This document shows, in pieces, positions 1 through 59,279 of a stretch of DNA of 59,279 bases. A program made the translations under genes and the position numbers. Every line of letters begins with the position of its first letter. Positions within the stretch are counted from its first letter, which is position 1. Source of the stretch: a virus; the IMG/VR virus record IMGVR_UViG_3300040816_001340, positions 1-59,279 of that record; one strand, 5' to 3'. The notes under the pieces were generated by a model. That model worked only from the letters and a program-made list of their open reading frames with translations, ran no database searches and was not told the DNA's origin.

Positions 1-365
1 TTAAGCTTTTTAACTAGCTCTTCTCTTGTTTTAACATGAAAAGTGCCAAAGTTTCTAATATCATTAAAGTAAACGTGGTCATCTTCGACAAAGTTTATTT
101 GTAGTCTAGAATGTTTCTTATTTACTCTTGACCAGCTTCCGGTCATACCTAAGGTATTAAATATGATATTCCTTTGAAGCTCAAACCAGATAAACTTTCC
201 TTTACAATTAACTGATAAGACTTTTTGTCCATTTAAGTTATCTAAGTTATCAATTGGCTTCTTAAGATATCTTCCACTTAAGACATCTAAGTTTTTAATT
301 GTTTTATTAGCGTAAAGCTTGTTAAGCTTATCAACATAAAGCTTTACTTCAGGTCCTTCTGGCAT
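1..365 (-). CDS. Fpg/Nei-family DNA glycosylase, N-terminal part (cut by window edge)
   Basis: Reading leftwards from the ATG at 365, the frame stays open for 121 codons and runs off the window. The protein begins MPEGPEV, the signature N-terminus of Fpg/Nei glycosylases, in which Pro2 is the Schiff-base nucleophile and Glu3 the acid. Further family blocks follow: CKGKFIWFEL with the conserved Lys of the GK(Y/F) motif, NTLGMTGSW, and VYFNDIRNFGTF. The family removes oxidised bases and nicks the abasic site. The start lies 2 nt after the stop of the upstream gene, so translation is probably coupled. The helix-two-turn-helix and zinc finger would lie outside the window, so Fpg and Nei cannot be told apart. 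Confidence 0.88.
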   Translation of the reverse strand, partial: MPEGPEVKLYVDKLNKLYANKTIKNLDVLSGRYLKKPIDNLDNLNGQKVLSVNCKGKFIWFELQRNIIFNTLGMTGSWSRVNKKHSRLQINFVEDDHVYFNDIRNFGTFHVKTREELVKKL

Positions 366-367
366 TT

Positions 368-847
368 TTACTCGATTGCTAGACTGTAAGGTTCCTCGTA
401 AAGGCATCCATCTGCAAGACACCGACCAATATATTCCTGTAGCTCTTCAAAGCTAGTACATACCTTAATTCCACTTCTTGCAAGCATTAGATTAAACTTA
501 GCATTTGGCGGAAGACCTGCACAATAATAAATGATAGGCTTACCAAGCGCATAAGCATAACCTGCTTCCCAAATAGTTCCAATATCCTTATCACGAGTAT
601 TTACAAAAACAAAATCAGCCGTTTCAATATGATGAAGATTACCTTCAAAGGTCTGATCTTGAACCTCTTTTGGTGCATTTGGCGGACAAACAAAGATCTG
701 TCTTGGCGCTGCCATGTCAACACCTTCTAGGCCACCAAAATATCCTTCTAGTTGATCCAGCTCTTCAGCTGCTGCAGGTGAAAACCATCCGCTTGCAAGA
801 TACATTTTCCATTTGTGATCTTTAGGCATTAGAATCATATCAGTCAT
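368..847 (-). CDS. Nucleoside 2-deoxyribosyltransferase-like protein
   Basis: The protein has about 159 residues. It matches the nucleoside 2-deoxyribosyltransferase fold: an early YLASGWFSP strand-loop, then ADFVFVNTRDKDIGTIWEAGYA, where the Glu of the WEAGYA block is the expected catalytic nucleophile. These enzymes swap or hydrolyse bases on deoxynucleosides or deoxynucleotides. The ATG at 847 is preferred to the one at 856, because AAGGAG sits only 1 nt before the upstream ATG but about 10 nt before this one. It lies directly after the divergent ThyX-like gene and before the glycosylase, which suggests a shared role in base or nucleotide handling. The substrate cannot be read from sequence. 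Confidence 0.8.
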   Translation of the reverse strand: MTDMILMPKDHKWKMYLASGWFSPAAAEELDQLEGYFGGLEGVDMAAPRQIFVCPPNAPKEVQDQTFEGNLHHIETADFVFVNTRDKDIGTIWEAGYAYALGKPIIYYCAGLPPNAKFNLMLARSGIKVCTSFEELQEYIGRCLADGCLYEEPYSLAIE

Positions 848-848
848 A

Positions 849-1826
849 TTAAGCATTCTCCTTATTTAGTGTTGTACGAATATCATTGATTGCTGCAACA
901 TCAGCATCCCATAGTCGAGTAAAAGTCTTTTGGAAAGGATCACCGTTTGTTCCGTTAAGTGCCTCACGGCGGCAAGGATAAATTGTATCCTGCTCATGAT
1001 AGTCAAATGAATCATTCTTTGGCTCAGGCTGATAAAGGTTTGTACCTTTGCTTGTCCATGTATCTCCTTCCTTAACACGGAAAGTCTTAATGTAATGCAT
1101 ATCAGGTCGCTCAAAGTCAAGAACAGTTGAAAACTCTGGAATACACTCACAAATAAGACGTGCCATTTGAGTCGCAAGAATGTTATCAACCTCAGGCTGA
1201 ATTTGAACATCTTGACGTTGTCGAACAAGACCAATCAAATCCTTAATGTTAAACCTAGCATAATAGAAAGAAGTAAGGCATTTAGGAAGGATAATACGTG
1301 CATCCATCATTGAAATAACCTTAGAATCAACCATGTCAGCATAAAGCTGCTTTGTATCGTTAACAAGTTGCTGGTAACGGTCATAAAACTCAGGCGAGTT
1401 TTCAATAGCCTCTGGAACAACAGCAGGATCATCACGAAGATCACGATCACCCGTGCATTGTGCTGCAAATGAACCGGCACGATGTCGAATAAGATGTGTT
1501 ACTGTTTGAAGAGAAATTCCACTAATTCTAAACGTAAAACCAAGGCACTCCATAGGCGTAGGCAAAGCTCTAAAGTTAAGAACATCAATAAGATTAAGTG
1601 ACTTATCACGTGTAGAAACATTATCAGGAGAAGATTGCCAAGGATCGTCCGCCCAGGTCGCTTTTGTATAACACCATGCAACATTATGTGCCTGCTCTCG
1701 TGATGGCGCATCAACTAGCTCCACCTTAAGAGCTTCAAGATTGTTTTGAAATGTCGTATTACAAGATTGTCCAAACTTAAGATCCATAGGAAGAGTAATC
1801 GGGTCAATGTTATTATTAAGTGGCAT
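849..1826 (-). CDS. Divergent ThyX-like flavin-dependent thymidylate synthase homologue
   Basis: The 325-residue protein keeps the overall ThyX plan: LIRHRAGSF in place of the RHRxxS motif, and a C-terminal block with ARIILPKCLTSFYYARFN then RQRQDVQIQPEVD, resembling the LP...(T)..NL and R...AQxEI region. The full motif RHRxxSxNxxSxRY is not intact: the Asn becomes Ala, the second Ser becomes Cys, and the RY pair is lost (RHRAGSFAAQCTGD). It is also longer than usual (ThyX is normally 220-250 residues), with an extra 60-residue tail. A canonical ThyX is encoded at 4920-5627, so this copy may act on another nucleotide or methyl donor. Ribosome site AAAGGAAA precedes the ATG. Confidence 0.75.
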   Translation of the reverse strand: MPLNNNIDPITLPMDLKFGQSCNTTFQNNLEALKVELVDAPSREQAHNVAWCYTKATWADDPWQSSPDNVSTRDKSLNLIDVLNFRALPTPMECLGFTFRISGISLQTVTHLIRHRAGSFAAQCTGDRDLRDDPAVVPEAIENSPEFYDRYQQLVNDTKQLYADMVDSKVISMMDARIILPKCLTSFYYARFNIKDLIGLVRQRQDVQIQPEVDNILATQMARLICECIPEFSTVLDFERPDMHYIKTFRVKEGDTWTSKGTNLYQPEPKNDSFDYHEQDTIYPCRREALNGTNGDPFQKTFTRLWDADVAAINDIRTTLNKENA

Positions 1827-1884
1827 TTAATTTCCTTTTGTTATTTGTGTCAATATAATAAATAATTTTTGTCTAATTTACAAC

Positions 1885-2829
1885 TTATTTTAATTTTAAC
1901 GATAAATCCAAAACTTTGTAATGCATATTCTCTAAAGATGTTTCGTAAATATATTCGTCTTTCTTTGGATGATCTAAAATGCTTTTGTTATATTCATAGA
2001 TTGGCATTACAACTGGAACATTATGATTTGCATATTCACTTACATGTTTAGGTGAATCATCAATTGCAAACTTAAATCTTCCATCCAAATAAAAGTCTTG
2101 TTTTGCCAACCAAATATATTTTTCAGAAGAAAAGTTTAGCTTGTCAAATACAATATTACTATCAAGCAGACTCTGAAGTGTTTGATATTTGCATCTTAGA
2201 TTTGCTTCTGGTCTGCTTGTTAGTAACTGGATTTCATAGCCTGACTTTTGTAAAGCTTCTGTCATAAGAGAAGCATTTTGAAAAGCTGGAATTGTTAGTA
2301 GACCATCTTCTTCCATAAACTCTTCAAAAACACTTTCAGGACTTAATCCAATGTCTTTAACAGCAATAGATGAATAATACTGATTTGAGTTATCATCAAT
2401 CTCTATTGAGTATGTGTCTCTAATCCACTGATTAAATGTAGATCTAAAAGAGACAAGAACATCATCAATATCCACAACAACAACAGGCTTATTGGTAGTT
2501 CTATATGCAACATCTTTATGAAGATAGTTGTCTTTATGTTGAAATGCTTTTAAGAAAGTATCTTCATTAATATCATATAAGTTTAGTATTGCTAGCAAAT
2601 ATCTAAATGCGTCAACAGACTTATATAAGACTTTACCTTTATCAACTGTAAACTCGTCTTTATCATAGAACTTATAGTTTGTTGACGATACAATCTGAGT
2701 AGTCTCACTATGTAAAGAAAGTGACAAAGTCTTAAGCATCTCTTCTTTTTGTTTAGAAGACATATTGTTTTTATCGTAAAATAAGTTTGAAAACTTTTCT
2801 TGTAGTTCTAAATATTTTTTTAAGTCCAT
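1885..2829 (-). CDS. NTP-pyrophosphohydrolase-like domain fused to HAD-family 5'(3')-deoxyribonucleotidase
   Basis: This 314-residue protein has two domains. Residues 1-110 are all-helical and resemble dimeric dUTPase/MazG-type pyrophosphohydrolases (LSLHSE, KGKVLYKSVDAFRYLLAIL), but the first ExxE metal motif is degenerate. Residues 116-310 are a HAD hydrolase. VVVDIDDVLVSF is motif I with the nucleophile Asp and acid Asp, QLLTSRPEA is motif II, and FAIDDSPKHV is motif IV, as in 5'-nucleotidases acting on deoxypyrimidine monophosphates. The combination suggests stepwise removal of a dNTP to the nucleoside. A TATAAT-like box and AGAGGT lie upstream. The domain assignment is firm for HAD and moderate for the N-terminus. 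Confidence 0.75.
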   Translation of the reverse strand: MDLKKYLELQEKFSNLFYDKNNMSSKQKEEMLKTLSLSLHSETTQIVSSTNYKFYDKDEFTVDKGKVLYKSVDAFRYLLAILNLYDINEDTFLKAFQHKDNYLHKDVAYRTTNKPVVVVDIDDVLVSFRSTFNQWIRDTYSIEIDDNSNQYYSSIAVKDIGLSPESVFEEFMEEDGLLTIPAFQNASLMTEALQKSGYEIQLLTSRPEANLRCKYQTLQSLLDSNIVFDKLNFSSEKYIWLAKQDFYLDGRFKFAIDDSPKHVSEYANHNVPVVMPIYEYNKSILDHPKKDEYIYETSLENMHYKVLDLSLKLK

Positions 2830-2869
2830 GTTTACCTCTGGACTTATTATATCTTATTTGTATCTATTT

Positions 2870-3238
2870 TTACATTATTTCTTTAACAGCTGCAGTAAAA
2901 TCATCTAGCTGCTTATCAGTCATACTACTAGCAAAAGTATTTATGATAATGTCTACCTGTGATTGATTCATTGTAAAGCCAGTTTGTGCAACTAGAACAA
3001 ATAGCGCTAATAAAGTTGTAGAATACTTAAGCTGAAGTTTATTTGTAATTGAATCATCAACATCATCTCTAAATCTCATTGAGTCACGAAGTTCTTCTAG
3101 AAGTGCATATGCAGAGTTTAATGACCCTACTTTATCAGCAATCATATTTATTGCTGCTTCTAACTTAACTTTTTGAGGTGATGGTTTCATCTCTTCTTCA
3201 ATAGCTTCTAGGAGTGGCTTTAATGTATACTTACTCAT
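2870..3238 (-). CDS. Hypothetical helical protein
   Basis: This 122-residue, predominantly helical, acidic protein is not one I recognise. The N-terminus (LKPLLEAIEEEM) is amphipathic and loosely resembles the leader seen on several other proteins of this phage, but without a clear (I/L)xE site followed by a new domain. A hydrophobic stretch near residues 75-88 (LLALFVLVAQTGF) could be a buried helix rather than a membrane span. It is encoded 1 nt before the next gene (3240-3896), so the two are probably translated together within the nucleotide-metabolism cluster. Confidence 0.6.
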   Translation of the reverse strand: MSKYTLKPLLEAIEEEMKPSPQKVKLEAAINMIADKVGSLNSAYALLEELRDSMRFRDDVDDSITNKLQLKYSTTLLALFVLVAQTGFTMNQSQVDIIINTFASSMTDKQLDDFTAAVKEIM

Positions 3239-3239
3239 T

Positions 3240-3896
3240 TTAATCCTTACTTAAAATAATATCTTTAACTATTTGTTTATCTTCATTACTAAGCACAAAC
3301 TTAATGTCTCTTGAAGCTAATAAATCTTTTATTGTTAACGTTCTATATTTATTGTAATAGTAATAATAAGATAAAGTTCTTGCAATATTACTATTTATAT
3401 CACTTTCTTCAGAATATGAAGTAAATTCTAATGCTTCTTTTGCATTAACAATTTCTTTTGCAATACTAGCAATAAAAGAAGCCTTAAATCTTTCATATGT
3501 TTGTATATTAGTGTTATAAATACAGTTTGCAATAATAATACCATCATCAATCTCATCTGTCGTAGAGTAAGGAACTTCATCCTCATTTACTACAAAATAA
3601 AAGGTATTGTTAACTTCTGTATACTTTACCTTGTTTCGTAACAAAACATTTGCTTCAACTGAAAGATCTGTTTTTTCAAATATAGAAGCATTTGCATTTT
3701 TACTTAAAAAAGGAACCTCTTTATCAAAAACAACTTGTTTATCTTGATGAAACATTATTAAGACTTCACGATAGTTTAGAAAAAGTGTCATCTCAAACTC
3801 TGTTAGCAAACCTAGATAATTTAGAATATGAGATTCTACTTTTTTCTCGTATGTCTCAATAAAATCATCTACATCACTATCGAATTTGTAATTCAC
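3240..3896 (-). CDS. Hypothetical protein
   Basis: The protein has 218 residues and is acidic and asparagine-rich, with no motif I recognise. A run of tyrosines (SYYYYYNKY, near residue 177) and a KDLLASRDIKFVLSN segment are its distinguishing features. It sits in a tight string of genes: the start follows the stop of the pyrophosphohydrolase gene (3898-4275) by 1 nt, and its own stop is followed by the 122-residue protein. That packing implies one operon but does not reveal function. Confidence 0.6.
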   Translation of the reverse strand: MNYKFDSDVDDFIETYEKKVESHILNYLGLLTEFEMTLFLNYREVLIMFHQDKQVVFDKEVPFLSKNANASIFEKTDLSVEANVLLRNKVKYTEVNNTFYFVVNEDEVPYSTTDEIDDGIIIANCIYNTNIQTYERFKASFIASIAKEIVNAKEALEFTSYSEESDINSNIARTLSYYYYYNKYRTLTIKDLLASRDIKFVLSNEDKQIVKDIILSKD

Positions 3897-3897
3897 T

Positions 3898-4275
3898 TTA
3901 ATATCCGTCAGTCAGCCTTTTCTTAATTATTTCGTGTTTTCTCTCAAAGGCACTAAAAAATTTCTTGCTATCAACACCACAAAGAATTAAAAGATTAAAA
4001 AAGTAGTTAAAAGCATCTACGATTTCTTCTAAAAATTCCTCTTGATCAATGTCAGGAAGATCAGATGTTCGATGAGGTTTCCAGTTTTTAAGATGACCTA
4101 AAGCCTCAAACATTTCTTCAACACCATTAAGCGCAATTTGTCGAATAAACTTTTGTGACTCTTTTGTTGTAATATCAACAGGCCACTGATTTGGAAATGA
4201 CTCTGGAAACCTTTTAATTAAAAGCTGTAAAAACTCTTCTCTATGTGTAAAAATAGTTTCTAGCTTATCTTTCAA
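3898..4275 (-). CDS. All-alpha NTP pyrophosphohydrolase (dimeric dUTPase/MazG type)
   Basis: This 125-residue helical protein carries both metal-binding signatures of the all-alpha NTP-PPase superfamily: EEMFEALGHLKNWKPHR gives ExxE (EMFE), and EFLEEIVDAFNYFFNLL gives ExxD (EIVD). The (V/I)DAFNYFFNLL helix and the later KKFFSAFERKHEIIKKR strongly resemble dimeric dUTPases, which hydrolyse dUTP (and dUDP) to dUMP. That would supply the ThyX enzymes encoded on either side and keep uracil out of phage DNA. The phage also encodes a trimeric dUTPase at 12329-12829, so the true substrate could be another dNTP. Confidence 0.78.
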   Translation of the reverse strand: MKDKLETIFTHREEFLQLLIKRFPESFPNQWPVDITTKESQKFIRQIALNGVEEMFEALGHLKNWKPHRTSDLPDIDQEEFLEEIVDAFNYFFNLLILCGVDSKKFFSAFERKHEIIKKRLTDGY

Positions 4276-4292
4276 TTTAATACCCTTTATTG

Positions 4293-4496
4293 TTAAGTGT
4301 CGTCTTTGGCACCTTCTGCAATAATTCTATCTAAATTTTGATTAAATACATGCATATAATCTTGGTCAATTTCCAAGACACCTTCAGCCTCAACTAACTC
4401 TAACATTCTAAAGTTATCTGTAATATCTGTTCCTGTCATAATAGCCATTTGTAGCAGTTTAACCACGTGTGCAATTGTATCGTCACTTAACTTCAT
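4293..4496 (-). CDS. Small hypothetical protein
   Basis: A 67-residue acidic protein, mostly helical, with no motif I recognise. The ribosome site (AGGAGA about 8 nt before the ATG) is good, and the gene lies in line with its neighbours with short gaps on both sides, which supports it as real. No membrane span or signal peptide is visible. Confidence 0.5.
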   Translation of the reverse strand: MKLSDDTIAHVVKLLQMAIMTGTDITDNFRMLELVEAEGVLEIDQDYMHVFNQNLDRIIAEGAKDDT

Positions 4497-4504
4497 ATTA
4501 TCTC

Positions 4505-4885
4505 CTATACTATAATTGGGTTTTTCTTTGTTTTAATTGCAATAGATTCAGTGTCATGATCAATTAGTTTTGCCATGTCTAAGTTTTCAATTCTTATTAG
4601 ACCTTTCAACACCTTCATGCATGCATCTAAATCTTTTGGATTTGGATCGTTAGGATCAACATATTTCGGGTTATATGAAATGTTTAATTCTATTATTCTT
4701 TTTCCACTTGATGTTCTTTTATCTGAAAGGGGTCTTGTCTGCCTGACAGTTGCAACACCTCCTAATGATCTTGCATCTGTTAAAATATCTAAAATGTTAG
4801 GATCATCTTTTCCTTCAATCTGAACTCTGCAGTGAACTAACATTTTAACTAAATCTTCGTGTCTCTCTTGTAATAAACCTGTCAT
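4505..4885 (-). CDS. Hypothetical protein of alpha/beta type
   Basis: A 126-residue protein. The middle (SLGGVATVRQTRPLSDKR followed by RIIELNISYNP) reads as alternating strands of a small alpha/beta sandwich, a pattern I associate with uncharacterised proteins of marine myophages, but I cannot name a function. A conserved-looking DPNDPNPKDLD loop precedes the last helix. AGAGG-like bases (GAGGTAAATATATG) precede the start. It is the gene directly downstream of canonical thyX. Confidence 0.55.
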   Translation of the reverse strand: MTGLLQERHEDLVKMLVHCRVQIEGKDDPNILDILTDARSLGGVATVRQTRPLSDKRTSSGKRIIELNISYNPKYVDPNDPNPKDLDACMKVLKGLIRIENLDMAKLIDHDTESIAIKTKKNPIIV

Positions 4886-4919
4886 ATATTTACCTCATTT
4901 ACATAAACTAAATATATAT

Positions 4920-5627
4920 TTAATGATTATTAATTTCTCGATAAACATTAGTTGCAAAAGGCCAGATATTTACAATAATCTCTAGCATTCCTTTTGCTAG
5001 CTGCTGGATTTCCCATTGTGCGCCTTCATGAATTCTTAGATCAATAAACTTAAGAATATTATTAAGATTTGCTGTTGCGTAATACTTTGTATAAAGGTTC
5101 TGTGGAAGAATCATACGTGCTTGTTCTCTTGCAACGCCACCCTTGATAAGCTTTTCATAAAGTTCTAAAGAATCACTGCAGTGTTCTCGCACAACATCAG
5201 ATGCGCTACCTTCGCCGCCAAAGCCTGTAAAAATGTTAGGATTTACTAGATCATCTGTAGATGCTTGTCGATTTGAAGATGACTGCATTCTAAAAGAAGC
5301 AGGAAAATAAAACTTCATATCATAGTCTGTATATCGTCTACTAATTTCGTTGTAACTCCATGTTCGATGTCGATGATGTTGCGACCGAATAAATAGAGGA
5401 ACTTCGATAAGAAATGTAGCAAAGTTATGTTCTAGAGTTGAAGTATGTTTATGTTTAATAAGATACTTGATAAGTTTACGATCACGATTATCTAATTCTT
5501 GTTTCTCAACACCAAACGAGACTCTAGCTGAGTTGACAATTGTAAGCTCGTCACCCATGCTTTGAACAAGACTAATGTGACCAATATCATCATTATATAA
5601 TTTAACAGTTAAATTGTTTGAACTCAT
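4920..5627 (-). CDS. thyX: Flavin-dependent thymidylate synthase ThyX
   Basis: This 235-residue protein contains the complete ThyX motif RHRTWSYNEISRRY at residues 86-99 (RHRxxSxNxxSxRY), a preceding HTSTLEHNFATF block, and the C-terminal REQARMILPQNLYTKYYATAN and LRIHEGAQWEIQQLA segments that bind dUMP and FAD. ThyX methylates dUMP to dTMP using methylenetetrahydrofolate, FAD and NADPH, without forming dihydrofolate. Its length is typical. It heads a minus-strand run of nucleotide genes and is divergent from the plus-strand fibre island. AAGAGGAAATAA precedes the ATG, and a TATAAT box lies about 25 nt upstream. Confidence 0.97.
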   Translation of the reverse strand: MSSNNLTVKLYNDDIGHISLVQSMGDELTIVNSARVSFGVEKQELDNRDRKLIKYLIKHKHTSTLEHNFATFLIEVPLFIRSQHHRHRTWSYNEISRRYTDYDMKFYFPASFRMQSSSNRQASTDDLVNPNIFTGFGGEGSASDVVREHCSDSLELYEKLIKGGVAREQARMILPQNLYTKYYATANLNNILKFIDLRIHEGAQWEIQQLAKGMLEIIVNIWPFATNVYREINNH

Positions 5628-5651
5628 TTATTTCCTCTTAATTTAATAGTT

Positions 5652-5666
5652 ATTATAGAATATAAT
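5652..5666. promoter_or_regulatory. Possible divergent promoter pair between thyX and the fibre island
   Basis: The 74-nt divergent gap holds TATAAT in the minus orientation at 5652-5657 (towards thyX) and TATAAT in the plus orientation at 5661-5666 (towards the 5702 gene). Both are perfect -10 hexamers, but the -35 regions are weak and the region is AT-rich, so chance occurrence is possible. Confidence 0.35.
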
Positions 5667-5701
5667 TTGCATATTTACATTAAAAAATAAATAGAGGCAT
5701 T

Positions 5702-6211
5702 ATGACATATCATATAAACCTTCAACACAGACGTGGAGTTAAAGTTTTAAGAACTGATAACACTTCGAATGCTATTAGACAAATTGTTACAAATTCTTTA
5801 ATTACAGTCAATGGATCAACTATGGCTTACACTCCTCTAGAAGGATCGAGTTATGTAATATATGAGTTCGTATCTCAATTACAATATGACCAAACTTTTA
5901 ATAATGCGTTATTTAGACTTAGAATGGGAGATACTTCTTCTTCTTTATCAGCTATAGCTTCAGATGATACAGGTTATAAAATGAAATTTGGTACTGGAAC
6001 TTCTTATTCTGATATTATTGGTCCTCTTGCTACTAACAACGTTTGGTATAATCAGCAGGTAAATTTAAGATTTGCAATATCAACATCTGGATGGACTTCT
6101 GAAAAATTTGTTGGTCTAAAAATTCAATGCTCGCCTTACGAGTCAGGTTATCATAGGTCTAGAATTAATGCATATAGTTTTGATCCATTTGTAATTATGT
6201 ACTGCATATAG
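5702..6211 (+). CDS. Fibre or decoration protein, paralogue 1 of 3
   Basis: A 169-residue, beta-rich protein rich in Ser, Thr, Tyr and Asn. Residues around 40-60 contain GSTMAYTPLEGSSYVIYEF, a signature shared with the next two genes and, in my experience, common at the tips of marine phage fibres. It ends in a hydrophobic strand (FVIMYCI). No enzymatic motif is present. It is the first gene of a five-gene plus-strand island that runs against all other tail genes. It is probably a virion surface or receptor-contact protein, but head decoration is equally possible. Confidence 0.65.
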   Translation: MTYHINLQHRRGVKVLRTDNTSNAIRQIVTNSLITVNGSTMAYTPLEGSSYVIYEFVSQLQYDQTFNNALFRLRMGDTSSSLSAIASDDTGYKMKFGTGTSYSDIIGPLATNNVWYNQQVNLRFAISTSGWTSEKFVGLKIQCSPYESGYHRSRINAYSFDPFVIMYCI

Positions 6212-6219
6212 GAGATATA

Positions 6220-6702
6220 ATGAGTTATTTTTTAGAAACAAGAGAACCTGGGTATTTTTCAAAATTCAAAGGTGCTAAATTAAACAATTCGACATTATCG
6301 CAGTCTATAGGGAGTGACTATACTTTTTGCTCTGGGTCAGAAATATCTTATATACCAGATGAAGGATCAGACTATGTTATATACGAATATTGTTTTTTTG
6401 CTGATAGCTACATTCGCATAGATACTAGACTTGTTTATAGTGAAGATGGTGGAACTACTTTTACTGAGTTGTCAGGCAATCGATCTTCGTTTAATTCAGG
6501 TGAAACAAGTTTAGAATTTGAAACTACATGTAATGTTAGACTTCTTATAGATAGCTGGGGTTCAACAGAAAGAATTTTTAGAATTGAAGGAAAAGGAAGC
6601 GGTGTTGTCTTACATAGAGCTGCAAATTTCATAAGATCCAGCTCCGCTCAAACAAAATATTTTATTCCTACAGTTGCTTGTTATTCTATAACAGAAAGTT
6701 AA
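6220..6702 (+). CDS. Fibre or decoration protein, paralogue 2 of 3
   Basis: A 160-residue protein similar in layout to its upstream neighbour. SGSEISYIPDEGSDYVIYEY aligns with the same block of the 5702 gene, followed by paired beta strands (IRIDTRLVYSEDGGTTF) and a C-terminal TVACYSI strand. The ATG is preceded by AGGAGATATA. The three paralogues are clearly diverged outside the signature, as expected for receptor-binding modules under diversifying selection. The virion location is inferred. Confidence 0.65.
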   Translation: MSYFLETREPGYFSKFKGAKLNNSTLSQSIGSDYTFCSGSEISYIPDEGSDYVIYEYCFFADSYIRIDTRLVYSEDGGTTFTELSGNRSSFNSGETSLEFETTCNVRLLIDSWGSTERIFRIEGKGSGVVLHRAANFIRSSSAQTKYFIPTVACYSITES

Positions 6703-6704
6703 AA

Positions 6705-7151
6705 ATGAGTTACTTATTAAATAATTACAATATATTATCATATAAATCAGAAGTTGGTGAAACAGTTAGTACTCAGTTAATAAATAATTCTGCTCAAGAG
6801 TCTGTTAACGGAACAAGAATTAGTTTTACTCCTTTAATTAAAACAGAATTTATTATGTATGAATGTTACTTGCAAGCTAACTATCAAGATTATAATTCAG
6901 AGCTTTCAATTGAGTTATATGAAAACGATGGAACAGGTTGGACAAATCTTGGTGATATATTTTGTGTTAAAGAAAAATCTGCAGGAAATATGCAATTTGG
7001 TGACGCAACACATTTAAGATATTTAATTCCTGGTTATAGCGGAACTAAAACATATGAACTTAGAGCAAGAGCAACAAGTACTTCAACAGAAACAAACTTG
7101 CCACATAATAATATAATACCTACTGTCATAATGTATAGTTGGATTGAATAA
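6705..7151 (+). CDS. Fibre or decoration protein, paralogue 3 of 3
   Basis: A protein of about 148 residues from the ATG at 6705, which directly follows the previous stop and is preferred to an in-frame ATG at 6678 that lies inside the upstream gene. It carries the same signature in weaker form (NGTRISFTPLIKTEFIMYEC) and ends PTVIMYSWIE. It is beta-rich throughout. It is probably translated by coupling to the upstream gene, because no strong ribosome site is visible. Confidence 0.62.
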   Translation: MSYLLNNYNILSYKSEVGETVSTQLINNSAQESVNGTRISFTPLIKTEFIMYECYLQANYQDYNSELSIELYENDGTGWTNLGDIFCVKEKSAGNMQFGDATHLRYLIPGYSGTKTYELRARATSTSTETNLPHNNIIPTVIMYSWIE

Positions 7152-7172
7152 TTAGACTAAAAGGGTTTATAT

Positions 7173-7505
7173 ATGTCTTTTAATATCACAGCAACATCAA
7201 AGGTTGTTACAATATCTGGAACTTATAATATAACTAAGGCTGATTCTGTAGGTACTGTATTTATTGCAGATGATTCAAGTGCTGTAGTTTTTAATCTTCC
7301 TTTAGCAAGCAGTGTAATTGCAGGCACATACTACACAATTAAAAAACAAGGAGGATCAGGTACAGTTTCTATAAATGGTAGTGGTAGTGATACCATAGAT
7401 GGATCGGCTGCTAAAGTTATTTCCGGATCACAAATATGGGATACATATACAATTGCATCAGACGGTGTAGATAAATGGTATTTCCTAAGCTTTGGGGCTT
7501 CATAA
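7173..7505 (+). CDS. Small beta-rich virion or fibre module, pair member 1
   Basis: A 110-residue protein made of short strands. VVFNLPLASSVIAGTYYTIKK, then GSDTIDGSAAKVI, then a final DKWYFLSF strand match a module common at the C-terminus of phage tail fibres and decoration proteins (a strand-rich fold with a TIDG turn and a closing W-Y strand). Here it is a free-standing gene. The next gene is a close paralogue, and the protein at 45905-46336 has the same pattern. Position on the virion cannot be told. Confidence 0.6.
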   Translation: MSFNITATSKVVTISGTYNITKADSVGTVFIADDSSAVVFNLPLASSVIAGTYYTIKKQGGSGTVSINGSGSDTIDGSAAKVISGSQIWDTYTIASDGVDKWYFLSFGAS

Positions 7506-7515
7506 GGAAGTTATT

Positions 7516-7848
7516 ATGACGTTTAATATAAAATCTAATTATAAAACATACAATGTTATAACTTCGTCAACATATGATATAAGCCCAAAAACTCCGAACG
7601 GTTCAGTTTTTATTGCTGAATCTTCTAGTAATTCAGTAACGTTTAATCTGCCTTCAGTTGCTAATATTCCTATTGGAACTAGACTTCATTTCAAAAGAAG
7701 CACAGGAAGCAACAATGTTATATTAGATCCAGCAGGAACAGAACAAATTGATCAATTTACAACAAGAAGTTTAGCAGGATCCAACTGGGCTTTTACAATT
7801 ATTTCAAACGGAACTCAGTGGTATATAATAAGCTTTGGTGTTAGTTAG
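7516..7848 (+). CDS. Small beta-rich virion or fibre module, pair member 2
   Basis: A 110-residue protein from the ATG at 7516, which has AAGGAAG upstream; an in-frame ATG at 7492 lies inside the previous gene. VTFNLPSVANIPIGTRLHFKR and a closing QWYIISFGVS align directly with its upstream neighbour, so the two arose by duplication. The stop overlaps by 4 nt the stop of the convergent amidase gene, leaving no room for a terminator between them. Confidence 0.6.
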   Translation: MTFNIKSNYKTYNVITSSTYDISPKTPNGSVFIAESSSNSVTFNLPSVANIPIGTRLHFKRSTGSNNVILDPAGTEQIDQFTTRSLAGSNWAFTIISNGTQWYIISFGVS

Positions 7849-8621
7849 AGTCCGTAATATAACTTTTCTGCCCAAGGGATAACATCCCATTTTTTAGCTG
7901 AAATGTTATGGTGTCCTACAATACTAAAATTTGCTGCTTCTTTGACAGAATAAACTTCATTATCTTCACAAACAGGTTTGTCATCTAGTTCTACAGCATA
8001 TCGAAGATCAGCAAGAAACTCTCTGCAAAACTTAGCAAACTTATCACTAATCATCATATATTCTTTGACAGGAACTCTATCGTGATCATTGTCTATCATA
8101 TATGAATCTGGATAAAACTTCTGTGTTTTATCTTGATATCTAGGATGAGGATGCATACAAATGTCAATACCAATCGAGTATTGATTAAACTTTCCTGCAT
8201 GATATGCCGATACGCCTGTATCTAAACATTGTAGAATTTCAAACTCCTCTGTCTTTGGATTTGTTCCTACTAAGAAATGAGAAGAAACATGGCGACCGCT
8301 AGCAGCATTAAATACACGGTAACAATGTCTTGAATTAAGACCGCCCCAGTGAACACAAATAGTTTTAGGCGTCATACGCCTTGAAGACCAATTTTGTGTG
8401 CCATCAGCTAATTCATATAGCGAAAGATCATGATTAACTTTATACGTTGCACCTGTTAGAGGAACAACCCTTCCCATATGAAAAATAACTGGACTCTCGT
8501 AAAAGTCTAATACTTTCTGATGTGTTGCAGGACCATAAACGCCATCAGGAATAGCACCAACTTCTTCCTGTAGCGTTCTAACATAGTCTCTATTTTTATT
8601 TAAGTGTTCAAATTGCTCCAT
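7845..8621 (-). CDS. N-acetylmuramoyl-L-alanine amidase endolysin with N-terminal peptidoglycan-binding region
   Basis: A 258-residue protein. Residues 8-42 look like a peptidoglycan-binding repeat (VRTLQEEVG...DGVYGPATHQKVLDF). Residues 85-255 form an amidase_2 (PGRP-like) domain: CVHWGG with zinc ligand His91, SAYHAGKFN with His141, and IVGHHNISAKKWDV with the last His and the catalytic Lys/Asp region. It would cleave the bond between muramic acid and the stem peptide for lysis. There is no signal peptide, so release would need a holin. Ribosome site GGGGAAG is good. It lies directly downstream of the ClpP-like gene. Confidence 0.88.
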   Translation of the reverse strand: MEQFEHLNKNRDYVRTLQEEVGAIPDGVYGPATHQKVLDFYESPVIFHMGRVVPLTGATYKVNHDLSLYELADGTQNWSSRRMTPKTICVHWGGLNSRHCYRVFNAASGRHVSSHFLVGTNPKTEEFEILQCLDTGVSAYHAGKFNQYSIGIDICMHPHPRYQDKTQKFYPDSYMIDNDHDRVPVKEYMMISDKFAKFCREFLADLRYAVELDDKPVCEDNEVYSVKEAANFSIVGHHNISAKKWDVIPWAEKLYYGL

Positions 8622-8633
8622 ATTACTTCCCCT

Positions 8634-9239
8634 TTATGCTACGTCAATATCGACTGTTACTTTGATTGTCATTTCAGGAACTCGTTTAAAGTTAACAAGA
8701 CCTACTTCAATTGACTCGTCAGCGCCTAAGAACCAATCAGCATGTCCTTTATCATGAATCTTCTTGAGGAAGAAATCATCAGGTTTGCCGCAATTCCTTG
8801 CCATCATTGTAAAAACCTTCTTGTTTAAACGATCAGCTTCGGATGCATCTGCCTTTAGCTCTTCAACCTTACCAAATGCTCGTGATGAAACATCATGAAT
8901 CATAACAGTTGCGTCTGGATCCATAAACCTAAGACCTTCTGCTCCAAACGAAGCAAGAATAGCACCACAAGACATAGCTTTACCTGTTACAATTGTTGCA
9001 ACAGGAACCTTGGAAGACTTAATCGATGAAATCATTGACATTAGTGAATAAACCTCACCACCATATGAGTCAATAATAACAGGAATAACTTTTTGTCCAG
9101 TATTATGTGCAATAGAAACTAGGCTTCTAAATTTAGCTGCTTCTTCTTGATTAAAATCATTTACCTGGATAATAACTGGATCTTTTCTTAACTCAATCTC
9201 TTTAATAGTTTTATCAATATCATGAATACACTGCATCAT
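8634..9239 (-). CDS. ClpP-like serine peptidase (S14 family)
   Basis: A 201-residue protein with the complete ClpP triad by alignment: Ser90 in GKAMSCGAILASFG, His115 in VMIHDVSS and Asp168 in ADWFLGADESIEVGLV. The oxyanion-loop Gly-Gly (DSYGGEVYS) is also present. Length is typical. Phage ClpP homologues either process virion precursors or join host Clp chaperones. The location beside the lysis gene rather than the portal-capsid block does not favour a prohead protease, but does not exclude it. A TATAAATA box lies 44 nt upstream. Confidence 0.88.
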   Translation of the reverse strand: MMQCIHDIDKTIKEIELRKDPVIIQVNDFNQEEAAKFRSLVSIAHNTGQKVIPVIIDSYGGEVYSLMSMISSIKSSKVPVATIVTGKAMSCGAILASFGAEGLRFMDPDATVMIHDVSSRAFGKVEELKADASEADRLNKKVFTMMARNCGKPDDFFLKKIHDKGHADWFLGADESIEVGLVNFKRVPEMTIKVTVDIDVA

Positions 9240-9282
9240 AAACCTTCCGTTTTATTTATTAGAGTATATTCATTTTTTTGAA

Positions 9283-9290
9283 TATTTATA
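9283..9290 (-). promoter_or_regulatory. T4-type late promoter box TATAAATA
   Basis: On the minus strand this is TATAAATA, the exact T4 late promoter consensus read by a gp55-type sigma factor, 43 nt before the start of the ClpP-like gene and in an intergenic gap. A short inverted repeat (TATTCA/TGAATA) follows it. It could drive the peptidase-endolysin pair late in infection. Confidence 0.4.
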
Positions 9291-9295
9291 AAAAA

Positions 9296-9547
9296 TTAAA
9301 AAGTTTTTAGATCCTCTAGAGAAAGTCTTCCTACATGAGACTTTTGTGCGCTTCCACCTTCAAGTTTAACAAATGTAGGAACAGATGCAACTTGATGTTG
9401 TGCTGCCATTTCTGGATACTCGGCAATATCAACACTAATGACACCGTGTTCCTCCATAACCTCAGGTGTTAAATACTTTTTGACAGCTCGGCATGGACCA
9501 CACCAAGGTGCATTAAAAAACAAAATTCCGTCTTGAATATTTTCCAT
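9296..9547 (-). CDS. Thioredoxin-like protein
   Basis: About 83 residues from the ATG at 9547, 1 nt after the nrdB stop; a GTG at 9562 inside nrdB is the alternative. It contains ILFFNAPWCGPCRAVK, the WCGPC thioredoxin active site, and VASVPTFVKLEGG with the conserved cis-proline after the VP turn. It is shorter than typical thioredoxin (about 105), missing the first strand and helix, like glutaredoxin-sized phage thioredoxins. Being immediately downstream of nrdAB, it most likely reduces the C-terminal cysteines of NrdA. Confidence 0.9.
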   Translation of the reverse strand: MENIQDGILFFNAPWCGPCRAVKKYLTPEVMEEHGVISVDIAEYPEMAAQHQVASVPTFVKLEGGSAQKSHVGRLSLEDLKTF

Positions 9548-9548
9548 A

Positions 9549-10526
9549 TTAAATACTATCACTTTCTAGGCCTTCCCAGCCCCAACTATCTCCACTCATA
9601 CCCATTGCTGAGTAATCTGTTACTGTTCCTTCAAAGAAGTTCTTAAAACTATCACCATTTAATACCCAATCTAACCATTTAAGAGGGTTTTCCTTAACAC
9701 CATAGTTAGGTTTAAGACCAAGTTGAATAAGACGTCTATCAGCTAAATACCGAATATATTGCTTAACTTCATCTGCTTCTAAACCTTCAATAGAACCCAT
9801 CTCATATGCTAGATCAATTACTTTATCTTCTAACTCGACAGCATCTCTATACATCTGATATACTTCAGACTTAAACTTATCATTGATTACACGAGGATGC
9901 TCTTTAAGAAACTCTCTAAATAGCTTGGTCATACCTTGAACGTGCATTGTCTCATCTCTAATAGACCACTCAACAATTTCACACATTCCTTTCATTTTAC
10001 CAAAACGCTGGTAGTTTAGAAGCATAACAAAAGCTGAAAATAGCGACATTCCTTCGTTGCATGCAGATTGTGCTAATGACTTTGCTAATCCTTTAAGTGT
10101 AGATACATCATTGTCCTGCATAAACTCAATCTTATTCTTAAGTTGCTCGTACTCAAGAAATGCGCTGTATTCTTCTTCAGGTAGTCCTAATGTATCATTA
10201 AGCAGAGCATAACTACGTTGATGCGTACCTTCACGGTTTGCAAAACTTAATAGCATACTCCTTATTTCATTATTCTTAAATTTAGGAATAAATAGATCAC
10301 AATAATTGCCACCTACCTGAACATCACTTTGCGTAAAAAGTCGTAGAATCTGTGTAATATGACTTTTCTCTGTTTCAGAGATTTTACCGCCTTTCCACTG
10401 ATTTACATCTTCCTGCAGTTTAGCTTCCCATGAGCCCCAATGAATCTTTTCATGAGACTCTGCAATCTCCATAGCCCACTGATATTTGAAAGGTTTGTAG
10501 GTTTCATTGTATTTGAGTAATGACAT
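9549..10526 (-). CDS. nrdB: Class I ribonucleotide reductase, small (beta) subunit
   Basis: 325 residues from the ATG at 10526, chosen because AAAGGAAAG lies just upstream, whereas the ATG at 10559 overlaps nrdA. Metal ligands are all present: Asp68 (TQSDVQ), Glu99 and His102 (REGTH), Glu158 (CNEGM), Glu192 and His195 (DETMH). Tyr106, four residues after the His as in class Ia, is the expected radical tyrosine. With NrdA it reduces ribonucleoside diphosphates to deoxy forms. The C-terminal tail that docks on NrdA is present. Gene order nrdA-nrdB-thioredoxin fits a single unit. Confidence 0.95.
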   Translation of the reverse strand: MSLLKYNETYKPFKYQWAMEIAESHEKIHWGSWEAKLQEDVNQWKGGKISETEKSHITQILRLFTQSDVQVGGNYCDLFIPKFKNNEIRSMLLSFANREGTHQRSYALLNDTLGLPEEEYSAFLEYEQLKNKIEFMQDNDVSTLKGLAKSLAQSACNEGMSLFSAFVMLLNYQRFGKMKGMCEIVEWSIRDETMHVQGMTKLFREFLKEHPRVINDKFKSEVYQMYRDAVELEDKVIDLAYEMGSIEGLEADEVKQYIRYLADRRLIQLGLKPNYGVKENPLKWLDWVLNGDSFKNFFEGTVTDYSAMGMSGDSWGWEGLESDSI

Positions 10527-10537
10527 TTTTCTTTCCT

Positions 10538-12319
10538 TTATCCTTGGCAGCTTAAGCACTCGTCATCTTGGAAGTCTTTAAGCTTGTCTTGTTCAATCTT
10601 CTCACTTACTTTTTCTGCGCTAGCGCCCGTATTTGTACGTAGGTAATACAAACCTTTTAATTTCTTTTTCCAAGCTCTTAAATGAACATTATTTACAATA
10701 CTTTTGTCTGTCCCAGCCGGGAAGAATAAATTGACACTTTGACCTTGACAAATAAACTCCTGTCTATCAGCTGCATGATCAACAACACGTCTTTGATCTA
10801 ATTCGAAAGCTGTCTTAAATACTAGCTTTTGCCAGTCATTAAAAATATCTAAGTGTTGAATGCTACCTTCATGCAGAATAATACTCTGCCAAGTATCATC
10901 ATATGTTTTTTGATCAATATCGTTTGAATCAAGCATATTAAGTAGTATTCTATCAATATGTGGATTTTTTACAAGATAACTTCCAACTCTTGTTCTATGA
11001 GTAAACGCATTACTCTTCCAAGGTTCAATAGAAGGTGATGTTACAGCAATAATAGAAGAGTTAGCGTTAGGAGCAATAGCCAATAGATGACTATTACGAA
11101 CCCCATGTCCTCCAGCATCTGGGCACTCACCTCTTTCTTGTGCTAGCAGTTGTGTTTGTGCATATGCTCTTTCTTTAATTTGAGAAAAAATCTTCATATT
11201 TAATGACTTAGCAATAGCAGATTCCCACGGAATATTCTTGCTTTGTAACAAAGAGTGAAAACCCATTGCACCTAATCCAAGACTTCTTTCTCTAAGTGCT
11301 GAATTTCCTGCTTTAAGAAGACCGCTCATATTCTCTGTTTTATCAATAAAATATTGAAGAACATTATCTAAATACGTAATAAGATCTTGTACAATTGTTG
11401 TATCTTTCCACTCGTCATATTTTTCTAAGTTAAGGGAAGAAAGACAACAAACAGCACTTCTATCTTTGTCTGTAGGAAGATGGATTTCATTACATAGGTT
11501 ACTACCATGAATTTTTAATCCAAGATCTTTCTGGAACTCTGGCAGCTGTCTATTTGCTTCGTCAATAAAGTTTAGATAAGGTTCACCTGTTCTAAATCTT
11601 GTAACAAGAATTCTTTGCCATAAATCTCTAGCTTTAACTGTATCTCTAACAGAGCCATCATTAGGGTCAAGAAGATTCCAGTCATCACCTTTGACAACAG
11701 CTTCCATAAAGTCATCTGAAATGTTTACTGCGTTATGAAGATTAAAACATTTTCTGTTTACATCTCCACCTGTTGGTAGCCTAATGTTTAAGAACTCAAT
11801 AATGTCAGGATGAGAAACATCCATATATGCTGCATAACTACCTTTTCTTGTCTTGCCTTGACGATACGCAGTCATATCAGCATCAACTGTCTTAAGAAAA
11901 GGAATAGGGCCAGGTGAAATTTCGCTATTACTTCTAATACTCGACCAGTGTCCGCCTACACCGCCGCCTTTAACGCTCATCCAACGTAGTTCTTCACTAT
12001 GATCCATTAGCCCTTCAAGACTATCATCTACAAATGTAAGAAAACAAGAGATAGGTAAACCTCTTGAAGTGCTACCTGGTTGAGGTGCATTTGAAAGAAT
12101 TGGTGAAGAAAACATAAACCACTGTTGTGAAGCGTAGTCGTAGATTCTTTGTGCTAGTTCATTATCTCCTGCACAGAAAGCCAACGCAGCCCTTGCAAAA
12201 GCTTCTTGCGGAGAGTCCTCCTCCGGTAACATATAGTAATTTTTTAATAAGTCAATTGAAAACTTGTTTAGTCTTTTATCTCTATTTTTATCGACTACAA
12301 TACTATGATAACTTTCCAC
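10538..12319 (-). CDS. nrdA: Class I ribonucleotide reductase, large (alpha) subunit, lacking an ATP-cone
   Basis: 593 residues from a GTG start preceded by AAGGGGATAAA. Active-site residues are visible: Cys92 (GLPISCFL) and Cys292 (AVCCLSSLNL) as the redox pair, the Asn274-Cys276-Glu278 triad (GSNLCNEI), and Tyr558-Tyr559 (LKGLYYLRTN) for radical transfer. The C-terminal DDECLSCQG is the shuttle dithiol. There is no N-terminal ATP-cone: the protein starts about where the catalytic ten-stranded barrel begins. Overall dATP feedback inhibition is therefore probably absent, a feature seen in other phage reductases. Confidence 0.96.
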   Translation of the reverse strand: MESYHSIVVDKNRDKRLNKFSIDLLKNYYMLPEEDSPQEAFARAALAFCAGDNELAQRIYDYASQQWFMFSSPILSNAPQPGSTSRGLPISCFLTFVDDSLEGLMDHSEELRWMSVKGGGVGGHWSSIRSNSEISPGPIPFLKTVDADMTAYRQGKTRKGSYAAYMDVSHPDIIEFLNIRLPTGGDVNRKCFNLHNAVNISDDFMEAVVKGDDWNLLDPNDGSVRDTVKARDLWQRILVTRFRTGEPYLNFIDEANRQLPEFQKDLGLKIHGSNLCNEIHLPTDKDRSAVCCLSSLNLEKYDEWKDTTIVQDLITYLDNVLQYFIDKTENMSGLLKAGNSALRERSLGLGAMGFHSLLQSKNIPWESAIAKSLNMKIFSQIKERAYAQTQLLAQERGECPDAGGHGVRNSHLLAIAPNANSSIIAVTSPSIEPWKSNAFTHRTRVGSYLVKNPHIDRILLNMLDSNDIDQKTYDDTWQSIILHEGSIQHLDIFNDWQKLVFKTAFELDQRRVVDHAADRQEFICQGQSVNLFFPAGTDKSIVNNVHLRAWKKKLKGLYYLRTNTGASAEKVSEKIEQDKLKDFQDDECLSCQG

Positions 12320-12328
12320 TTTATCCCC

Positions 12329-12829
12329 TTAGTCTGAACTTCCTACTTGCCCGTCCTGTCTTTGAGCAGTAGAGGTTAGATTTAAGTATTCCTCTTCAGT
12401 TACGACCTGAAAATCATTGTCGCACTTCACTACTACAATTTGAAATGGCAGTTTTCTTTTAGCATAAATAGTATAGACATCAGAACCAGTATTTATACAA
12501 TTTACAAAAACTTCTCCTGTATAACCGCTGTCAATTACTCCAGCACGAACCTTTAGGGGTGTTTTAGTTACAGAACCTCTCTCTTGAACTAGTGCAACAT
12601 AACCTCGTGGAACATCAATTCTGATACCTGTTGGAATTAAGACTTTTTGTGGAGCTAATGAGCCTGATGGAATATTGCTAGAAGGTTTAATATCGATTGT
12701 TGGGCCACAGTTATAAAGATCTAAACCAGCACTTTCTCCTCCATAAGCTGGCAAATATTCACTTTCAGGATTGATTTTATTAACTTCTAAAGCACTTCGT
12801 AGATCATCACTTAAACAAATCTTAACCAT
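12329..12829 (-). CDS. dut: Trimeric dUTP diphosphatase
   Basis: 166 residues. Motif 1 is AGLDLYN (34-40), motif 2 QERGSVT (the usual RSS becomes RGS), motif 3 GVIDSGYTGEV (97-107), and motif 4 PFQIVV. Motif 5, normally RGxGGFGST, is altered to QRQDGQVGSSD at the C-terminus. The enzyme converts dUTP to dUMP. Insertions between residues 41 and 60 make it slightly longer than usual. The start overlaps the helicase gene by 8 nt, so the two are translationally coupled. Confidence 0.92.
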   Translation of the reverse strand: MVKICLSDDLRSALEVNKINPESEYLPAYGGESAGLDLYNCGPTIDIKPSSNIPSGSLAPQKVLIPTGIRIDVPRGYVALVQERGSVTKTPLKVRAGVIDSGYTGEVFVNCINTGSDVYTIYAKRKLPFQIVVVKCDNDFQVVTEEEYLNLTSTAQRQDGQVGSSD

Positions 12830-14192
12830 TACTATTTACCTCTTTCCACTTCTCTTTAAGGATATTTTTCATAGCATTGTTATCTTGAGCAACTGCTTCA
12901 TTTAGTGTTAGTTCTGTATCATCTAGAATCTTAAACTTAGATCTTGCTGTATCAATACTTAATGGGAATAAAAGACCGTCACGACCTGCTCGGTTTTTAG
13001 CAACAAAGATTCGACCACTACCATCTGCTTTTTCTGTTGGCTTACGACTAATAGAAAGAACAATGTCGGCAACCTGTGCTTTACCATATGCTTCAGACAT
13101 GTTTTCTAGACCAACAATATCAGACTTAGCAGAGTCTTTGTTTGCCTGAGATGCTGTCCAAATAGGAACATTAAGATCAGATGCAAGGTTACGAAGTTCT
13201 GTATAGATAAGCTTTAGCTCGTGACGAAGAGAGTCATAAGCTCTTGTTGACTTCATAACATCAGCGTAATCTACAACGATAATAGAAGGCACGAAACCTT
13301 TAAGCATAAGCTTTTCAATATGATTCCTAATTGTTACTACAGAAGCACCTCCAGTAGGATATTCTTTAATAACAAGCCTGCCTAGATCCATTTCTTTATA
13401 CTTTGCAATAACTTCGTCTTTTCTTTCAATGACTTCATTGCTAGGAATGTTACAAAGATTTGAGTCATATCGCTTGCCTGTTTCATGCTCAGAAAGCTCA
13501 AAGGTATAGTGAACAACGTTTTTACCAACACGCATTGCAGCACAACCCATTTCTACCAAGAAGTGAGATTTACCAACACCTGTATTCGCTGCAACTACAC
13601 CAAGCTCACCTCTTCCTAAACCGCCTCGAAGAATATCTTGAGAGTCAAGTCGACCTAAACCTGTCGGGCATACCTGACGATTGATAGCTACAAAACGTGA
13701 TTCTAGATCTTCGAAGAAGTCATGTCCATTACTATTAGGAAGACCGACAGAGACAGCATTTTTCATAATATCAACAACATGTTCATATTTGTCTGTTTGA
13801 ATTAGCTCAACAGACTTTTCCAATGCCTCTTTGAATGCCTGTCTTTTACAAAACTCAAGGGACTTTTCTTTGACATATGCAATATCACACATATCAGGAC
13901 TTGTCTTCATTCGATGAAGATATTCAATGATTTGATCCCGGAGAGCAACATCTTTGCTACTAATAAGTTCATCTTTGATAATTGTTACTAGTAGTGAAAG
14001 TGTTGGAAAAGACTTATATTTTGAAAAGTAAGTAAAGTATTTTTCGCAAAGGTATTGTAAGTATTTAATATCAAAATACTCAGGTGTCATTACCTCGACC
14101 ATTTGTGCTGACCAATCTTTATCGGTGAGCATACTTTGAAATACTTTTTCTTGAAAAGTCTTTCCGTATTTGGAAAAGTTTTTCTCAGACAT
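12822..14192 (-). CDS. Replicative DNA helicase, DnaB/gp41 type
   Basis: 456 residues. Residues 1-120 are a helical N-terminal domain. Residues 170-430 are a RecA-like motor with Walker A ANTGVGKS (202-209), Walker B SIIVVDYADVM, a WTASQANKD motif-3-like segment and VADIVLSISRK, ending FVAKNRAGRDG (arginine-finger region). This is the order seen in DnaB and T4 gp41 hexameric helicases. It lies between the exonuclease and dUTPase genes in the replication block. No primase domain is fused, which makes the PrimPol-like gene at 51235 of interest. Ribosome site AGGAGAT is strong. Confidence 0.93.
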   Translation of the reverse strand: MSEKNFSKYGKTFQEKVFQSMLTDKDWSAQMVEVMTPEYFDIKYLQYLCEKYFTYFSKYKSFPTLSLLVTIIKDELISSKDVALRDQIIEYLHRMKTSPDMCDIAYVKEKSLEFCKRQAFKEALEKSVELIQTDKYEHVVDIMKNAVSVGLPNSNGHDFFEDLESRFVAINRQVCPTGLGRLDSQDILRGGLGRGELGVVAANTGVGKSHFLVEMGCAAMRVGKNVVHYTFELSEHETGKRYDSNLCNIPSNEVIERKDEVIAKYKEMDLGRLVIKEYPTGGASVVTIRNHIEKLMLKGFVPSIIVVDYADVMKSTRAYDSLRHELKLIYTELRNLASDLNVPIWTASQANKDSAKSDIVGLENMSEAYGKAQVADIVLSISRKPTEKADGSGRIFVAKNRAGRDGLLFPLSIDTARSKFKILDDTELTLNEAVAQDNNAMKNILKEKWKEVNSNG

Positions 14193-14200
14193 TTAATCTC

Positions 14201-15148
14201 CTAAATAATAATGGATGCTTTAACTGAAATGAGTAGATTATTGACGTCGTAATTATTAAGACCTTCACGCATCATAACGCGCATCAAATCCATTTTATTT
14301 TCCTTTTTGACCTTATTGTCATATTGATAATTGATAGATTTTATCTGCTGCCATGATAGACATGTGCTATCCAAATACATTAATTGCCAATTTTTTTTAA
14401 GTCTATTTTCCTTCAAAATTATCTCTTTTACAACTTTAGAGCTACTTTGAAGATTTTTTGTCTCTTCGATAATATCTTCAACAGAAATAAAGTCTTCTTC
14501 TTTAAGCTGCGGAAAATGTTTTAACATTGTCTTAAATCCCGCACCTTTTACGCCTTTAATTCCGTCACTCTGATCACCTACAAAACATCTAGCTGTGCAA
14601 AAGTTTGTTGATGAAACACCCCATTTAGCTAAAACTTCTTCTTTATCTATTATCTTCTTTTGATTTGGTGACCAAATAACATTATCATCGTCTATAAGCT
14701 GGTAATAATCCTTATCAGAAGTAACCAAAATTTTACGATGGCCAGCTTTTTTATTCTTGCTTATGTAACCAATCACGTCGTCAGCTTCACAATCATTTAC
14801 ATATATCTGTGTAACTGGAATGAACTTAAGTATTTCTATTAATGTTTTAAGCTGATCGTCTCTATTATCTTTGGTATCGTATCTATCTGAATAATAACCG
14901 CTTCTATTTAATTTGACAGGACGTTTGCCCTGTTTATAGTTAGGTTCTATTGCTCTTCTTCTACTTGAACCGCCTCCTTCCCAAACAATTGTCATTTTAT
15001 GGGGTCTAAACCTATCACATAAGTGTTGTATATTGCGCAAAAACCCTAAGATTCCTCCACACTGTGTGTTATGAAGAGAAACCGTAGGGTTTGCGCAATA
15101 GTGTCTCATAAAAACATTGAGACCATCTATTAAGATTTCAGGCTGCAT
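14201..15148 (-). CDS. 5'-3' exonuclease / flap nuclease (T4 RNase H-like)
   Basis: About 315 residues from the ATG at 15148, preceded by GGAG that overlaps the recA stop; an upstream GTG at 15163 is less likely. Acidic metal-binding residues of the FEN/PIN-like nuclease family are in order: EILIDGLNV (first Asp), VNDCEADDVIGY, LVTSDKDYYQL, and CFVGDQSDGIKGVKGAGFKT, which includes the helix-hairpin-helix-like DNA-binding segment. It would remove RNA primers and flaps on the lagging strand. The PolA-type polymerase of this phage lacks its own nuclease domains, so this gene supplies the 5' activity. Confidence 0.9.
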   Translation of the reverse strand: MQPEILIDGLNVFMRHYCANPTVSLHNTQCGGILGFLRNIQHLCDRFRPHKMTIVWEGGGSSRRRAIEPNYKQGKRPVKLNRSGYYSDRYDTKDNRDDQLKTLIEILKFIPVTQIYVNDCEADDVIGYISKNKKAGHRKILVTSDKDYYQLIDDDNVIWSPNQKKIIDKEEVLAKWGVSSTNFCTARCFVGDQSDGIKGVKGAGFKTMLKHFPQLKEEDFISVEDIIEETKNLQSSSKVVKEIILKENRLKKNWQLMYLDSTCLSWQQIKSINYQYDNKVKKENKMDLMRVMMREGLNNYDVNNLLISVKASIII

Positions 15149-15149
15149 T

Positions 15150-16352
15150 TTACTCCAAGCCACTTACATCAATGTGTTCTGCGATTGCTGACATTTCTTC
15201 ATATGATTCTGCATCAATGTGAATGTCTTCATCTGTTACTCTTGCCTTAACCATTGCTTTCTCTAGGAGTCCGTCAACATAAGGCTTTGTCTCTGGGTTT
15301 CTCATAATCTTATAGAAGTCTGCTTTGTAGAATTTCTTCTCAAATACAATCTCTCCATCAAGTGTTGCTACATTCAAGTGTTTCCATGCACCATTTCCAC
15401 TAATTTCTACAATATGTTCATCAACCTGCTCAGCTCCATGTTTTCTTAGAATATCAAATACTTCCTCATGTTCTTTAATGCCGATACCAAAGTGGATCTG
15501 AAAGTTTGTTGTCCTAAAAGGTGCAGTTACCTTATTCTTAATTGTTTTTGCTGAAACATTGATACCAATTGGCTCTTTGTCTTTATTAAGAATAGGTGAA
15601 CCTGCACCAAGTTTAATACGAACTGAAGAGTGGAATGGGATTGCCATGCCGCCAGGTGTAGTTGTTGGATCACCATACATTACTCCTACTTTTGTTCTAA
15701 TCTGATTTAGACAAACCATAAGAACATTTTCATTAGCAATAACTCCTGTAATCTTTCTCATACCTTTTGAGATAGCGCGTGCCTGGAGCCCAATACTTTC
15801 TTTATCATAATCTCCAACAAGCTCTGCACGAGGTGAAGATGCAGCAACAGAGTCCCAAATAATAGTTACTGGAACATCTTTTTGCATTGCTTTAGCCTTA
15901 AGAATAGTGCTTTCAGCAATAGAAAGAACTTCTTCTGTGCAATGCGTATCTACATAGACAAAACGCTTGTTAATGTCTACACCAAGTGCATTAAGGTTTT
16001 CAATGCTTGTTGCATTCTCAGTATCGATATATACAACAATACCATTCATCTGCTGTGTAGAACGAGCAATCTGTGTTGCGATATGTGACTTACCAATAGA
16101 TGGAGGTCCAAAGATTTCTACAATACGTCCTTCTGGAAGTCCACCATTTCGTCTATTAGAGATAATATAATCTAATAGTTGTGAACCTGTACTAATCCAC
16201 CTATTGACATGCGTAGGAGATTCATCTGTGCTAAGATTATATGCTACACGAGTTCCTCTTTCTTTGTTTAGTGACTTAATAAGATCAGCGGTAAAGTCCT
16301 CTGCCGCTCCACTGGTTTCAACTACGGGATCTGCTTTTTTCTTTCTAGCCAT
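15150..16352 (-). CDS. RecA/UvsX recombinase
   Basis: 400 residues. Walker A is GPPSIGKS (82-89), followed by VVYIDTENATS, VTIIWDSVAASSP (Walker B), and VLMVCLNQIRTKVGVMYGDP with the L1/L2 region and GGMAIPFHSSVRIKL. The sequence is closer to bacterial RecA than T4 UvsX in these blocks, but carries a basic N-terminus (MARKKK) and an extended C-terminal domain. It drives strand exchange in recombination-dependent replication and repair. The ribosome site lies inside a strong hairpin (16356-16385), suggesting translational control. Confidence 0.95.
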   Translation of the reverse strand: MARKKKADPVVETSGAAEDFTADLIKSLNKERGTRVAYNLSTDESPTHVNRWISTGSQLLDYIISNRRNGGLPEGRIVEIFGPPSIGKSHIATQIARSTQQMNGIVVYIDTENATSIENLNALGVDINKRFVYVDTHCTEEVLSIAESTILKAKAMQKDVPVTIIWDSVAASSPRAELVGDYDKESIGLQARAISKGMRKITGVIANENVLMVCLNQIRTKVGVMYGDPTTTPGGMAIPFHSSVRIKLGAGSPILNKDKEPIGINVSAKTIKNKVTAPFRTTNFQIHFGIGIKEHEEVFDILRKHGAEQVDEHIVEISGNGAWKHLNVATLDGEIVFEKKFYKADFYKIMRNPETKPYVDGLLEKAMVKARVTDEDIHIDAESYEEMSAIAEHIDVSGLE

Positions 16353-16355
16353 ATG

Positions 16356-16385
16356 AAAATACCTCCTGGTTACAAGAGGTATTTT
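16356..16385 (-). promoter_or_regulatory. Hairpin enclosing the recA ribosome-binding site
   Basis: In the recA leader the arms AAAATACCTC and GAGGTATTTT form a perfect 10-bp stem with a 10-nt loop. The GAGG of the Shine-Dalgarno AGGAGG lies in the 3' arm, 9 nt before the ATG. When folded it should block ribosome binding. Opening by a protein, translation of a neighbour or temperature would release it. The stem is perfect by direct reading; the regulatory role is inferred. Confidence 0.6.
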
Positions 16386-16415
16386 ATCAACGGTCTTAAC
16401 TTTTTACAAAATTAT

Positions 16416-17240
16416 TTAGAAAGGAGATGCATCATCCTCAAGTTCAGCGAAAGCAGCATCAAGTGACTCAAACTTAGAAGACACAGGCTCGGAAGCTTTT
16501 GGCTCGTCACGAACAACTGCTGGTGCAGACGCTGTTTGACTTCCACCACGTGTAGTTCCAACGCTGCTAGAAGATGATTCCTCATCATCACCATTAAGCC
16601 ATGCATTTACGATTCGCTCAAGCTCTTCATAAGACTTAGCCTCATAGAGATCATCAACACGAGGAACATTGCTTGTCCACTTCTGAATTTGATCTGCTGA
16701 CTCAGAAAGTGGCGTAGACTTTGGACGAGGACGAACCTCGGTTGTTGCCCACATCTTTCCTGGAGCCTTGAAGCAATTAATACGAAGATCATTACCTTCT
16801 GCTACATCAGTAATATCACCATAGTCCTCATCAAGCATGTAGTTCAAAAGTGACTGGTAGATTTGCTTTCCAAATGCCCAGAGACGAACACCTTTATCTT
16901 CCTCACCACGAACAATAACTGGTGCAAAACAACGCATCTTAGGATAAAGCTTCTTAGCAAGCTCGTAACTCTCTTTACTTCCATCGTCACGAAGCTTATT
17001 GATAAGCTCTTGGATAGGATCTGGATTACCGAACTGGTAAGGTGCCAGAAGTCCTGGGTTATTGCCAATGTTGTAGTAGAACATTAGCTCTTTGAATGGT
17101 TGTCCGTCATTATTAGGATAAGCGATAAGTCGAACTGTTGTCTCCTCACCTTCCTCTGGTCGCCACATGATGTTTCGCTTGCTGTTTGCACCGCTGAGCT
17201 GACCAAGTTTACGACGAATTGCATCCATATCGATTGCCAT
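16416..17240 (-). CDS. Single-stranded DNA-binding protein, T4 gp32-like
   Basis: 274 residues. The N-terminus (AIDMDAIRRKLGQLSG) and first strands (NIMWRPEEGEETTVRLIAYP) match gp32-type proteins of T4-like phages. The OB-fold core includes KMRCFAPVIVRGEEDKGVRLWAFGKQIYQSLL. A Ser-rich linker (residues 217-223) leads to an acidic C-terminal tail ending ELEDDASPF, typical of SSBs that recruit partners. The Cys3-His zinc site of T4 gp32 is absent. GC content and codon choice are higher than neighbours, as for an abundant protein. Ribosome site AAAGGAG is good. Confidence 0.9.
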   Translation of the reverse strand: MAIDMDAIRRKLGQLSGANSKRNIMWRPEEGEETTVRLIAYPNNDGQPFKELMFYYNIGNNPGLLAPYQFGNPDPIQELINKLRDDGSKESYELAKKLYPKMRCFAPVIVRGEEDKGVRLWAFGKQIYQSLLNYMLDEDYGDITDVAEGNDLRINCFKAPGKMWATTEVRPRPKSTPLSESADQIQKWTSNVPRVDDLYEAKSYEELERIVNAWLNGDDEESSSSSVGTTRGGSQTASAPAVVRDEPKASEPVSSKFESLDAAFAELEDDASPF

Positions 17241-17329
17241 ATTTTTCTCCTTTGTTAAATGTGTAAATGTTTTTTTGGTAACTGTTTAATTTTTTATTTT
17301 TTTTAAGCCAGCCACCTAATGGCGACTGT

Positions 17330-17358
17330 ATAATATACTTATTTTATCTTTTTTACAA
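17330..17358 (-). promoter_or_regulatory. Sigma-70-like promoter for the SSB gene
   Basis: On the minus strand TTGTAA (17358-17353) and TATTAT (17335-17330) are separated by exactly 17 bp, 4/6 and 5/6 matches to the consensus boxes. The gap of 125 nt between the cysteine-rich gene and SSB is otherwise T/A runs with a weak GCCA/TGGC hairpin. It would allow independent, strong expression of SSB. Confidence 0.45.
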
Positions 17359-17365
17359 ATAATGT

Positions 17366-17707
17366 TTATTTTTTAGTTTTTCTTTTTTTATTGCTTTTTC
17401 TGAGGTGCTTGCTTGGTCCTTCAATTGGAGAGTCTTTAGTTCTTGGGTCAGCATATCTAACTTTTCCTCTTGGACCTGCACCTACTGGAACCATAGGACC
17501 ACTAACTGCGGCAGCGAATGAAGCCTCATCAACTTCAGAAGGACCACATTCGTTACAAGACTCTCCTTCAGAACAACCACAAGATTTTCCTTCACCTTCT
17601 GCACATTCGCATTTTTCGCCTTCTGCACATTCACAAGGCTTTTCTTTTAACATTATTTTCTTTTCAGATAAAACTTCTCTAATATAAGTCTCTAGTAATC
17701 TTTTCAT
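17366..17707 (-). CDS. Cysteine-rich small protein with leader sequence
   Basis: 113 residues in three parts. The leader MKRLLETYIREVLSE resembles the N-termini of several other proteins here and has an (I/L)xE site (LSE). Residues 23-55 are an acidic, cysteine-rich repeat with units of the type CECAEGEK, about nine cysteines in 32 residues. The tail is basic (KSNKKRKTKK). The repeat could bind metal such as zinc or iron, or form disulphides; the basic end could bind DNA. I do not know the family. Ribosome site AAGGAG is strong. If the leader is a capsid-targeting sequence, this would be an internal head protein. Confidence 0.65.
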   Translation of the reverse strand: MKRLLETYIREVLSEKKIMLKEKPCECAEGEKCECAEGEGKSCGCSEGESCNECGPSEVDEASFAAAVSGPMVPVGAGPRGKVRYADPRTKDSPIEGPSKHLRKSNKKRKTKK

Positions 17708-17737
17708 AATAACTCCTTGTTACTATTTATTACTAGA

Positions 17738-18298
17738 CTATTTATTTAAGACATGCTGCCTTGCTGTTTGAATAAGAAAAAGAAGACCTTTATTATGTCC
17801 TGCATAAAATCTGTTTTCTTCAAAGTGCATACCACCTGATAGTTGAATTGCTAACCACTCTTCTTTAGTAAGTTTAACACCATAATGCTGAAGTAGAAAT
17901 AATGTTTTATGTGTCATTGACATTTTATCACATTCTTCATTCCACTTATAAAGTTGACCTAGTTTTTCTCTATGCCAATCGGAATCTTGAATAGAAAATG
18001 TGTCTTGTTCTAGATCACCAATACGTCCTAAGTCTGAAAGAAGTGATGTAAGAAGAATACTTTTTGTTGAGCAGTTTAGACCTAGTGCTTCGTTTAGACT
18101 TCTTGCAGCCTTTGCTACTTCTAGGCAAAATTCAACTAAGCCGCCTGGACCAGTAAAAGGTTCGCTTGATGACGTATTAAATGTACATTCAGCAATTCTT
18201 TGTCCTTGCTCACTAAGCAACATATTAAGGTTATGATCAGATAGTCTTTTTAGGAGACCTTCGTATTTACCCCAGACTTCTTCAATATTTCGTTCCAT
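17738..18298 (-). CDS. HD-domain-like phosphohydrolase homologue with altered HD motif
   Basis: 186 helical residues. SILLTSLLSDLGRIGDLE aligns with the LLHDIGKIG signature of HD phosphohydrolases, but the metal-binding His is Ser. A later MTHKTLFLLQHYGV, KEEWLAIQLSGGMHFEEN and YAGHNKGLLFLIQTAR resemble the remaining HD helices, including the final histidine region. Similar proteins of this size occur in T4-like marine phages next to replication genes. With the His lost it may be a binding rather than catalytic protein. Its start overlaps the end of the polymerase gene by 17 nt. Confidence 0.6.
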   Translation of the reverse strand: MERNIEEVWGKYEGLLKRLSDHNLNMLLSEQGQRIAECTFNTSSSEPFTGPGGLVEFCLEVAKAARSLNEALGLNCSTKSILLTSLLSDLGRIGDLEQDTFSIQDSDWHREKLGQLYKWNEECDKMSMTHKTLFLLQHYGVKLTKEEWLAIQLSGGMHFEENRFYAGHNKGLLFLIQTARQHVLNK

Positions 18299-19439
18299 AT
18301 AAATCCTCTACACTAATTGGAAAATTACCAAGTATGCTACAATTATATCCTTGTTTAACTTCTTTTACAAATTCATCGATATAATCTTCTTTAACATCGA
18401 TCATAAGCGCATCATGAATAATAAAGATAGGTTTTGCTTGATTTTTGTCTAGTCTTTCATAAACTTTAGAAAAACCGCTTAGGGCAACATCAACAGCCGT
18501 AGACTGCACATAATTGTTTAATATGACGTTTTCTTCGGTGACATGATTATTCCATAAGGTACGACCCCAAAAGTTTGTTCTGCGTCCGTTTTCGCTGCTT
18601 TCTTGAGCCATTTCAAGGCATTGATCAACGCATAAATACTTGTCAATATAACTGCATAGTTGATCGACTTTGTCTTTTGATATTTTCGAATATAAACTCT
18701 TTTTTGAAGAACCATATACAGCTGAAATGATTGCTTGTTTTACAATTGATCGGTCAATATCTAATTCTAGACTTGACATAATTTCTTCATAAATGTCGCC
18801 TTGACAATCCCAGCCACCTAATTTACGCATAATTCTAGGTTCTAACGAAACAAAATCAATATAAAATAACTTACCCTTTTCAAAGGATGACTTAAATATA
18901 TTTCTATATTTGCGTGGAAGCGTTAAAATATTTGCTTGACTTTTAGAAGATAAACGTCCGGTCACAGTTTCAGACCTAGAATATTCTACTTCTTTATTAG
19001 ACTTAAAACCTAACAGATTTGTTTTTAATGTTTCATTCTGTTCTAACAATAGATAAGCATTTAATGCTTTAATATCTACGTTATATTTAGTTATATTTCT
19101 ATATAAATCTTGTTGATTATTATAGACAGAAAAATATCTATCTGATTTAGCTTCTTCTATAAAAGATTGTATCTCATCTTTTACAAATTTTATAAGACTA
19201 TTTTTTTTGCTTTTTGGCAAAGACTCAACAAGATTAATGTTTTTTACATTAAGGCTTTTGAAAATATTTAAGTGTTTTTCTACGTCGTTGCTAAAGGTTG
19301 TTTCTTTAATAGAAAATGTTTTATTTAAGTTGTCTTTTAGAAATTTATTTTGAAAAAAGGATAGATCAAAGATACAATCAATTTCATAAGGAAACTCGAT
19401 ATCTTTTGAAAATAAATTTTTAATATTTATAAAACTCAT
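18282..19439 (-). CDS. Family A DNA polymerase, polymerase domain only
   Basis: 385 residues. It carries the Pol I signatures in order: SETVTGRLSS (156-165), motif A LFYIDFVSLEPR with catalytic Asp195, motif B RSIVKQAIISAVYG (230-243), a GRRTNFWGR segment, and motif C FIIHDALMIDV with catalytic Asp343. The usual HDE of motif C is HDA. There is no 3'-5' or 5'-3' exonuclease domain (bacterial Pol I is about 930 residues), and the palm-fingers are compact. Proofreading would have to come from elsewhere. The start is supported by the short gap after the 490-residue gene but has a poor ribosome site. Confidence 0.88.
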   Translation of the reverse strand: MSFINIKNLFSKDIEFPYEIDCIFDLSFFQNKFLKDNLNKTFSIKETTFSNDVEKHLNIFKSLNVKNINLVESLPKSKKNSLIKFVKDEIQSFIEEAKSDRYFSVYNNQQDLYRNITKYNVDIKALNAYLLLEQNETLKTNLLGFKSNKEVEYSRSETVTGRLSSKSQANILTLPRKYRNIFKSSFEKGKLFYIDFVSLEPRIMRKLGGWDCQGDIYEEIMSSLELDIDRSIVKQAIISAVYGSSKKSLYSKISKDKVDQLCSYIDKYLCVDQCLEMAQESSENGRRTNFWGRTLWNNHVTEENVILNNYVQSTAVDVALSGFSKVYERLDKNQAKPIFIIHDALMIDVKEDYIDEFVKEVKQGYNCSILGNFPISVEDLYGTKY

Positions 19440-19449
19440 AAAAGAATAA

Positions 19450-19457
19450 TATAAATA
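19450..19457 (-). promoter_or_regulatory. TATTTATA box upstream of the polymerase gene
   Basis: Gene-sense TATTTATA, 10 nt before the polymerase ATG, in a 24-nt intergenic gap. It is one of seven such exact octamers found just before genes in this window. It may be a late promoter variant or simply an AU-rich ribosome enhancer. Confidence 0.3.
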
Positions 19458-19463
19458 TTGTAT

Positions 19464-20936
19464 CTAATTTACAACGCTAAGTGCATCCTTTATAAGAATT
19501 CTTTTTAACTTATATTCTAAAGTTACGTCAGATACACCTGCAGCATTTGAAAGAAATCTTGAACTTAAAGTGCTACTATCTAAAAATTTAACATAAGTTG
19601 CATGATTAACAATTTTTCTACATAAATCTTTAGTAACTTCAGTATTTATTGTTCTATATAACCTTTTAAGATCCGGGCTCATTTTATTAACTTCATCACT
19701 TTTTAACTTTTCAGTATATTCATAGTAAAAAATATCTCGCTTTTTTTTATTATATGTTTCTTTTAGTTTATTATTTAAGGCAGGTGTAGGACTTTTGCGA
19801 TAATCATTAATTATCTTATTATTAAGAAGATTAAAATGATCAAAGCTAGGATCTCCTGGGTTTCTAATTGCATAATAAATTTTATTAATAAAGTATTCAT
19901 ATACAAAGTATTGCACATTGTCAAAATCACTAACTAAAAGATTGACTTCTATTATTATCATTAAAAAAAGCAAGTTAATATAATTCAAAGAATATTCTGA
20001 ATTTGGAACTAAATACGCGCTATCTATATTAGCATTTCTAAAATTAGCAGTTGTGCTGCTAATTATTTTTTCACTTTTTTTATCATTAACTTTTGCAAAT
20101 TCGTTTATTAATGTTCTAAATTGAATAGGCGTTAAATTTTGTAAAGTTATAAATCCACTAAATTCTTCTAAAGTACCGCTTATTTTTCTAGTTCTAAGCG
20201 TAATTTTATTATTTAATGTATTTAATTCAGGCTGAATTGTAGTTAATTCAGAAGAGATGTCCTTGCCATTAATTATACCAGTAGTTATTGCATTAGAAAC
20301 GTCATGTGATATACCAAAATTTGAAGATGCTAAAGTTAACTTAGCAGACGTTTTTGGTCTTTTAGGATTGTAAAGTCTTGCTTTGTAATTTTGAAAAAGT
20401 TTTAATGATACTTCTTGTATACTTAGAATTCCTCCTTTTTGAGTTGTAGAATCATATTTAATATAAAATATATCAAATCGTGGACCTCTGCTATCATCTA
20501 CAGTTAACCATTGTGAGTTTTTATATAATTTACTTCTTGCTTTTAAATTTCCGCCTAAAAGTATACCTACATTTGGAATTTTTAAATCTTTTATTCTGCC
20601 AGCTATATAAATATTTAATTTTATATTATTGTTAAATAATCTTAATTGATTTTCTATACTATATGCTTCGTTTTTATATGTTTTTGTCCTAGTAATTCTT
20701 CCTTGATTTAATATTTTTTTATAACCAGTTCCCACAATTGGGTCTTTAAAAGCTTTTGACAAAACTTTATTATTTTCTAAAGTAACACTTACATCTGAGT
20801 TAATTGATGATATATCACCTACACTTAAAATTTGTGGTATTAATATTCCAGAAAATCCTGATTGTATATTAGGTTGATAATCTAAATCATTATCTTCGCT
20901 TTGATTTGTAAAACCTCCTACTTTTAAGTTGCTCAT
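19464..20936 (-). CDS. Putative virion-associated protein of unknown family
   Basis: 490 residues, rich in Asn, Lys, Ile and Leu, strongly AT-driven. Beta-rich N-terminal half (NIKLNIYIAGRIKDLKIPNV, FDIFYIKYD), helical C-terminal half with a hydrophobic stretch near 330-345 (NYINLLFLMIIIEVNLLV) and many Tyr/Lys helices. I recognise no family. Immediate linkage to the baseplate hub-like gene (8 nt gap) and same strand suggest a baseplate or tail-tip component; the polymerase gene follows, so a non-virion role cannot be excluded. Confidence 0.6.
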   Translation of the reverse strand: MSNLKVGGFTNQSEDNDLDYQPNIQSGFSGILIPQILSVGDISSINSDVSVTLENNKVLSKAFKDPIVGTGYKKILNQGRITRTKTYKNEAYSIENQLRLFNNNIKLNIYIAGRIKDLKIPNVGILLGGNLKARSKLYKNSQWLTVDDSRGPRFDIFYIKYDSTTQKGGILSIQEVSLKLFQNYKARLYNPKRPKTSAKLTLASSNFGISHDVSNAITTGIINGKDISSELTTIQPELNTLNNKITLRTRKISGTLEEFSGFITLQNLTPIQFRTLINEFAKVNDKKSEKIISSTTANFRNANIDSAYLVPNSEYSLNYINLLFLMIIIEVNLLVSDFDNVQYFVYEYFINKIYYAIRNPGDPSFDHFNLLNNKIINDYRKSPTPALNNKLKETYNKKKRDIFYYEYTEKLKSDEVNKMSPDLKRLYRTINTEVTKDLCRKIVNHATYVKFLDSSTLSSRFLSNAAGVSDVTLEYKLKRILIKDALSVVN

Positions 20937-20943
20937 TTAAACC

Positions 20944-23900
20944 TCAAATTTCAAAAATGTTAAAAATAAATGTACTTTTGCTTCCAGGTGGACGTCTTCT
21001 ATAAGCAGCCGCAGCTTCCAATCTTTTTATTGCGGCTCTTTCTTCTGCAATTCTTTTTGCTTCTTCTCTTGCAGCTTTTTGTATTGCTTTTAGAGAATTT
21101 TCAAGAGCTAATTCTGAAACTATTCTGCTTTCGTATTTACCATATACGTCACCATATTGAAGAGTTAATCCACTTTCAAATCTTCCTGGACCAATACTAT
21201 GTTTTATTCCTACAACGTTATATAAATTATCTATTGTTGTTCCTGTGCCAAAATCAAAAAACATACTTTGCGCAAAATTTATAACAGGACAACCTATTGT
21301 TGTTAAGTCTACTTTTGATGGAAGAACTCTTAAAGGCAAGTCATCAGCACCTATACCTACAGACCTTTGTAAATTATTAGCACCGGTTTCTACTTCTCTA
21401 TCTGCTCTTGTTATAAAAACTGTTGCTAGTCTACCTTCATTTATTGTTTGAAACGATGCATTTTTTATCGCACTATTCTGAGAACCATACGTTAAAGAAG
21501 GCATTATCTTTTTATAAGTTTCTTTTACAGCACCAAACCTAGTATTCAAAATAATATCAGTTGAAGTTTCATTTCCTTCTCTAACTTTAGCATTTATTAC
21601 TTTGAATCTTTCATTTAACTGCTTGTTAAAACGTTTAAGCTCTCTGTCTCTACCTTTTCTAGTTAAATCACCGCGATTAATAATCATTTCTTGATTAAGA
21701 GTTTGAAAATCAGTTTTTATGCCTTCAGTTATAAGATCATATGCTCCTTGAAAAGGTGTATTTGCTTTATCAAAGATATGAACTCTTAAAATAGTGTCAT
21801 CTTCTTGATTAGTACTCTTAAAAGAAAAAATAGGCTCAGGTGATACGCTTAAGTTATTTAGTCTCTTCTTTCCAGACTTGTGTATAACCTCTGTAGAAAA
21901 CCCTATACGAGGAGCTACAAAGTCAACTTTTCTAGTTAAAGCTCTAGTTTGTTTATCCGTAAGTTTACTTACATCTGTTTCAATTGCACTTTTTAGAACA
22001 GCATATTCTTCATCTGTAAAGTATGTTCTATATAGTATTTCTTTTTGTGAAGCTGCCGCGGATCTTTCTGTAAGACCGTCCGGAACCTTAGTGTTGCCTG
22101 TCTTAGCGTCATAAATATAAATTCCTTTGAATCCGAATAAAAGGCTGGCTTTATTTTCTATAAACCTTTTACTTAAAGTTTGGATTAAAGCACCTATTGA
22201 AAGTTGCTCGAGTCTTTTTTGAATTATTTCTGTTATAAAAGTTTTTAACTCTTCTTTGCTTATTGGTAAATTCGCAATATTAACACTTGATGCCTTAGAA
22301 CACTTACTATTTGTGTTGTAAAAAATTAGCTGAACTTCATTAAATCTTTTAGTTTGTATTAGATTTTTACCAAGTGTTGCTAAAACAACTTTACCAAATG
22401 AAACATAGTTGTCTATACTTTTTGATTTATTTGATTCATCAATAACAACTCCTTTGTCGTTTATTAGACCTAGTTCTAATAAAACTTCGAATGAAAGATA
22501 AGGATCATGTTTATTGCTGATTACAGTATTATATTCTTCAAAAATTGAACCTTTCGCACTATTGATACTTTCAATTTTCTCTTTTAATATCTTGGCTCTC
22601 TCTCTTAAGATATTATCAATATCTCTTCCTTCTCCTATGTTTTTAGAAGTAATTAGTTTTTCTAAACTAGCAACATAATCTTTTCCAAAAGTTGAAGAGC
22701 TTTGAATTTCATTTGCTAAAGAAATATATTTTTGGTACTCGGCGTCACTATCTTTTGCATTAAAATTAGAAACTGTGCTACTAAATTCTTCTCTAAGCTC
22801 TTCAAAAGCTTTAATACTATTTTTAAGACTTGGGGAGCCAAATATGTTTGTATTGACAATATCAGTTGCGCCAAGCATTGCTAGGGACAAAGATATTTTT
22901 ACTTCACCAGTTTCTTGTAAACTAAACGTGCTATTGACAATCATATATTTTTCTCTAGCACGCATGAGATTCATTATTGCCCCAAAAGGATTTGACCCGT
23001 CCGGGTGCGCCCAACCGTATTCAACAGAAATTTCAGAACCATAAGTACCAAAAAGGTCTGGTTTAATAAAAGGTGCAACATCAGCCATTCTACTTCTATC
23101 GTGAAGAACTAGTTCTAATTGAGCTGTTTTATAACTTAATAGTCCTCTTGTAGGTTTAACGTCGATATCAAAAGAAGATATTGACATAAAAGGGCGCATT
23201 TTATCAATAACAGGGGTACTTCTTCCAAATTCTGCTTTTGTTGCTCCTGGAAAGTCAGAGTCAGCTCCACTATATTTTTCTTCCGTATTTACCATTGTTT
23301 GAGGAGCTAGAAATATATCTAAGTTTGTTGCTACACCTAATTTAGTTGCAGATTCTCCTTTATCATTTTCCATTCTTTTAAGGAAAGTATCACCTCTATA
23401 AGCATTCATTGTTTCTTTAGTAGCTTTAGGTTCTGAACCATATAAAAAGTCTGCATTGTTTGCAACAGTAAATTCTTCTACAACGTTACTTTTTCTCTTA
23501 AAAATTCTTCCGGGCAAACTAAACTTCGCTGATATTATTGGCACACATCTTGAAAGTTCTACAGTCGGAATCATATTAAGAAATACAGCTAATTCGGCAG
23601 TTTGTCTATTTCCTATTGCTAAAGATTCATCAAATATTTGATATGTTGTCAAGTGAGGATCTTTTTTAGTAGGTTTTGTGTTAGGATTTCTATTAACTTC
23701 AGGATCACCTAGCAAACTTCTTATAGAAAAAGGTTCTTTAGAAGTTACAGTTTTATCAGCCTCGTCTATTATTTGCCCTTGAACATTACAACTGGTAGCA
23801 ATTGTTCTTGTTTCTTTGTTTACAATATGTTTACTTAACGTGGTTCTAAAAGAGTTTTTTTGTAAGTTAAGAACTTGAATATTATGTTGATCTTCTAAAA

Positions 23901-24261
23901 TAATGTCACTATCATTTAGAGCATTGACTGTTAAAGCATTTGATTTTTCAAATGTTATTTGAAGAGTTTTTCCTATATTTTTGACACTTCCAAATCCTTG
24001 ACTATCACCACTTTCAGCTATAAAGTCAACCGTATACATCGGATCATTTGATAAAGAAAATAATGTATCAGAAATTTCTCCATGTCTACTTAGATTTATT
24101 GGAAGTTCTCCAGGGCTACCCGGTACTCCTTTTAGTAGCTCTTCTCGGTCAACTGTATTAATATACGTCTTAAATTTGTACTTGTCAAGAATAAGACTAA
24201 GTTGCGATTTACCTACATCTATTCTTCCAATCGGGTTTGCGCCAGAAGGTCTTTCAGCCAT
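20944..24261 (-). CDS. Large baseplate hub-like structural protein
   Basis: 1105 residues. Around residues 365-420 is a region (AQLELVLHDRSRMADV, then GSEISVEYGWAHPDG) of a type I associate with baseplate hub proteins of marine myophages. A helical middle (about 480-590) and a C-terminal segment rich in Ala, Arg and Glu (about 1050-1090, coiled-coil-like) follow. It starts 2 nt before the stop-start junction with the gp53-like gene. The order tape measure, 918-residue protein, LysM-like wedge, this protein fits a baseplate cluster. No lysozyme domain is visible. Hub assignment is by sequence style and position, not by a decisive motif. Confidence 0.5.
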   Translation of the reverse strand: MAERPSGANPIGRIDVGKSQLSLILDKYKFKTYINTVDREELLKGVPGSPGELPINLSRHGEISDTLFSLSNDPMYTVDFIAESGDSQGFGSVKNIGKTLQITFEKSNALTVNALNDSDIILEDQHNIQVLNLQKNSFRTTLSKHIVNKETRTIATSCNVQGQIIDEADKTVTSKEPFSIRSLLGDPEVNRNPNTKPTKKDPHLTTYQIFDESLAIGNRQTAELAVFLNMIPTVELSRCVPIISAKFSLPGRIFKRKSNVVEEFTVANNADFLYGSEPKATKETMNAYRGDTFLKRMENDKGESATKLGVATNLDIFLAPQTMVNTEEKYSGADSDFPGATKAEFGRSTPVIDKMRPFMSISSFDIDVKPTRGLLSYKTAQLELVLHDRSRMADVAPFIKPDLFGTYGSEISVEYGWAHPDGSNPFGAIMNLMRAREKYMIVNSTFSLQETGEVKISLSLAMLGATDIVNTNIFGSPSLKNSIKAFEELREEFSSTVSNFNAKDSDAEYQKYISLANEIQSSSTFGKDYVASLEKLITSKNIGEGRDIDNILRERAKILKEKIESINSAKGSIFEEYNTVISNKHDPYLSFEVLLELGLINDKGVVIDESNKSKSIDNYVSFGKVVLATLGKNLIQTKRFNEVQLIFYNTNSKCSKASSVNIANLPISKEELKTFITEIIQKRLEQLSIGALIQTLSKRFIENKASLLFGFKGIYIYDAKTGNTKVPDGLTERSAAASQKEILYRTYFTDEEYAVLKSAIETDVSKLTDKQTRALTRKVDFVAPRIGFSTEVIHKSGKKRLNNLSVSPEPIFSFKSTNQEDDTILRVHIFDKANTPFQGAYDLITEGIKTDFQTLNQEMIINRGDLTRKGRDRELKRFNKQLNERFKVINAKVREGNETSTDIILNTRFGAVKETYKKIMPSLTYGSQNSAIKNASFQTINEGRLATVFITRADREVETGANNLQRSVGIGADDLPLRVLPSKVDLTTIGCPVINFAQSMFFDFGTGTTIDNLYNVVGIKHSIGPGRFESGLTLQYGDVYGKYESRIVSELALENSLKAIQKAAREEAKRIAEERAAIKRLEAAAAYRRRPPGSKSTFIFNIFEI

Positions 24262-24262
24262 T

Positions 24263-24559
24263 TTAAGACACCAAATTATTTACTTGATCAATACTTGTTG
24301 GAATTGTTAAAACAACTCCTGCAGGAATCTGCAACCACCAACCTATACCACTAGCTGCTGCTATTACCCACCATAAAGTTCCGTCACCATAAAATCTTCC
24401 TGCTAGCTTATCTAGTCTATCTCCTTGACTTGTAATGTAAACATCAGTAGATATTTCACCATTTTGTGCTGCTTTATATACAGCTACACGAGCCATATTT
24501 GTTCCAACAGCTTTGTTATTTTTTATTAAGTTTGATTGTCTATGTCTAGATAAAGTCAT
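24263..24559 (-). CDS. LysM-like baseplate wedge protein (T4 gp53-like)
   Basis: 98 residues. The stretch DVYITSQGDRLDKLAGRFYGDGTLWWVIA followed by a Trp-rich turn and IPAGVVLTIP is a LysM-type fold: a GDRLDKLA helix, a WWVIA helix and a P-G-V-LTIP closing strand. In T4-like baseplates gp53 has this fold and joins wedges; in other myophages the equivalent is gpX-type. There is no signal peptide, which fits an intracellular structural role rather than a cell-wall enzyme. The gene is packed between two large tail genes. Confidence 0.65.
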   Translation of the reverse strand: MTLSRHRQSNLIKNNKAVGTNMARVAVYKAAQNGEISTDVYITSQGDRLDKLAGRFYGDGTLWWVIAAASGIGWWLQIPAGVVLTIPTSIDQVNNLVS

Positions 24560-24570
24560 TCTATTCTACC

Positions 24571-27327
24571 TTAAGACTTTTCATTTAATTCGTCTTGGAG
24601 ACTTTCATATTTTAATATTGCATCTGAAAGCCCATTTCCTGCTGGACTTTGATTTGTAGTATACCTATCATATACTTCACCAAAGAAAGTTCTATTAACT
24701 TTGCCAACATTATAAGCTGGCGCTCGCATAAATCCTTTATGATCAAGGCCAAGTGGAATATCATGAATTGGGGAAAATGTTAGTTGGACCCTCATAAATT
24801 GAGGTGCTTTAGATCCAATTCTGCTAGTCTCCCAAGTACTATCATTATAATTATAGTCTAGTTGCGTTATTACGCCAGCTAGGCCGCGGCCTCGAGATGA
24901 CTCAAATGCTTTAACAATCGGGTTATATATTTTTAAGTCACCGTCAGCTTTATCTGTTTCTGGATTAATGTTGTCAGGCTTCATAAGACCGTCTAATAAT
25001 GCCGGGCCAGCATCTATAGTATTTTGAGTAAAAGAATTTTTTATATTAGCTATGACAATCGAGTCATGTGAAGCTAAAATAGTTATAGCAGAATTATTCA
25101 AAGGTTTTAGCTCATAAAAACCAACATGTGACTTACCTTCATCAGAAGGACCTCCAAAAAAACTTAATAAAGATGTAGAATCGCTATATGCAGAAACTTT
25201 GCACTTTAAGTATTCGTTATTTTTGTAATATGACCGGCCTAAAGTACTTGCAAAAGGTGTTGTTGCTTTAATCCCTATACCTCCAACTGCTTGAAAAAAC
25301 CCGTTAGTATCTTCAGGATAGACGCCTGGCAATAAAAAGACTTCGTCACCTTCAGCGGCAACAAGAGGAATAGGTATACCTGATTCAAGAGTTTTTATAT
25401 CACCAACAGACTTTTGTAAAACTGTAGACTTGTCATTTGAATTATGACTATAAATTCCAGGAGGTGAATCGCTACCAGGATTTACTCTAGTAAAAAAGTT
25501 AGTGCCATCAAATATAGACTGCAAACTTAAATTAGTTTCACTATTTGCTTCTTTATTTGTATTAAATTTTATTGTATTTGTCCTATATTGATCAGACTTG
25601 TCAATTTCTGTGTCTAAAATGCTGAAGTCTTCGTCTCCAGCTCCAAAAAGTCGTGCAAGATTTTTTCTTGAATAGTTTGACTTAAATAAATCACCAAGTC
25701 TTATTCTAATAACAGGTGAGGACGTAGGTATTTGAGAAAAAGGTTGTGTAAATCCGGCATCAACTTTGGCACCTTTCGACCATTGCGGATAACACATTGC
25801 AACAAGACGATTAACACAAAACCACATATAGTCATGATCATCAGGATTCATTGCTGCCAATGTAAAGTTTATAGATATATTTCGAGTTGTCTTACTATAC
25901 GTCTTTATTGACTCAACTCGTCCATATCCATCAGTTTCATTAAAAGAAGGATTAAAGCTATCTGAAATGCTTTCGATAAATGCATGAAAAGCCATTATCT
26001 CATTGTTTCTTAAATCTTGAAAGTAAAACGGAACATATTCAGCTTCTAATTTATCTTCAAGATCTTTAACTTCTTTTTTTGTAAATCTACTTGCATTTTT
26101 GTCTTTTTCTCTTATCTTAAATTTTGTTGCAAGTGATCCTAAGTCTTTTATTTGCGCATTTCCGTCTAAAGCAATTGCTCTTTGAATTTCATGTCCAACA
26201 TTCAAATGACTATCTATCTGGTGCATACTAAGAGGTGATGTTGACTGATTTCCAATTGTATTGCTCCAGGGCCCTTTTTTTGACTTGGCGAGTCTTGTTA
26301 GGGCCGAATTGGGTAGATACCTAGTGTCAACATTATAACCTAGTGGATGATCACCTAGAACATATTTTACTAGTAGTTTTTCACCTACATTAATTCTTTC
26401 AACAATATATTTGAAGTAATATGAATTAACAAAGTCAGTAAAGCCAAAGTTTGTATTAACAGTTACTTTGCTTGATTTAACATATGTTCTATAAACAGCA
26501 TCTAAAGATATACGTCGTAGTCTTAACTTGACTCTATTGAAAACATCTTGACTATTTATCAGAGAGTCAATGACATTATTAGCAAAAAAAGTTATAACCG
26601 AAACTGGAAAACCTATAGAAGTACCAGTTAAATCATCAAAGTCTAATTCTTTCAAAGACTTAATAACGTCTGTATTGGTTAAATCAACTAATAAACCTGT
26701 CATTAAAGCAACAAGAGCACCACTTTTTGTTTTAGGCCAGTTTGCTTCTTCGTGCAAGAGCTCAATAAAGTTATCAAGAATATTCATGCTGCTATATTGT
26801 CTATAGCTTCCCATTGTAAGATCAGTTTTCGATCTTACGTCTTCTTTCCATTGGGCATATAAAATTTCAAAAGCTGCAACTGTTAAAAAAGAACTTAAGA
26901 ATATTTCAAAAAATTCTAAAAATACTCCTAAAAATATGCTTCTGTCACCAGAAAATCCAGCTGCTATTTGGTATTTTGTATCTAAGTTTGCAAAAGATAA
27001 AGTATTATTTGCATCATCACCATCATCAGCAAAAGAATTAAAAGGTACATATGACGTAGCCTCTTCAGGCTTAATAAATCTTTGTTCTTTTATAATAGTT
27101 TCACTTAAATTATCATCTTCTCTTCTTAATACTTGTCCTGTTTTTACATTATCTGCTTCAGGAAAACCACCAAAGCTTACATAGTCTAGAGAAGTTCTAA
27201 CAGACTTTTGTTTATTAATACTATCTGCTAAAGTTTTAGCGTAAGTGTCTATATTATTTGAAACAAGATTACCGCTATCATCGAATTGTAGTAATTTTCC
27301 ATCTGGGCGTAAGACATACTTTGGCAT
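24571..27327 (-). CDS. Large tail/baseplate-associated structural protein
   Basis: 918 residues, beginning MPKYVLRPDGKLLQF. Hydrophobic helices near 130-155 (FLGVFLEFFEIFLSSFLTV) may be buried. Around 420-520 the pattern VPFYFQDLRNNEIMAFHAF, then ISDSFNPSFNETDGYGR and ISINFTLAAMNPDDHDYMW resembles a domain of marine myophage tail proteins often encoded after the tape measure. In this region a shared beta-sandwich packs next to the tube end. Probably a tail-tip or baseplate component. No catalytic motif is visible. Ribosome site AAAGGATT is adequate. Confidence 0.55.
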   Translation of the reverse strand: MPKYVLRPDGKLLQFDDSGNLVSNNIDTYAKTLADSINKQKSVRTSLDYVSFGGFPEADNVKTGQVLRREDDNLSETIIKEQRFIKPEEATSYVPFNSFADDGDDANNTLSFANLDTKYQIAAGFSGDRSIFLGVFLEFFEIFLSSFLTVAAFEILYAQWKEDVRSKTDLTMGSYRQYSSMNILDNFIELLHEEANWPKTKSGALVALMTGLLVDLTNTDVIKSLKELDFDDLTGTSIGFPVSVITFFANNVIDSLINSQDVFNRVKLRLRRISLDAVYRTYVKSSKVTVNTNFGFTDFVNSYYFKYIVERINVGEKLLVKYVLGDHPLGYNVDTRYLPNSALTRLAKSKKGPWSNTIGNQSTSPLSMHQIDSHLNVGHEIQRAIALDGNAQIKDLGSLATKFKIREKDKNASRFTKKEVKDLEDKLEAEYVPFYFQDLRNNEIMAFHAFIESISDSFNPSFNETDGYGRVESIKTYSKTTRNISINFTLAAMNPDDHDYMWFCVNRLVAMCYPQWSKGAKVDAGFTQPFSQIPTSSPVIRIRLGDLFKSNYSRKNLARLFGAGDEDFSILDTEIDKSDQYRTNTIKFNTNKEANSETNLSLQSIFDGTNFFTRVNPGSDSPPGIYSHNSNDKSTVLQKSVGDIKTLESGIPIPLVAAEGDEVFLLPGVYPEDTNGFFQAVGGIGIKATTPFASTLGRSYYKNNEYLKCKVSAYSDSTSLLSFFGGPSDEGKSHVGFYELKPLNNSAITILASHDSIVIANIKNSFTQNTIDAGPALLDGLMKPDNINPETDKADGDLKIYNPIVKAFESSRGRGLAGVITQLDYNYNDSTWETSRIGSKAPQFMRVQLTFSPIHDIPLGLDHKGFMRAPAYNVGKVNRTFFGEVYDRYTTNQSPAGNGLSDAILKYESLQDELNEKS

Positions 27328-27344
27328 AGCGATAATCCTTTAAG

Positions 27345-27536
27345 TTACTTTTTTCTTTCAGAAAGTTCTATTAATGTTTTTTGTAATGTGCTATCAGAAC
27401 TATTTATGCTTTTTCTTATTAACTCCTCTACATAATTCTCTGCTTCAATTTTAGATAATTCAAAATTTTTCTGGAGCAATTCTATTAAAGGCTTTTTGAA
27501 ATTTTTAGCTATATCATTATAATTTATCTTAAACAC
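27345..27536 (-). CDS. Small hypothetical helical protein
   Basis: 63 residues, Lys- and Glu-rich, entirely helical (KPLIELLQKNFELSKIEAENYVEEL). It sits between the tape measure and the 918-residue tail gene, both 12-17 nt away, on the same strand, so it is likely real. A chaperone or small tail component would fit the place, but nothing in the sequence shows it. Confidence 0.5.
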   Translation of the reverse strand: MFKINYNDIAKNFKKPLIELLQKNFELSKIEAENYVEELIRKSINSSDSTLQKTLIELSERKK

Positions 27537-27548
27537 TGTTTATCTTTC

Positions 27549-30500
27549 TTAAGCTAGAGGAACTGGATTGTAACCGCCCGCATCATTTGCATTCTTTGAC
27601 AGAAGCGTCATATTGCCTTTGTTGTCTGTATTTATATTATACTGTGTCGTACCATTTATAGCAGCACTTATTATTTTATTTGTTAACTCATCACCGTCAA
27701 GCATTTGCTTAATTGAAAGGTTTATCATGATAGGCTGCGAAGCTTGTTTTGTAATAGCTTCTGATACTTTTCTTGTTTCTTCAATTTGAGTATTGCTTTT
27801 CGCTTGCACAGCTTCTTTTTCAGATATAAACGAGTTAGCTACACCTGAAAGTAAAGCTATAGGCGCAGCAATCGGAGCTGCTAAAGGAAATAAAGATGCA
27901 ATAGATGCTATTGACGTTATAGAACTTAAAGCGCCTTTAAGATAGTTACCAGACTTAAATTGTTGATATGCACTATATCCACTTAGAGCACCACCAATTC
28001 CTGCAAAACCTTTGGTAGCAGCTGAAACGCCTTTACTTAAAAAGCTAGACCTAGGTTTCGGAGCAGTCATAGCTGTGCTAGCTGTGTTAGTATTACTAGG
28101 CAAAGCTGCGGGTGCAGGGCTTGCAGGTTTAACTGCATTTTTTTGTGCTTGTTGAGCAGCAAGTGCTGCAGCTGAAGCGGCCGAAGAAGCTGATGCTGCA
28201 GTTTGTGCAAGTCGACCGCCTAACATGAATGTTCCTGCTGTAGAAAGTATTGAAGGACCAAATATTCCAGCACCAATAGCTAGCTTCTCCCAGCCACCTA
28301 AACTACTCCAAGTTAACTTAATACCTTCCCAGATACCTGTAACAATCATACCACCAATATCAGCTAATATACTTCCTGAAGTACTTACTGCATTCTTAAA
28401 CTCAGTTATAAGTTGTGATATTAATCCTTCACTTATAACTTTGCCATTTAAGTCTTTTTTGTCAGTAAGAATACCTTTAACTTTATCCCAAGAGTCTAAG
28501 ACGTATTTTTTGAAAAATTTACCTAGACCAGTTTTAGGATCACTATAACTATTGCCCTTAAAAGTTCCATTAAATAATCTTAGCAAATCAATAAAACCAG
28601 TAACTAGTGCAGGTAAGCTTTTTATCATACCACTTATAATTCCGCCTACCATTCTTTGACCAATAAGAAATAGTCTAGAGACAAACTTGCTATTCATAAA
28701 TGAATCATACATCTTAGAAAATGAATTTTGTATCTTTTCTGGAGTTGACTCAACATCTATTAGTACGTTTATAAATGAAGCTATATTTTTTGATAAAGTT
28801 ACAAATCCATTTGCAACGTCATCGTCTATAAGCTTTGCAAAGGTTCCAATTATATTGTCGATAGAGTCTAAAAGATCTTTAGAAAGAAAGTTATTAAGTA
28901 CTTTAGTATAAATGTTTTGTATACTATTACTTAGGCCCATCATTGACTTTTGGAATCGTGTATTTTTAACTAACGCATCCTTCATACCTTCAGACATAGC
29001 CTGAAATGGGCTTGTTAGTTTTTTACCAACATTTACAAACTCTTTTATAGAACCTGACATTTCTTTGACAGCTTCTTTAAGCTGGTGTTCAGGCGAAGAT
29101 TCTTTCATTTTTTGCTGAAGCTCTTGATATGAAAGACCCATTCCTTCAAAAGACATTGCTGTTTGAAGCATTTCTCCATTTAAGCCTGTATATTGAGATA
29201 AGAGAGCTTTTTCATGACGATTTAAGTCTCTAAAGTCTCGGCCTGTTTGAATCATTCCTTCTCTAAATTGATTTAATATCTCCATTGGATCTTCAGCACG
29301 AATGATATCCATTGCATCAATTGCCATACCAAATGTTTGAGAAAGAAGAGCAGCACTTTCTGCAGCACTCTCAAAAGTTGTAAACTTATTAAATATTGAA
29401 ACCAAACCTTCAGCTTCTACGCCTAGTTGCGCTGCTTGAGCAGTAACATTTGCAAATTCTTGTTCTGAAAGATGACTAAATTCAACAACATTTTTTCTTA
29501 AAACATTCATTCCTTTAGCAACTTGTTTTTGATCTACACCAAATTTATTTTGTGCTTGGTTTGAAGCATAAATTGCCTTTGCAAGACCTCTAAACGGATG
29601 AATGCCTTCTGACATGCTTCTTCGCATCATAAACATGTTATCTTCAACAGACATACCTAAAGATCGAAGTGCCCTTTCAGCAGTAATACCATTATCTTGA
29701 TACGCGTCTGAATAAAGGTTTCCTAACGATCCCATTGCTGTAACAGTTTCTCTAACAGCAGCAGCCATCGCTTTTTGACCTTCAAGACCATAACCAAATG
29801 TTTTTGCTGCCTCTGAGTTTACATTAAGAAATGCTGTACCTAAACCTCTTATTTGTGCAGTTAACCTAATAAATCCTTGACCTTGTTTAGACATTGAAGA
29901 AAAGTTTTCTTGAGTATCTTCAAGGGTTTGACTAATTGCTAAGTACTCTTCTCTAATTGAATGTGCTATATCAAGCATAGACTCAAGTGTTTTAAGTGGA
30001 AGAGTTATCAGCAGCTTACCAACATTTATTAATGTTGTCATTAATCCTTTGAATACATTAAATAAACTTGATCCTATACCCATAAAGAAAGACATATGAC
30101 TTTTGAATGTATCAAATGCAAAAAAGAGTCTTTCTCGCCTTGACTCTAATTTGTTAAATATCTCAGCTTGTTGCTTTGAATATAATAAAAAACCTCCGGT
30201 TAGCTTATTGAGCGCAGCAGTCCCAAGAGATGTATTTTTATCAACAAAAGCACCGTATCTTTTAATTAAGTCTTTTTGGACAGCTTTTGTTTTTAAGTCT
30301 ATCATTTTTGTGTAGTCATCTACACTATCAGCTGCAGCCATAGCTGCATCTCGTACACCTTCAAAAGCTTCTTGTTGATTAGATAAAGTACTATTAAAGC
30401 TTCCCATTCCAGACTCAGCGTTTCCTATAACAGCTGTTAAGTCTTGAACCGATGTAGCAAATGTGTTTGCAGTTGCATTTAATGATCCTACTGTATCTTG

Positions 30501-30557
30501 TAGGTTACTCATTAGTCCTACAAGAGACTCAAGTTGTCCAAAGACTTTATCATCCAT
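27549..30557 (-). CDS. Tail tape measure protein
   Basis: 1002 residues, the longest helix-rich gene of the tail block. It begins with heptad-like helices (DKVFGQLESLVGLMSNLQDTV), has hydrophobic segments near 160-190 (FFMGIGSSLFNVFKGLMTTL), 720-790 and 870-900 (ITSIASIASLFPLAAPIAAPI), and an Ala/Pro-rich linker around 815. This layout, and position directly after the frameshifted chaperone genes, identify the tape measure that sets tail length and helps eject DNA. Stop and start overlap with the preceding 80-residue gene as TAATG, indicating coupling. Confidence 0.88.
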   Translation of the reverse strand: MDDKVFGQLESLVGLMSNLQDTVGSLNATANTFATSVQDLTAVIGNAESGMGSFNSTLSNQQEAFEGVRDAAMAAADSVDDYTKMIDLKTKAVQKDLIKRYGAFVDKNTSLGTAALNKLTGGFLLYSKQQAEIFNKLESRRERLFFAFDTFKSHMSFFMGIGSSLFNVFKGLMTTLINVGKLLITLPLKTLESMLDIAHSIREEYLAISQTLEDTQENFSSMSKQGQGFIRLTAQIRGLGTAFLNVNSEAAKTFGYGLEGQKAMAAAVRETVTAMGSLGNLYSDAYQDNGITAERALRSLGMSVEDNMFMMRRSMSEGIHPFRGLAKAIYASNQAQNKFGVDQKQVAKGMNVLRKNVVEFSHLSEQEFANVTAQAAQLGVEAEGLVSIFNKFTTFESAAESAALLSQTFGMAIDAMDIIRAEDPMEILNQFREGMIQTGRDFRDLNRHEKALLSQYTGLNGEMLQTAMSFEGMGLSYQELQQKMKESSPEHQLKEAVKEMSGSIKEFVNVGKKLTSPFQAMSEGMKDALVKNTRFQKSMMGLSNSIQNIYTKVLNNFLSKDLLDSIDNIIGTFAKLIDDDVANGFVTLSKNIASFINVLIDVESTPEKIQNSFSKMYDSFMNSKFVSRLFLIGQRMVGGIISGMIKSLPALVTGFIDLLRLFNGTFKGNSYSDPKTGLGKFFKKYVLDSWDKVKGILTDKKDLNGKVISEGLISQLITEFKNAVSTSGSILADIGGMIVTGIWEGIKLTWSSLGGWEKLAIGAGIFGPSILSTAGTFMLGGRLAQTAASASSAASAAALAAQQAQKNAVKPASPAPAALPSNTNTASTAMTAPKPRSSFLSKGVSAATKGFAGIGGALSGYSAYQQFKSGNYLKGALSSITSIASIASLFPLAAPIAAPIALLSGVANSFISEKEAVQAKSNTQIEETRKVSEAITKQASQPIMINLSIKQMLDGDELTNKIISAAINGTTQYNINTDNKGNMTLLSKNANDAGGYNPVPLA

Positions 30558-30799
30558 TAGAGTCTCCAGGTAATACCACTAATTTTTTGAAACTCTAATG
30601 TTGCTTCTTTTTTTATTTCTGCTTGCTTAGTAATGCTTTCTAAATTACCTTCTTGAATTGCCTGATAAAGCTTTTTACTTTCAGAAAGTAAACGAGAATA
30701 ACTCTGGAGAAACTCTTTGTCTCCGTTTAGGTTGATATTAATATCACGTTCAAGAATGAATTCTGCAGCAATTTTGTGTAGTTTATTTGAATTGTACAT
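30557..30799 (-). CDS. Small hypothetical protein before the tape measure
   Basis: 80 residues, helical and charged (LLSESKKLYQAIQEGNLESITKQAEIKKEA). It lies between the tail-assembly chaperone pair and the tape measure, with an overlapping TAATG junction to the latter. The position suggests a tail assembly helper. A TATTTATA box precedes it by 15 nt, and GAGACCTC/GAGGTC-like bases contain the ribosome site (GAGGT). Confidence 0.55.
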   Translation of the reverse strand: MYNSNKLHKIAAEFILERDININLNGDKEFLQSYSRLLSESKKLYQAIQEGNLESITKQAEIKKEATLEFQKISGITWRL

Positions 30800-30814
30800 G
30801 GTGAGACCTCATAG

Positions 30815-30822
30815 TATAAATA
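30815..30822 (-). promoter_or_regulatory. TATTTATA box before the 80-residue gene and tape measure
   Basis: Gene-sense TATTTATA, 15 nt before the ATG at 30799 and in an intergenic gap. Part of the recurrent motif described under findings. Promoter function is not demonstrated. Confidence 0.3.
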
Positions 30823-30826
30823 TATA

Positions 30827-31114
30827 TCAAGTAAACCTTCTCAGATTTGCAGGTGATTGAGCTCTCATTTTTCCTGATAATGCATTTTCTTCTGCAGACG
30901 CGTGTCCTTTTGAAGCGTTTGTATTTTTTATTTCCTGAACAACTCTTTGTATGAACCACTTTCTCTGGAAAACTGGAAGTCTATAGGCATCTCTATAAGA
31001 AAATCCTATGTAATACATCAATATAAAAATTTGTTCAAGAATAAAATCTTTATCATTAGGTGTCAGGCCAAAAAAAGCTTGCGCCGAGGGGTAGGCGCAC
31101 CTCCGAACTCTCAT
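30827..31114 (-). CDS. Tail-assembly chaperone, frameshift extension
   Basis: The open frame spans 95 codons, but the meaningful part starts at FFGLTPNDKDF, after the T7 run at 31070-31076. The following helices (LEQIFILMYYIGFSYRDAYRLPVFQRKWFIQRVVQEI) look like a conserved folded domain. The only ATG (31114) has no ribosome site and would add 13 residues of low-complexity basic sequence. I infer that it is read as a C-terminal extension of the 281-residue upstream protein by a +1 or -2 ribosomal frameshift, giving about 357 residues. Such paired products upstream of the tape measure are a hallmark of tail-assembly chaperones. Confidence 0.65.
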   Translation of the reverse strand: MRVRRCAYPSAQAFFGLTPNDKDFILEQIFILMYYIGFSYRDAYRLPVFQRKWFIQRVVQEIKNTNASKGHASAEENALSGKMRAQSPANLRRFT

Positions 31115-31901
31115 GACAACTTGAACATGTCATCCAAGACTTCATCTCAATACCTGGCTCGTAGTTATCAAGAAATTTTCTTAATGCCAAAGAGTCTCTA
31201 GCAGGCATATTTCTAACAAAAACCCCAATCTTGTTCTTATCTCTAATGTCATCAACAGAAACAATTGATCTAATCAAACGATCAGTAACAGCTGTGTCAT
31301 TTCGCTGAAGACCTTGTTTCTTTTTTCTCTCTGAAGTTTTTGCAATATCTTGCTCGTCATGTCCAGTAAGAAACTTAACTTGAACAGTCTTTTTTGTCAC
31401 AGGTAATTCAACTTCAAATAAGTTTGCACCTTCTGTAACAGGACTTACTTCAAGTCTTTTAATAGCTAATTCTGAAAGATCAAAGTCGTTTTTTGCATTT
31501 GTTCCACATGCAGGACAGTCTACTTCAACAGAGTATTCTGATCCGTACCCGGTAATTCTAAGTGCAATCATAAGAGCATTTCTGTCACCACTAATAAGCA
31601 TATCTGGATCAATACTTTTGTCAACTAAACAGCTTCTCATTAACTCTGAAAGAACTGTTCCTTTTTTAATTAGTGCTCTACTTGTAAGAATATCCTCTTC
31701 TTTAGCTGTCATAGGTCTAATTTCTAGAGTTTCTCTACCATAAACTGGACTATCTACTGGATAAATTAAACCTTTACTAGGTAGAGGAACAGACTCAATA
31801 GGAATATCTAAACCAAAGTCTTCTTCTAGAACATTAACTCTCTTAATAGGACTGTCTCCACCTACTGGAACACCACCTAATAGCTCACCTCTATCTGACA
31901 T
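31056..31901 (-). CDS. T4 gp26-like baseplate / tail-assembly protein with zinc-binding cysteines
   Basis: 281 residues. VPLPSKGLIYP, then TLEIRPMTAKEEDILTSR and LISGDRNALMIALRITGYG, are characteristic of the family named after T4 baseplate gp26. Two CxxC pairs, CPACG (near 130) and CSSCHE (near 263), probably bind zinc. In this class of phage the gene lies just upstream of the tape measure and is likely an assembly chaperone. It ends LGASFFWPDT, and the T7 run before the stop allows a shift into the next frame. Ribosome site AAAGGATGT lies upstream. Confidence 0.75.
   Translation of the reverse strand: MSDRGELLGGVPVGGDSPIKRVNVLEEDFGLDIPIESVPLPSKGLIYPVDSPVYGRETLEIRPMTAKEEDILTSRALIKKGTVLSELMRSCLVDKSIDPDMLISGDRNALMIALRITGYGSEYSVEVDCPACGTNAKNDFDLSELAIKRLEVSPVTEGANLFEVELPVTKKTVQVKFLTGHDEQDIAKTSERKKKQGLQRNDTAVTDRLIRSIVSVDDIRDKNKIGVFVRNMPARDSLALRKFLDNYEPGIEMKSWMTCSSCHESSEVRLPLGASFFWPDT
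31070..31076 (-). promoter_or_regulatory. Probable programmed frameshift site (T7 run)
   Basis: The message reads AAGC TTTTTTT GGCC. In frame zero the codons are AGC TTT TTT TGG, then four codons to a TAA. Slipping by +1 (or -2) gives TTT TTT GGC and continues for 79 codons. Homopolymer slips of this kind occur in tail-assembly genes (Mu uses -2). Confidence 0.6.
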
Positions 31902-31923
31902 ATACTACATCCTTTATCTTCTC

Positions 31924-31961
31924 TCTAGAGATATTATACCTTAATTTCTAGAGATTGTTTA
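31924..31961 (-). promoter_or_regulatory. Promoter with two flanking TCTAGAGAT repeats
   Basis: Minus-strand TATAAT (31938-31933) has TAAACA 17 bp upstream (31961-31956). The nonamer TCTAGAGAT occurs at 31924-31932 and 31947-31955, 23 bp apart, on either side of the -10. The copy at the start site side would cover the transcription start, as an operator would. It drives the gp26-like, chaperone and tape measure genes. Confidence 0.4.
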
Positions 31962-31971
31962 ATTATTTTTT

Positions 31972-34900
31972 TTAATTTACTAGTCTTTCAAAAGTTCCTA
32001 CAATATCATCTAAATTAATAGTATCTTCTTCACCTGAACCCATATCTTTTCTTCCTACAAATACAACTGATACTGATCCTCTAAATATACCACTCTGCAA
32101 ATCTTCATCAGACATATTTCTAGAAGATATATTTGTAGTAAAGCTTTCTAGAACTCCTAATGTTACATACTCTTGTAAAATTTCTCTTAATCTTCTGTCA
32201 TATTCAGCAACAAAAGGCTCTACTCTAGATGTATAATTTTCAAATAGAAACTCTCTAACAGACATATCTCTAATTCTTTTTCTAATTTCAGATCGTGCTC
32301 TTCTAGTTCCTATCGCTCCTGCGAGACTAGGTTTAACATCATCTTCAGTTCTTGCTGAAGTTACTCTAATTGCATCTCTGCTTAATGCAATTGTATTAAT
32401 ATCTCTAGATCTATAAAGTTCTCTTAATTCATTTGTGTTATTAGAGCCTAGATCATTTAAGTCATTCAAAATTAGATTTAGACCACTTCCAACTTCAATC
32501 CGTTGTCCACTTGGTGACCTACCAACTTCAGTTCTAGAGATAACACCTAAAGCTCCTACTGTAGCAGGAATAACTTTTGAAATGCTTTCAGCACCCTCTA
32601 GAAGTCTTGTTTTAGTTTCACCAAAATAAGATGCATTATAACTACTAAAGTAATAGTTTCTTCTATGCGACTCTGCCGTTGCCTTTATAATTGTTTTATC
32701 TTGATCTTCGACTCCATCAATACCTGCGTCACTAGCAAAATTTGTCATATAATAACTTTTTGACCCAGTTACAATTTGGTAATTATAATTTGAAAGTGGA
32801 ATATCTTGTATATAAAGATATGTCTTTTCTTCAGAAGCAAAAGTAGCAGAATTTTTACGTAGAACACTACTTTCTATCCCAGGTAAACAAACCATATCAC
32901 GAAGCAAAAGGTTTTCGTCTTTGATCAAATTCGCTGCTTTATTGTAGCTTATAATAGTAGGACCATCTAGATCACCGTCTTCAAGCTCGTCGTTTTCTTC
33001 TCTTACACATGCATCAGATGTAAAGTTACTTTTATCAGCATCAAATATATTTGTTCCATCAAAACCACCTGCTAAGTAAACTGAAAATGCCATGTGTCTT
33101 GAATTGTATTCTGCAATTAACTTTTTTCTTGGATCTAAGTCTTCAAAAGGATTTACATTATAGTCTTTTAAGTCACTATTAACATTAAGATATCTAGCAT
33201 AGTCACTATGCATTAGCGTTTCTTCTTGCATAGTACTTAAGTCTTTGCCATCTCTTCGATATGTAGCTAAATTCCAATTAATAAAGTCTTGCTCAACATC
33301 ACTCGAGCCAGTATGAACAATTATTTTTTCTAAATGAAACAAGTTATTATTGTATAGATCAGTATCTATATTATTATCTTCGCTTTTTTCATTCCAACTA
33401 GCAGCTACTCCGTCTTGTGTTGCATCTGGCAAAAACATTGAAAAGTCAAAATACTTTTCGCTTCTACTTACTCCACCTACGTTTGCAAAATGAAGCAAAT
33501 CTTCACCTACTGGTTTAACAATCCTGTCTAATTGTACATTTATATCTTCATTTGTACGGTATCTATAGTTAAATCTTGCATTAATACCCCACGTAGGATT
33601 TTCAATGCTTGTTGCTCTACTTTGCAAGTCGTCAATACGTGGAGAAAACTTATCGTTAGCTTGTGTACTTAGTTGAACTGTCACTGGCAAAGGACACTGT
33701 ACTACGCCGTTACTAAAAGAACTATTGTCAATGGAACCAAAAGAAGAGATATTTGATAGTAAACTATTACTGTCATATTCTGTCATTATATGACGATAAC
33801 CTCTGAAACCGCTTGGCATTATTGTTGAAGGCATTTTTCTATTTTCAACATCTTCATGCATTTCTATTCGGATATATTGGCTCTGATTAGGATATTTTCC
33901 TTTTGTTACTATTTTTTGTTTTTCTACTGCGACTTCCCAATTGTAGTATTCATATTGCGATCCTATTTTTTTGGCAACATAATCTTTAGAATAAGGATCT
34001 AAGTTACAATTGTCAAACTTTTCTAAAATAACATCTGATCTATAGTCAACAACTAAAACTCTAAAATATGAATAACTATTACCAGAGTCTGAATTATTCT
34101 TTTTAAGCTCTTTTCCTAATGATATTGGCTGAATAATTGTATATACATCTTTATTTCCTACAGAGCCATCAGCTCTTGAATGAAACTTAAATAAGTCACT
34201 TACTTTTTTAGTTAAATTAACTCTACTAGTATCTTGAATAGCAAACGTTTGTGATACTATCCAAGGAGTCGATGCAGTTCTGTATCTTGCTCTAAAATCC
34301 TCAAAATTAGGATTACTAGTATCACTTGTATTTCTGTCTAAAGAAGAAGATAAAATAAAAGTTGTATATCCACTATCTAAATGTTTTAAGCCGCTATGAA
34401 ATGCATGTGATGGATCATAAGCTGAATATAACAAATGACCTTTTTCTTCTATTTTTAGAGGATCTGTATTGAAGACTTTTTTATAATAAAAGTCACTATT
34501 TCTATTAAAATTAAAGATAATTTTATTATCTTCAAAAATATTGTAACCGTTTAGAAATAAGCTAAAAATTCTATCTCCATCTTCATCTAGACTTCCACTA
34601 CCTATATGTTGACCTAAATCACCTCCAACACCATAAAATCCTTTTGCAATAGAATTGCTATCTAATGTTTTATTCGATTCTACAACATTAAGCCCAGGAT
34701 AAACTCCACTAGGAAACATTAGAATACCATTAATAATAGGATATAATTCTCTACCATTAGCATCTTCAGTTAAATTATTTGTTACACCATCAATACTTGT
34801 CATTCCAAATTGTTCAAATGACTCTGTTAGTGGGTGTAGTATAACGTTATTATCAATAGAACCTGTGCTCTGATAATAAAAGCCGCCTAAAAAGAATGTT

Positions 34901-35358
34901 CTTCCAAGTGGTCCACCTTCATTAGCGTATACATTGCTGCTAATTTTACCATGATTTGAACTACCACTTACTTGTTCTGCGCCAACAACAAAGCCTGCTT
35001 TTTCAACAATTCCTCTGCTATTTGTTTTTTTACCGTCACCTGCTCCTAAAACTCTAATGAATGATACTTGTTTGTCAAGACCTGTTAACCATTGATCTGC
35101 AGCTAGCCTGGCATTGCTTGTTACATTAAAGCTACCTGTCGGATCTCCAAAGTATCTTGCAAAAGTGCTTAGGTTTCCTCCAAAAAGTGCAGGTCTTTCT
35201 TCACCCATTGAAATAAAACTCTTAGGTACAAATGCAGGACCTTTATGAGCTGTACCTATAATTGCACATGTATCTTTTCTATAATCAATAGTAGCAGGAG
35301 ACTCTTCAGTTAGAGTAGCCTCAAAGCCTTCAACACTCGCTTCAATTTCAGCAGACAT
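31972..35358 (-). CDS. Tail sheath protein, paralogue C (most divergent)
   Basis: 1128 residues. It shares with the two sheaths upstream an N-terminal IIGTAHKGPAFVP block, FIRVLGAGDGKK, RTFFLGGFY, GFRGYRH, LAGGFDGTNIFD, CLPGIES and IPATVGALGVISRTE. It lacks the C-terminal WFAPAG...NVRR region that in the other two corresponds to the conserved inner sheath domain, and ends instead in IRDMSVREFLFENYTSRVEP and an acidic tail. It is about 470 residues longer than T4 gp18. It lies on the far side of the tube gene, after a structured 150-nt gap. It may cap the sheath or form a baseplate-proximal ring. Confidence 0.82.
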   Translation of the reverse strand: MSAEIEASVEGFEATLTEESPATIDYRKDTCAIIGTAHKGPAFVPKSFISMGEERPALFGGNLSTFARYFGDPTGSFNVTSNARLAADQWLTGLDKQVSFIRVLGAGDGKKTNSRGIVEKAGFVVGAEQVSGSSNHGKISSNVYANEGGPLGRTFFLGGFYYQSTGSIDNNVILHPLTESFEQFGMTSIDGVTNNLTEDANGRELYPIINGILMFPSGVYPGLNVVESNKTLDSNSIAKGFYGVGGDLGQHIGSGSLDEDGDRIFSLFLNGYNIFEDNKIIFNFNRNSDFYYKKVFNTDPLKIEEKGHLLYSAYDPSHAFHSGLKHLDSGYTTFILSSSLDRNTSDTSNPNFEDFRARYRTASTPWIVSQTFAIQDTSRVNLTKKVSDLFKFHSRADGSVGNKDVYTIIQPISLGKELKKNNSDSGNSYSYFRVLVVDYRSDVILEKFDNCNLDPYSKDYVAKKIGSQYEYYNWEVAVEKQKIVTKGKYPNQSQYIRIEMHEDVENRKMPSTIMPSGFRGYRHIMTEYDSNSLLSNISSFGSIDNSSFSNGVVQCPLPVTVQLSTQANDKFSPRIDDLQSRATSIENPTWGINARFNYRYRTNEDINVQLDRIVKPVGEDLLHFANVGGVSRSEKYFDFSMFLPDATQDGVAASWNEKSEDNNIDTDLYNNNLFHLEKIIVHTGSSDVEQDFINWNLATYRRDGKDLSTMQEETLMHSDYARYLNVNSDLKDYNVNPFEDLDPRKKLIAEYNSRHMAFSVYLAGGFDGTNIFDADKSNFTSDACVREENDELEDGDLDGPTIISYNKAANLIKDENLLLRDMVCLPGIESSVLRKNSATFASEEKTYLYIQDIPLSNYNYQIVTGSKSYYMTNFASDAGIDGVEDQDKTIIKATAESHRRNYYFSSYNASYFGETKTRLLEGAESISKVIPATVGALGVISRTEVGRSPSGQRIEVGSGLNLILNDLNDLGSNNTNELRELYRSRDINTIALSRDAIRVTSARTEDDVKPSLAGAIGTRRARSEIRKRIRDMSVREFLFENYTSRVEPFVAEYDRRLREILQEYVTLGVLESFTTNISSRNMSDEDLQSGIFRGSVSVVFVGRKDMGSGEEDTINLDDIVGTFERLVN

Positions 35359-35373
35359 ATTATATCCTATTTT

Positions 35374-35407
35374 AACGCAGATTTAATTATAATTATCACC
35401 CTGCGTT
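35374..35407 (-). other. RNA hairpin just before sheath C
   Basis: Arms AACGCAG and CTGCGTT pair perfectly (7 bp) around a 20-nt A/T loop that itself contains AATTATAATT. It ends 15 nt before the start of sheath C, next to its AGGAT ribosome site, so it might affect translation initiation. Confidence 0.45.
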
Positions 35408-35452
35408 ACATATCATGTTTTTTCTAAAAAGCTATTCTGCGTATACTATAGT

Positions 35453-35494
35453 GCCTAAAATAATACTACATAAATGGCAGAGATTATTTTAGGC
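35453..35494 (-). other. 12-bp inverted repeat after the tail tube gene
   Basis: GCCTAAAATAAT and ATTATTTTAGGC pair perfectly over 12 bp with an 18-nt loop, 15 nt after the tube stop. No U-run follows on the minus strand, so it is not a classic terminator. It could protect the abundant tube message from 3' decay or attenuate reading into sheath C. The rest of the 151-nt gap shows only hairpin 35374-35407. Confidence 0.5.
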
Positions 35495-35509
35495 AGCTAG
35501 AATTCTATT

Positions 35510-36001
35510 TTAGTATTGTAAGACGCAGTTATCGAATCGAATCGAGAGGGAAATCTCTGTTGGAGTTCCGTCATCATCATAGCTAAGCTGACCGTAATCA
35601 GCAGACTCAATGAGGCAGCCCTTCATGTCCCATAACTCAACAACTGTTCCGACAGGGTCAAGAAGCTTGATCTGGCAATCTCTCTTATAGAAATCTGCAT
35701 AACCAGCGCGACCGCTGACTGACTCATAGTGAGTTCTTAACCACTCCATAACCTGCTGTGCAGCTGATGGTGCAATGGGATCATAAAGTGTAACGTTCAT
35801 TGTCTGGAACTCATAACGTCCAGCTAAATATCTTGTGCTATTGATAAATTTAAGTGTCTGTGTGCTTCCGTTAAAGTTTGGACGAGCAGCGGTCTTCATC
35901 AAGAAAGCATCAATACCTTCGAGAGCGAAGACCCATCTATTTTGTCTTTTCGGCTCAAACTTGTTGGGAATCATTTCAGCAACTGATAATGTCTCTGCCA
36001 T
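35510..36001 (-). CDS. Tail tube protein (T4 gp19-like)
   Basis: 163 residues, the typical size of gp19-type tubes. MAETLSVAEMIPNKFEPKRQNRW starts with the usual PNKFEP...N+W segment, then YEFQTMNVTLYDPIAPSAAQQVMEWLRTHYE and KLLDPVGTVVELWDMKGCLI, ending in FDNCVLQY. It forms the inner tube through which DNA passes. It is higher in GC and more regular in codon use than neighbours, as expected for an abundant protein. Strong AGGAGAT ribosome site. It lies between sheaths B and C. Confidence 0.92.
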   Translation of the reverse strand: MAETLSVAEMIPNKFEPKRQNRWVFALEGIDAFLMKTAARPNFNGSTQTLKFINSTRYLAGRYEFQTMNVTLYDPIAPSAAQQVMEWLRTHYESVSGRAGYADFYKRDCQIKLLDPVGTVVELWDMKGCLIESADYGQLSYDDDGTPTEISLSIRFDNCVLQY

Positions 36002-36041
36002 TTTATTTTATCTCCTAATTCTCTACTATTAAATATACGTT

Positions 36042-39000
36042 TTATTCGCTAATTGTGTTAGTTACAACAAAATCAAGTGAGACAAACTCAATGGACTTTG
36101 TCGGCTGTAAGAAAATTCTTCCACGTAAAGTATTGTTCTCAATGTCAATATCTGTTGTTGTGGATGCATCAATTTGTACTTTATATCGCTGTACACCTTG
36201 TCTTTGCTGAACTCTCTGCATGATTGGCTCAACCAATGATGTAAACCTAGCAAGAGTACTTTCTCTATTAGGCTCAAAGAGAAGTGTTTCAGCAACTTTC
36301 TTTACTTGTCTTCTAATGTTAATAAGAAGTCTTCTTACATTAACTCTATCAAGTGCTGAAGGATCTTGTAACAATGTCTTTTGTCCAAAGATATACGTCT
36401 CTTCTGTTCTACCAGCTGGAACATAAATCGGGTTAATATCAGCATCATAAATTTCATCTAGCTCACTTTCTCTTAGATATAAGCTAGAGCCAACAGCACT
36501 TTGAATACGACCTCTATTTAGACCTGCTGGAGCAAACCAAGGATCTGCAATACTGTCGTTTTGCGAATAAACACCTAAGACACCAACAGAAGCCGGAACC
36601 TTAACAGGAGCATTATCGATTGGACGTCTAATAAGAACATCTGGGAAGTATGCTGCTGCAAAAGATGTATCCAAAGCTCTTGCTTCAAATTTATCAACTG
36701 TATTACCAACATGAATTGTATTAACAATGCCTGCAGCAGATCCACTGATAACTTGATTTCTTGTGTTATACTTGTCAATATCCATAATATAGATTGCGTC
36801 AAATCTATTTTCACAAGCGCTAATTCCATGATCTGTTACAGGGAATGCTGTAATTCCTGGAGTTGCCAAGACTTGAATTTCTACAGCTGACTTATCTGTA
36901 AAGATATCAATACCTTTTTTGAATGCCTGTGTCGTTGGACCTTCAAAGATATTTGCTACTTCTTCGTTAGCTTCTCTAACAGCTGCTGTGTTTGTAAGAT
37001 TATATTTCTCTTTATCAAAGATATTTAGCCCATCAAATCCTCCCTGTAAGAATGTTCTAAATTTAAGATAACTTGAGTTAATTCCCTTTGCATCTTGATC
37101 AACTGAAACAAACCTATCAAGGCTACTATTTGACTTATTACCTTGAAGTCTTTGATACTCTGCTTGACCCCACTCTTCAACATCCCCAGCTGAGCTAGTT
37201 TTTACTTGAATTAATTCTAATGAGAAGAAGTTTCTATTAAAAGTATCACTAGCTTCAAAGGCAGATTTTGCATTATCTTGTGTCGGGAAGAATTTGGCAA
37301 AAGAATAAAGTGATTTATTAAAAGTTGTATCGCCTACTTCTCTATAGCCACTTGTACCAACATCAACACTAGACTTAAGACCAAACTTAAGACCCCATGG
37401 AATAGGATCAGCAGAAAATGCATTTGTTCCTACTTTTCTACCAATGCTTCTAACATAAGGTAAAGGAGGAATTGATGCGCTATTATAATGAGTTAATCCT
37501 TCCATAAGATTAAGTGGGTCTGCAAAAGCTCCTGCTGTTTGTAGACTTAAAGGACCTCTAAATCCTACAGGAAGCGCAGTATCAGGGACCTTACCTGAAA
37601 GCAGATCAGTAGATAGCTCAACTCTAACATAAGGATTTTTAACTTCATATAAACCTCTTTGCTCAAGTCTTTGCTTGCCTTCAGCACGATCGAAGTCATA
37701 ATACATGTGCTTATCACCAATAACTTTGGCAATATAGTTTCTAGAGTCTGGATCAAGACTTAAGTTTCTAAATGCAGCTAGCTTATCGCCACGAATAGGA
37801 TCAGACTCAAAACTTTCTAAAACAAGATCAAATCTTCCATAAGGAGAGCTACTTGTTCCTTTAATAATATTTTCGATAAGAACTCTAAATCCTTTATGAC
37901 TTTGCTCACCGTCGTCTAGAGCATGAAGTCTAAATAAATCATAGACCTTTTCAGACAATCCTACACGGCTTGTATCACTTCCTAAACCGTATCCTTGAGA
38001 AACAAAGTAAGGAGTTTTTGCTGTTGCGTATCTATGACTAAAATCTTCAAAGTTAGCAATAGATGTATCTGCTGTATTTCTACCTAATGAAGAAGACATT
38101 AGGAACCCGTAAAGACTTCCACTAAGAGCTACTGTACTGATTTTTTGAACGTCGCTACCTGTTGCAACAGCAACTGTATTAGAAATATCCCAATGTGAAT
38201 ATAGATAGTGTCCTTCTTCTTCAAGCTTAGTAGGATCTGTATTTAGGACATTTGCGAAATAGTTTGTTTTGCTTGGATCAAAAGAACACTGGAGTGTATT
38301 AGAATAAGAAGCGTTTTTGAATCCGTTAAGTAAGATCTTAAAATCATTACCTGACGAACCGCTTACTTGACCAAAGATATAACCAACATCATGTGTTCCT
38401 GCTGTATCTCCAAAAAGTCCTTTAGCACTATGACCGTCTAAATCAATGTCTGTATGACTTGAACTTAAGACATTATCAAATTGATATGCAAGAGCTTCAT
38501 CAAAGTCAAGTGATGCATTAACACCAGCAGGAGTCATGAGAACACCTCTAACAACTGGAACAGACTCGACGCTACTTTGAAGACCTGCGTCTGAAAGATA
38601 TCTGCTTCCAGCAGACTCTGACATGTAACAGCCTAGAAAGTATGTTCTTCCTGCAACACCCGCTGCTACAGCATTATCATTATAAGCTTTTACTCCTGAT
38701 CCCTGAACTAGTTGATCACCAACAACAAAGCCAGCATCAGTAACTTTGCCTGTTGAAGGATTAGCTTTTTTACCGTCACCAACGCCAAGAATTCTAACAA
38801 ATGCACCAGCTTGTGAATTTTGCATCCATTCATTTAGTGCAAGTGGACCATGACGATGTCCGTTAGAGTCTTTGCTATTTTCTGTAATAGAACCGAAGAT
38901 TTCTCCAAATTGTTCCATATTAGCAAAAACTCTTGGAACAAAAGCTGGTCCTCTCTTTGCAGTTCCAACAACACCGGCAGGTGTTCCACTAGGTAAGACC

Positions 39001-39059
39001 TGCACAGAACGCTTTTGACTTAAATCTATTTCTCTTAATGTAACACCTGCTCGTGCCAT
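36042..39059 (-). CDS. Tail sheath protein, paralogue B
   Basis: 1005 residues. N-terminal VVGTAKRGPAFVPRVF, FVRILGVGDGKKA, RTYFLGCYM, FLQGGFDGLNIFD, ATPGITAFPVTD, VPASVGVLGVYSQND, WFAPAGLNRGRI and DRVNVRRLLINIRRQV give the full sheath family pattern, with the inner-domain C-terminus RIFLQPTKSIEFVSLDFVV. It is much longer than T4 gp18 (659), with the extra mass in the middle. Paralogue A has the same complete pattern, so either could be the main contractile subunit. Strong ribosome site GGAGATAATAG. Confidence 0.92.
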   Translation of the reverse strand: MARAGVTLREIDLSQKRSVQVLPSGTPAGVVGTAKRGPAFVPRVFANMEQFGEIFGSITENSKDSNGHRHGPLALNEWMQNSQAGAFVRILGVGDGKKANPSTGKVTDAGFVVGDQLVQGSGVKAYNDNAVAAGVAGRTYFLGCYMSESAGSRYLSDAGLQSSVESVPVVRGVLMTPAGVNASLDFDEALAYQFDNVLSSSHTDIDLDGHSAKGLFGDTAGTHDVGYIFGQVSGSSGNDFKILLNGFKNASYSNTLQCSFDPSKTNYFANVLNTDPTKLEEEGHYLYSHWDISNTVAVATGSDVQKISTVALSGSLYGFLMSSSLGRNTADTSIANFEDFSHRYATAKTPYFVSQGYGLGSDTSRVGLSEKVYDLFRLHALDDGEQSHKGFRVLIENIIKGTSSSPYGRFDLVLESFESDPIRGDKLAAFRNLSLDPDSRNYIAKVIGDKHMYYDFDRAEGKQRLEQRGLYEVKNPYVRVELSTDLLSGKVPDTALPVGFRGPLSLQTAGAFADPLNLMEGLTHYNSASIPPLPYVRSIGRKVGTNAFSADPIPWGLKFGLKSSVDVGTSGYREVGDTTFNKSLYSFAKFFPTQDNAKSAFEASDTFNRNFFSLELIQVKTSSAGDVEEWGQAEYQRLQGNKSNSSLDRFVSVDQDAKGINSSYLKFRTFLQGGFDGLNIFDKEKYNLTNTAAVREANEEVANIFEGPTTQAFKKGIDIFTDKSAVEIQVLATPGITAFPVTDHGISACENRFDAIYIMDIDKYNTRNQVISGSAAGIVNTIHVGNTVDKFEARALDTSFAAAYFPDVLIRRPIDNAPVKVPASVGVLGVYSQNDSIADPWFAPAGLNRGRIQSAVGSSLYLRESELDEIYDADINPIYVPAGRTEETYIFGQKTLLQDPSALDRVNVRRLLINIRRQVKKVAETLLFEPNRESTLARFTSLVEPIMQRVQQRQGVQRYKVQIDASTTTDIDIENNTLRGRIFLQPTKSIEFVSLDFVVTNTISE

Positions 39060-39083
39060 CTATTATCTCCTATTTTATATTAA

Positions 39084-42000
39084 TTATTCGGGAAATTGAA
39101 CGCCGCTGTTAGTAACTATGAAGTCCATCGCAATAAACTCAATAGCACGTGTCGGAATAAATACAATTCTTCCGTTTAGTCTATTGTTATCAACATCTTC
39201 TTCAGAATTGTTTGTGTCATCCATAACTACGCGGAAGTCTTCAATTCCTTGACCTAGTCTAATTAGAGAAAGTCTATTACTTGCTGCTTCAATAAATCTA
39301 GCTCTTGTTTGTTGATCATTTTGCTCGAAGAGTAATCCTTGAGCTAGTTCTTCAATTTGTCTCTTAATTTCTAAAACAAGTCTTCTTACGTTAACTCTAT
39401 CAAGAGAGGTTGCAGCTAGTTGAAGAGTTTTTTGACCAAAGATAACAAATTGTTTATTAGGGAAGTTAGCAATAGGATTGATTCTATTCTCGTATAAAGT
39501 ATCTCTATCTTCACTATTTAGTCTAACAACAGTACTTTGAACTCTTTCCAAACCACCTCTATTAAATCCTGCAGGTGCAAACCAAGGAGCAGAAATTGCA
39601 TCATTTTTTGCAAGTGCGCCAAGAGCTACTACTGAAGATGGAACTTTGACTAGTCTCTCTGCTCCTTCGACTTCATAACCTGCATCTCTAATGTAAACAT
39701 CAGGATAGTAAACTGCAGAGAAATTATTATCAACAGATCTTTGATCAAACAAAGTAGAAGTTTCTTCAACATCAGGAACTGAAGTGCCGTCAGTAACAGT
39801 CTGACCAAAAAGTCTCTTACCAGCTTCATCATAAGAAGGAATGTCCATTACATAAATTGCTTTACCATAGTCTCTTACTTTTAATAAAGCTTCATCTGTA
39901 ACAAAACTATCACGAATGCCAGGAATTGCTAAAGCATTGTAGTTTACTAACATCGGATCTGTCATTAAACGAATTGCATTATTGTATGAGTTGACAATGT
40001 TATTATCCAATTCAGCGCCTTGCATTAATGCGTCAGATGTTCTTGCTAATCCACTATCAAAGCCACTAGTACTTGCTTTACCTTCAGGGGTAACACTATG
40101 TGTCGAAGTAGCTCTATCATTAAAGTAGTAGCTATCTTCATCCATGATGTTAATACCATCAAAGCCGCCAAAGAAAGTTGCTGTAAATTTAGCAAACTCT
40201 GAATATCTATTAAACTTCTTTGTGTCTTCTGCTAACAATGATGCAAATGTTACTCTATCTTTGTCTGGACTTGAAGTCGATTTTGATAAAATGTCTGCAT
40301 TTAAGTTTATTGTATAACGAGAGTTATCAAATTTGGCCGAAGCAACATCAGCATCTCTAATGTACGCAGCATTTTTAATTTCATCGTATGGACCTGTTAG
40401 GTCTGCAACTGTACTTCCACTAAAAGCAACTCTAGATAAAGAGAATTTATTGCTATTGAAATTATCAGCTTCAGAACTATCAATATCAAAAGATGTTCCA
40501 AACTTATCAATACATAAGAATTTAGCATAGCTTTCAAAAAGTCTATTAAATCCTTTTCCTCCTGAATTGTTTGGCTTGTCAATATCGTTAACGCGAGACG
40601 TGTTAACTCCCCAGTAAAGCCTACTATCAACACTTTCTTGTGTAGATGCTTGTCCTAAATATTCTTTGGGAGACCCTACATTAATATCACCTTTTGTAAC
40701 CTTAAATCTATGTGGTACAGGAGGTAAGACAGAAAACGCCAGTGTATTAATATGTGCAGCATCTAAAGTATCAGGAGTTTTACCTCCTGTACCAAAAATT
40801 GCACTTGCAACATCTGTGCCAGCGGCTTCTGATCCAGTCAAGAAAGCCATATTATCACTACGACCATCACGTCCATCTGAAGTTGTCTTAAGAAGTGGAA
40901 GCCCTCTAAAGCCGAATGGTAACGCCTCTTCTGGAATTTCTTCGTTAATAACGTCAGCAGACATTACAACTCTAATGAGCCTAGAGTTATTAGGGAATGT
41001 ACCTTCTGTCATTAAACGCTTTTCGTCAGGTGTTGTAGTGTCTAAGTTAAGAGAAAGTTTTTTGTCCCCAATTATTCTAGCAATATAGTTAGAGCTTTTT
41101 GGATCTAAGTTACAATTTGAGAAGCTCTCAATAATAACAGGCTTTTCATCAGAGTCTCTTAAATCTCTAAGCTCAACTGTAAATGATCCGTATTTGTAGT
41201 TAGGATCATTGCTTGCACGAAGATCTCTAATAGAAACTTTATAGTTATCTGTTGCATAAACACCGTCGTCTTTTGCTTCTAGGTGGAAAAGATTATATTC
41301 TTTATTACCAAAAGGCTGAGAAATAAATGAAGGTGATCTTGGTGTTCTATATCTTGTTTCAAACTGGCCGTATGCGTTAGCAATTGATCCTGCAGTATCA
41401 CCGCTATCTAGACTTAAGTCAGTAAATGATGACGTTAAACCGCAGAGAATAGCTGCCGGTTTACCAGCTGATGAAGCAACTGCCTTATCAACAGGAAAGT
41501 CTGCATAAAGAAAATGCTTCTTAGATGAAAGAAGATAAGGATTAGTATTTAATACATTTGAAATATAGCTAGGACTATCTGGATCAAATGACACTGGGTA
41601 CGCTGATGAAGCTCCGTCTACAGATGAAGAAAAGAATAGATTAACAATGCTATTGCTATCAATCAGTGAAGCGTCACCTGCAGGTCTTGAACTATCATCA
41701 TCAGGCTTTGCTGTAACAGAAGAAGCTGTTAAATAAACAGTTGTATCTTTATCTAAAAACAACATACCTCTTACTAACTGGACACCTAATTCTTGTGAGC
41801 TTCCAGAAACGCTTTGGTTGTCACTAAACATTGGATATGTATATGACTCATTTTCATCAAGAGAGTGAGACGCAACAAGCATGTGAACAGATCCAGCGTG
41901 TCTTAAATTATCTGAAAGTGTTCCACTAGCAAAAAATCCTGCGTTAGAAACACGACCCGTCTCTTCAAAAGTAGAAGCAGTATCTACATCTTTACCTGTA

Positions 42001-42272
42001 CCTAAAACTCTCATGAAAGTTAAAGATGCATTATCACCTTTTGATTGAAAATATTCACTAACAGCATGTCCTGCTGGCATATTTTGATCAATTTTACCAA
42101 ATCTTTTTTTGAATTCATCTAAGCTACCAACAGTTACAGGAACAAATGCAGGTCCTCTTTCTGCAGGCCCTATAACTCCAAAAGGAGTTGAGCTTGGACC
42201 TCTCTTTGGAGGTGCAATTACTTCAATTTCTCTTTCAAAAAAGCCTGGAGACTTAAAAGTTTGTTCAGCCAT
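39084..42272 (-). CDS. Tail sheath protein, paralogue A
   Basis: 1062 residues. VIGPAERGPAFVPVTV, FMRVLGTGKD, FFGGFDGINIMD, AIPGIRDSFVTD, VPSSVVALGALAKND, WFAPAGFNRGGL and DRVNVRRLVLEIKRQIEEL parallel paralogue B block for block, and the C-terminus RIVFIPTRAIEFIAMDFIV matches the inner domain. The N-terminus (FKSPGFFEREIEV) has the sheath-type SPGVY-like opening that B lacks. It is the first of the three in transcription order, after the gp15-like gene. Ribosome site AGGAG. Confidence 0.92.
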   Translation of the reverse strand: MAEQTFKSPGFFEREIEVIAPPKRGPSSTPFGVIGPAERGPAFVPVTVGSLDEFKKRFGKIDQNMPAGHAVSEYFQSKGDNASLTFMRVLGTGKDVDTASTFEETGRVSNAGFFASGTLSDNLRHAGSVHMLVASHSLDENESYTYPMFSDNQSVSGSSQELGVQLVRGMLFLDKDTTVYLTASSVTAKPDDDSSRPAGDASLIDSNSIVNLFFSSSVDGASSAYPVSFDPDSPSYISNVLNTNPYLLSSKKHFLYADFPVDKAVASSAGKPAAILCGLTSSFTDLSLDSGDTAGSIANAYGQFETRYRTPRSPSFISQPFGNKEYNLFHLEAKDDGVYATDNYKVSIRDLRASNDPNYKYGSFTVELRDLRDSDEKPVIIESFSNCNLDPKSSNYIARIIGDKKLSLNLDTTTPDEKRLMTEGTFPNNSRLIRVVMSADVINEEIPEEALPFGFRGLPLLKTTSDGRDGRSDNMAFLTGSEAAGTDVASAIFGTGGKTPDTLDAAHINTLAFSVLPPVPHRFKVTKGDINVGSPKEYLGQASTQESVDSRLYWGVNTSRVNDIDKPNNSGGKGFNRLFESYAKFLCIDKFGTSFDIDSSEADNFNSNKFSLSRVAFSGSTVADLTGPYDEIKNAAYIRDADVASAKFDNSRYTINLNADILSKSTSSPDKDRVTFASLLAEDTKKFNRYSEFAKFTATFFGGFDGINIMDEDSYYFNDRATSTHSVTPEGKASTSGFDSGLARTSDALMQGAELDNNIVNSYNNAIRLMTDPMLVNYNALAIPGIRDSFVTDEALLKVRDYGKAIYVMDIPSYDEAGKRLFGQTVTDGTSVPDVEETSTLFDQRSVDNNFSAVYYPDVYIRDAGYEVEGAERLVKVPSSVVALGALAKNDAISAPWFAPAGFNRGGLERVQSTVVRLNSEDRDTLYENRINPIANFPNKQFVIFGQKTLQLAATSLDRVNVRRLVLEIKRQIEELAQGLLFEQNDQQTRARFIEAASNRLSLIRLGQGIEDFRVVMDDTNNSEEDVDNNRLNGRIVFIPTRAIEFIAMDFIVTNSGVQFPE

Positions 42273-42343
42273 GTCGCTAATCTCCTAATTATTATATTAC
42301 GTTTATCGTATCTAAATATACAACGTCAATGATAATATAATTA

Positions 42344-43609
42344 TTAGTTATTAATTATGTCGATAATCTCGGCTATGCCGCCTGCAAATACGGCTTCTCC
42401 TTTTGTTTCTGTAACATTCTTTGCCTGGAGTCTTATGATTTCACCTTCTGCGTTTCGTATTTCTACTTGCTTGGACTTTTGATAATCACTTCCTCTTGCG
42501 CCCACAATATCAGGTTTATTTTCACGTGTTTCAGTACCATTTGCAAAGTTTCTTGCATCACTAGCAGCAACCTGCGCTAAAGGATCACGATTTTGAATTC
42601 TAGCAACATTTCTTTCTGCATCCATACCAACATTATCGGTTGGTAACAAATCATCTTCGTGTTCAAATTCGTTAAGTAAAAATGCATTTACATCATTACT
42701 AACAATGCCACTTTTTCGTGGTTCTTTTGAAATAGAATCTTGAGTAGCACCAATTTCAAAAGATATTTGCGGCGCTGACTTAAATGATCGAAGCGCAGTT
42801 TTACCACCCATAATGTCTGGAGCAACAATATAACCTGTTGCTGTTATATTAAATGAATACTTAACAAATCTTTCTTGATCTGAAAAGTCTTGGTATGATG
42901 CATCTTGTGATATACTACTATCAATAAACGCTGGAAACCAATAACCTTTGTCACTTTCTACTCTAAACTGCTGCCCAGGATGTAGTGTATAAGCACTCAT
43001 AATTGTTTCCATAATTGCATTCATTTGCTGTGTAAATGATGACCATATAGTTACTTCATATGATGCTCCAAAGTATCGCGGAGGAGGAATTTCGATAACT
43101 TCTACTATGTTATTTGATAGCTTTGGTTGTAGTGATAAGTCACCTGCCACTTCTGTTTTCTTAGCAGGTGAATAAAGAGAATTAAGTAAGTTTTCTTTAT
43201 TACTTATTTGTTTCCAATCAGTATCTTCTCCAGCAATTCTTTTTGCAATAACTGAAGGAAACATCATGTTATTTGCCATTCCTTTTTGTGGCTTATTTTC
43301 AACAGCATTTCTTATAATTGATATAAGTGGCAATATAATTGCATTATTCTTATCTGTCAAAGGCTCTTTACGACGAAGAATAGCAAAACGCTCGCCTGTA
43401 GCAAATATAACAGGAACTTTTCTCTGCTGATTTGCATGCATATAAAAAAGAGGTATATCTTTGTCAAAAAGATTAAATATAGCACGATCTAAGTCTTCTA
43501 AACCACATGAAGGAATATAGTAGTCTTCTGTAGTATTATTTCCTTCGTATCCTGTAGGAATAGCGATGCTTTCAGGATCTCTTTTGTTTTTTTGAAATCT
43601 ACTGCTCAT
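42344..43609 (-). CDS. Tail terminator / sheath-stabiliser (T4 gp15-like)
   Basis: 421 residues. The middle pattern KVPVIFATGERFAILRR, ILPLISIIRNAVE, then PRYFGASYEVTIWSSFTQQMNAIMETIMSAY and ERFVKYSFNITATGYIV follows T4 gp15 (VPITYAS..HF, ILPRI, YELSIFTRYEDDMFQIVEQIL), which caps the finished tail and joins it to the head. A 150-residue hydrophilic C-terminal extension is additional. Order gp13-, gp14-, gp15-like, then sheath is as in T4. Confidence 0.68.
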   Translation of the reverse strand: MSSRFQKNKRDPESIAIPTGYEGNNTTEDYYIPSCGLEDLDRAIFNLFDKDIPLFYMHANQQRKVPVIFATGERFAILRRKEPLTDKNNAIILPLISIIRNAVENKPQKGMANNMMFPSVIAKRIAGEDTDWKQISNKENLLNSLYSPAKKTEVAGDLSLQPKLSNNIVEVIEIPPPRYFGASYEVTIWSSFTQQMNAIMETIMSAYTLHPGQQFRVESDKGYWFPAFIDSSISQDASYQDFSDQERFVKYSFNITATGYIVAPDIMGGKTALRSFKSAPQISFEIGATQDSISKEPRKSGIVSNDVNAFLLNEFEHEDDLLPTDNVGMDAERNVARIQNRDPLAQVAASDARNFANGTETRENKPDIVGARGSDYQKSKQVEIRNAEGEIIRLQAKNVTETKGEAVFAGGIAEIIDIINN

Positions 43610-43611
43610 AC

Positions 43612-44286
43612 TTAGTCTCCATCATAAAAAGATGATCCTACTCCATCAACATCTCCACTAGAGCCATCAGGTGCAATCTTCTTAGGTCCTGTTATAGGTG
43701 CTTCTAACTTGCCATCTTTTCTAAGTTGTCTAACGTCACCTGTTTTACCAAGTTCATTAGTTGCCTCACCTCTTTGCTGAACAAATGTCTTTTGAATTGC
43801 GTCAGGGTTTGTAAAGCTTTCTTCAGTAGGCCCTTTAGGGACAAGATCGATATGATCAACACGAGTCTGCTTACCAACTAGTTTATAACCTGCAAGTCTT
43901 TCAACATGTCCAAACATAAACTTTTCAACAAAGAAAGATGTTACTTCAAAGAAAACAGAGCCATACGAGAAATAGTCGCCTACATGTAACTCAATATCTC
44001 TATCATACATGTCTCTATAATGTATAAAGACTTCAACATTCCATAGTTTTTCAAAACCAAACTTTGTCGTTTTAACTTCTGGTGTTCCCCAGTCAATACG
44101 ACACTCGATCTCTAACGGCGCATCAAAGACTTTTTTAGTTGATTCTTCGTAAACATCGTTAACATTTGAAAGATCTTCACGAACGTGATAATAGAAAATC
44201 TTATGCCCTACGACATCTTTTGTCACTTCTTTTGTTAAATCAGACATAAAGTCCAATTCTCTCTGTGTTATAAATAGTCTAGACAT
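43612..44286 (-). CDS. Neck / head-completion protein (T4 gp14-like position)
   Basis: 224 residues. The N-terminus (RLFITQRELDFMSDLTKEVTKDVVG then KIFYYHVREDLS) has the ExxxxxG..+YYxxR pattern of T4-like neck proteins, followed by strands (NVEVFIHYRDMYDRDIELHVGDYF) and a flexible acidic C-terminus. It lies between the gp13-like and gp15-like genes with 2-3 nt gaps, as gp14 does in T4. Assignment rests on position and general pattern. Confidence 0.62.
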   Translation of the reverse strand: MSRLFITQRELDFMSDLTKEVTKDVVGHKIFYYHVREDLSNVNDVYEESTKKVFDAPLEIECRIDWGTPEVKTTKFGFEKLWNVEVFIHYRDMYDRDIELHVGDYFSYGSVFFEVTSFFVEKFMFGHVERLAGYKLVGKQTRVDHIDLVPKGPTEESFTNPDAIQKTFVQQRGEATNELGKTGDVRQLRKDGKLEAPITGPKKIAPDGSSGDVDGVGSSFYDGD

Positions 44287-44289
44287 ATA

Positions 44290-45531
44290 TTATCCTATTA
44301 TTATTGCTCTTCCGTTAGGAATAGGAACTCGTTTAAGAATGTTTTGCATTTGCTCAGACTGAGCAGCATCTGTCTCAAGAAGTTTTTGATATGTTAGCTT
44401 ATCAAGCTGCTCACCTAAACTTGTCTTTAGCTTTTCTTGATCTTCGCGGCCTTGGCTTATTAAGTCAGAACCATTCATTTGAAGATCAGCACCAGGAATA
44501 GGAACAGAAGAAAACTTAGATCGAACAAGTCCTAGAGTTTCCTTACACAGGGCTAAAGTATATTCTCTAATCCAGTGTCTTGCAATAGAGTTAATACCTT
44601 TATAAGAGATGTTTCCAAAAGGAATGTTAGATAAGTTTGAAACACCAAATATTGTGCTATCTTCAAAAGAAGGCTTAAAAGGATCTGAAGGGAATCCTAC
44701 CTTTAAGAATAAGTTTAGAGGATTGTCTTGTGTAGGTGTAGGAAAAATTCTTATCTTTGTCCCTTGAATCTTATAAGAGTAGTTACTACGACGTATTCTA
44801 TTGGATATATCTAACTGTCCTGCTCGAAGATAGTCTTCAAAAACAGGAAGAACATAGAATACTGTTTCTGGTGTAAAGCTTTCAAAAGCAAACTGATTAT
44901 TTAAGTAGTTTACTGCTGATGTTGTATCAAAGAAGCGATATGCAGCTTGTGGAGAAAAATGAAATACTTCATATATTCTTAATTTGCCTTTGCTTGCATG
45001 ATTTAACTTTGTTGTATTTGCTGCATCCAGATAAGCATCAGACATAACAGAAACTTCAGCACCTGAACTAGTTGTAGTTTTTAAGTCTGTATAAATATCA
45101 TAATCTTGTCGGCCTCTTTCTAATGCAATTGAACCGCTTAAAGTATTATAAGCGCCACCGACTCCTGCTTGATCTGCATAAGGTTCAGCACGCCTTGTAA
45201 GATATTCTAATGTCTCTCTAGGAAACTGCTGTTCTTTTCCATGCGGACCAACCTTATTATTATTATCATCTTCCAGCGATCCTGTTGAAATACCCATAAG
45301 GTTTGACATATAGGATTCAGCTTGATTTTGGTTGATAATCTTGCTGTATTTTAATGTGGCTTCTTCGAAGTTAGCCCATATTTGTTTATTTGTTAGTTCG
45401 ACTGATAGAATGTCATCGCCAAGTTTTCTTTTAACATATACGACCATTTTGTCTGCTTCGTGAGAAAAGTGATCGTCATCATCATATATGCCAAAAGGTG
45501 TTGGTGCTGTCGTGCTACTAAACGCTGCCAT
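44290..45531 (-). CDS. Neck protein (T4 gp13-like)
   Basis: 413 residues. The C-terminal half has HWIREYTLALCKETLGLVR, then PIPGADLQMNGSDLISQGREDQEKLKTSL, a helical-hairpin pattern typical of gp13-type neck proteins (W(L/I)+EY..AL.K...G and LPG...M.G..L...). The N-terminal half is helical then beta (VYVKRKLGDDILSVELTNKQI). It should form the collar ring at the portal. AGAGGTTAAG precedes the ATG. Confidence 0.72.
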   Translation of the reverse strand: MAAFSSTTAPTPFGIYDDDDHFSHEADKMVVYVKRKLGDDILSVELTNKQIWANFEEATLKYSKIINQNQAESYMSNLMGISTGSLEDDNNNKVGPHGKEQQFPRETLEYLTRRAEPYADQAGVGGAYNTLSGSIALERGRQDYDIYTDLKTTTSSGAEVSVMSDAYLDAANTTKLNHASKGKLRIYEVFHFSPQAAYRFFDTTSAVNYLNNQFAFESFTPETVFYVLPVFEDYLRAGQLDISNRIRRSNYSYKIQGTKIRIFPTPTQDNPLNLFLKVGFPSDPFKPSFEDSTIFGVSNLSNIPFGNISYKGINSIARHWIREYTLALCKETLGLVRSKFSSVPIPGADLQMNGSDLISQGREDQEKLKTSLGEQLDKLTYQKLLETDAAQSEQMQNILKRVPIPNGRAIIIG

Positions 45532-45554
45532 AGCTTAACCTCTCTTAATACATG

Positions 45555-45562
45555 TATAAATA
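45555..45562 (-). promoter_or_regulatory. TATTTATA box before the neck gene
   Basis: Gene-sense TATTTATA 23 nt before the ATG at 45531, inside an inverted repeat (CTCTT...AAGAG, with ATACATGTAT in the centre). It sits in a 123-nt gap otherwise without features and could start transcription of the neck-sheath-tube genes. Confidence 0.35.
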
Positions 45563-45654
45563 TCAAGAGATTATCACTATATCTACTTTTCTTTCTCGCT
45601 ATACTAAAATACCACAAATCATTAGCTGAAATGCGGTAAGTTTTATTTTTATTT

Positions 45655-45891
45655 TTAGTCTAAAGACTTTCTTTTAATTCTAAAGACTTTCTTTTCACCG
45701 ACATAAACTAGGTCTAATAAGTCCCAAGACTCATCTTTTCTAGACTTTGTAACTAGTAGTATTTCTACTTCTTTGCCTTGATACGTAAGCTTCTTTTCAG
45801 CAACAACTGGCTTCTTTTCAGCAACAACTGGCTTCTTTTCAGCAACAACTGGCTTCTTTTCAGCAACAGCTTTTTTTCTTAAATTACTCAT
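45655..45891 (-). CDS. Small basic protein with AEKKPVV repeats
   Basis: 78 residues. Residues 8-34 are a tandem repeat (VAEKKPV units), lysine- and proline-rich and likely extended. Residues 35-78 form a small folded part (LTYQGKEVEILLVTKSRK, VYVGEKKVFRIKRKSLD) like a short SH3-type barrel. The repeats are exact 21-bp DNA copies and could vary in number. A DNA- or membrane-contacting linker protein is possible, but function is unknown. Confidence 0.55.
   Translation of the reverse strand: MSNLRKKAVAEKKPVVAEKKPVVAEKKPVVAEKKLTYQGKEVEILLVTKSRKDESWDLLDLVYVGEKKVFRIKRKSLD
45790..45870 (-). repeat. 21-bp tandem repeat inside a coding region
   Basis: Three identical 21-bp copies (45790-45810, 45811-45831, 45832-45852) and a partial fourth to 45870. 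Each encodes seven residues (AEKKPVV). Length is a multiple of three, so copy-number change keeps the frame. Confidence 0.9.
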
Positions 45892-45904
45892 TTAATTAAA
45901 AGCC

Positions 45905-46336
45905 TTAAGCGTCCGGAGCAGCTGCGCCAGTATCGTCAGCGACCAACCATGCATTGTCACCAATCTTAACACATGTTACAAGAGAATTAGCAGCAATTGC
46001 AATTTCTTTTGCATATGCGCCCGCGTTGTCTGTTACCGCTACGCCATTAATAGTTGTTGCTGTTGTTCCGTCACCTTTTGAAGAAAGTTCAAATCCTGTT
46101 GCGCCTACAGCAAGTCTAATTACTTGGCCTAAGTCACAGTCTGTTGGTGAAGGAAGATAAACTCTATCATCTGCATCATTATCAGGAGTTACAATTGTAA
46201 GTGCAGCTTGTGTAAGTGTATTTGTAGGACCTGCCACGGCAGCTACAGGTGCTGAAATTGTTGCAGGAGTTAAAACATATCCTGAACCTGAAAATTGATT
46301 TAATCCACTTGTTGCGTCTACTTTAATCTTTGGCAT
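45905..46336 (-). CDS. Beta-rich virion or decoration protein
   Basis: 143 residues from the ATG at 46336, preceded by TAAGGAGGTT; the ATG at 46369 is rejected because the strong ribosome site lies after it. Ala/Thr-rich strands, with GQVIRLAVGATGFELSS then TTINGVAV and a closing NAWLVADD strand, follow the same plan as the proteins at 7173-7848. Found beside the neck genes, it may decorate head or collar. Its leader contains a structured element (46374-46411). GC content is higher than average. Confidence 0.65.
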   Translation of the reverse strand: MPKIKVDATSGLNQFSGSGYVLTPATISAPVAAVAGPTNTLTQAALTIVTPDNDADDRVYLPSPTDCDLGQVIRLAVGATGFELSSKGDGTTATTINGVAVTDNAGAYAKEIAIAANSLVTCVKIGDNAWLVADDTGAAAPDA

Positions 46337-46373
46337 GACTAACCTCCTTAGGTTGTTTTGTGTGCGCATGCTT

Positions 46374-46411
46374 CCACGTTCCTGGCGCTTCAGGCATCAT
46401 CCTTAACGTGG
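46374..46411 (-). ncRNA. Structured 5' leader of the decoration-like gene
   Basis: CCACGTT (minus strand) pairs with AACGTGG (7 bp), and inside lies CCTG-AAGCGC-CAGG, a second stem that stacks on the 3' arm, leaving a 10-nt bulge AAGGATGATG on one side. A one-sided bulge with stacked stems is more ordered than expected in this AT-rich genome. It precedes a strong ribosome site by about 15 nt. No known riboswitch matched by eye. Confidence 0.4.
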
Positions 46412-46490
46412 GCTTATCTTTATATATCTCTTATCTTAACTTTTATAATAAATAATAAACTTGACTAGTTTTTCTTAAAAGACTAACTAC

Positions 46491-46772
46491 TTAGTCGCTA
46501 CCAACATCGTCGCTACCCTCTCCAGCGACTTCGTCTCCAACAGGAGCATCATCCTCAACACTTCCCTCGCTCATCTCTCCACTTTGCTCAGCACGTGCTG
46601 CTTCTAGAGCCTCTTGCATTTGCCTGTCCTGCTCCTCACGCGGAACTAGAGCATCAATCGCTCCCTGCAATGTATGTGCCTCTTGCAAAGAAAACGCCCC
46701 TCGTCGCTGTGCTACCTGACATCCACTAAGAAGAACGTTTGTCGCTTGAACCTGCTCTGGTGATAACTGCAT
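46491..46772 (-). CDS. Small acidic protein
   Basis: 93 residues. Helical N-terminal two-thirds with Gln/Ala/Glu heptads (EEQDRQMQEALEAARAEQ), then a disordered acidic tail (DDAPVGDEVAGEGSDDVGSD). The gene has clearly higher GC than surroundings. The composition resembles scaffold-like or SSB-tail-like proteins, but there is no family match. AAAGGAAAA precedes the start. Confidence 0.55.
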   Translation of the reverse strand: MQLSPEQVQATNVLLSGCQVAQRRGAFSLQEAHTLQGAIDALVPREEQDRQMQEALEAARAEQSGEMSEGSVEDDAPVGDEVAGEGSDDVGSD

Positions 46773-46845
46773 ATTATTTTTTTCCTTTCATATTTGAACA
46801 GGACTATTATATGCAATAGAGCAGGTTGTTTATAAAATTATTATG

Positions 46846-47526
46846 CTATTTTTTATAGTCTAAGTCAAATGGACTTGGAGTCGTAGTCGCTAATGTAATA
46901 TGATCTACTGGAGCCTTAGCTGCCGCAGGAGTTATCATTTCATGTTCTAAAAGAATGTTTATAAGTCCACTCAAATATAAAGGCGCGTTATGCACGCGAT
47001 CATTTGCATACTTGAACGCGTAATCAATAACTTCTTTTGCACAAGCACTGTTATTATTTCTTCTTAAACTACATACTAGACTACCATTGTCATAGAAAAC
47101 GCCACCGGTGAGACCTTCGTGAAATCTGTCATCCATGTAATATTGTGTGCCACAAGCTAACGCTTTTTTGCGCACTTCCTCATCACGTGCAGCAGCTGCT
47201 GCATATTTGTCTTCTAAAGCATCTACACTTTCGTAGTCATCTCCTCTGTTATCAGGGTCATCTAACGGATCCTGACTACCATCAAGTTTACGTCCTGGGC
47301 CCACAGATCGAGCACCTTGGCCAAACGCCGGGCCGTGACTATAACCGTCTCCATCTCTAGCTTCGTTGATTTTAGCAGCTTCTTCAGCAATGATACGCTT
47401 GAGCATAGCAGGAGTTGCCTTAACTGTACGTGGCTCGCTAACGCTTTCGCTCACAAGCTTCTTCTTAACATGCGAGCGAACTTCTTCAGCAATAATCTTT
47501 TGTAGTTGTTCTTTTGAAATTCTCAT
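46846..47526 (-). CDS. Leader-bearing protein with duplicated leader, possible capsid-internal protein
   Basis: 226 residues. Residues 1-16 are MRISKEQLQKIIAEEV and residues 38-56 repeat the theme (TPAMLKRIIAEEAAKINEA). Both have (I/L)xE sites (IAE, IAE, INE). Next comes a Gly/Asp-rich linker and a small domain with Cys124, Cys152 and Cys161 near the C-terminus. If the leaders are cut by a T4-type prohead protease, the mature part would start near residue 56. Function of the mature part is unknown. AAAGGATAG ribosome site. Confidence 0.6.
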   Translation of the reverse strand: MRISKEQLQKIIAEEVRSHVKKKLVSESVSEPRTVKATPAMLKRIIAEEAAKINEARDGDGYSHGPAFGQGARSVGPGRKLDGSQDPLDDPDNRGDDYESVDALEDKYAAAAARDEEVRKKALACGTQYYMDDRFHEGLTGGVFYDNGSLVCSLRRNNNSACAKEVIDYAFKYANDRVHNAPLYLSGLINILLEHEMITPAAAKAPVDHITLATTTPSPFDLDYKK

Positions 47527-47544
47527 AACTATCCTTTCAATTTC

Positions 47545-47552
47545 TATAAATA
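47545..47552 (-). promoter_or_regulatory. TATTTATA box before the duplicated-leader gene
   Basis: Gene-sense TATTTATA 18 nt before the ATG at 47526, in a 30-nt intergenic gap, followed by AAAGGA. One of seven such sites. Confidence 0.3.
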
Positions 47553-47556
47553 ACTA

Positions 47557-48093
47557 TTATTTAGCTATTCTTAAAACTAATACAGTTGTTAAAGAAGAAA
47601 CAATTGCGCCACCAAAACCATAAAGTGTATAACGCAGTCTTGTTGAATCATGTTGCTCTCTCTCTGTTGCTAAATCTTCTTCTGCTTTTGCCAAGTCTTC
47701 TATTAACAATGCCGTCCTATCATCACAGTCTTCTTGGCAACTTTCAACTTCTGTAATACATGAGTCTACTCTTGCATCACATTCTCTTGTAAAGTCATCA
47801 GGCAAGCTATCAATAACTGTTTGTATTAAACCAACATCAGATCTTCGAAGAATATATCCTTTATGTGGAGCAGGTGCACCTTCAGGAACAAAATCAGCTA
47901 CAACTTTAAGTAATCCAATCTGAAACGTAATAGGTTTAACTACAGGTTTGACTTGCATTTCCGGAACGTCTAACAAAAGTCTAGAAGGCTCAGATCTACT
48001 TGATGCACCTTCTTGCGCGACTTGTTGTTGGCTGTATGCATTGCCTGCAAAAGAAATAAAAACTATTAATAAACTTAAAATCTTATTTAACAT
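47557..48093 (-). CDS. Exported protein with C-terminal membrane anchor (spanin-like pair, member 2)
   Basis: 178 residues from the ATG at 48093; a TTG at 48111 is the alternative. Residues 1-20 are a signal peptide (LNKILSLLIVFISFAGNAYS, cleavage likely after AYS; no lipobox Cys). A periplasmic part follows with four cysteines in CDARVDSCITEVESCQEDC and a coiled-coil segment, then a C-terminal membrane span (YGFGGAIVSSLTTVLVL). It is encoded immediately after member 1. Topology resembles a unimolecular spanin without the lipid. Membrane location is well supported; lysis role is a guess. Confidence 0.5.
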   Translation of the reverse strand: MLNKILSLLIVFISFAGNAYSQQQVAQEGASSRSEPSRLLLDVPEMQVKPVVKPITFQIGLLKVVADFVPEGAPAPHKGYILRRSDVGLIQTVIDSLPDDFTRECDARVDSCITEVESCQEDCDDRTALLIEDLAKAEEDLATEREQHDSTRLRYTLYGFGGAIVSSLTTVLVLRIAK

Positions 48094-48098
48094 AAATC

Positions 48099-48419
48099 TT
48101 ACTCTTGACAAGCTAGCTCTTCGCAGTTAACTCTAAATCTCTCTAACTTTTCCTGGCATGCTACACGCTCGGATTTATGACATGATCGAATTCTCTCATC
48201 ACAATCAGTAACTTTACTGCCTCTACATGTTGTTAATTGACCTTCTAACTTGGCGATATCATCTGTATATTTTCGGCAAATTGTCTCTCTATCAACAGGT
48301 GCTGTAAGACGACCTATACCAAAAGCTAATGTTAGTGCTAAAATGCCACCAATAACTGCAGCACCTAATTTGCTGTGCTGTGAAGCTAATTTATTAAACT
48401 CTTCGATTTGTTTTTTCAT
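48099..48419 (-). CDS. Membrane-anchored cysteine-rich periplasmic protein (spanin-like pair, member 1)
   Basis: 106 residues. A single N-terminal membrane span (about 18-40: LGAAVIGGILALTLAFGIG) is followed by a periplasmic helical tail with seven cysteines spaced as C-x17-C-x7-C-x6-C-x6-C-x11-C-x4-C. Inner-membrane spanins have this layout (N-anchor, coiled coil), though without so many cysteines. The next gene encodes a second cysteine-rich membrane protein, so disulphide bridging between them is plausible. Ribosome site AGAGGT is good. Confidence 0.55.
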   Translation of the reverse strand: MKKQIEEFNKLASQHSKLGAAVIGGILALTLAFGIGRLTAPVDRETICRKYTDDIAKLEGQLTTCRGSKVTDCDERIRSCHKSERVACQEKLERFRVNCEELACQE

Positions 48420-48444
48420 AGCAATACCTCTTTTTTAACTATAT

Positions 48445-49863
48445 TTAATTAATTGCCTGGATTAACTTATTAACCTTACCAAGCTGATTTTTATAACTTT
48501 CAATACTGTCCCAACCACTTTCTGGCATCAAGAATTTGTTGTTAAAATCACTAATAATCGGAACATTTAAGTTTGTATATTTATGCTTAAAAAAGTTACT
48601 TAATTTATTATTATTGATCATTTTAATTATCTTTCTGCTTAATTTAATTGGTATTCTTTGCCCTTTTTTATAGTCACCACCAAAAAATCCTGTATTAACA
48701 AGCCACACCTTTGTTTTATTTTCTCTAATTTTTCTTGAAAATATCTCTCCGTAAAACTCAGGTTTATGCGGCAAGAAAGGTGAGCCAAAACAATGTGAAT
48801 ATGTTGCTTGAGGCTCTGTTACACCTAATTCAGTTCCTGCAACTTTTGACGTATAACCTAAACAAAATAGATTTTTAGCTTGATCTTCATTTAATAAAGA
48901 AACAGATGGCAAGATACCAAATGCATCATAAGTTAAAAATACAACATTTTCAGGATGCTTACCACTTTCAGTCTTTTTGACATCTAAACTATCAATATCA
49001 AAAGAACATCTAGAGTTTTGCGAGTATTTACTATCAGTAAAGTCACACTCATTATCTTCGTTTATAACAACGTTTTCTAAAATAGAGTATTCTTTTTGAA
49101 TTGCATTCCAGATTAGTTTTTCGTTATCTTTACTAAGATTAATAACTTTAGCATAACAACCTCCCTCAATGTTTGTTATACCTCTATCGTCCCATATATG
49201 TTCGTCATCACCTAACAAAACTCTATCGTTAACAAGCGAAAGTGTTGTTTTTCCTGTCCCACTTAATCCAAAATAAAGTGTTGTTTCACCTTTTTCATTA
49301 CAGTTTGCTGAACAGTGCATTGGTAAATGATTTGCTTGTGCAACCTCAAAATTAATAACAGAGAATATCGATTTTTTTATTTCACCAGCATAATGTGTTC
49401 CACTAATAAGAATACACCTGTCTCTAAAAGAAACTGCTACAAGCGGATAATCTAATAAGTTTGGGTAGTGATATATTTTCCAATGCTGAAATGGTGCTAC
49501 ATCTTCTCTTTCAAAGAACATATTTTTACCAAACAAAGCATGCCAAGCATATTCTGTATATAAATCAACATTAAACCTATAATCTTTGCTTCTAGCAACA
49601 GAGAGTTCTTCTAAATAAGAAGCATTATCATAGTCTAAGAATTTTTGATGCAATTGATCAAAGTCTTCTTGCGTCATAAACTCGTTTTTGTCCCAATCAA
49701 TAAAATCAGCAGTTTCATCAGATAAAACGTATTTTTTTGCCGTCGGGCATCTTCCAGACCATTTACCTGTTAATACAGAAAGCCTGGAATTACTAAGCAC
49801 CCGACCTTCATTGTTATCAGACGAATGCTTTAATAGCTCTTTCTTGCTTAGATTATAATACAT
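48445..49863 (-). CDS. pckA: Phosphoenolpyruvate carboxykinase (ATP)
   Basis: 472 residues with every signature of ATP-type PEPCK: substrate Arg38 in SGRCP, HYAGEIKKSIFS (Tyr158, Lys163/164), MHCSAN (His183), P-loop FGLSGTGKTTLS (198-209), metal Asp219-Asp220 in GDDEHIW, EGGCYAKVINLS, Arg285 in NSRCSF, and GVTEPQATYSHCFGSPFLP. It interconverts oxaloacetate + ATP and PEP + CO2 + ADP. It is slightly shorter than the bacterial enzyme (about 540). The reading frame is intact, AT-rich like the phage, and embedded between phage genes, so it is a resident metabolic gene rather than an assembly artefact. Probably acts in the infected cytoplasm. Confidence 0.96.
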   Translation of the reverse strand: MYYNLSKKELLKHSSDNNEGRVLSNSRLSVLTGKWSGRCPTAKKYVLSDETADFIDWDKNEFMTQEDFDQLHQKFLDYDNASYLEELSVARSKDYRFNVDLYTEYAWHALFGKNMFFEREDVAPFQHWKIYHYPNLLDYPLVAVSFRDRCILISGTHYAGEIKKSIFSVINFEVAQANHLPMHCSANCNEKGETTLYFGLSGTGKTTLSLVNDRVLLGDDEHIWDDRGITNIEGGCYAKVINLSKDNEKLIWNAIQKEYSILENVVINEDNECDFTDSKYSQNSRCSFDIDSLDVKKTESGKHPENVVFLTYDAFGILPSVSLLNEDQAKNLFCLGYTSKVAGTELGVTEPQATYSHCFGSPFLPHKPEFYGEIFSRKIRENKTKVWLVNTGFFGGDYKKGQRIPIKLSRKIIKMINNNKLSNFFKHKYTNLNVPIISDFNNKFLMPESGWDSIESYKNQLGKVNKLIQAIN

Positions 49864-49922
49864 TAGACAACTCTCTTTTACTTGAATAATATATTATAAT
49901 TTTACAATTTTATAAAATAATA

Positions 49923-50312
49923 TTATGGCTTTCTAAAAATAGTAGCATCTTCTCTATTAGCTGATGATATGTCAATAACATCGTTATCGTCTAAATCAAG
50001 AGTATTTCTTGCATCTTTTTTGATTAAGTAAACTTTACCGTCTTGACCAACTGCAACTTTAGCTGTAAACTCAACACCTTTAACCATTTCTTTTAGGCTA
50101 CTACCAGGAGTATAATGAGCTTTATCGTAAGGTTTAGCAACAGCTTTGCCACTTTTGTCTTTATAAACTGAAACGTCTTCTAGTTTTATATTTAGTCCAT
50201 ATTTCTTTAATATATCTTCAATGCTTGCATTAGCATTTCTAAAATAAATAAGTGGATCTACTTCTTCGTTTAAGTAATTGTTCCATTCTTTTAATAGCTG
50301 CTTAAAGTTCAT
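49923..50312 (-). CDS. Small leader-bearing protein, possible capsid-internal protein
   Basis: 129 residues. The leader is MNFKQLLKEWNNYLNEE with a possible cleavage after LNE, almost the same as in the gene just upstream (LLKEW...Y(I/L)NE). The rest is a small alpha/beta protein (GVEFTAKVAVGQDGKVYLIKK) that shares the theme YxKKDG/Y(L/F)IKKDA with the C-terminus of its neighbour. Start overlaps the upstream stop (TAATG). Function is unknown. Confidence 0.6.
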   Translation of the reverse strand: MNFKQLLKEWNNYLNEEVDPLIYFRNANASIEDILKKYGLNIKLEDVSVYKDKSGKAVAKPYDKAHYTPGSSLKEMVKGVEFTAKVAVGQDGKVYLIKKDARNTLDLDDNDVIDISSANREDATIFRKP

Positions 50313-51175
50313 TATTGTTCATCCTCTCCTTCAAAAGGAAATATGTTCTCTACTAAAGATACTAAAGATCCATCTTTCTTTTTAACGTATAGATTGCCTT
50401 CAACGTCTATGACAAATTTAGCATTATAGAAAATATAGTCTACGTTATCATCTCTTGCTAAGTCAAAAACTTTTGCAACGTTCATGCTTTCTTCTGTAAA
50501 GCCAATTACTCTCATCTGATTAAGAAATGTATTAATAACTGACTCTATTCTTTTCTTATAGATAATATCTCTAAGTTTTGCTTCTCTAACAAGTCTTTCT
50601 TGCTTGTCTCTTTCTACAGTGTCCTTAAATACTCTACTATCATCTCTATCTTTTTCATCGCTAGAAATTGTCATAGGATCCATGTTTAGCGCAATATGAA
50701 GCGCAGCTTCTGCAACATCTTTAATACCTGACAATATTGATGAAAAACCAACTTCTTTTTGATCTTCATCACGTATTTCAGGTTCTATTTTTACTTGACT
50801 TGAGTCATTACTTAATTGCTCTAATTGTTTTTCTGCAAGCCTATATTCTCGATCACTATATTCTTTAACTCTGCTGCTAAGATTTGATTTTGCACTTTCA
50901 AATATCTTCACTTCAGCTTTTATTTTATCATCTCTTTCAACTTCATGCTCATTTTTTAACGCCCTATAAAGACTTAAGTCTACACCTACATTAAAAGAGT
51001 TAGGATCATAGTCAATATCGCCTAGTATTATTTCGCAGTTTTCTTTCATCTCTTTGAAGAATCTTTCATCAAGAGTAAAGTCATAGTCATCTGGACCGCC
51101 GTAAACCGGCTTATCATGTGGCCCAGACTCATTAATATAACTGCGCCACTCTTTTAATAGATCTTTCGTTTTCAT
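50312..51175 (-). CDS. Leader-bearing protein, possible capsid-internal protein
   Basis: About 287 residues from the ATG at 51175, which has AGAGGTAATAAT upstream (in-frame ATG at 51196 lacks a site). The leader MKTKDLLKEWRSYINES matches the next gene and fits an (I/L)xE site at INE. A helical middle (about 70-200) rich in Lys, Glu and Arg looks like coiled coil. The C-terminus (AKFVIDVEGNLYVKKKDGS) resembles the C-terminal part of the next gene, so the two are related by duplication. Function is unknown. Confidence 0.6.
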   Translation of the reverse strand: MKTKDLLKEWRSYINESGPHDKPVYGGPDDYDFTLDERFFKEMKENCEIILGDIDYDPNSFNVGVDLSLYRALKNEHEVERDDKIKAEVKIFESAKSNLSSRVKEYSDREYRLAEKQLEQLSNDSSQVKIEPEIRDEDQKEVGFSSILSGIKDVAEAALHIALNMDPMTISSDEKDRDDSRVFKDTVERDKQERLVREAKLRDIIYKKRIESVINTFLNQMRVIGFTEESMNVAKVFDLARDDNVDYIFYNAKFVIDVEGNLYVKKKDGSLVSLVENIFPFEGEDEQ

Positions 51176-51195
51176 ATTATTACCTCTATAATACA

Positions 51196-51203
51196 TATTT
51201 ATA
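51196..51203 (+). promoter_or_regulatory. TATTTATA box in a divergent gap
   Basis: Plus-sense TATTTATA 31 nt before the ATG at 51235; read on the minus strand it is TATAAATA, 20 nt before the ATG at 51175, the T4 late consensus. The site is part of ATACA...TGTAT, so it could serve either gene or both. Confidence 0.4.
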
Positions 51204-51234
51204 TTGTATGAGATAATATAAACAGGCTAAAACT

Positions 51235-51921
51235 ATGTATAAATACGATAACCTCGTAACTATTTTAGAAACTAACAATGAACAACATAAAACGTGGACA
51301 CTAAATGAAAATTACGAATTCATTCTTCAAGAAAAAAGATTTTCTAAGTGGTATGATTTCAAAGAAGTTGCTGTAAATGATTTATATGATTTATATTCAC
51401 TTTTAGAATCATGCCAAAATAATCCACATCAAAGTATCATTCGAGGAAAAATAAACGAAAAAGCATGGAAGCATAAGCTTGATGGCTATAAAATAACTAG
51501 ATCAAAAGATTTCATTAAAGACTATCCTAAACGATGGATCATGTTTGACATTGATAACTTCTTAAAGCCTGAAAGTGTTGATATTACTCGTTCTAAAGGT
51601 CGCAAAGAATCAATTGAGATTTTCTTAGAATCCTTAGGTAGTCAATTCAAAGAAACGTCTTATATTTGTCAGTTTTCTAATGGAATGTTTCCTACTAGCG
51701 AAAAAATAAAAGCTCACTTGTGGTTTATGCTAGATAAACCTGCAAAATGTCAAGAGTTAAAAGAATACTTTACTAAAGACAAATACAACTTAGATACATG
51801 TGTTTTTAATGCACCTCAAATATATTACACTTCAAAACCTAAGTTTACGAACTGCTTAGACCCACTATCAGAATCTAGACTTTATTTGATAGAAAAAAAG
51901 AACAACTTATTAAAACTGTAA
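51235..51921 (+). CDS. PrimPol-like archaeo-eukaryotic primase (AEP) domain protein
   Basis: 228 residues. Motif I is RWIMFDIDNF (Asp105, Asp107), motif II KIKAHLWFMLDKP (His161), and a later LDTCVFNAPQIYYTSKPKF...DPLSESR matches the closing block of AEP-fold primase-polymerases on plasmids and phages (HLWF.LD+P..., D..(L/V)F...Q.(H/I)YT..P.F...DP). AEP enzymes make RNA or DNA primers. Here it stands alone without a helicase domain. The window has a DnaB-like helicase but no DnaG-type primase, so this may be the phage primase. It is in a plus-strand island with PolX. Confidence 0.68.
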   Translation: MYKYDNLVTILETNNEQHKTWTLNENYEFILQEKRFSKWYDFKEVAVNDLYDLYSLLESCQNNPHQSIIRGKINEKAWKHKLDGYKITRSKDFIKDYPKRWIMFDIDNFLKPESVDITRSKGRKESIEIFLESLGSQFKETSYICQFSNGMFPTSEKIKAHLWFMLDKPAKCQELKEYFTKDKYNLDTCVFNAPQIYYTSKPKFTNCLDPLSESRLYLIEKKNNLLKL

Positions 51922-51926
51922 ATTTT

Positions 51927-51934
51927 TATTTATA
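51927..51934 (+). promoter_or_regulatory. TATTTATA box before the plus-strand leader gene
   Basis: Plus-sense TATTTATA 23 nt before the ATG at 51958, in a 36-nt intergenic gap, followed by AAGGAG. One of seven. Confidence 0.3.
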
Positions 51935-51957
51935 TTTAGCATAGACAAGGAGAAAAA

Positions 51958-52542
51958 ATGAAAATTTCACTAAATGAGCTAAGAAAAATTGTTAGAAACA
52001 CCATTACGGAAGCACTTGATGACGATCGCATGTCACGCCCAAGCATGAGCGATGAGTATGCAGAGACAACTGCACAAGGTCTTGGCAGCGCAGCGGAAAC
52101 CGGTTATATGCATGGTTTAGGCTATTATGATGCAGATCGTCAGGCATTTGTTGCAGGTAAGGTAGATCTTGACATTGATCCTGCACTTGCTGATAACGAG
52201 CTTTTAGATGGCCCAGCTTCACCACTTTCATATGCTGATAGAGGTGATGTTGTTATTGACATGACAGTTCTATTCGGCGCACCAGGCTCTGTTCAGTCAG
52301 GTGAAATGAGATCAAGAGAGACAATTTATCTTAAAGATGGCGACCCTATTCTAGCAAAGATTAGAAAAGCATATAACGAGCCTTCAGTTGATGGCTCTTT
52401 CGAAAGCAGAAGAGACGCAATTTATGGTGCTCTAGATATCTTAGCACAAAATGACCTTATTCCAATCGAGACACAGCCTGAAGATGTTTCTGTTGTAACA
52501 ATGGGTATGGGCACAAGAAAGCTTAGCGAACTAGTAAGGTAA
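51958..52542 (+). CDS. Leader-bearing protein, possible capsid-internal protein
   Basis: 194 residues. The leader MKISLNELRKIVRNTITEA has an ITE site as expected for cleavage after Glu18. The remainder is acidic, Gly/Ala/Asp-rich and moderately higher in GC, without a motif I know. It includes a VVIDMTVLFGAPG strand-loop and a C-terminal GMGTRKLSELVR. AAGGAGAAAAA precedes the ATG. It lies between the primase-like gene and PolX on the plus strand, so its transcription is not with the minus-strand leader genes. Confidence 0.6.
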   Translation: MKISLNELRKIVRNTITEALDDDRMSRPSMSDEYAETTAQGLGSAAETGYMHGLGYYDADRQAFVAGKVDLDIDPALADNELLDGPASPLSYADRGDVVIDMTVLFGAPGSVQSGEMRSRETIYLKDGDPILAKIRKAYNEPSVDGSFESRRDAIYGALDILAQNDLIPIETQPEDVSVVTMGMGTRKLSELVR

Positions 52543-52546
52543 AGCA

Positions 52547-53638
52547 ATGACTTTTAGGCACAAAAAAAAACTTTTAGCTAATGCATTTGAAGAGTTAGCT
52601 TTAGAATGTATGAAAATACAAGTTCAAAAAGATAGAGACATTTATGAATATGCTCCTTCAATTGTTAATTTTCATAAAAACTTAATTCTAGGAAATCTTC
52701 AAGAAAGCTTAAATAAAGATTTTTTTGTCTATAACTATGACACTATCCTTAGAGAAAAGATAGATCATAGTAGTTTTCCAGTGTCAAATAGAAGACAAAT
52801 GGACAAGATAAATAGCATGCCACTTTCTATCTCAGAACGAGTAAAAAATGGTTATCTATTCAAACCTAATCACCTCTATTTAGAAAATAACTTGGTTAAA
52901 ATCAACTGGAAAAAGTTTAATCTAGAAGAACACATCAAATTCTTAAAAGAAAGTATTGTTCACGAGTCAATATCTATTTGTGATACAAATGTATTAAATG
53001 GCTACTGGGACGGATCAGATCTTTTAATGCAAAAGTCAAAAGGCATGATCAACGAAAGTGGTGCATTAGACTGTGATAAAAAGCCATATTCATACGCTAG
53101 AAAAGTATTTAATAAAACAGGTAAAGAAATTTATCGTGCTTTATCTAAAGAAGGTTTCTTAGTAGAAAACATATATGACGCCGGATCTTTAAGAAGAAAG
53201 AAAAGTGTTGTTGGTGATATTGACTTTATTGTAAACATCGTTGGTCATAATAAGCTAGGGCAGCTTAATAATAACGATTATAGAGAAGAAAAAATCTTTA
53301 CCGAACAATATCAGTGGTTATTTGGAAACGCTATTAAAAAGAATATAGAGACTGATATTTGTAAGTCTTATAAGAATATTACGCAGTTTATATCTGAAGG
53401 TATGCAATGTGATGTATTTTTCTGCACACCAACTTCTATTTCGACAAGAAGATGTTATTGGACAGGATCAGCAGCACATAATGTTAAGATTCTATATGAA
53501 GGCTTTAAGAAAGATATTATATTTTCTTTTGACTACATTTATGACAAAAATAACAAAAAGCTTCTAAAACCCAAGAGTGAAAAAGAGATCTTTAATATAT
53601 TTGGTCTCGATTACGTTCCACCAGAACAAAGATATTAA
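52547..53638 (+). CDS. DNA polymerase family X (Pol beta-like)
   Basis: 363 residues. The nucleotidyltransferase palm is DAGSLRRKKSVVGDIDFIV (Gly213-Ser214, Asp224, Asp226), the third carboxylate Asp289 lies in MQCDVFFC, and the PolX end CYWTGSAAHNVKILYEGF, then EKEIFNIFGLDYVPPEQR, is complete. The N-terminal 180 residues are not a recognisable 8-kDa lyase domain. PolX fills short gaps in base excision repair. With the Fpg/Nei enzyme at the left end it could give the phage its own repair path. The stop overlaps that of the convergent VOC gene by 4 nt. Confidence 0.9.
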   Translation: MTFRHKKKLLANAFEELALECMKIQVQKDRDIYEYAPSIVNFHKNLILGNLQESLNKDFFVYNYDTILREKIDHSSFPVSNRRQMDKINSMPLSISERVKNGYLFKPNHLYLENNLVKINWKKFNLEEHIKFLKESIVHESISICDTNVLNGYWDGSDLLMQKSKGMINESGALDCDKKPYSYARKVFNKTGKEIYRALSKEGFLVENIYDAGSLRRKKSVVGDIDFIVNIVGHNKLGQLNNNDYREEKIFTEQYQWLFGNAIKKNIETDICKSYKNITQFISEGMQCDVFFCTPTSISTRRCYWTGSAAHNVKILYEGFKKDIIFSFDYIYDKNNKKLLKPKSEKEIFNIFGLDYVPPEQRY

Positions 53639-54150
53639 TCAGCTTTAATCTTATAATATCTGTTATGAGGTAGATCCGGCGTAAAGAACAGAATTCTATT
53701 ACCTTCTGGATCTACAAGTTCAAAATTTGTATCGCCCCATGATGTTTTTTCTAGACTGCCAATCTTAATGTTCTTTCTAGAAAACTTATCATGTAGACTT
53801 TGCACATTCTTTACACGAATTGACATAGAACAATTACCAAAGAATTTTCTATTAGCACCTTTCTTACTAAAAAGCTCTAATATGTTTCCACCTACATTTA
53901 TCATTGTCCCATCACCACTAGCGTCTCTCCAATAACGAACAACAGGAAACTCAAGAATCTTATTATAAAATCTAGTCATTTCTTGCATGTTATCAACATA
54001 CATGTGAACTCTAACTTCTCTAGAGTAAGGCCTCCAAGATTTACCTAAATCTATTCCTGCTTCCTGCGCAGCTTTAACATCAGTTGCAGTTGGCGACGTA
54101 TTTACTTTCTTTTTCTCTACTTTGTCGTTCTGACTTAAGAATCCAATCAT
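53635..54150 (-). CDS. VOC-fold (glyoxalase/dioxygenase-like) protein
   Basis: 171 residues. After a 47-residue extension comes VRVHMYVDNMQEMTRFYNKIL, GGNILELFSK and SIRVKNVQSLHDKF, then FELVDPEGNRILFFTP, the two beta-alpha-beta-beta-beta units of a VOC domain. Of the four metal ligands, His (VHMYV) and Glu (LELF) are present, while the second-half His and Glu appear replaced (Arg, Ile). It may therefore bind metal weakly or a ligand without catalysis. Its start overlaps the upstream stop by 4 nt (ATGA), so it is coupled to the leader-bearing gene. Confidence 0.7.
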   Translation of the reverse strand: MIGFLSQNDKVEKKKVNTSPTATDVKAAQEAGIDLGKSWRPYSREVRVHMYVDNMQEMTRFYNKILEFPVVRYWRDASGDGTMINVGGNILELFSKKGANRKFFGNCSMSIRVKNVQSLHDKFSRKNIKIGSLEKTSWGDTNFELVDPEGNRILFFTPDLPHNRYYKIKAD

Positions 54151-54875
54151 TGTTTAACCATTTCTATTAACTTTAGCTCTTCTAATATAGGTATTACATC
54201 GTTATTTGTCTTATAATAAGCTTTTGACAAAGAAGATTTAAGCCAACCATCACTTAAACTCTCTTCTCCACTTCTTTTAAGAACATTCTTGAAGGTTGAT
54301 ATTTGCTCTATGTCATCTGAAGGGTCATCTTTTGTGTATTTCGGAACAACGATATCGTCTCTTACACCCTTTATACCTAGTTCTCCAGGCGTGCCAAATA
54401 TACTTTCATAATCCATCTGGATATATTCTAAGTTACCTTCGCTCTGTGATCGTCTGAGATAATAGTCCCAAACCCTTTCAGCATCATCTGAAACTGTTAG
54501 TCTGTCCGACATTAACATTCCTCTCTTAGAAGAAACGTATTCTAAAGCAACTTCATATAATAAAGGACCCCAAGACCTTTCGGCGCTAGATGATGTTGTC
54601 TGCCAGATACTTTTGTTGTTAAAAGTCTTCTGACCAGATCCACTATAAACCCAGTCTATATTAACATAACCATATATTTTCTGCCCAGGAACAAAAGAAG
54701 TGTCCACATATTTAACGTTTATCATGTTACCAACTTCTTCGATTAGTATCTTGCAGCTGTTTTCTTCTCTTTTATTATAGAAAAACAAAGTTTGCACAGA
54801 TTCTTTTATTCTGTCAATTCCTTTGTTTTGCCTTTCTAATAACAACCCTATATACTCTTTTAATAATCTTGACAT
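54147..54875 (-). CDS. Leader-bearing protein with GNAT-like region, possible capsid-internal protein
   Basis: 242 residues. The leader MSRLLKEYIGLLLERQ has an LLE site. Around residues 100-160, SWGPLLYEVALEYVSSKRG, MSDRLTVSDDAERVWDYYLRR follows a pattern common in hypothetical marine phage proteins that looks like a GNAT acetyltransferase (Gly-x-G/P-L helix binding acetyl-CoA, then a dispersed catalytic segment), but the acetyl-CoA motif is not complete. A helical C-terminus follows. It overlaps the VOC gene by 4 nt. Confidence 0.6.
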   Translation of the reverse strand: MSRLLKEYIGLLLERQNKGIDRIKESVQTLFFYNKREENSCKILIEEVGNMINVKYVDTSFVPGQKIYGYVNIDWVYSGSGQKTFNNKSIWQTTSSSAERSWGPLLYEVALEYVSSKRGMLMSDRLTVSDDAERVWDYYLRRSQSEGNLEYIQMDYESIFGTPGELGIKGVRDDIVVPKYTKDDPSDDIEQISTFKNVLKRSGEESLSDGWLKSSLSKAYYKTNNDVIPILEELKLIEMVKQ

Positions 54876-54893
54876 CTTGCACCTTAGCTACAT

Positions 54894-54901
54894 TATAAAT
54901 A
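54894..54901 (-). promoter_or_regulatory. TATTTATA box before the GNAT-like leader gene
   Basis: Gene-sense TATTTATA 18 nt before the ATG at 54875, and a second copy 60 nt further upstream (54954-54961). The 127-nt gap is otherwise AT-rich with a weak CTTTC/GAAAG hairpin. Confidence 0.35.
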
Positions 54902-55002
54902 TGCCTTTTAAGATAACATAAATAACTTCTGCAAGACTTTCTTTAGAAAGATATATAAATACTTACACAGAAAAACATGCAGCAGATTTTATTAAATAAT
55001 AA

Positions 55003-55752
55003 CTACTTTTTCTCGTTATTTCTACTATCAAATACACTTGCCATCGCAGACCCTAAGATACCTGTTAAAACAAGCAAGACTCTTTCTATCATCGCTAAAG
55101 AATCTTTGGCGTCATTGTTACCTGTTACCCACGATGTTATAATCAACAAACCTAACATTGTTATTAAACCAACAGTTCCCGTAAAGATTTGTCGCAATAG
55201 CGTTATTTGTCCGGTCATCTTTTTTTCTTGCAACAAAGCATCTTCAGCTATCTCTTTGGCTTCTTCAGACTTTCGTCTTAGCTCTTCAAGCTGTGCAATA
55301 GCTTTTTCATTATCCGCTAAACTCTTTTCAAGTTCTTTTTCTCTTTTAACTTCGCTAGACCTATCAGCAAATATAGCAACAAAGTATCTTTCTTCACTAT
55401 TTTTTATATCAGCAACATTTGCTTTCAAAGGTATTAGACTTCCATCTTTAGCAACACCTTCTAAACTTCTCCAGTTGCCCATAATACCACTGCTTCGATG
55501 ACCAGATGCTGTTTCTGAAGTTTCTTTATAGTTGTTAACATATGTTCTATGACTTTTAGCAATATTCATAGGCATAAGCTTACGAACATCTAAACCATTC
55601 ATTTCTAAGTGCTGATATTTGAACAACTGTGTTGCAGGACTATTAGCATATCTTATTACTAAGTCACCTGATTTATCTTGAGGATAGTCACAGACAACAA
55701 TAGCTATCTGCAACCTATTACCCATCATTTCTAATGTTTCTATGACTTTCAT
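55003..55752 (-). CDS. PAS-domain protein with coiled coil and two C-terminal membrane spans
   Basis: 249 residues. Residues 12-131 are a PAS sensor domain with the block LEGVAKDGSLIPLKANVADI and a closing RYFVAIFADRSSEVKR. Residues 134-187 form a coiled coil (EKELEKSLADNEKAIAQLEEL). Residues 189-209 and 222-241 are membrane spans (TGTVGLITMLGLLIITSWV; VLLVLTGILGSAMASVF) with a short charged tail, as in small holins. His68 (KSHRTYVNNY) aligns with the heme-binding His of FixL-type PAS domains, but many non-heme PAS domains also have a His there. Ribosome site AGAGGTAGC. A membrane-bound sensor of an unknown signal is the safest description. Confidence 0.78.
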   Translation of the reverse strand: MKVIETLEMMGNRLQIAIVVCDYPQDKSGDLVIRYANSPATQLFKYQHLEMNGLDVRKLMPMNIAKSHRTYVNNYKETSETASGHRSSGIMGNWRSLEGVAKDGSLIPLKANVADIKNSEERYFVAIFADRSSEVKREKELEKSLADNEKAIAQLEELRRKSEEAKEIAEDALLQEKKMTGQITLLRQIFTGTVGLITMLGLLIITSWVTGNNDAKDSLAMIERVLLVLTGILGSAMASVFDSRNNEKK

Positions 55753-55782
55753 TGCTACCTCTTATAAGATAAATATGATGTT

Positions 55783-57162
55783 TTAGTCCCAAACCCATAT
55801 ATTACTTCCACAACCCCATACCTTAAATAGTTTGAGCTTAGTAACCTTTTCTATTTCTTTCTCGTTCTTATCTGTCTTAAACATAAATCGATCAAATCTT
55901 TGAACACCATCAGAATACCAATAATCAACTCCTGTGTTACCAACATACTGAAATCCTACTTTCTCATACCCTAACCCTTCACCAAATCTTCGATCTGCAT
56001 ATGTCATGATACTTCCTTCATTATTTGCCTTAAAATACTTAAGAAGTTTACTTAATCCTCCTACTACGTTTGTATTTAACTGCGACGCAAACCTGCTAAT
56101 CTCCCAATAACCTTTCCATTTTCTCTGTCTAGGTTTTCTAAATCCTATTGCAGAAACTAACTTGCCATTATAGAACAGACCTAACTTAATACTACTATTT
56201 ACTTTGCCACTTATATGACATTCATTCATAAAGTTATTAAAAACTTTTGTTTCTAACTCTCTAACAACACATTTTCTTGCCCATATTCTTTCACATAAAC
56301 CTAAGCGACTTCTAATCATACTTTTGCAAATATCTTTCTTAAAATCCCATTCATCTGAAAATATGTGCATTAGTTTTGCGTTTTGTTCTAGCACTTTTTC
56401 TGTTTTATTTTTTAGTTCATTTTTTGACGTTCTATCAACTAGTTCACTATGCCAATACAAACCATTATATTCTATGCCAAAATGCTTGTCTGCAACATAT
56501 ATGTCTATCTCTTTAGGCTTTATTAGAGTTCTATCGTTACTTTTAACACTTTCGTCGACTAATGTCTTAACAAAATCATACACTTCGATTTCACTTTTAC
56601 TTCTAGAAATAGGATAACATTTAGGGCACAAAGATCCTCTTTCAAAAGCTTGTAATGTTTTCTTACAAACAAAGTCACATTTTTTACACTTAAACTCTAA
56701 ATACTGCCTTTGTCTACTAAAATACTCTTCTAAGGGAGTTAAGATTTCAAACTCTTCATTTCTCTGTAGTATTCGCTCTAATACTTTTTTATCACCTAAT
56801 CTTTTAGTAAAACTAATTCTATTTATTGTTTCTTCGCTATGTTTCTTTCCCCAAAAAGGATTGTCTTTACCCTTTTGACCTTTTATTCTGCTATCTTCTT
56901 TAGAAGTTTTGCCTTTATTCCACGCCTCATGACGACCGCCCCTTCGGCCACCTTCAGACATAGCAACCTTTGAACAATCAGAACAATACTTCTTAAACTG
57001 AAATGCTACATAACGTGTTTCTTTGCCGCAATTCTTACATCCTACATTGTTATTGTAAATGTATTTAGCCGTATATTCTTTACTTAAAAGTTTATGCTCT
57101 TTTTTTAAGTGATTGCTAAAATCTTTACCACTTGACTCATAATCACATATCTTGCATATCAT
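55783..57162 (-). CDS. Homing endonuclease, Hef/Vsr-like with zinc fingers and NUMOD3-type repeat
   Basis: 459 residues from the ATG at 57162 (AAAGGTATAATG upstream). Order: C2H2-like finger (CKICDYESSGKDFSNHLKKEH region), second CxxC pair (CKNCG, CSDCS), NUMOD3-like DNA-binding segment (KDNPFWGKKHSEETINRIS), third zinc knot (CKKCDFVC, CPKC), then a Vsr-like nuclease (SKSEIEVYDFVKTL, KEIDIYVADKHFGIEYNGLYWHSE) with acidic and His catalytic residues. Residues 300-440 resemble a GNAT fold often attached to such enzymes. It is free-standing beside the capsid gene, a usual place for a selfish endonuclease. Confidence 0.85.
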   Translation of the reverse strand: MICKICDYESSGKDFSNHLKKEHKLLSKEYTAKYIYNNNVGCKNCGKETRYVAFQFKKYCSDCSKVAMSEGGRRGGRHEAWNKGKTSKEDSRIKGQKGKDNPFWGKKHSEETINRISFTKRLGDKKVLERILQRNEEFEILTPLEEYFSRQRQYLEFKCKKCDFVCKKTLQAFERGSLCPKCYPISRSKSEIEVYDFVKTLVDESVKSNDRTLIKPKEIDIYVADKHFGIEYNGLYWHSELVDRTSKNELKNKTEKVLEQNAKLMHIFSDEWDFKKDICKSMIRSRLGLCERIWARKCVVRELETKVFNNFMNECHISGKVNSSIKLGLFYNGKLVSAIGFRKPRQRKWKGYWEISRFASQLNTNVVGGLSKLLKYFKANNEGSIMTYADRRFGEGLGYEKVGFQYVGNTGVDYWYSDGVQRFDRFMFKTDKNEKEIEKVTKLKLFKVWGCGSNIWVWD

Positions 57163-57220
57163 ATCATTATACCTTTTCGTGGTGTCTATATAATATATAT
57201 GCACAACTTTTTTTATATAC

Positions 57221-57244
57221 AAAAAAACCAGCCGAAGCTGGTTT
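57221..57244 (-). terminator. UUCG-loop intrinsic terminator after the capsid gene
   Basis: On the minus strand AAACCAGC-UUCG-GCUGGUUU forms a perfect 8-bp stem with the extra-stable UUCG loop, followed by a run of U (57227-57221). It ends the major capsid transcript 37 nt after its stop codon. Confidence 0.88.
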
Positions 57245-57257
57245 CTTCTAGACCGAC

Positions 57258-57271
57258 CTAGCCGAAGCTAG
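57258..57271 (-). other. Second UUCG hairpin next to the terminator
   Basis: CTAGC-UUCG-GCTAG, 5 bp, located 10 nt after the capsid stop and 13 nt before the terminator stem. It may protect the 3' end of the abundant capsid message. Confidence 0.6.
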
Positions 57272-57280
57272 ATGTTATCC

Positions 57281-59107
57281 TTAGATAATGTTCATGTCGA
57301 GGCAGGTAACTGTTCCGTAGAAGTCAGCACGTACCATCTTCTTACCGTAGCGTGTCATAACGCCCTTGCGAGGTGTGAAATCCTCTGGCGCGAAGATTGT
57401 CGGAGTGACGATGAGAGGAACGTAAGGAGCGTAGACGAAGCCTGTCTCAAGGTAGCTACCGCCCTTGTAACCGACGAGGATCTTGTTACGTGGGAAGTAG
57501 GGGTCCTTGTAAACGGTGAAGCGGTTGCTAAGTGTACCGATCTTCTCTGCACCCATTGTGAAAGGAGCACCAACCTGGCCGTCACCGTCGAGGCTGTAAG
57601 CAGGACGATAAAGAACAGATGCTTCAAGGATTGTTGCAACGTCAGGTGAAACAACGATGAAGTTCGCGGAACCGCGAAGTGTCTTTCTGTGGATTTCGTT
57701 AGCAACGTCGATAACGGTCTCGGTAAGAGTCTCGTACCACTCACGAACTGTACCAGTGAAAGCTGGTCCAGGGGTGAGAGTGCTTGTGCGAGCAATCTCT
57801 GCACCGGTCTGCTTGTTAACGAACTTACCAGGGCTACGACTCCAGTAGTAGTTTGCACCTTGTGCCTGGGTAAGAAGGTCATTAAGAATCTCACGGTCGA
57901 TCTCAAGGGCGATCTGCTCGGAGAGGATCTGTGTAAGCTCAACCTCTGCGTCCATGCTGTGGTAAGCGTTAAGATCCTGTGCGAGCTCTGGGGACCAACG
58001 AGCTCTGAGCTTTCTGGTCTGTGCTGTTACAGGGATTGACTCAATCTTAATATCGATCTCAGGAATAACAGGAGTCTGTGCGCTTCCAAGACCCATGTTG
58101 GACTCAAATGCAGGAACTGTAAGAGTATCGCCACCTGAAGCGCTGGCCTCAAAGGAGTCAGCTTTGACATAAGAAAGGTGAACCTCGGCTGCTACAGGTG
58201 CTTCTGTCCCAGAAAGAACTAAAAGAACCTGAGAACCATTGATAGGATCAGGTGTCCAAGTTGTTCCGCTTAAGCTACCAAGCTGGTTAAGTCTACGAAC
58301 GTTAAGAGCTTCGCCACCTTGTAATGTGCCCAAGTCTGTTTCAATGTCTTTATTCATAGCCTGAGAACCAGTCGCCATAAGTGCGAAGTCTTTAACTGCA
58401 GTTTTATCAGCAGCAGATGGAACATCAGCAGCAACAAAGAAGAACTTACCTTCTGAGTTGTCAATAAGGTCTAGAACTTGCGGGTCAAATTGTAGAAGCT
58501 TTGCGTCTGCTGTTGTGCTTGTTGAAGCAGCTCCGACAGAGGCGCCTAGATTAACAAATCCTGCCGCTGTAAATGAGTCTCCGTTGCCAATTCCGTGAGA
58601 AGTTTCTACATCGTGAACTCGTGAAAAACCGCTGCCAGCTAGATCATATTGACCACCAACACCAAGTGAGCCGCTTTGGACGCCTTTACCTGTTGGACTA
58701 TTGTAAATGCTCTGACCAGCCTTGTATGTGCTAGGTGAATCAGCGTCGCCGCCAACATCACTACCATAGGTATAATCAAGGTAGAAGAGGAGACCGCTTG
58801 GAAGGCTCATTGGCTGAATGGAGACGAGCTCATTTGCAACGAGACCACCGAAAACGCGGCGGACGATTGGGAATGCGATGTTGGTGAAACCGCGGATGTC
58901 GCTGCTACCATCGCTACCGAGAGTGTTTGCCTCACGGAGGACCTGCGCTGCCTGGTTCTCGAGGAGTGTAGACATGTTCTCACGTGCTACATCATCAAGA
59001 CCACGAAGAAGACCTGTGCGGTTCCACTTCTCAACAAGGCGCTTGTTCTGGGTGCCAACGTGACGCTGACGAATACCTTCTGTTAACTGTTGTAGATTAA
59101 ATGACAT
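57281..59107 (-). CDS. Major capsid protein (T4 gp23-like)
   Basis: 608 residues. The N-terminus (NLQQLTEGIRQRHVG) and IAFPIVRRVFGGLVANELVSIQPMSLPSGLLFYLDYTYG match gp23 of T4-like phages, and later RKLRARWSPELAQDLNAYHSMDAEVEL and APYVPLIVTPTIF are family blocks. QVLREANT at 55-62 fits the T4 prohead protease rule (I/L)xE, so cleavage after Glu59 is predicted. GC content and codon use are clearly higher than in surrounding genes, as for a very abundant protein. Strong AGGAG site. A terminator follows. Confidence 0.95.
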   Translation of the reverse strand: MSFNLQQLTEGIRQRHVGTQNKRLVEKWNRTGLLRGLDDVARENMSTLLENQAAQVLREANTLGSDGSSDIRGFTNIAFPIVRRVFGGLVANELVSIQPMSLPSGLLFYLDYTYGSDVGGDADSPSTYKAGQSIYNSPTGKGVQSGSLGVGGQYDLAGSGFSRVHDVETSHGIGNGDSFTAAGFVNLGASVGAASTSTTADAKLLQFDPQVLDLIDNSEGKFFFVAADVPSAADKTAVKDFALMATGSQAMNKDIETDLGTLQGGEALNVRRLNQLGSLSGTTWTPDPINGSQVLLVLSGTEAPVAAEVHLSYVKADSFEASASGGDTLTVPAFESNMGLGSAQTPVIPEIDIKIESIPVTAQTRKLRARWSPELAQDLNAYHSMDAEVELTQILSEQIALEIDREILNDLLTQAQGANYYWSRSPGKFVNKQTGAEIARTSTLTPGPAFTGTVREWYETLTETVIDVANEIHRKTLRGSANFIVVSPDVATILEASVLYRPAYSLDGDGQVGAPFTMGAEKIGTLSNRFTVYKDPYFPRNKILVGYKGGSYLETGFVYAPYVPLIVTPTIFAPEDFTPRKGVMTRYGKKMVRADFYGTVTCLDMNII

Positions 59108-59159
59108 TATATATTCTCCTATATGTGTGTTTTGTCATATTTTCCGACTCTAAAAAATA

Positions 59160-59279
59160 TCAGCCCTTGATACCTGCTAAGAGTGCCCAGCGATCAACCT
59201 CAACTCGATTCTTCGCGGGCTGAGCGCTGCGAGTTGAACGGGAAGATGTGCCAAGAACACGACGGGAGGTTCCTTCGGT
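59160..59279 (-). CDS. C-terminal end of a gene upstream of the capsid gene, probably prohead scaffold (cut by window edge)
   Basis: The last 39 codons of an open frame run off the right edge and end RVEVDRWALLAGIKG before TGA at 59160. The visible part is Ser/Arg-rich (RRVLGTSSRSTRSAQPAKNR), basic and probably disordered. In T4-like phages the scaffold gene (gp22) lies directly before gp23, so scaffold is the best guess from position alone. GC content is as high as in the capsid gene. Confidence 0.45.
   Translation of the reverse strand, partial: TEGTSRRVLGTSSRSTRSAQPAKNRVEVDRWALLAGIKG

Follow-up and report, generated by a model that had tools for sequence, protein, structure and literature searches.

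Does a phage encode a functional phosphoenolpyruvate (PEP) carboxykinase (PCK), and what might such an enzyme do during infection? The question is raised by an open reading frame in the 59,279-nucleotide stretch (positions 1 to 59,279) of IMG/VR record IMGVR_UViG_3300040816_001340, the whole of which is referred to here as the window. The genes of the window include those for a gp23-like major head protein, a head-tail adaptor, UvsX, SSB, DnaB, a polymerase, ribonucleotide reductase (RNR), ThyX and dUTPase, and mark it as part of a large T4-superfamily phage. The nearest isolates, as judged by the capsid protein, are distant (Microcystis phage Mel-JY01, Flavobacterium phage immuto and Rhodothermus phage RM378). 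On the sequence evidence presented below, the window pckA is a real auxiliary metabolic gene of a recognised sort, specifying an unusual enzyme from a phage-only lineage. We infer that it probably provides the phage with a working, compact ATP-dependent PCK as an auxiliary metabolic enzyme.

Identity and active site of the carboxykinase

The reading frame (48445..49863, minus strand) has no internal stop and encodes a predicted ATP-dependent PckA of 472 amino acids, preceded by a probable ribosome binding site (AGAGAG, 49871..49876, minus strand) 7 nt ahead of the start codon. The product scores 490 bits against the PF01293 profile (cut-off 26.5), aligning to model positions 3–456 of 465 (454 covered), and a phmmer search of the PDB gives E = 2e-98 to Thermus thermophilus PCK, which excludes a chance match. 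An AlphaFold2 model, built from an input alignment of 30 window and locus sequences, has a mean pLDDT of 90.6 and a pTM of 0.90. Its best PDB matches are all ATP-type, with TMq values of 0.87–0.94 to all ATP-PCKs (0.92–0.94 to that of T. thermophilus) and no more than 0.79 to GTP-PEPCK, indicating an ATP-type rather than a GTP-type fold.

The original prediction of a PEP carboxykinase with an intact active site is borne out on both points. The motifs R38, MHCSAN (182–187), GLSGTGKT (199–206), GDDEH (218–222) and R285 are in place, as are Y158, K163, K164, H183, D219, D220, K239, F363 and R403; in E. coli numbering, the complete catalytic set of R65, Y207, K212, K213, H232, the P-loop, D268, D269, K288, R333 and R449 is kept. 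The adenine-pocket threonine is replaced by Ser409, and serine is likewise found in three of the 15 other copies from the phage clade described below (clade A). The protein thus shares with bacterial PckA (EC 4.1.1.49; T. thermophilus 1j3b/2pc9 and E. coli 1aq2) its fold (TMq 0.91–0.93), P-loop, DD metal motif, oxaloacetate-binding arginine, Lys/His metal ligands and adenine pocket. It differs in sequence (about 36–44% identity), in having alanine in place of D68 and threonine at alignment column 477, in its phage genome context, and in length: bacterial enzymes have about 525–540 residues, whereas both ends and one loop are shortened in the window PCK. Across 123 bacterial PCKs, 126 columns are at least 95% conserved; the window protein matches 96 and differs at 30, none of which is among the listed catalytic and metal residues. 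Its score of 424.8 lies under the cut-off of 590 for the NCBI pckA equivalog TIGR00224, and it falls below the NF006819–NF006823 cut-offs too. Judged by these scores, it is a divergent family member outside the cellular pckA equivalogs.

A phage gene in a variable island

The gene sits between two conserved structural genes. The head-tail adaptor (44290..45531, minus strand; phrog_211, 42–66% identity in relatives, and 100% in four contigs belonging to the window phage) forms the left edge, and the gp23-type major head protein (57281..59107, minus strand; phrog_138, E = 1e-75, 63–71% identity in relatives) the right. The capsid gene has a GC content of 0.50, compared with 0.35 for the remaining window. 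The interval between these genes (45.5–57.3 kb) varies within this phage family and forms an accessory island, with contents that include a pol-beta-like gene, a glyoxalase, a PAS protein and a NUMOD3/Mom-like protein.

Flanking genes were compared by profile–profile alignment (hhalign). The related contigs L212, L234 and L241 retain the window order of pol-beta-like gene, g51235, two membrane genes, a small targeting-like protein, g46491 and adaptor. The boundary gene at 51235..51921 (plus strand, 228 amino acids) matches its L234 and L241 homologues with 100% probability and 48% identity. On the other side, a 106-residue protein with one transmembrane segment (48099..48419, minus strand) matches counterparts in L234, L241 and L209 (E = 1.3e-6), and it is followed by a second syntenic gene, for a 184-residue membrane or periplasmic protein (47557..48111, minus strand; E = 1.6e-6). 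PCK is absent from the syntenic position in L212, L234 and L241, and from the rest of the 133-kb sister contigs L234 and L241. The stretch missing in the sister phages corresponds to PCK and two small upstream phage genes (49923..51196, minus strand; 129 and 294 amino acids), which have no homologue in 142 relative loci. PCK and these two neighbors therefore look like an accessory insertion, bounded by phage genes, in a variable late-gene island. PCK was found in three of the 28 longer family contigs tested; two were already known from clade A, and L348, the third, has a copy nearest those of clade A. The position seen in the window is unique to this contig among the relatives seen.

Could the PCK segment instead be host contamination or the product of a chimeric assembly? 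Parts of the window between 34.3 and 45.5 kb are matched by three IMG/VR contigs at 100% identity, and a fourth matches 51.6–59.3 kb at 99.9%; none spans the PCK stretch. The contigs from other samples flank it, two ending exactly at 45452 and one beginning at 51550 (L205, L206 and L266). Pattern scans revealed no other contig that crosses the stretch or holds this PCK allele, and an exact 45-mer from PCK occurred in IMG/VR only in the window. Furthermore, PCK genes in some "phage" records are truly host DNA (Staphylococcus UPMK_1 and Salmonella contigs). Set against this, five genes inside 45.45–51.55 kb (g46491, g46846, g47557, g48099 and g51235) are syntenic with sister phages, which argues against a chimera. 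There is no close bacterial PCK in the sampled set (best 375 bits, versus 416 for a phage copy), and the GC (0.315) and GC3 (0.225) of the gene resemble those of other genes in the window, among them RNR and DnaB. The claims that the gene has the AT-rich composition of the phage itself, and phage genes on either side, are thus upheld by these values and by the capsid, adaptor and syntenic flanks. We conclude that the window PCK is a genuine phage gene and regard contamination or chimerism as extremely unlikely; the breaks at 45452 and 51550 may stem either from the assembly or from true differences between strains in this island.

Five neighbors of PCK (46846–47526, 49923–50312, 50312–51196 and 54147–54875 on the minus strand, and 51958–52542 on the plus strand) begin with short amphipathic motifs (MRISKEQLQKIIAEE, MNFKQLLKEWNNYLNEE, MKTKDLLKEWRSYINES, MKISLNELRKIVRNTITEA and MSRLLKEYIGLLLER). 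These N termini, and similar ones in sister phages, resemble T4-type capsid-targeting sequences, and the five products may be packaged internal head proteins. Packaging of PCK itself in the virion is not favored, since its N terminus, which carries no additional targeting sequence, aligns with those of cellular PCKs. Scans for promoters and terminators gave no excess over shuffled sequence (31 versus 28; 4 versus 3.8).

A phage-only clade of carboxykinases

A single-sequence scan of IMG/VR with the window PCK detected no relative, and an alignment query was then used; this identified 74 loci that encode PCK relatives. The cellular set comprised the best 80 loci among the matches listed, widened by 1,099 genomes of three groups. 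In a tree of 59 rows, one branch (support 100/100, present in 100% of bootstraps) separates the window and 11 phage sequences, clade A, from 44 bacterial and archaeal rows. The question posed with the original prediction, whether phage copies form a separate clade, is answered positively by this tree. Clade A members come from large T4-superfamily contigs and are shorter than bacterial PCKs. All 16 have the D68-to-alanine change and threonine at column 477, positions at which bacteria have aspartate (98%) and phenylalanine (98%). Genes for the gp23 capsid protein and terminase accompany PCK in at least 12 records; these include nine with clade A PCKs (L005–L008, L015, L017, L021, L053 and L063) as well as L077, L022 and LR756504. 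For five clade A pairs, a set that does not include the window copy, dN/dS is 0.035–0.089, and clade A PCK is under strong purifying selection in relatives of the window phage.

The window PCK is the most diverged member of clade A, on a branch of about 2.8 substitutions per site. When it was moved just across the clade A branch to the bacterial side, the AU test did not reject the alternative (p = 0.256). With so long a branch and this p value, the assignment to clade A is strong and not beyond doubt. The tree provides strong support for the window protein belonging to a deep, phage-only clade and not being recently host-derived. The possibility raised with the original prediction, a recent insertion of host DNA in a single isolate, survives in one part, namely the unique position of the gene among the relatives seen; recent host origin does not.

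Other viral PCKs have different affiliations. A first tree united clade A with a second phage group, clade B (L027–L078), and was overturned when wider bacterial sampling shifted clade B near Bacteroidota. Clade B proteins, like that of the window, belong to the ATP-PCK family and are encoded on phage contigs, but they occupy a separate branch, and none of nine clade B contigs has an IMP dehydrogenase (IMPDH) gene. The phage PCKs of LR756504 (636 kb), L022 and L025, unlike those of clade A, fall inside the Bacteroidota PCKs. PCK has been reported in giant viruses (PMC9270025, PMC8407384). Those of Catovirus CTV1 and Klosneuvirus (Mimiviridae), the only PCKs in BFVD, are virus-encoded ATP-PCKs like that of the window, and the Catovirus protein is of similar length (480 amino acids; TMq 0.86). 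They differ in belonging to eukaryotic viruses and in their 35% identity to the window PCK.

The expectation that phages rarely carry this enzyme holds for isolates, since the phage collection INPHARED has no genuine cultured copy (leaving out H5–H7, three short unannotated phage-labelled fragments); among IMG/VR records there are 74 loci for PCK relatives. PHROGs has no PCK family. Several INPHARED matches, LR756504 not among them, were set aside. Staphylococcus phage UPMK_1 (L003; MG543995.1, 34745–52181) is host chromosome, with pckA and menaquinone genes, fused to phage genes; among the Salmonella matches, H4 proved on inspection to be host chromosome and H3 is annotated as Salmonella. A trench-sediment virome paper lists pckA as a viral auxiliary gene without studying it (PMC12448302). 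The deep phage-only clade and its nucleotide-gene neighborhood go beyond the original prediction. No description of a phage PCK clade or enzyme was found in the literature searched.

Proposed role during infection

The original prediction suggested a link to nucleotide supply because the phage also encodes RNR, ThyX and dUTPase. All three were located in the window: class I RNR beta and alpha subunits (9549..12319, minus strand; PF00268, PF02867 and NF006577 above cut-off), dUTPase (12329..12829, minus strand; PF00692) and ThyX (4920..5627, minus strand; TIGR02170 above cut-off). Homologues lie close to PCK in clade A phages. The dUTPase gene is directly downstream of PCK in L010–L021, a ThyX homologue with 55% identity is 3.4 kb from PCK in L053, and in L019 an RNR-like gene is just upstream, with DnaB upstream too (DnaB is also found in L011 and L015). 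IMPDH/GMP reductase genes are present on 12 of 15 clade A contigs, usually less than 10 kb from PCK, and on none of nine clade B contigs. The link recurs in several clade A sub-branches and may partly reflect shared descent of neighboring genes. A cysteine-synthase-like enzyme near PCK is common to eight loci among the clade A relatives. These neighborhoods support a nucleotide-supply role circumstantially and are no proof of it. In the window itself the suggestion fares less well: PCK lies among late morphogenesis genes and does not adjoin RNR or ThyX, so the timing of its expression may differ from that in relatives.

During infection, the predicted enzyme would convert oxaloacetate and ATP to PEP, CO2 and ADP, a direction favored by the nucleotide-gene neighborhoods, and could sidestep the controls that the host places on gluconeogenesis. 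Amino acids and TCA-cycle intermediates would then supply carbon for triose and pentose phosphates, and for serine, glycine and one-carbon units derived from 3-phosphoglycerate; these would in turn feed the synthesis of nucleotides, and possibly of surface sugars, for the large phage genome. A more elaborate and tentative reading, which we put forward as possible while thinking it may well be wrong, is that clade A is an ancient phage-owned PCK contributing one reaction to a mobile phage cassette for nucleotide supply (PCK, IMPDH/GMP reductase, dUTPase and RNR/ThyX, often with a CysK-like enzyme), by which gluconeogenic carbon would be forced into the ribose and purines of infected heterotrophs.

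Other explanations of the gene were weighed against a gluconeogenic auxiliary enzyme. PCK can work in either direction, and the carboxylating one is used by certain bacterial ATP-PCKs, such as those of the succinate producers Actinobacillus and Anaerobiospirillum; both enzymes are among the PDB matches to the window PCK. An active phage enzyme might likewise convert PEP, CO2 and ADP mainly to oxaloacetate and ATP and so furnish an anaerobic or capnophilic host with ATP and C4 acids. We consider this improbable: near PCK we noticed no gene that might act as its partner in C4-acid export or in supplying CO2, and the linkage seen in relatives is to nucleotide genes. Similarly unlikely, in our estimate, is that clade A proteins keep the fold and ATP site while having a changed substrate or a regulatory or moonlighting role. 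The 30 altered near-invariant columns, the clade-wide loss of D68, which adjoins the oxaloacetate-site arginine, the change at column 477, the very long window branch and the sub-threshold equivalog scores would fit such a change, but all ligands checked, whether for oxaloacetate or metal or in the P-loop, are retained by 16 of 16 clade A members and selection in relatives is strongly purifying.

The remaining explanation is that PCK is selfish or transient cargo, of no consequence for the phage. Its absence from L234 and L241, its low frequency in longer family contigs and its unique position are what such cargo would display. Nevertheless, the frame is open over its full length, the active site is intact despite deep divergence, and the protein belongs to a phage-only clade under selection; we judge this explanation very unlikely. 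An auxiliary ATP-PCK working toward PEP is thus the reading we prefer.

T4-like marine phages carry auxiliary metabolic genes such as talC, zwf, gnd and cysK. The window PCK resembles these in being an accessory enzyme of central metabolism in the T4 superfamily, patchy in distribution and located in a variable island, and differs in representing the gluconeogenic entry step. The clade suggests that phages own this committed step over the long term, beyond sporadic pick-ups from hosts. If the enzyme is active, phages of heterotrophs would drive carbon upward out of the TCA cycle, and in this would complement the pentose-phosphate genes that cyanophages carry. Since lambda CI represses host pckA (PMC6359870), a phage-encoded PCK would be a second point of contact between phages and this function. 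With clade A, a well-studied enzyme also gains a set of compact natural variants.

Several other genes were noted in passing. The window has two ThyX homologues; the one at 849–1826 (minus strand, 325 amino acids) scores far under the equivalog cut-off and may serve another role. A ClpP-like protease gene (8634–9239, minus strand) has homologues near PCK in L012, L013, L016, L017 and L021. The clade A IMPDH/GMP reductases are short, at about 350 amino acids (L010:2781-3848, L011:18120-19184 and L009:14241-15284), and the one copy tested, that of L010, falls under all NCBIfam equivalog cut-offs.
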